Source: Saprospirales bacterium (GTDB taxonomy: Bacteria > Bacteroidota > Bacteroidia > Chitinophagales > Saprospiraceae). Taken from it: a stretch of 11,214 nucleotides of DNA. Shown here piece by piece: positions 1-11,214 of this stretch. The notes beneath the pieces are model-generated. The model worked only from the letters and a program-made list of their open reading frames with translations, made no database searches and was not told where the DNA came from. Numbering within the stretch: position 1 is the first letter of the stretch; each line of letters begins with the position of its first letter. A program made the translations under genes and the position numbers. Where the stretch lies: the NCBI GenBank assembly GCA_003448025.1, contig DLXL01000387.1, positions 913-12,126 on the forward strand, given 5' to 3'.

Positions 1-30
1 CCACTTGGATATTGGACATTGGATATTGCC
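1..30. repeat. Short direct repeat (TTGGATATTG) next to the truA stop
   Basis: TTGGATATTG occurs at 5-14 and again at 19-28, a 14-base period with GACA between the copies. The stretch is cut by the left edge of the window, so the full number of copies is unknown. It directly abuts the truA stop codon at 31-33. Simple GGATATTG-type repeats are familiar between genes in Bacteroidota; no function is apparent here. Confidence 0.55.
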
Positions 31-837
31 TTACCCCCAATACCCTTGCCGGTCATCGGCAAAAACATCCGAAAAAATGGTGGCCTGCGGCAGTTCCAGG
101 TAGGGATAAACCACTTTCGACAGATACAGCCCCTGCGCGTGCGCGCCGGTGATGATGCGCGGGGTTTGTTTGTTGGCCAAATGGGCCTCAAAATCCTGTA
201 CGCTCATACGGCCCACGCCAATTTCGAGCAGGCGCCCCACGATAATCCGGATCATGCCGGCCAAAAAACGATTGGCGCTGATTTGAAAACGGAGCCGTTC
301 CCCGCGCTGATCCATCCATAAATGCGCCTCGCTCACCCGACAAATGGTGTGTTCATATTTGGCGGGCGACTTACACAGGGCATAATAGTCGTCGTACCCG
401 GGCAACAAAGCCACCGCGGTTCGCATGGCCGTTATATCCAGGTTTAGGCCGGCATACATGGCGCTGCTGTTTTGCAAAAACGGGTCTTTGCGCAAATGGA
501 TGAAATAATCATACCGGCGCAGCACGGCATCGTACCGCGCGCTGGCCCGATCGTGCACCGGAATGATGGCAAAAACCACAATATCCGGCGGCAGGGCAAA
601 ATTGAGTTTCCTGAGCAATTCGTCCGGATCAGTCTCTGCCATATCGGCCTGAAAAAAATACTGACTGGCGTGCACACCTGTGTCGGTGCGACCGCAGCCA
701 AGGATGGTGGTGGGCGTTTTCAATACTTTCAATAAGGCAGCTTCTATAACCTCCTGAATGGTGATCAGATTGGCCTGCCGCTGCCAGCCATGATAGTTTT
801 GCCCGTTGTAGGCGATATGGAAAAAGAAACGTTTGAT
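31..837 (-). CDS. truA: tRNA pseudouridine synthase A, without a canonical start codon
   Basis: TruA converts uridines 38-40 in the anticodon stem of several tRNAs to pseudouridine in the cytoplasm. Numbering from the ATC at 837-835, the protein has the family N-terminus (KRFFFHIAYNGQNYHGWQRQ, residues 2-21), the catalytic motif GCGRTDTGVHAS with the nucleophile Asp52, and a C-terminal half containing RFLAGMIRIIVGRLLEIG, the usual RNA-binding part. The full 268 residues fit the family length of about 250-270. The frame is open only as far as a TGA at 852-850. Between it and the conserved N-terminus there is no ATG, GTG or TTG: the codons read CCT AAC GAA ATC ATC AAA CGT. The first canonical start is TTG at 732, which would delete the conserved YHGWQRQ region. 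I therefore placed the start at the ATC where homologues have ATG. This could be rare AUC initiation, a one-base mutation, or a sequencing error. The fic stop codon lies 7 bases upstream, so co-transcription and translational coupling are possible. Confidence 0.88.
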   Translation of the reverse strand: MKRFFFHIAYNGQNYHGWQRQANLITIQEVIEAALLKVLKTPTTILGCGRTDTGVHASQYFFQADMAETDPDELLRKLNFALPPDIVVFAIIPVHDRASARYDAVLRRYDYFIHLRKDPFLQNSSAMYAGLNLDITAMRTAVALLPGYDDYYALCKSPAKYEHTICRVSEAHLWMDQRGERLRFQISANRFLAGMIRIIVGRLLEIGVGRMSVQDFEAHLANKQTPRIITGAHAQGLYLSKVVYPYLELPQATIFSDVFADDRQGYWG

Positions 838-844
838 GATTTCG

Positions 845-1945
845 TTAGGTCAATAGATCATAATTGGTATTCCTGCCCCCATCCGCTGCTTTTTGCAAAA
901 TTCCTTTATTCATTAGGTCTTGAATGTCACGAAGGGCCGTGTCTGCTGAACATTTGGCGATTTTTGCCCATTTTGAGGTATTCAACTTGCCCTCAAATCC
1001 ATCGAAAAGTTTGTTAAGCATGAGGCGCTGACGATCATTAAGGTTGGTATTCCTATGTTTATCCCAAAAATTCGCCTTGGTCAACACCTGAGCCAACATA
1101 CTATCTGTATTTTGCAAAGCACTATTCAAACAATGTAAAAACCAAACCAGCCACTCGGTAATATCGAGGTCCCCTTTTTGAGTACTCTCCAAAATGGCAT
1201 AATACCGATTTCGTTCTTTCCGGATTTGGGCCGACATGCTGTAAAACCGGCGAAATGGCCCTTCTGCTTTTGACAATTGCATATCTGCAATAGCTCGCGC
1301 AATCCGGCCATTTCCATCATCAAACGGATGGAGCGTAATAAACCACAAATGTGCAATAGCAGCTTTTATTACGGGGTCTAAAGAATCTTCGCGGTTAAAC
1401 CATTGGATAAACACATCCATTTCTTTTTCCAAAACAGCAGCCGCAGGCGCCTGAAAATGCACCCGCTCCCGACCTATGCCGCCTGAAACCACCTCCATTG
1501 GGCCAGTAACGTCATTCCTCCAGCCAGCCACCATAATTTTATACATCCCACTTCGGCCGGTTGGAAATAATGCCGCGTGCCAATCAAAAAGCCGCTCTTT
1601 GGAAAGTGGTTGATTAGAATTTTTCGTTGCATCCATCATCACATCAACCACTCCGTCAATATACCGATCAGAGGGAGGCAACCCTGAAATATCCATGCCC
1701 AGACGGCGCGCGATGGAAGAACGTACCTGACCAGGATCCAGAAACTCACCTTCAATGTCATTAGATTTCAAGACATCCTGTGTTAAGGTTTCCAGTTCCG
1801 CATCCTGCTGCAGCCCAAATCCAAGCGTGATCATTTTACCTGAAAGTCGCCCTTGTAGGTGGCGAACCATCCCCAGTGGAGACAATACAGACGCTGGATC
1901 CCAGATAAACTTTGGCCAATCTGGTAATTGATGGATGTAAAGCAT
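845..1945 (-). CDS. Fic family adenylyltransferase, class II, DUF4172-type N-terminus and C-terminal winged helix
   Basis: Fic enzymes transfer AMP (or another phosphate-containing group) to a hydroxyl of a target protein. The 366-residue product starts MLYIHQLPDWPKFIWD, the typical start of DUF4172-type Fic proteins. It carries the inhibitory-helix motif SNDIEGE at residues 61-67; the S/T-x-x-x-E-G pattern N-terminal to the Fic core defines class II, where its Glu blocks ATP binding. The Fic core motif HPFDDGNGRIAR is at residues 206-217, with catalytic His206 and the phosphate-binding GNGR loop intact, so the enzyme should be active when de-repressed. Residues from about 303 to 366 (RQRLMLNKLF... 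SADTALRDIQDL) look like a winged helix-turn-helix. The ATG at 1945 is chosen because family homology begins there. The open frame extends to 2095, but that extension runs through palindromic DNA and into the upstream gene. Base composition is more A+T-rich than truA (20 G+C of 60 at 1081-1140, against 34 of 60 at 541-600), which suggests separate ancestry. The target protein cannot be told from sequence. Confidence 0.93.
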   Translation of the reverse strand: MLYIHQLPDWPKFIWDPASVLSPLGMVRHLQGRLSGKMITLGFGLQQDAELETLTQDVLKSNDIEGEFLDPGQVRSSIARRLGMDISGLPPSDRYIDGVVDVMMDATKNSNQPLSKERLFDWHAALFPTGRSGMYKIMVAGWRNDVTGPMEVVSGGIGRERVHFQAPAAAVLEKEMDVFIQWFNREDSLDPVIKAAIAHLWFITLHPFDDGNGRIARAIADMQLSKAEGPFRRFYSMSAQIRKERNRYYAILESTQKGDLDITEWLVWFLHCLNSALQNTDSMLAQVLTKANFWDKHRNTNLNDRQRLMLNKLFDGFEGKLNTSKWAKIAKCSADTALRDIQDLMNKGILQKAADGGRNTNYDLLT

Positions 1946-2002
1946 TCGCCGCAAAATATGCGGCAAATATACGAAATATTCGCCGCATATTTTGCGGCGA
2001 AT
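1944..2002. promoter_or_regulatory. Two 25-bp palindromes 34 bp apart at the fic start: probable operator
   Basis: Palindrome 1978-2002 has perfect 10-bp arms ATTCGCCGCA and TGCGGCGAAT around five central bases. Palindrome 1944-1968 has the same arms with one mismatch (TGCGGCAAAT). Because the sites are near-symmetric, 1944-1964 and 1982-2002 also form a perfect 21-bp inverted repeat separated by 17 bases. A third partial copy, TTTCGCCGCA at 2012-2021, sits in the same phase: the CGCCGC cores start at 1947, 1981 and 2015, exactly 34 bases apart. The fic ATG (1945-1943) overlaps the outer edge of the first site. Spacing near three helical turns and the position over the promoter and start suggest cooperative binding by a dimeric regulator, perhaps through the Fic winged helix itself. 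In RNA each palindrome could form a hairpin at the ribosome-binding region, so post-transcriptional control is an alternative. Confidence 0.75.
1964..1971 (-). promoter_or_regulatory. Candidate -7 box for fic (TATATTTG)
   Basis: Read on the minus strand, 1971-1964 is TATATTTG, an exact match to the Bacteroidota -7 consensus TAnnTTTG. It lies between the two palindromes, 19 bases before the fic ATG, so transcription would start inside the proximal palindrome. No convincing TTG-type -33 element is seen at the usual distance upstream, so the call rests on one box and on position. Confidence 0.4.
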
Positions 2003-2043
2003 AACCTTTTTTTTCGCCGCAACAGTAAATCCATAAGGCAGGC

Positions 2044-3567
2044 TTAGTGAGTCTGCTTTTCCGCATGCCCATCGGCAAATTGCACCACATACCATTGTCC
2101 GGCAAAAACCTCTCCGGGTGGTCCGGGCAACCGCCTGCCAAGCAGATCGAAATAGCCTGTGATGACCTGGTTTTGCCTGACTTCCGGTTCCAACACCGGG
2201 CTTGCCGCGCAGGCCGTAGCAGGGTCATTTACCTGAAATGGCGCCGAGCCCACCATTCCGTTGGCGTCGCCGGCCCAGAGTTGATAAACGCCCGGGAGGG
2301 TCACCTCAATGGATGCACTGCTTTCGCCCGTTGACCACGCGTATTGATCATACCCTGGAGGAGCCGTGAGCGTAAGCGCGCCGTTTTGCCAGGAGCACTG
2401 AATTTCCGGGCGCTGCAGATTTGCCAGGGGCAAATCCTGAAAATGCACCCGATAACTCATCACGGAATCCTGAAAAAAACCGGTTGCCAGTAGTGCACCG
2501 GCATCATTGACAAGCACAAAACTCGGAATGGGACGGAAGATCAGTCCGTAACTCAGCAAATGCAGTCGTGTTTCGGTGGTTTGGTGCCCGCCCATAGCCG
2601 GACTAAAAAAGCCTGGCTGATAGCGGTATTCCCAGACCTTGGTGGCGGTCCAGGTCAGGGTATCCAGCGCATATTCTACAGCCCTGGAAACGCGTGGAGG
2701 CGGCGAGACATTGGCATTATCAAACAGTGCCACGTTACCATTTGGCAGCCGGCGCACATCATGCTGACCACTGAACCCTGCATCATTGATAAAAGTGAAC
2801 GAACTGCTTTTGCCGCCCAATTTCCATAATACAGCACCGGTTTGTCGATGAATTTTGTACACCGCATTCAGGTGCCGGAAAGAAAGCAGTAAATGACCAT
2901 CAGAATCCTCCTCGATGGTATTTCCGTGGCAGTAGTCAAAGTTATTGGCATTGTATCCATAAAAAAAAGTATAGGATTCTGTGGGGTGAATAAAATCATT
3001 GCTGTTCCAGGAGAAGAGCAGGTTGTGGTCTTCATCAAACTCCTGAACTACAAAACCGATGGCGCGTGTATTAGGGCTGCCTGGAATGCCACTGAACACG
3101 AACGCACTCAAATCCATGATGCTGTCTTTCTCTCCGGCCACCAGATAGGTTTGATTGGAGGTTGGCAGAAAATCATGTATATCCGGCTGTACCCCCTGCA
3201 CGGTTGTAAAGGAATCCAGGGGCTGAAAATTTTTGTCCAGCACATGATTACGAAAGGATAAAGGCCCTGCTGTTGACTTACCAAAAGTGTAAACTTCCTG
3301 CTTCGGATGGTATTTAAAATTGATCAGGTTCCGGGCATTTTGAGGCAAATACCACAGCAGATACCCTTGCGCATCCAGGATCACCAAAGGCAATACACTA
3401 TTAGGGACGCCAAACCGGAATGGCGTTGCCAGGTAATAACCACTCACAGTACTGTCAAACACTTCAATAGCATACCCGGGCACACCGGTTGGTACGGGAC
3501 GTTGAATTGGTTGGGCGGTAGCGAGGGTGGAAAAGAGGAGGAGGGAGCAGATTGTTCGTATCAACAT
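2044..3567 (-). CDS. Secreted arylsulfotransferase-like (ASST family) protein with Ig-like module and T9SS-like C-terminus
   Basis: The 507-residue product begins with a signal peptide (MLIRTICSLLLFSTLATAQ), so it leaves the cytoplasm. Residues of about 30-380 match the ASST-like propeller family. Hallmarks are DYCHGNTIEEDSDGHLLLSF (211-230), the strand KIHRQTGAVLWKLGG (238-252), GQHDVRRLPNGNVALFDN (267-284) and MGGHQTTETRLHLLSYG (325-341). Classical ASST moves sulfate between phenolic compounds, but most members of this branch are uncharacterised, so the substrate is unknown and loss of catalysis is possible. Residues 388-445 look like an Ig/PKD-type module (YAWSTGESSASIEVTLPGVY). The end, GYFDLLGRRLPGPPGEVF (471-488) followed by GQWYVVQFADG, resembles the T9SS sorting tail pattern 'D-x-x-G-R... 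G-x-Y-x-V... D-G', so export through the outer membrane is likely. The ATG at 3567 directly precedes the signal peptide. The gene is divergent from the lipid-type operon and 98 bases upstream of fic; a functional tie to either is not evident. Confidence 0.82.
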   Translation of the reverse strand: MLIRTICSLLLFSTLATAQPIQRPVPTGVPGYAIEVFDSTVSGYYLATPFRFGVPNSVLPLVILDAQGYLLWYLPQNARNLINFKYHPKQEVYTFGKSTAGPLSFRNHVLDKNFQPLDSFTTVQGVQPDIHDFLPTSNQTYLVAGEKDSIMDLSAFVFSGIPGSPNTRAIGFVVQEFDEDHNLLFSWNSNDFIHPTESYTFFYGYNANNFDYCHGNTIEEDSDGHLLLSFRHLNAVYKIHRQTGAVLWKLGGKSSSFTFINDAGFSGQHDVRRLPNGNVALFDNANVSPPPRVSRAVEYALDTLTWTATKVWEYRYQPGFFSPAMGGHQTTETRLHLLSYGLIFRPIPSFVLVNDAGALLATGFFQDSVMSYRVHFQDLPLANLQRPEIQCSWQNGALTLTAPPGYDQYAWSTGESSASIEVTLPGVYQLWAGDANGMVGSAPFQVNDPATACAASPVLEPEVRQNQVITGYFDLLGRRLPGPPGEVFAGQWYVVQFADGHAEKQTH

Positions 3568-3691
3568 ACCAGTCGGATGAGTGTAGTGAGAACTATTAAA
3601 TTAGATTTTGGAAGCACTGAAATCGTATATTTGACCTGTACAAAAGTAATGGATGTCCTGAATATGCTACTTTGCAGTCAAGTGGTAAATC
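3568..3691. promoter_or_regulatory. Divergent intergenic region with a candidate -7 box (TATATTTG, 3626-3633, plus strand)
   Basis: This 124-base gap must contain promoters for the minus-strand ASST-like gene and the plus-strand operon. TATATTTG at 3626-3633 matches TAnnTTTG and would start transcription about 50 bases before the ATG at 3692. The nearest TTTG upstream (3607-3610) leaves a 15-base spacer, shorter than the usual 19-20. On the minus strand, TACTTTTG, the complement of CAAAAGTA at 3641-3648, also fits TAnnTTTG and could serve the ASST-like gene. It too lacks a well-placed -33 element. Confidence 0.4.
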
Positions 3692-4759
3692 ATGTTGTTT
3701 TACACCCACGTCAACGAAGATAATGCCGTAGAACGCCAGGCAATGGCGGGTTCGCAGGCTTCGGAGTTGTTCGTCATAGCCGGAAGCGGAGAACGTGTGC
3801 TGGCTCTGCTGGATCATCCGAGCCTCAGTACAGTGTTTGTGGTAGACAATAACCGTGAGGCACTATACCTCTGCGCACTGAAAATAGCGGCGCTGAAGGC
3901 CCTGGATGTGCAAACCTACCTGCGTTTTATGGGCGTGCTGGAAACCTCCGCCAAAGAGCGCCTTCAATGCTTTGCCCAGCTGGCGCCGGAGCTGGCGGAA
4001 GAATGCCGTGAATACTGGGTTGGAAAGCAGGCTGATTTGGCTGTCGGAGTGTGCAATATTGGTCATTTTGAACAATTTTTGTCCAAAACCCGCCCCATAC
4101 TCCGTTTTTTCCTGGGAAGAAATTTCTACCAGTGTCTGGAAAAACCACGCGCCGAATGGCAGCATTTTCCGCACCTGCGCTGGGCCATGGTGCGCTGGCT
4201 GTTTGCCCGGAGGTTTACTTACCGTTTGTTTGGGTTGCGCGATATGGCTTTCATTGGCAGGGGCGCAGATCTGGCGGCCATACCTGCAGCCATGCAGCAA
4301 AGTATGGAGGAAGACCGGGTGCAGCAATCCTGCCTGTTTCACCTGGTGATGAATGGTCATCTACGGGCCATGCCGCCTGAACACCAGCCGCCCTCCTTCC
4401 AGCCTGTAGTGCTGGAACGCATAAAGGAAGTGCTGGCCGGACGCCGGTTATGCATCCATTATGTTTTGGCCGACGCCCGTGAAGCGCTGGGTACCCTGCC
4501 ATTCAAAGCGGGAGCGAGCCGTTTTTTTTCCTTATCCGACCTGTTGAGTTTTATGGATTGGACAGAAATGCAAAAACTGCTTCTGCAGATAGCACAATTG
4601 CCCAATGGGGAAAACAGGGCGGTTTTCCGGGCATTTGTGCGCAACCGACCGGACGGTGCAGCGCTTCAGGCATTGGGGCCGGCAGAAGACCTGAGTGCCG
4701 CGGAGAGAACCCATTTTTATCAGGTTTTTCAAATAGATTTGTCGCATGACCAAGCCTGA
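3692..4759 (+). CDS. DUF3419 / BtaA-like S-adenosylmethionine:3-amino-3-carboxypropyltransferase
   Basis: The 355-residue product resembles BtaA, which transfers the 3-amino-3-carboxypropyl group of S-adenosylmethionine to diacylglycerol, giving diacylglyceryl-homoserine, the first step to the betaine lipid DGTS. Seen in sequence: LFYTHVNEDNAVE (2-14), equivalent to the BtaA 'LLYSQ-WED' start; the nucleotide-binding loop VIAGSGERVLALL (28-40); VFVVDNNREALYL (48-60) with the acidic ribose-binding position; and the conserved C-terminal segment RFFSLSDLLSFMDW (277-290) followed by a hydrophobic strand near 310-316. The start is fixed by an in-frame TAA at 3686-3688, two codons upstream of the ATG. 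It is the first gene of a four-gene operon and overlaps the next gene by 14 bases. No BtaB-type methyltransferase follows, so the end product is probably not DGTS. The acceptor is an inference from family; another acceptor than diacylglycerol is possible. Confidence 0.82.
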   Translation: MLFYTHVNEDNAVERQAMAGSQASELFVIAGSGERVLALLDHPSLSTVFVVDNNREALYLCALKIAALKALDVQTYLRFMGVLETSAKERLQCFAQLAPELAEECREYWVGKQADLAVGVCNIGHFEQFLSKTRPILRFFLGRNFYQCLEKPRAEWQHFPHLRWAMVRWLFARRFTYRLFGLRDMAFIGRGADLAAIPAAMQQSMEEDRVQQSCLFHLVMNGHLRAMPPEHQPPSFQPVVLERIKEVLAGRRLCIHYVLADAREALGTLPFKAGASRFFSLSDLLSFMDWTEMQKLLLQIAQLPNGENRAVFRAFVRNRPDGAALQALGPAEDLSAAERTHFYQVFQIDLSHDQA

Positions 4760-4952
4760 ACGCGCTCCCTTTGTTGTTGCCGGTTTGAGGCGAAAAATGC
4801 GCATTTTATGGTCAGATTACGTCAATTTCATGGCATACCTGGCCTTTTTACTGATCAATATCACCCTGGGGCGTGTATTGCATCAGGCAGATAAACGCTG
4901 GAAAACCCGGTATCTTGAGCGTCTGATTGCATTTTTCGAAAAACTGGCTTAA
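4746..4952 (+). CDS. Small single-pass membrane protein inside the lipid-type operon
   Basis: This 68-residue protein is not one I recognise. Its ATG overlaps the last 14 bases of the DUF3419 gene and its TAA ends one base before the ATG of the decarboxylase-like gene, so the coupling argues that it is real. The N-terminus is basic (MTKPERAPFVVAGLRRKMRI). Residues of about 28-44 (NFMAYLAFLLINITLGRVL region) form one likely membrane segment. The rest (HQADKRWKTRYLERLIAFFEKLA) is basic and amphipathic and may lie on the membrane surface. The internal ATG at 4797 is an alternative start that would drop the first 17 residues. It could anchor or couple the neighbouring enzymes at the membrane; that is inference from position and topology only. 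Confidence 0.68.
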   Translation: MTKPERAPFVVAGLRRKMRILWSDYVNFMAYLAFLLINITLGRVLHQADKRWKTRYLERLIAFFEKLA

Positions 4953-4953
4953 G

Positions 4954-5646
4954 ATGATCCTTTTTTGGACCCTTTTTGGTACAACAGGTCTGGCTTTTCT
5001 GGGCTGGCGATTCTGGCTCCCCCTACGCAACCCGGAACGGCAACCGCCGCCGGGCGACGGTTTTTTGTCGCCTGCCGACGGGTATGTGGTGTATGTAAGG
5101 CGCGTGGAGCGTGGCCAGATTCCAATTGCCATCAAACAACGGCGCGAGATTCCACTGGAGGAACTGGCAGCTTGTCCATCCCTACAAGGAGCATCCGGCT
5201 GGCTGATGGGAGTGTATATGACGGCCTTTTCAGTGCACCACAATCGGGTGCCGCTGAGCGGCGAAGTGCTGGAAATACAGCGGGTGAACGCCGGAAAAAA
5301 CCGCACCATGGCCCGTTTGTCTACCCGTCTGCTCAGCGGCAGGCAGCCATACGCGGAAGACTGCGATTATCTGATAGAAAACGATCGGGTAACCATGGTG
5401 GTAGCAACTGGTGGCAGTTATTATGCCCTCACGCAGATTGCCGACAAGTGGATCAGTTACATCATCAATACCTGTGTGCCCGGGCAATGGCTAGAGCGCG
5501 GAGCGCAGTACGGCCTGATCCGTTTTGGTTCGCAGGTGGATGTGTTCTTGCCCGATGGTTTGGGCTATCGGCCCGTGGCACGCGAAGGCACGTATGTGTA
5601 TGCGGGGGAGACAATTTTGGCAGAAAAAACGCAATATGAGCCATAA
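4954..5646 (+). CDS. Phosphatidylserine-decarboxylase-like pyruvoyl enzyme (short PSD-A type)
   Basis: Psd enzymes cleave themselves at a Gly-Ser bond, turn the Ser into a pyruvoyl group, and use it to decarboxylate the serine head group of phosphatidylserine at the membrane. The 230-residue product has a hydrophobic N-terminus (about residues 2-23), RNPERQPPPGDG (25-36), SPADGYV (39-45), VHHNRVPLSGEV (94-105) and GLIRFGSQVDVFLP (187-200). In the last motif the cleavage pair is Gly192-Ser193, so autocatalytic maturation looks intact. Length and motifs match the short class rather than the longer E. coli class. ATG 4954 is chosen over TTG 4927 because it follows the previous stop by one base and removes a tail that lies inside the upstream gene. 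Housekeeping psd in Bacteroidota commonly neighbours pssA; here the partner is a BtaA-like gene, which suggests a different substrate with the same alpha-amino-carboxylate head, such as a homoserine ether lipid. A true phosphatidylserine decarboxylase remains the main alternative. Confidence 0.88.
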   Translation: MILFWTLFGTTGLAFLGWRFWLPLRNPERQPPPGDGFLSPADGYVVYVRRVERGQIPIAIKQRREIPLEELAACPSLQGASGWLMGVYMTAFSVHHNRVPLSGEVLEIQRVNAGKNRTMARLSTRLLSGRQPYAEDCDYLIENDRVTMVVATGGSYYALTQIADKWISYIINTCVPGQWLERGAQYGLIRFGSQVDVFLPDGLGYRPVAREGTYVYAGETILAEKTQYEP

Positions 5647-6739
5647 AAACGACCCAAATGAGCCGCGATATGTGTTCAGCACAGCTACTGCGGCCGACAA
5701 TGCCGACATTCTGGAGTTGTTGCGCCGGAGTCCGATCCGCATGGAGATGGATTACGTGATGGACCGGCAAAACAATTTTTTTCTGCTGCACGACTGGCTG
5801 CCGGAAACCAGGGTGTTGCTGGCGCGGGATGCTGCCACAGGCGAACTGCAGGGTTTTTTATCGCTCCTGAAACTGCGGGGATGTGTGGATGGCAGGGAGA
5901 TTTCTTTTCAATACGTAACCGACCTGATCAAAGCGCCGGAAAACCGCAACGCCTTTCTGATGAAGCGGCTGTTGAACTACGGGTTTGTGCAATATTTTGA
6001 TACTCCGCTCATATTTGGACTCATCAATGCCCGCAACAATCCGGCCCGGCGTTTCTCCACTTCTGTGCAGCTACAGTATCCGGGCGATGCAGTGCACACT
6101 TTTCATTACCTGGAAATGGCCCCTTTGTGGCGGCAACGGATCAACCGACGCTACACCTTAAGACAGGCTGAGGATCAGGCCACCATGGATCAGGCCATGG
6201 CTTTGATCAACCGGCATTACGGGCGCCACGCCCTGTTTCAGCCCTTGAATCGGGAGGAGTTGGCCAGGCAGTTGGAGGTTCTGCCAGGGTTTAGCGCCGC
6301 AGATGTGTGGTTGCTGGAGGAAAACGGGCAACTGCTTGGCTCCATGATTACCTATCGGCCTGATGACCTCAGTTCGCTTATTTTGATGCGCATGGACAGG
6401 TGGTCGCGGTTTTTATTCCGGCTTATTCGGGGTGTACACCGGATCACCGGTTTGCTTTTTGATCCGCCGGAGGAAGGTGGCCATATCCGTACCTTACAGG
6501 TGCGTTACCTGGCCGGGAATGAAGAAGTCCGGCGGGTATTGCTCAGGGCGGCTAACAATATGGCCTATGCGGAAAAGCGCCACTCCGTTTCCATGCTGGT
6601 TGATGCTGCCGATCCGTTAGAGCCTTCCAGTTGGGTAACCTACCGATACCAATCCCTCCTGTACGCCAACGGCAGAGACCGTGCCCTGGTAGCGCGTTTG
6701 AAAGAGGGATTGGTATGGATGGATGTGGTGTGGGGGTAG
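5636..6739 (+). CDS. Double GNAT-like acyltransferase, last gene of the operon
   Basis: The 367-residue product appears to contain two GNAT-fold halves. The first (about 11-160) has strands around TRVLLARDAATGELQGFLSL and LIFGLINARNNPARRF (125-140), the latter resembling the helix-and-turn region after the acyl-CoA site. The second (about 172-330) repeats the layout with ADVWLLEENGQLLGSMITYR (222-241) and RTLQVRYLAGNEEVRRVLLRAA (285-306). GNAT enzymes move acyl groups, usually from acyl-CoA, to amines; tandem forms include N-myristoyltransferase-like enzymes. ATG 5636 overlaps the decarboxylase-like gene by 11 bases; the frame extends to 5525, but that would overlap far more of the upstream gene. 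Its place after a BtaA-like and a Psd-like enzyme suggests it may acylate the amine those two would create. The substrate is not shown by sequence. Confidence 0.75.
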   Translation: MSHKNDPNEPRYVFSTATAADNADILELLRRSPIRMEMDYVMDRQNNFFLLHDWLPETRVLLARDAATGELQGFLSLLKLRGCVDGREISFQYVTDLIKAPENRNAFLMKRLLNYGFVQYFDTPLIFGLINARNNPARRFSTSVQLQYPGDAVHTFHYLEMAPLWRQRINRRYTLRQAEDQATMDQAMALINRHYGRHALFQPLNREELARQLEVLPGFSAADVWLLEENGQLLGSMITYRPDDLSSLILMRMDRWSRFLFRLIRGVHRITGLLFDPPEEGGHIRTLQVRYLAGNEEVRRVLLRAANNMAYAEKRHSVSMLVDAADPLEPSSWVTYRYQSLLYANGRDRALVARLKEGLVWMDVVWG

Positions 6740-6744
6740 TAGGC

Positions 6745-7458
6745 TTACTCCCCGAAATGCATGCTCAAATAGAACAAACGAGGCGCACGGACACCCATTT
6801 CCAGATCGGTGTTGCGGTATTCGGTATCTGAGAGGCTGTTGCTTCGGGTTTGTTTTACCCATCCGAAGTAGTCGGCTTCCAGACCAACGCTAAATTCGTC
6901 CATAATGAAAAACTGCACCCCGGTGAAGCAGGATAAACCTGTCCACCAGGAACGGTAGAAGGATTCGGATTCGCGCAGGAGTATTTCCTGTTGTCCTTCC
7001 AAAATAGCCAGGTGGTCAACCTGCATGGGGCGGGTTTCCCATCCGGTCATCACATCGGCGCCGAAATAGATGCGCCATCTTTTCAGTGCATGCTGGCGTT
7101 CCAGGCCCAGAGCAAGGTCGTATTGCCGGGTGGTTCCGTTGAGCTGACGCTGGAAGAAGGTATCAGCAGAAACGCGTTCCGGGAATCGGTAATCGTATTT
7201 TTCCCGGGCGTGGCCAACCATGCCTCTAAGTGCGTATTGGTAAGGGTGTTTTTTAGTCAGGTTCACCTTACCCAGGCGATGGCGGTAGAGCAACTGAATG
7301 CCTCTTCCGGAATAAATATACGGGGATCCGTCTGCCGCAATTTCGTGCCGGTAGAGTCGGACGGGTTCGGTCAGGGAATCGGCTTGGGCGGTTTGGGCTG
7401 AGATAGTTTGGCAGAGGAGCGTGCTCCAGATCAAGGCCAGGAAGCGTTTGGTGTGCAT
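6745..7458 (-). CDS. Outer-membrane beta-barrel-like protein, uncharacterised
   Basis: The 237-residue product starts with a signal peptide (MHTKRFLALIWSTLLCQTISAQ). Mature sequence alternates polar and aromatic residues in short strands, for example GIQLLYRHRLG (54-64), ALKRWRIYFGADVMTGW (123-139), GVQFFIMDEFSVGLEADYFGWV and the terminal RLFYLSMHFGE. An aromatic residue near the C-terminal end fits a BAM-inserted barrel, and the size suits 8-10 strands, as in PorT-like barrels of Bacteroidota. No enzyme motif is visible. It is convergent with the operon, with only five bases between stops, so no room exists for a separate bidirectional terminator. It is divergent from the SNF2 gene. Function unknown; a role in surface structure is a guess. 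Confidence 0.7.
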   Translation of the reverse strand: MHTKRFLALIWSTLLCQTISAQTAQADSLTEPVRLYRHEIAADGSPYIYSGRGIQLLYRHRLGKVNLTKKHPYQYALRGMVGHAREKYDYRFPERVSADTFFQRQLNGTTRQYDLALGLERQHALKRWRIYFGADVMTGWETRPMQVDHLAILEGQQEILLRESESFYRSWWTGLSCFTGVQFFIMDEFSVGLEADYFGWVKQTRSNSLSDTEYRNTDLEMGVRAPRLFYLSMHFGE

Positions 7459-7588
7459 GGCATAGGTAGTTTTACGTTTATTTATTAAAGTATAACTATA
7501 GTGACGAAAAAAGGTTTATGGATTGATAAAGGGGATTAAATGTGTTATTACTTAAAGCAATTAACTTTACCCCAAACTATCCCACGGC
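7459..7588. promoter_or_regulatory. Divergent A+T-rich intergenic region between the barrel gene and the SNF2 gene
   Basis: The 130 bases are A+T-rich and must hold both promoters. TAACTTTA at 7562-7569 matches seven of eight positions of TAnnTTTG and lies 19 bases before the SNF2 ATG, but no -33 partner is visible. No strong palindrome or hairpin is seen. Confidence 0.35.
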
Positions 7589-10500
7589 ATGGATTGGTAT
7601 TATAACTACAAAAAACGCCCGGCCCCAAAAGCCGCCCCGGGCGCTACCCGCAAAGAATATGGCGTAACCTGGTGGGGCCAGCAATGGCTGAAAGCACTTT
7701 CGCATATTGACTATTCCAACCGGCTTCCCAGAGGGAAAACGTATGCCAATAAAGGCCTGGCGCATGATCTGGTGCTGAAAGACAACGTCATTTCAGCCAA
7801 AGTAACCGGGTCCATGCCCAAACCCTATAAGGTTGATTTGGCCTTGACGCCGTTTAACGAAGATACCCGCCGAAAGCTGGTACAAATGGTGACCGACAAC
7901 CCCTTGTTCCTATCCAAACTCCTCAACCGGGAATTGCCGACAGAGCTGTTCGAAGCACTCAGGAGCGAAGGGATTCAACTGTTCCCTACCCAATGGAAAG
8001 AGATAGAAGGGCGGTGTTCTTGCCCAGACTGGGCGGTTCCATGCAAACACATGGCTGCTGTGTTTTTCCTCATTGCCAACGAAATTGATAAAAACCCGTT
8101 TCTGGTTTTTGAGCTCCGCCAAGTGGATCTCCTGAAGGCACTGACGGAAGCCGGTTACACAGAAACGGAGCACGACTCCTTTGCTCCCGGAACCCTCGCT
8201 GCCTTGCAACAACCCAGCCGTGCAAACTTGCCTGATTGGCGCCCGGAGGAAGTACAACTGGCCGCGCCTGATTTTTCCCTGATTCCGGATTGCCGGGAAC
8301 CCCTGCTGCAATTACTGTCAGACAAACCGGTGTTCTACCCGGAAGGAAACTTCAAAAAGGAGCTCGCTTCAGCGTACAAACACATAGCAACACCGACAAA
8401 GACGTCTAAAAACGACCTGTCAAAACAAGATCTGCTGGCCCTGCGCAACTGCGAGAAACCACTACTGCTGCTGGATGCTTCCAGTGGCCGACTGATTAGT
8501 GCTTCGCTGCTGGATACAGAGGATCAATCGGTGATGGACTTTGATGATATGAAAGACCTGATCCTTTTTCTGGACCGGTTGCCGGAATCGGAAGTGGCCA
8601 CCAGCTCGTTGCATTTCAGGTGTTTGCACCTGGCCTGGCGATTGGCATCCACGCTGGCCCGGAAAAGCGCTTTTGTGCCGCAATTACTCCAAAATACCGG
8701 CGGCGCCTGCTATATCCGGTGGATACCGGCCCTGCTGAATGCCGAAGTGCGCAATGTTTGCGATCAAATGAAAGCCCTCGTACCACCCGGAATACTGGTG
8801 TATGTAGACGACGAGCAGGAGTATGAGCCCTCAGAACCTGACGCATTGAATGCCCTGCTGGCTTTGTTTTTAGGTCATTACGCTGAAACATACCGGTATT
8901 CCAGCTGGAAGTTTGACGAACGGCAAATCTGGTTTTTCTCCGGCCTTCCGGACTCCTTCGACCGGTTTGAGACCCGTGAATATCCCAAAAGTATCCACCT
9001 GTGGCTAAGTCGGTTTTTCATTGCCGAAAAAGCCATTGTGCCGGTGTTTGAAGTGCACCTGCAGGACGACGATTTTGAGGTGTCGGTGAGTATGGAAGAC
9101 CGCCAGTCGGACTTCCAGGCGCCTGTGCCGCTGGACAAGGTTTTGTCGGATAAAAAACATGCCCGTCTGCGGCTCGACGCTTTACGGGACCTGACCATGG
9201 TGGCCGAGTTTTTCCCTGAATTGAACGAGGTGATTTCCTCCAATGGAAAAAGCAAACTGCTGTTCAACTCCCAGTCCTTTGCCAACGTTTTTTTCAAGGC
9301 ACTGCCGGTGATTCGGCTGTTCGGTATTAGGGTATTGCTGCCCAAAGCCCTGGAAAAGGTATTCCGCCCGGCCATGTCTATGTCGCTCAATGCAGCTAAT
9401 CAAGGTAAAATAAGCGGTACGGGCTTGCTGTCGTTTGCCAACATGATTGATTTTGAGTGGCAAATCGCCCTGGGTGACCAGCAGATGTCGCCCGAAGCAT
9501 TTGCCCTACTAGTCAAAAAAATGCGCGGCATCGTACGCCTGGCCAACGGATATGTATTTTTGGACGAACAGGAAATAAGCTCATTGCTGCACAAAATGCA
9601 ACACGAGCCGCGCCCTTCCGGGCCCAAACTGTTGCAAATAGCCTTGACAGGCGAGTACAGGAGCATGCCGGTACAACTCACAGATTCGGCCAGAGCCTTG
9701 ATTGCAGAACTGCTCCGACCCGACGCGGCGCCGCTGCCGGCGGGCCTCCAGGCTACTTTGCGACCCTATCAGGTGCGCGGATATGAATGGCTGTACAAAA
9801 ACACGCGGCTCGGACTGGGCAGCTTGATTGCCGACGATATGGGGTTGGGCAAAACCCTTCAAGTGATTGCCACCCTCCTGCGCCTCAAAGAAGAAGGCGC
9901 ACTTGGCGCCGGCAAGCAGGCGCTGGTAGTGGTGCCTACCACCCTGCTTACCAACTGGACCAAAGAGATAACCCGCTTTGCGCCCGAACTGCAGGCCCGG
10001 GTGTACCACGGCGCCGCGAGGGTGCGCACGCTGCCCAAAGATGCCGATGTACTGCTCACCACTTACGGGATGCTGCGCACTGATGCGGAGCTTTTCCAAA
10101 AACCACTCTGGCAGGTTTTGGTGCTGGATGAAGCGCAAAACATCAAAAACCTGAACACCGGACAAACCCAAACCGTAAAAAAGCTCAAGGCTTCCGTACG
10201 CATAGCTATGACCGGCACCCCGGTGGAAAACCGGTTGAGCGAATACTATTCCATCTTCGATTTTGCCAACCACGGTTACCTGGGCTCCGTCAAGACCTTC
10301 ACTGAAGAGTTTGCCAAACCCATAGAGCTGGAGCGCAACCATGCGGTATTGAGCAACTTCCAGCGGACTACCGCACCCTTCCTGCTACGCCGGGTAAAAA
10401 CAGATAAAAGCATCATCAGCGACCTGCCCGACAAGGTGGAGAAAAATCAATATTGCACCCTTAGTGCAGAGCAGGCTGCCTTGTACCAAAACGTAGTGGA

Positions 10501-11164
10501 AGTATCCTTGAAGGCCATCGCCGACACCGAAAAAGACAGCATACAGCGACAAGGTCTGGTATTGAAAATGCTCACGGCGCTCAAGCAGATTTGCAACCAT
10601 CCATCGCATTACCTCAAAAAAACAGCCATCGATCCGGCACATTCCGGCAAAGCCCAGCGCCTGCTCGACCTTCTGGCAGAGATACAGGAAACCGGCGAGA
10701 AAACCCTGATTTTCACTCAATATCGCGAAATGGGCGATTTGCTGCTGCCATTGCTGCAGGAGCAATTGGGCATAGAAGCGGCCTTTTTACATGGCGGCGT
10801 GTCGCGTGCGGCGCGGGATAAAATGGTAGACGATTTTCAGCAACGCCAAAGTGCCAGGGTGCTCCTGCTCTCCCTCAAAGCCGGCGGAACAGGCCTAAAC
10901 CTCACGGCTGCCTCCAATGTGATCCATTATGACCTTTGGTGGAACCCTGCTGTGGAAGCCCAGGCCACCGACCGCGCCTACCGCATAGGGCAGCACCGGA
11001 ACGTGCAGGTACACCGGCTGATTACCCAAAGCACTTTCGAGGAACGTATAGACGAAATGATCCAAACCAAAAAGGAACTGGCCAACCTGGCGGTAGCCAC
11101 CGGTGAGAAATGGGTGGGCGATTTGTCGGACAAAGAATTGCGGGAGCTGGTGAGGCTGGGGTAG
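7589..11164 (+). CDS. SWIM zinc-finger SNF2-family ATPase/helicase
   Basis: This 1191-residue protein belongs to the bacterial SWIM-SNF2 group of DNA-dependent translocases related to HepA/RapA. The N-terminus (WWGQQWLKAL, then RLPRGKTYANKG) is the usual lead-in to SWIM proteins. The zinc site is C143-x-C145-x6-C152-x-H154. A long, poorly conserved middle (about 170-720) follows. The ATPase motor has motif I ADDMGLGKT (748-756), motif II DEAQ (847-850), TGTPVEN as motif III, and in the C-terminal lobe FLHGGVSRAARDKMVDDF, SLKAGGTGLNLTAASNVIHYDLWWNP (motif V region) and QATDRAYRIGQ (1125-1135, motif VI). All key residues look intact. The ATG at 7589 is where homology begins. It is probably cytoplasmic and acts on DNA or on transcription complexes. 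A defence role (as for SNF2 proteins in DISARM) is not supported, since no methylase, nuclease or phospholipase-D partner is near. Confidence 0.95.
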   Translation: MDWYYNYKKRPAPKAAPGATRKEYGVTWWGQQWLKALSHIDYSNRLPRGKTYANKGLAHDLVLKDNVISAKVTGSMPKPYKVDLALTPFNEDTRRKLVQMVTDNPLFLSKLLNRELPTELFEALRSEGIQLFPTQWKEIEGRCSCPDWAVPCKHMAAVFFLIANEIDKNPFLVFELRQVDLLKALTEAGYTETEHDSFAPGTLAALQQPSRANLPDWRPEEVQLAAPDFSLIPDCREPLLQLLSDKPVFYPEGNFKKELASAYKHIATPTKTSKNDLSKQDLLALRNCEKPLLLLDASSGRLISASLLDTEDQSVMDFDDMKDLILFLDRLPESEVATSSLHFRCLHLAWRLASTLARKSAFVPQLLQNTGGACYIRWIPALLNAEVRNVCDQMKALVPPGILVYVDDEQEYEPSEPDALNALLALFLGHYAETYRYSSWKFDERQIWFFSGLPDSFDRFETREYPKSIHLWLSRFFIAEKAIVPVFEVHLQDDDFEVSVSMEDRQSDFQAPVPLDKVLSDKKHARLRLDALRDLTMVAEFFPELNEVISSNGKSKLLFNSQSFANVFFKALPVIRLFGIRVLLPKALEKVFRPAMSMSLNAANQGKISGTGLLSFANMIDFEWQIALGDQQMSPEAFALLVKKMRGIVRLANGYVFLDEQEISSLLHKMQHEPRPSGPKLLQIALTGEYRSMPVQLTDSARALIAELLRPDAAPLPAGLQATLRPYQVRGYEWLYKNTRLGLGSLIADDMGLGKTLQVIATLLRLKEEGALGAGKQALVVVPTTLLTNWTKEITRFAPELQARVYHGAARVRTLPKDADVLLTTYGMLRTDAELFQKPLWQVLVLDEAQNIKNLNTGQTQTVKKLKASVRIAMTGTPVENRLSEYYSIFDFANHGYLGSVKTFTEEFAKPIELERNHAVLSNFQRTTAPFLLRRVKTDKSIISDLPDKVEKNQYCTLSAEQAALYQNVVEVSLKAIADTEKDSIQRQGLVLKMLTALKQICNHPSHYLKKTAIDPAHSGKAQRLLDLLAEIQETGEKTLIFTQYREMGDLLLPLLQEQLGIEAAFLHGGVSRAARDKMVDDFQQRQSARVLLLSLKAGGTGLNLTAASNVIHYDLWWNPAVEAQATDRAYRIGQHRNVQVHRLITQSTFEERIDEMIQTKKELANLAVATGEKWVGDLSDKELRELVRLG

Positions 11165-11214
11165 ATGAAGCTAAATTTTGCGAGTCAGATCGCAAAAACA
11201 ACGTTGTTTTTGCG
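11165..11214 (+). other. Open reading frame start immediately after the SNF2 stop, cut by the window edge
   Basis: The SNF2 stop TAG (11162-11164) is followed with no gap by ATG, and the frame stays open for 16 codons to the edge (MKLNFASQIAKTTLFL). It could be the start of a coupled downstream gene, but the same bases form hairpins, and 16 codons is too short to judge. Confidence 0.2.
11176..11214. repeat. Overlapping inverted repeats with a perfect 24-bp palindrome
   Basis: CGCAAAAACAAC (11191-11202) is followed directly by its reverse complement GTTGTTTTTGCG (11203-11214), a perfect 24-bp palindrome that ends at the window edge. The left arm can alternatively pair with TTTTGCG (11176-11182) across an 8-base loop. 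The two hairpins exclude each other because they share CGCAAAA. This may be a terminator for the SNF2 gene, an operator, or the edge of a larger repeat. The continuation is outside the window. Confidence 0.6.

Follow-up and report, generated by a model that had tools for sequence, protein, structure and literature searches.

BtaA, a DUF3419 protein, synthesizes diacylglyceryl-O-homoserine and works together with BtaB. What, then, might a relative of BtaA do in an operon that, unlike btaA/btaB, has a Psd-like decarboxylase and a GNAT but no BtaB? The question is raised by the 11,214-nucleotide stretch of DNA analysed here (the window), which belongs to contig 214 (C214) of a Saprospirales genome (5.3 Mb, 648 contigs, 84.5% complete). 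Its relevant features are the following:

3692..4759, + strand: gene for a DUF3419 (PF11899) SAM-dependent transferase, 355 aa, a divergent BtaA relative
4746..4952, + strand: 68-aa ORF, a possible membrane protein without family; may not be a gene
4954..5646, + strand: predicted gene for a Psd-family pyruvoyl decarboxylase, ATG start at 4954, 230 aa
5527..5532, + strand: predicted Gly-Ser self-cleavage site of Psd, codons Gly192-Ser193
5636..6739, + strand: tandem GNAT gene, 367 aa, N-myristoyltransferase-like fold in the model; predicted N-acyltransferase
6722..6736, + strand: invariant Asp363 and the last four residues of the GNAT, a conserved C-terminus with a candidate catalytic carboxylate

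The coordinates, strand and spacing given for the four genes in the original prediction were correct on recheck, and the four-gene operon as observed is confirmed. DUF3419, the 68-aa ORF, Psd and the tandem GNAT follow one another on the + strand, with an overlap of 14 bases, a gap of 1 base and an overlap of 11 bases, respectively. An arylsulfotransferase-like gene lies 124 bases upstream on the opposite strand, and a convergent 237-aa gene without Pfam family starts 5 bases downstream. With a lower third-position G+C (0.49) than the other three genes of the operon (0.58–0.65), the 68-aa ORF is only a putative gene; a Pfam scan gave no family match for it. No use was made of the promoter and terminator scan (2 promoters found versus 3.7 expected; 9 terminators versus 4.9).

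Like BtaA, the DUF3419 protein belongs to PF11899 (E 3.6e-22; 79.5 bits, above the curated cut-off of 28.2) and retains the Asp and Asn of the SAM site (Asp52 and Asn54, equivalent to Asp67 and Asn69 in the C213 copy of the host). The BtaA-like SAM loop initially proposed holds as to the family, but the loop reads GSGER and not SAGxN as in BtaB-linked BtaA. Unlike BtaA, the protein displays clade-specific changes at BtaA-conserved columns. Trp24, Asn51 and Gln72 (C213 numbering), each conserved in 90% or more of 31 BtaB-linked proteins, correspond to Asn8, Arg35 and Ala57; the Asn/Arg/Ala combination is found in all seven window-clade members examined and these changes are absent from the DUF3419 type linked to UbiA. 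Of the 56 columns conserved at 90% or more in the BtaB-linked proteins, 41% retain the residue in the window clade (n = 7 examined) and 54% in the UbiA-type group. These changes are a real warning against a simple BtaA reading. Family membership suggests aminocarboxypropyl transfer, although less securely than for the UbiA type because conserved BtaA residues are changed; as the clade departs from BtaA at otherwise conserved positions, diacylglycerol is just a candidate acceptor.

The Psd-like protein matches PF02666 (E 1.4e-32), and the GS pyruvoyl cleavage site is indeed intact: Gly192-Ser193 lies at 5527–5532, GS is present in 27/27 alignment rows, and Ser193 would become the pyruvoyl group. 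The protein keeps Asp42, His95 and Ser193, with Arg98 in place of E. coli His147. It resembles E. coli Psd and the short host Psd on C330 in family, GS site, active-site Asp and His144 (E. coli numbering) and fold; its model, which has an N-terminal helix (2–24), finds E. coli PSD as the best Foldseek match. By contrast, it scores below the cut-off in all eleven NCBIfam models matched (best 87 bits versus cut-offs of 183–377), is of the short GSQ type rather than GSR and is linked to DUF3419; it also has extra loops compared with the C330 Psd, which passes one of the eleven models. A comparison of head-group pockets, suggested as a check, gave no support to the original prediction: the E. coli phosphate contacts Tyr137 and Ser166 show no loss and align with Tyr88 and Thr118, and the housekeeping Psd of the host has Phe and a gap at these positions. 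Since the equivalents of Tyr137/Ser166 fail to separate the enzymes, we rejected the pocket comparison as evidence.

Pfam matches of the GNAT are weak and cover one domain (PF13527, 2.1e-5, just at the cut-off; PF13480, 0.0015, below it). The model (pLDDT 88.9) nevertheless bears out the tandem arrangement proposed from the sequence: it can be aligned over its whole length with two-domain GNATs and displays a two-GNAT fold throughout, as in eukaryotic N-myristoyltransferase (NMT). Unlike NMT, the protein is bacterial, shares 12–14% identity with it and ends four residues after an Asp, an ending of which we know no case from NMT. No NMT family appeared in the Pfam and NCBIfam scans and no NMT chain in the PDB profile search. 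The modelled fold supports a predicted function as a long-chain N-acyltransferase. Furthermore, the position of the C-terminus is fixed in 25/25 homologues among the matches listed, which makes the C-terminal carboxylate after the invariant Asp363 a candidate catalytic group. The accessible part of a 2016 review describes such a catalytic base as unique to NMT among GNATs (PMC4964394); if our assignment is true, it would, contrary to that statement, no longer be confined to NMT.

Further copies of these genes in the host bear on the role of the operon. The idea that the window psd is the sole psd of the genome, which would have spoken against the original prediction, was rejected, since a second, housekeeping Psd is encoded on C330 (NF003678, 262.8 bits over 225). 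BtaB is absent from the window, as had been claimed, but the same genome has it on C213, where a canonical BtaA (330 bits to PF11899) is directly followed by a methyltransferase that is BtaB-like by position and family. Synthesis of DGTS by the window operon was rejected on the same grounds: BtaB is missing here and a separate btaA-btaB pair exists. A further DUF3419 gene, on C338, is clustered with UbiA-like, PEP-synthase-like and GNAT-like genes, and a single PssA-like enzyme is present in the host (TIGR00473, 95 bits versus a cut-off of 107). We infer that the host has other genes for the synthesis of PE and, probably, for that of betaine lipid, so that the window operon would need another role.

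PF11899 is found in 46 out of 395 Bacteroidota genomes, including that of the window, at 48 loci. According to a panel of neighbour proteins, a BtaB-like gene is the direct neighbour or lies one gene further in 31 of these, and none of the 31 has a panel GNAT, Psd or UbiA. Of the 17 loci without BtaB, a GNAT or GNAT-like gene lies nearby, at most 6.9 kb off (L072), in 16 and a UbiA-like gene in 10; several GNAT-like assignments are by neighbour similarity, with no Pfam match within the limits applied for L019, L064, L076 and L069 and one below the cut-off for L068, and the stretches compared were mostly 14 kb in the BtaB group and 4–20 kb in the others. G665 (L160) is without GNAT in its 14-kb stretch, but in L074, a near-copy, a GNAT lies 6.6 kb from DUF3419, beyond the range of that stretch. 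The 31/17 split refers to the 48 loci only; L022, L025–L029, L163, L078, L016/L017, L021 and L023/L024, further loci of the same genus or order or of named records, were read but left uncounted. Profiles of the second-group GNAT kinds were built from most proteins of the 17-locus group and therefore only their result in the BtaB group counts as a test: they matched 0/31 loci even at E 0.1. This absence refers to the kinds profiled and, for Pfam, to two genes on either side. In the Pfam annotation of 123 BtaB-group neighbours, methyltransferases number 30 and GNAT is not one of the 25 families listed (the smallest with 9 members); that of 92 hand-chosen non-BtaB neighbours gave UbiA (13), three overlapping GNAT models (12, 8 and 6) and Psd (3).

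Built without L016 (almost identical to L017), the broken L021 and L023/L024, which is divided between two contigs, a phylogenetic tree of 71 DUF3419 proteins separates the 31 BtaB-linked ones by a 100/100 branch from the remaining 40, that of the window among them; because this is a single deep split, presence versus absence of BtaB counts as one event. The non-BtaB side comprises two GNAT groups without mutual phmmer matches at E 1e-6. PF02666 is present in 53 of the 55 DUF3419-bearing genomes, and lies near DUF3419 in three: that of the window, G552 (C37, adjacent) and G760 (C57, 3.1 kb). Each of the three has another Psd elsewhere, and four further genomes have two unlinked Psds; at the BtaB loci of G496, G562 and G658 a housekeeping-size Psd lies 17–23 kb off on the same contig and was not counted as linked. 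The Psds of G552 and G760 are alike (359 bits) and of a longer GGST type, distinct from the short GSQ type of the window, suggesting at least two settings in which Psd became associated with both DUF3419 and a GNAT-like gene. A separate combination of DUF3419, Psd and GNAT-like genes is found in two other families. The cultured Lunatimonas salinarum also has a DUF3419-GNAT cluster.

The window's own linkage also seems to be conserved, contrary to what would have counted against the original prediction. We compared the exact size of the longest contig per protein cluster between the lists of DUF3419, Psd and GNAT homologues, where equal sizes would indicate the same contig. Fifteen distinct sizes are common to two or more lists: 12703, 257454, 3979, 3729 and 7298 for DUF3419 and Psd; 16504 (the window's own), 8747, 12703 and 257454 for DUF3419 and GNAT; and 11788, 50528, 12703, 16326, 2612, 6440, 30383, 257454, 17521 and 51376 for GNAT and Psd. 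With sizes jittered by 5%, chance matches expected were 0.52, 0.15 and 0.15, respectively; thus, one short DUF3419-Psd match could be due to chance, but not the whole set.

Collectively, we tentatively favor, as plausible if short of probable, the view that the product of the operon is a phosphate-free compound in which a lipid or lipid-like acceptor carries an N-acylated amine. Judging from its family, DUF3419 would move the 3-amino-3-carboxypropyl group of SAM onto an acceptor hydroxyl, most simply that of diacylglycerol, to give a homoserine ether. Next, the Psd-like pyruvoyl enzyme, predicted to cleave itself and probably anchored in the membrane, would take off the α-carboxyl to give a 3-aminopropyl ether, the free amine of which, as fold and C-terminal conservation suggest, the NMT-like tandem GNAT would acylate with acyl-CoA (or acyl-ACP) as donor. 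An accessory role at the membrane is possible for the 68-aa ORF. The three reactions and the acceptor are inferred, and the folds are models. The pathway originally envisaged is thus partly supported, by the linkage, its recurrence, the second Psd and btaAB of the host and the NMT-like GNAT.

It is somewhat unlikely, in our view, that the same three steps act on another acceptor, a hydroxyl or amine of a fatty alcohol, glycolipid or small metabolite, to yield an acylated secondary metabolite and not a bulk membrane lipid. The distance of the DUF3419 clade from BtaA (33.9 bits to the host's own BtaA by BLASTP) and its changed residues would fit such an acceptor, as would the varied clusters of sister DUF3419 loci, with UbiA, PEP-synthase-like, lipid-kinase, BioF-like or aldehyde-decarbonylase-like genes, whereas the operon has no gene recognised as a maker of a special acceptor and the N-terminal helix in the Psd model is of a kind expected for a membrane substrate. 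A neighbourhood of ordinary lipid genes, with Psd as a second phosphatidylserine decarboxylase, GNAT acting on another substrate and DUF3419 independent, is unlikely: the catalytic and phosphate-contact residues of Psd, its structural similarity to E. coli PSD and the single PssA-like enzyme are compatible with it, but a housekeeping Psd already exists in the host, DUF3419 is accompanied by Psd and GNAT-like genes in two settings whose Psds are of distinct subfamilies, and the linkage of the window seems to recur in metagenomes. The reverse order, in which the Psd-like enzyme would decarboxylate SAM before DUF3419 transfers aminopropyl, is very improbable, even if the Psd fold also includes amino-acid decarboxylases (PsiD, arginine decarboxylase) and the accessible part of PMC10491745 does not completely rule out this order for MccE/MccD.

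The favored pathway, leading to an N-acylated amine, has a counterpart in microcin C, for which the same source, as far as accessible, proposes aminocarboxypropyl transfer by MccD followed by MccE decarboxylation to aminopropyl. The proposed window pair would likewise combine a SAM-dependent transferase with a decarboxylase, but with a pyruvoyl group instead of PLP and, putatively, a lipid instead of a peptide-nucleotide; according to that review, BtaA is apparently not homologous to MccD. Similarly, OlsB/OlsF (PF13444) N-acylate an amine to give a phosphorus-free lipid (PMC11631085, accessible part), as predicted here, although they acylate a free amino acid and PF13444 is absent among the Pfam matches of the window GNAT to E 0.01. 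The accessible text of that review of bacterial aminolipids contains no word starting with 'decarboxyl', and none of the titles and abstract openings listed in literature searches concerns a DUF3419-Psd-GNAT pathway. A wider proposal, rather unlikely in its full detail, is that the BtaA family has, in Bacteroidota, a second branch linked to GNATs, in which the homoserine-ether amine is N-acylated and not trimethylated; in the window type, Psd would first make the 3-aminopropyl ether, and the C-terminal carboxylate of the NMT-like tandem GNAT would serve in its acylation, to give a phosphate-free analogue of N-acyl phosphatidylethanolamine. If true, BtaA-family chemistry would be an entry to phosphate-free N-acyl lipids, broader than betaine lipids, and several unread Bacteroidota gene clusters would belong to it.

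The operon is rare among sampled genomes. Within the order, the GNAT profile matches 2/396 genomes, that of the window and, weakly, G241; the Psd subfamily appears in 9/338 genomes at E 1e-25, exceeding 110 bits besides the window in G814 only, where the 14-kb stretch around the gene has no DUF3419 or GNAT profile match. DUF3419 matches were found in 9/60 relatives, with no window-type Psd or GNAT alongside in the stretches read. Searches of the PDB gave no relative of DUF3419 (sequence and profile), Psd (profile) or GNAT (profile), plasmids yielded no DUF3419 and, with the actinobacterial relative P0161 as query, a best match of 35.9% identity, and viral contigs had no Psd or GNAT. Actinobacterial relatives of Psd are those of Kribbella, Rhodococcus and Williamsia. 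A DUF3419 fragment 84% identical to that of the window is found in the genus-mate G020 and in JAFLBO010000022.1 (a Chitinophagales MAG), and a GNAT homologue 92% identical in a Saprospiraceae MAG.

A gene set of UbiA-like, PEP-synthase-like, DUF3419, CTP-transferase-like and GNAT-like genes recurs in several Bacteroidota families. It is found on the host's own contig C338 (L019), apart from the window operon, and at loci L022, L025–L029, L066, L067, L070, L072, L074, L075, L160 and L163. An SRPBCC-type protein often accompanies the UbiA-like/PEP-synthase-like/DUF3419 cluster, which is incomplete at some loci, its members being absent where contigs end. A different set, namely ThiL-like, BioF-like, DUF3419, GNAT-like, lipid kinase and UbiA-like genes, is present in Lunatimonas salinarum (L017) and in genome G045 (L023/L024, one locus split over two contigs), and the DUF3419 proteins encoded there are relatives of that of the window. 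Since the Lunatimonas strain is named, this cluster is open to experiment. A DUF3419 copy in G020, a genus-mate of the host, is broken:

L021, about 9107–10198: broken DUF3419 copy

It keeps DUF3419 residues 1–174 (84% identical) and then switches to other sequence, which, read inverted, resembles by eye the ThiL-like gene found in clusters of the Lunatimonas type; the break reflects either a rearrangement or an assembly fault.

At L071 and L078, DUF3419 is adjoined by an aldehyde-decarbonylase-like protein (a PF11266 match at L078) and clusters also with a GNAT, with a protein assigned to Shikimate_DH by Pfam but resembling acyl-ACP reductase, and with an apparently MmgE/PrpD-like gene. Genome G544 encodes an enlarged protein:

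L065, 9073–10935: 620-aa DUF3419 protein

Its additional N-terminal membrane part appears to be an isoprenylcysteine-methyltransferase-type domain.

Relatives of the window Psd also occur outside the operon, as in genome G814:

L126, 10222–11109: Psd

Its self-cleavage site region, FGSQVDV, is identical to that of the window Psd, and the DUF3419 profile had no match in the L126 stretch. By eye, the surrounding genes appear to be polysaccharide genes. Psd relatives P0145, P0152, P0156, P0158–P0164 and P0170 display 47–55% identity, and several are attributed by name to Kribbella, Rhodococcus, Williamsia, Pseudonocardiaceae and a Rhodobacteraceae MAG; the Psd subfamily comprising them is spread over phyla.

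Two gene ends elsewhere in the window deserve mention:

31–845, minus strand: TruA
2044–2095: 52-base overlap of the Fic (DUF4172) and arylsulfotransferase-like genes, as listed

The true Fic start probably lies further in than listed. The TruA frame is open upstream of the listed TTG, with typical-looking N-terminal sequence and no ATG, GTG or TTG up to the next stop, and its beginning represents either an unusual start or a small error.
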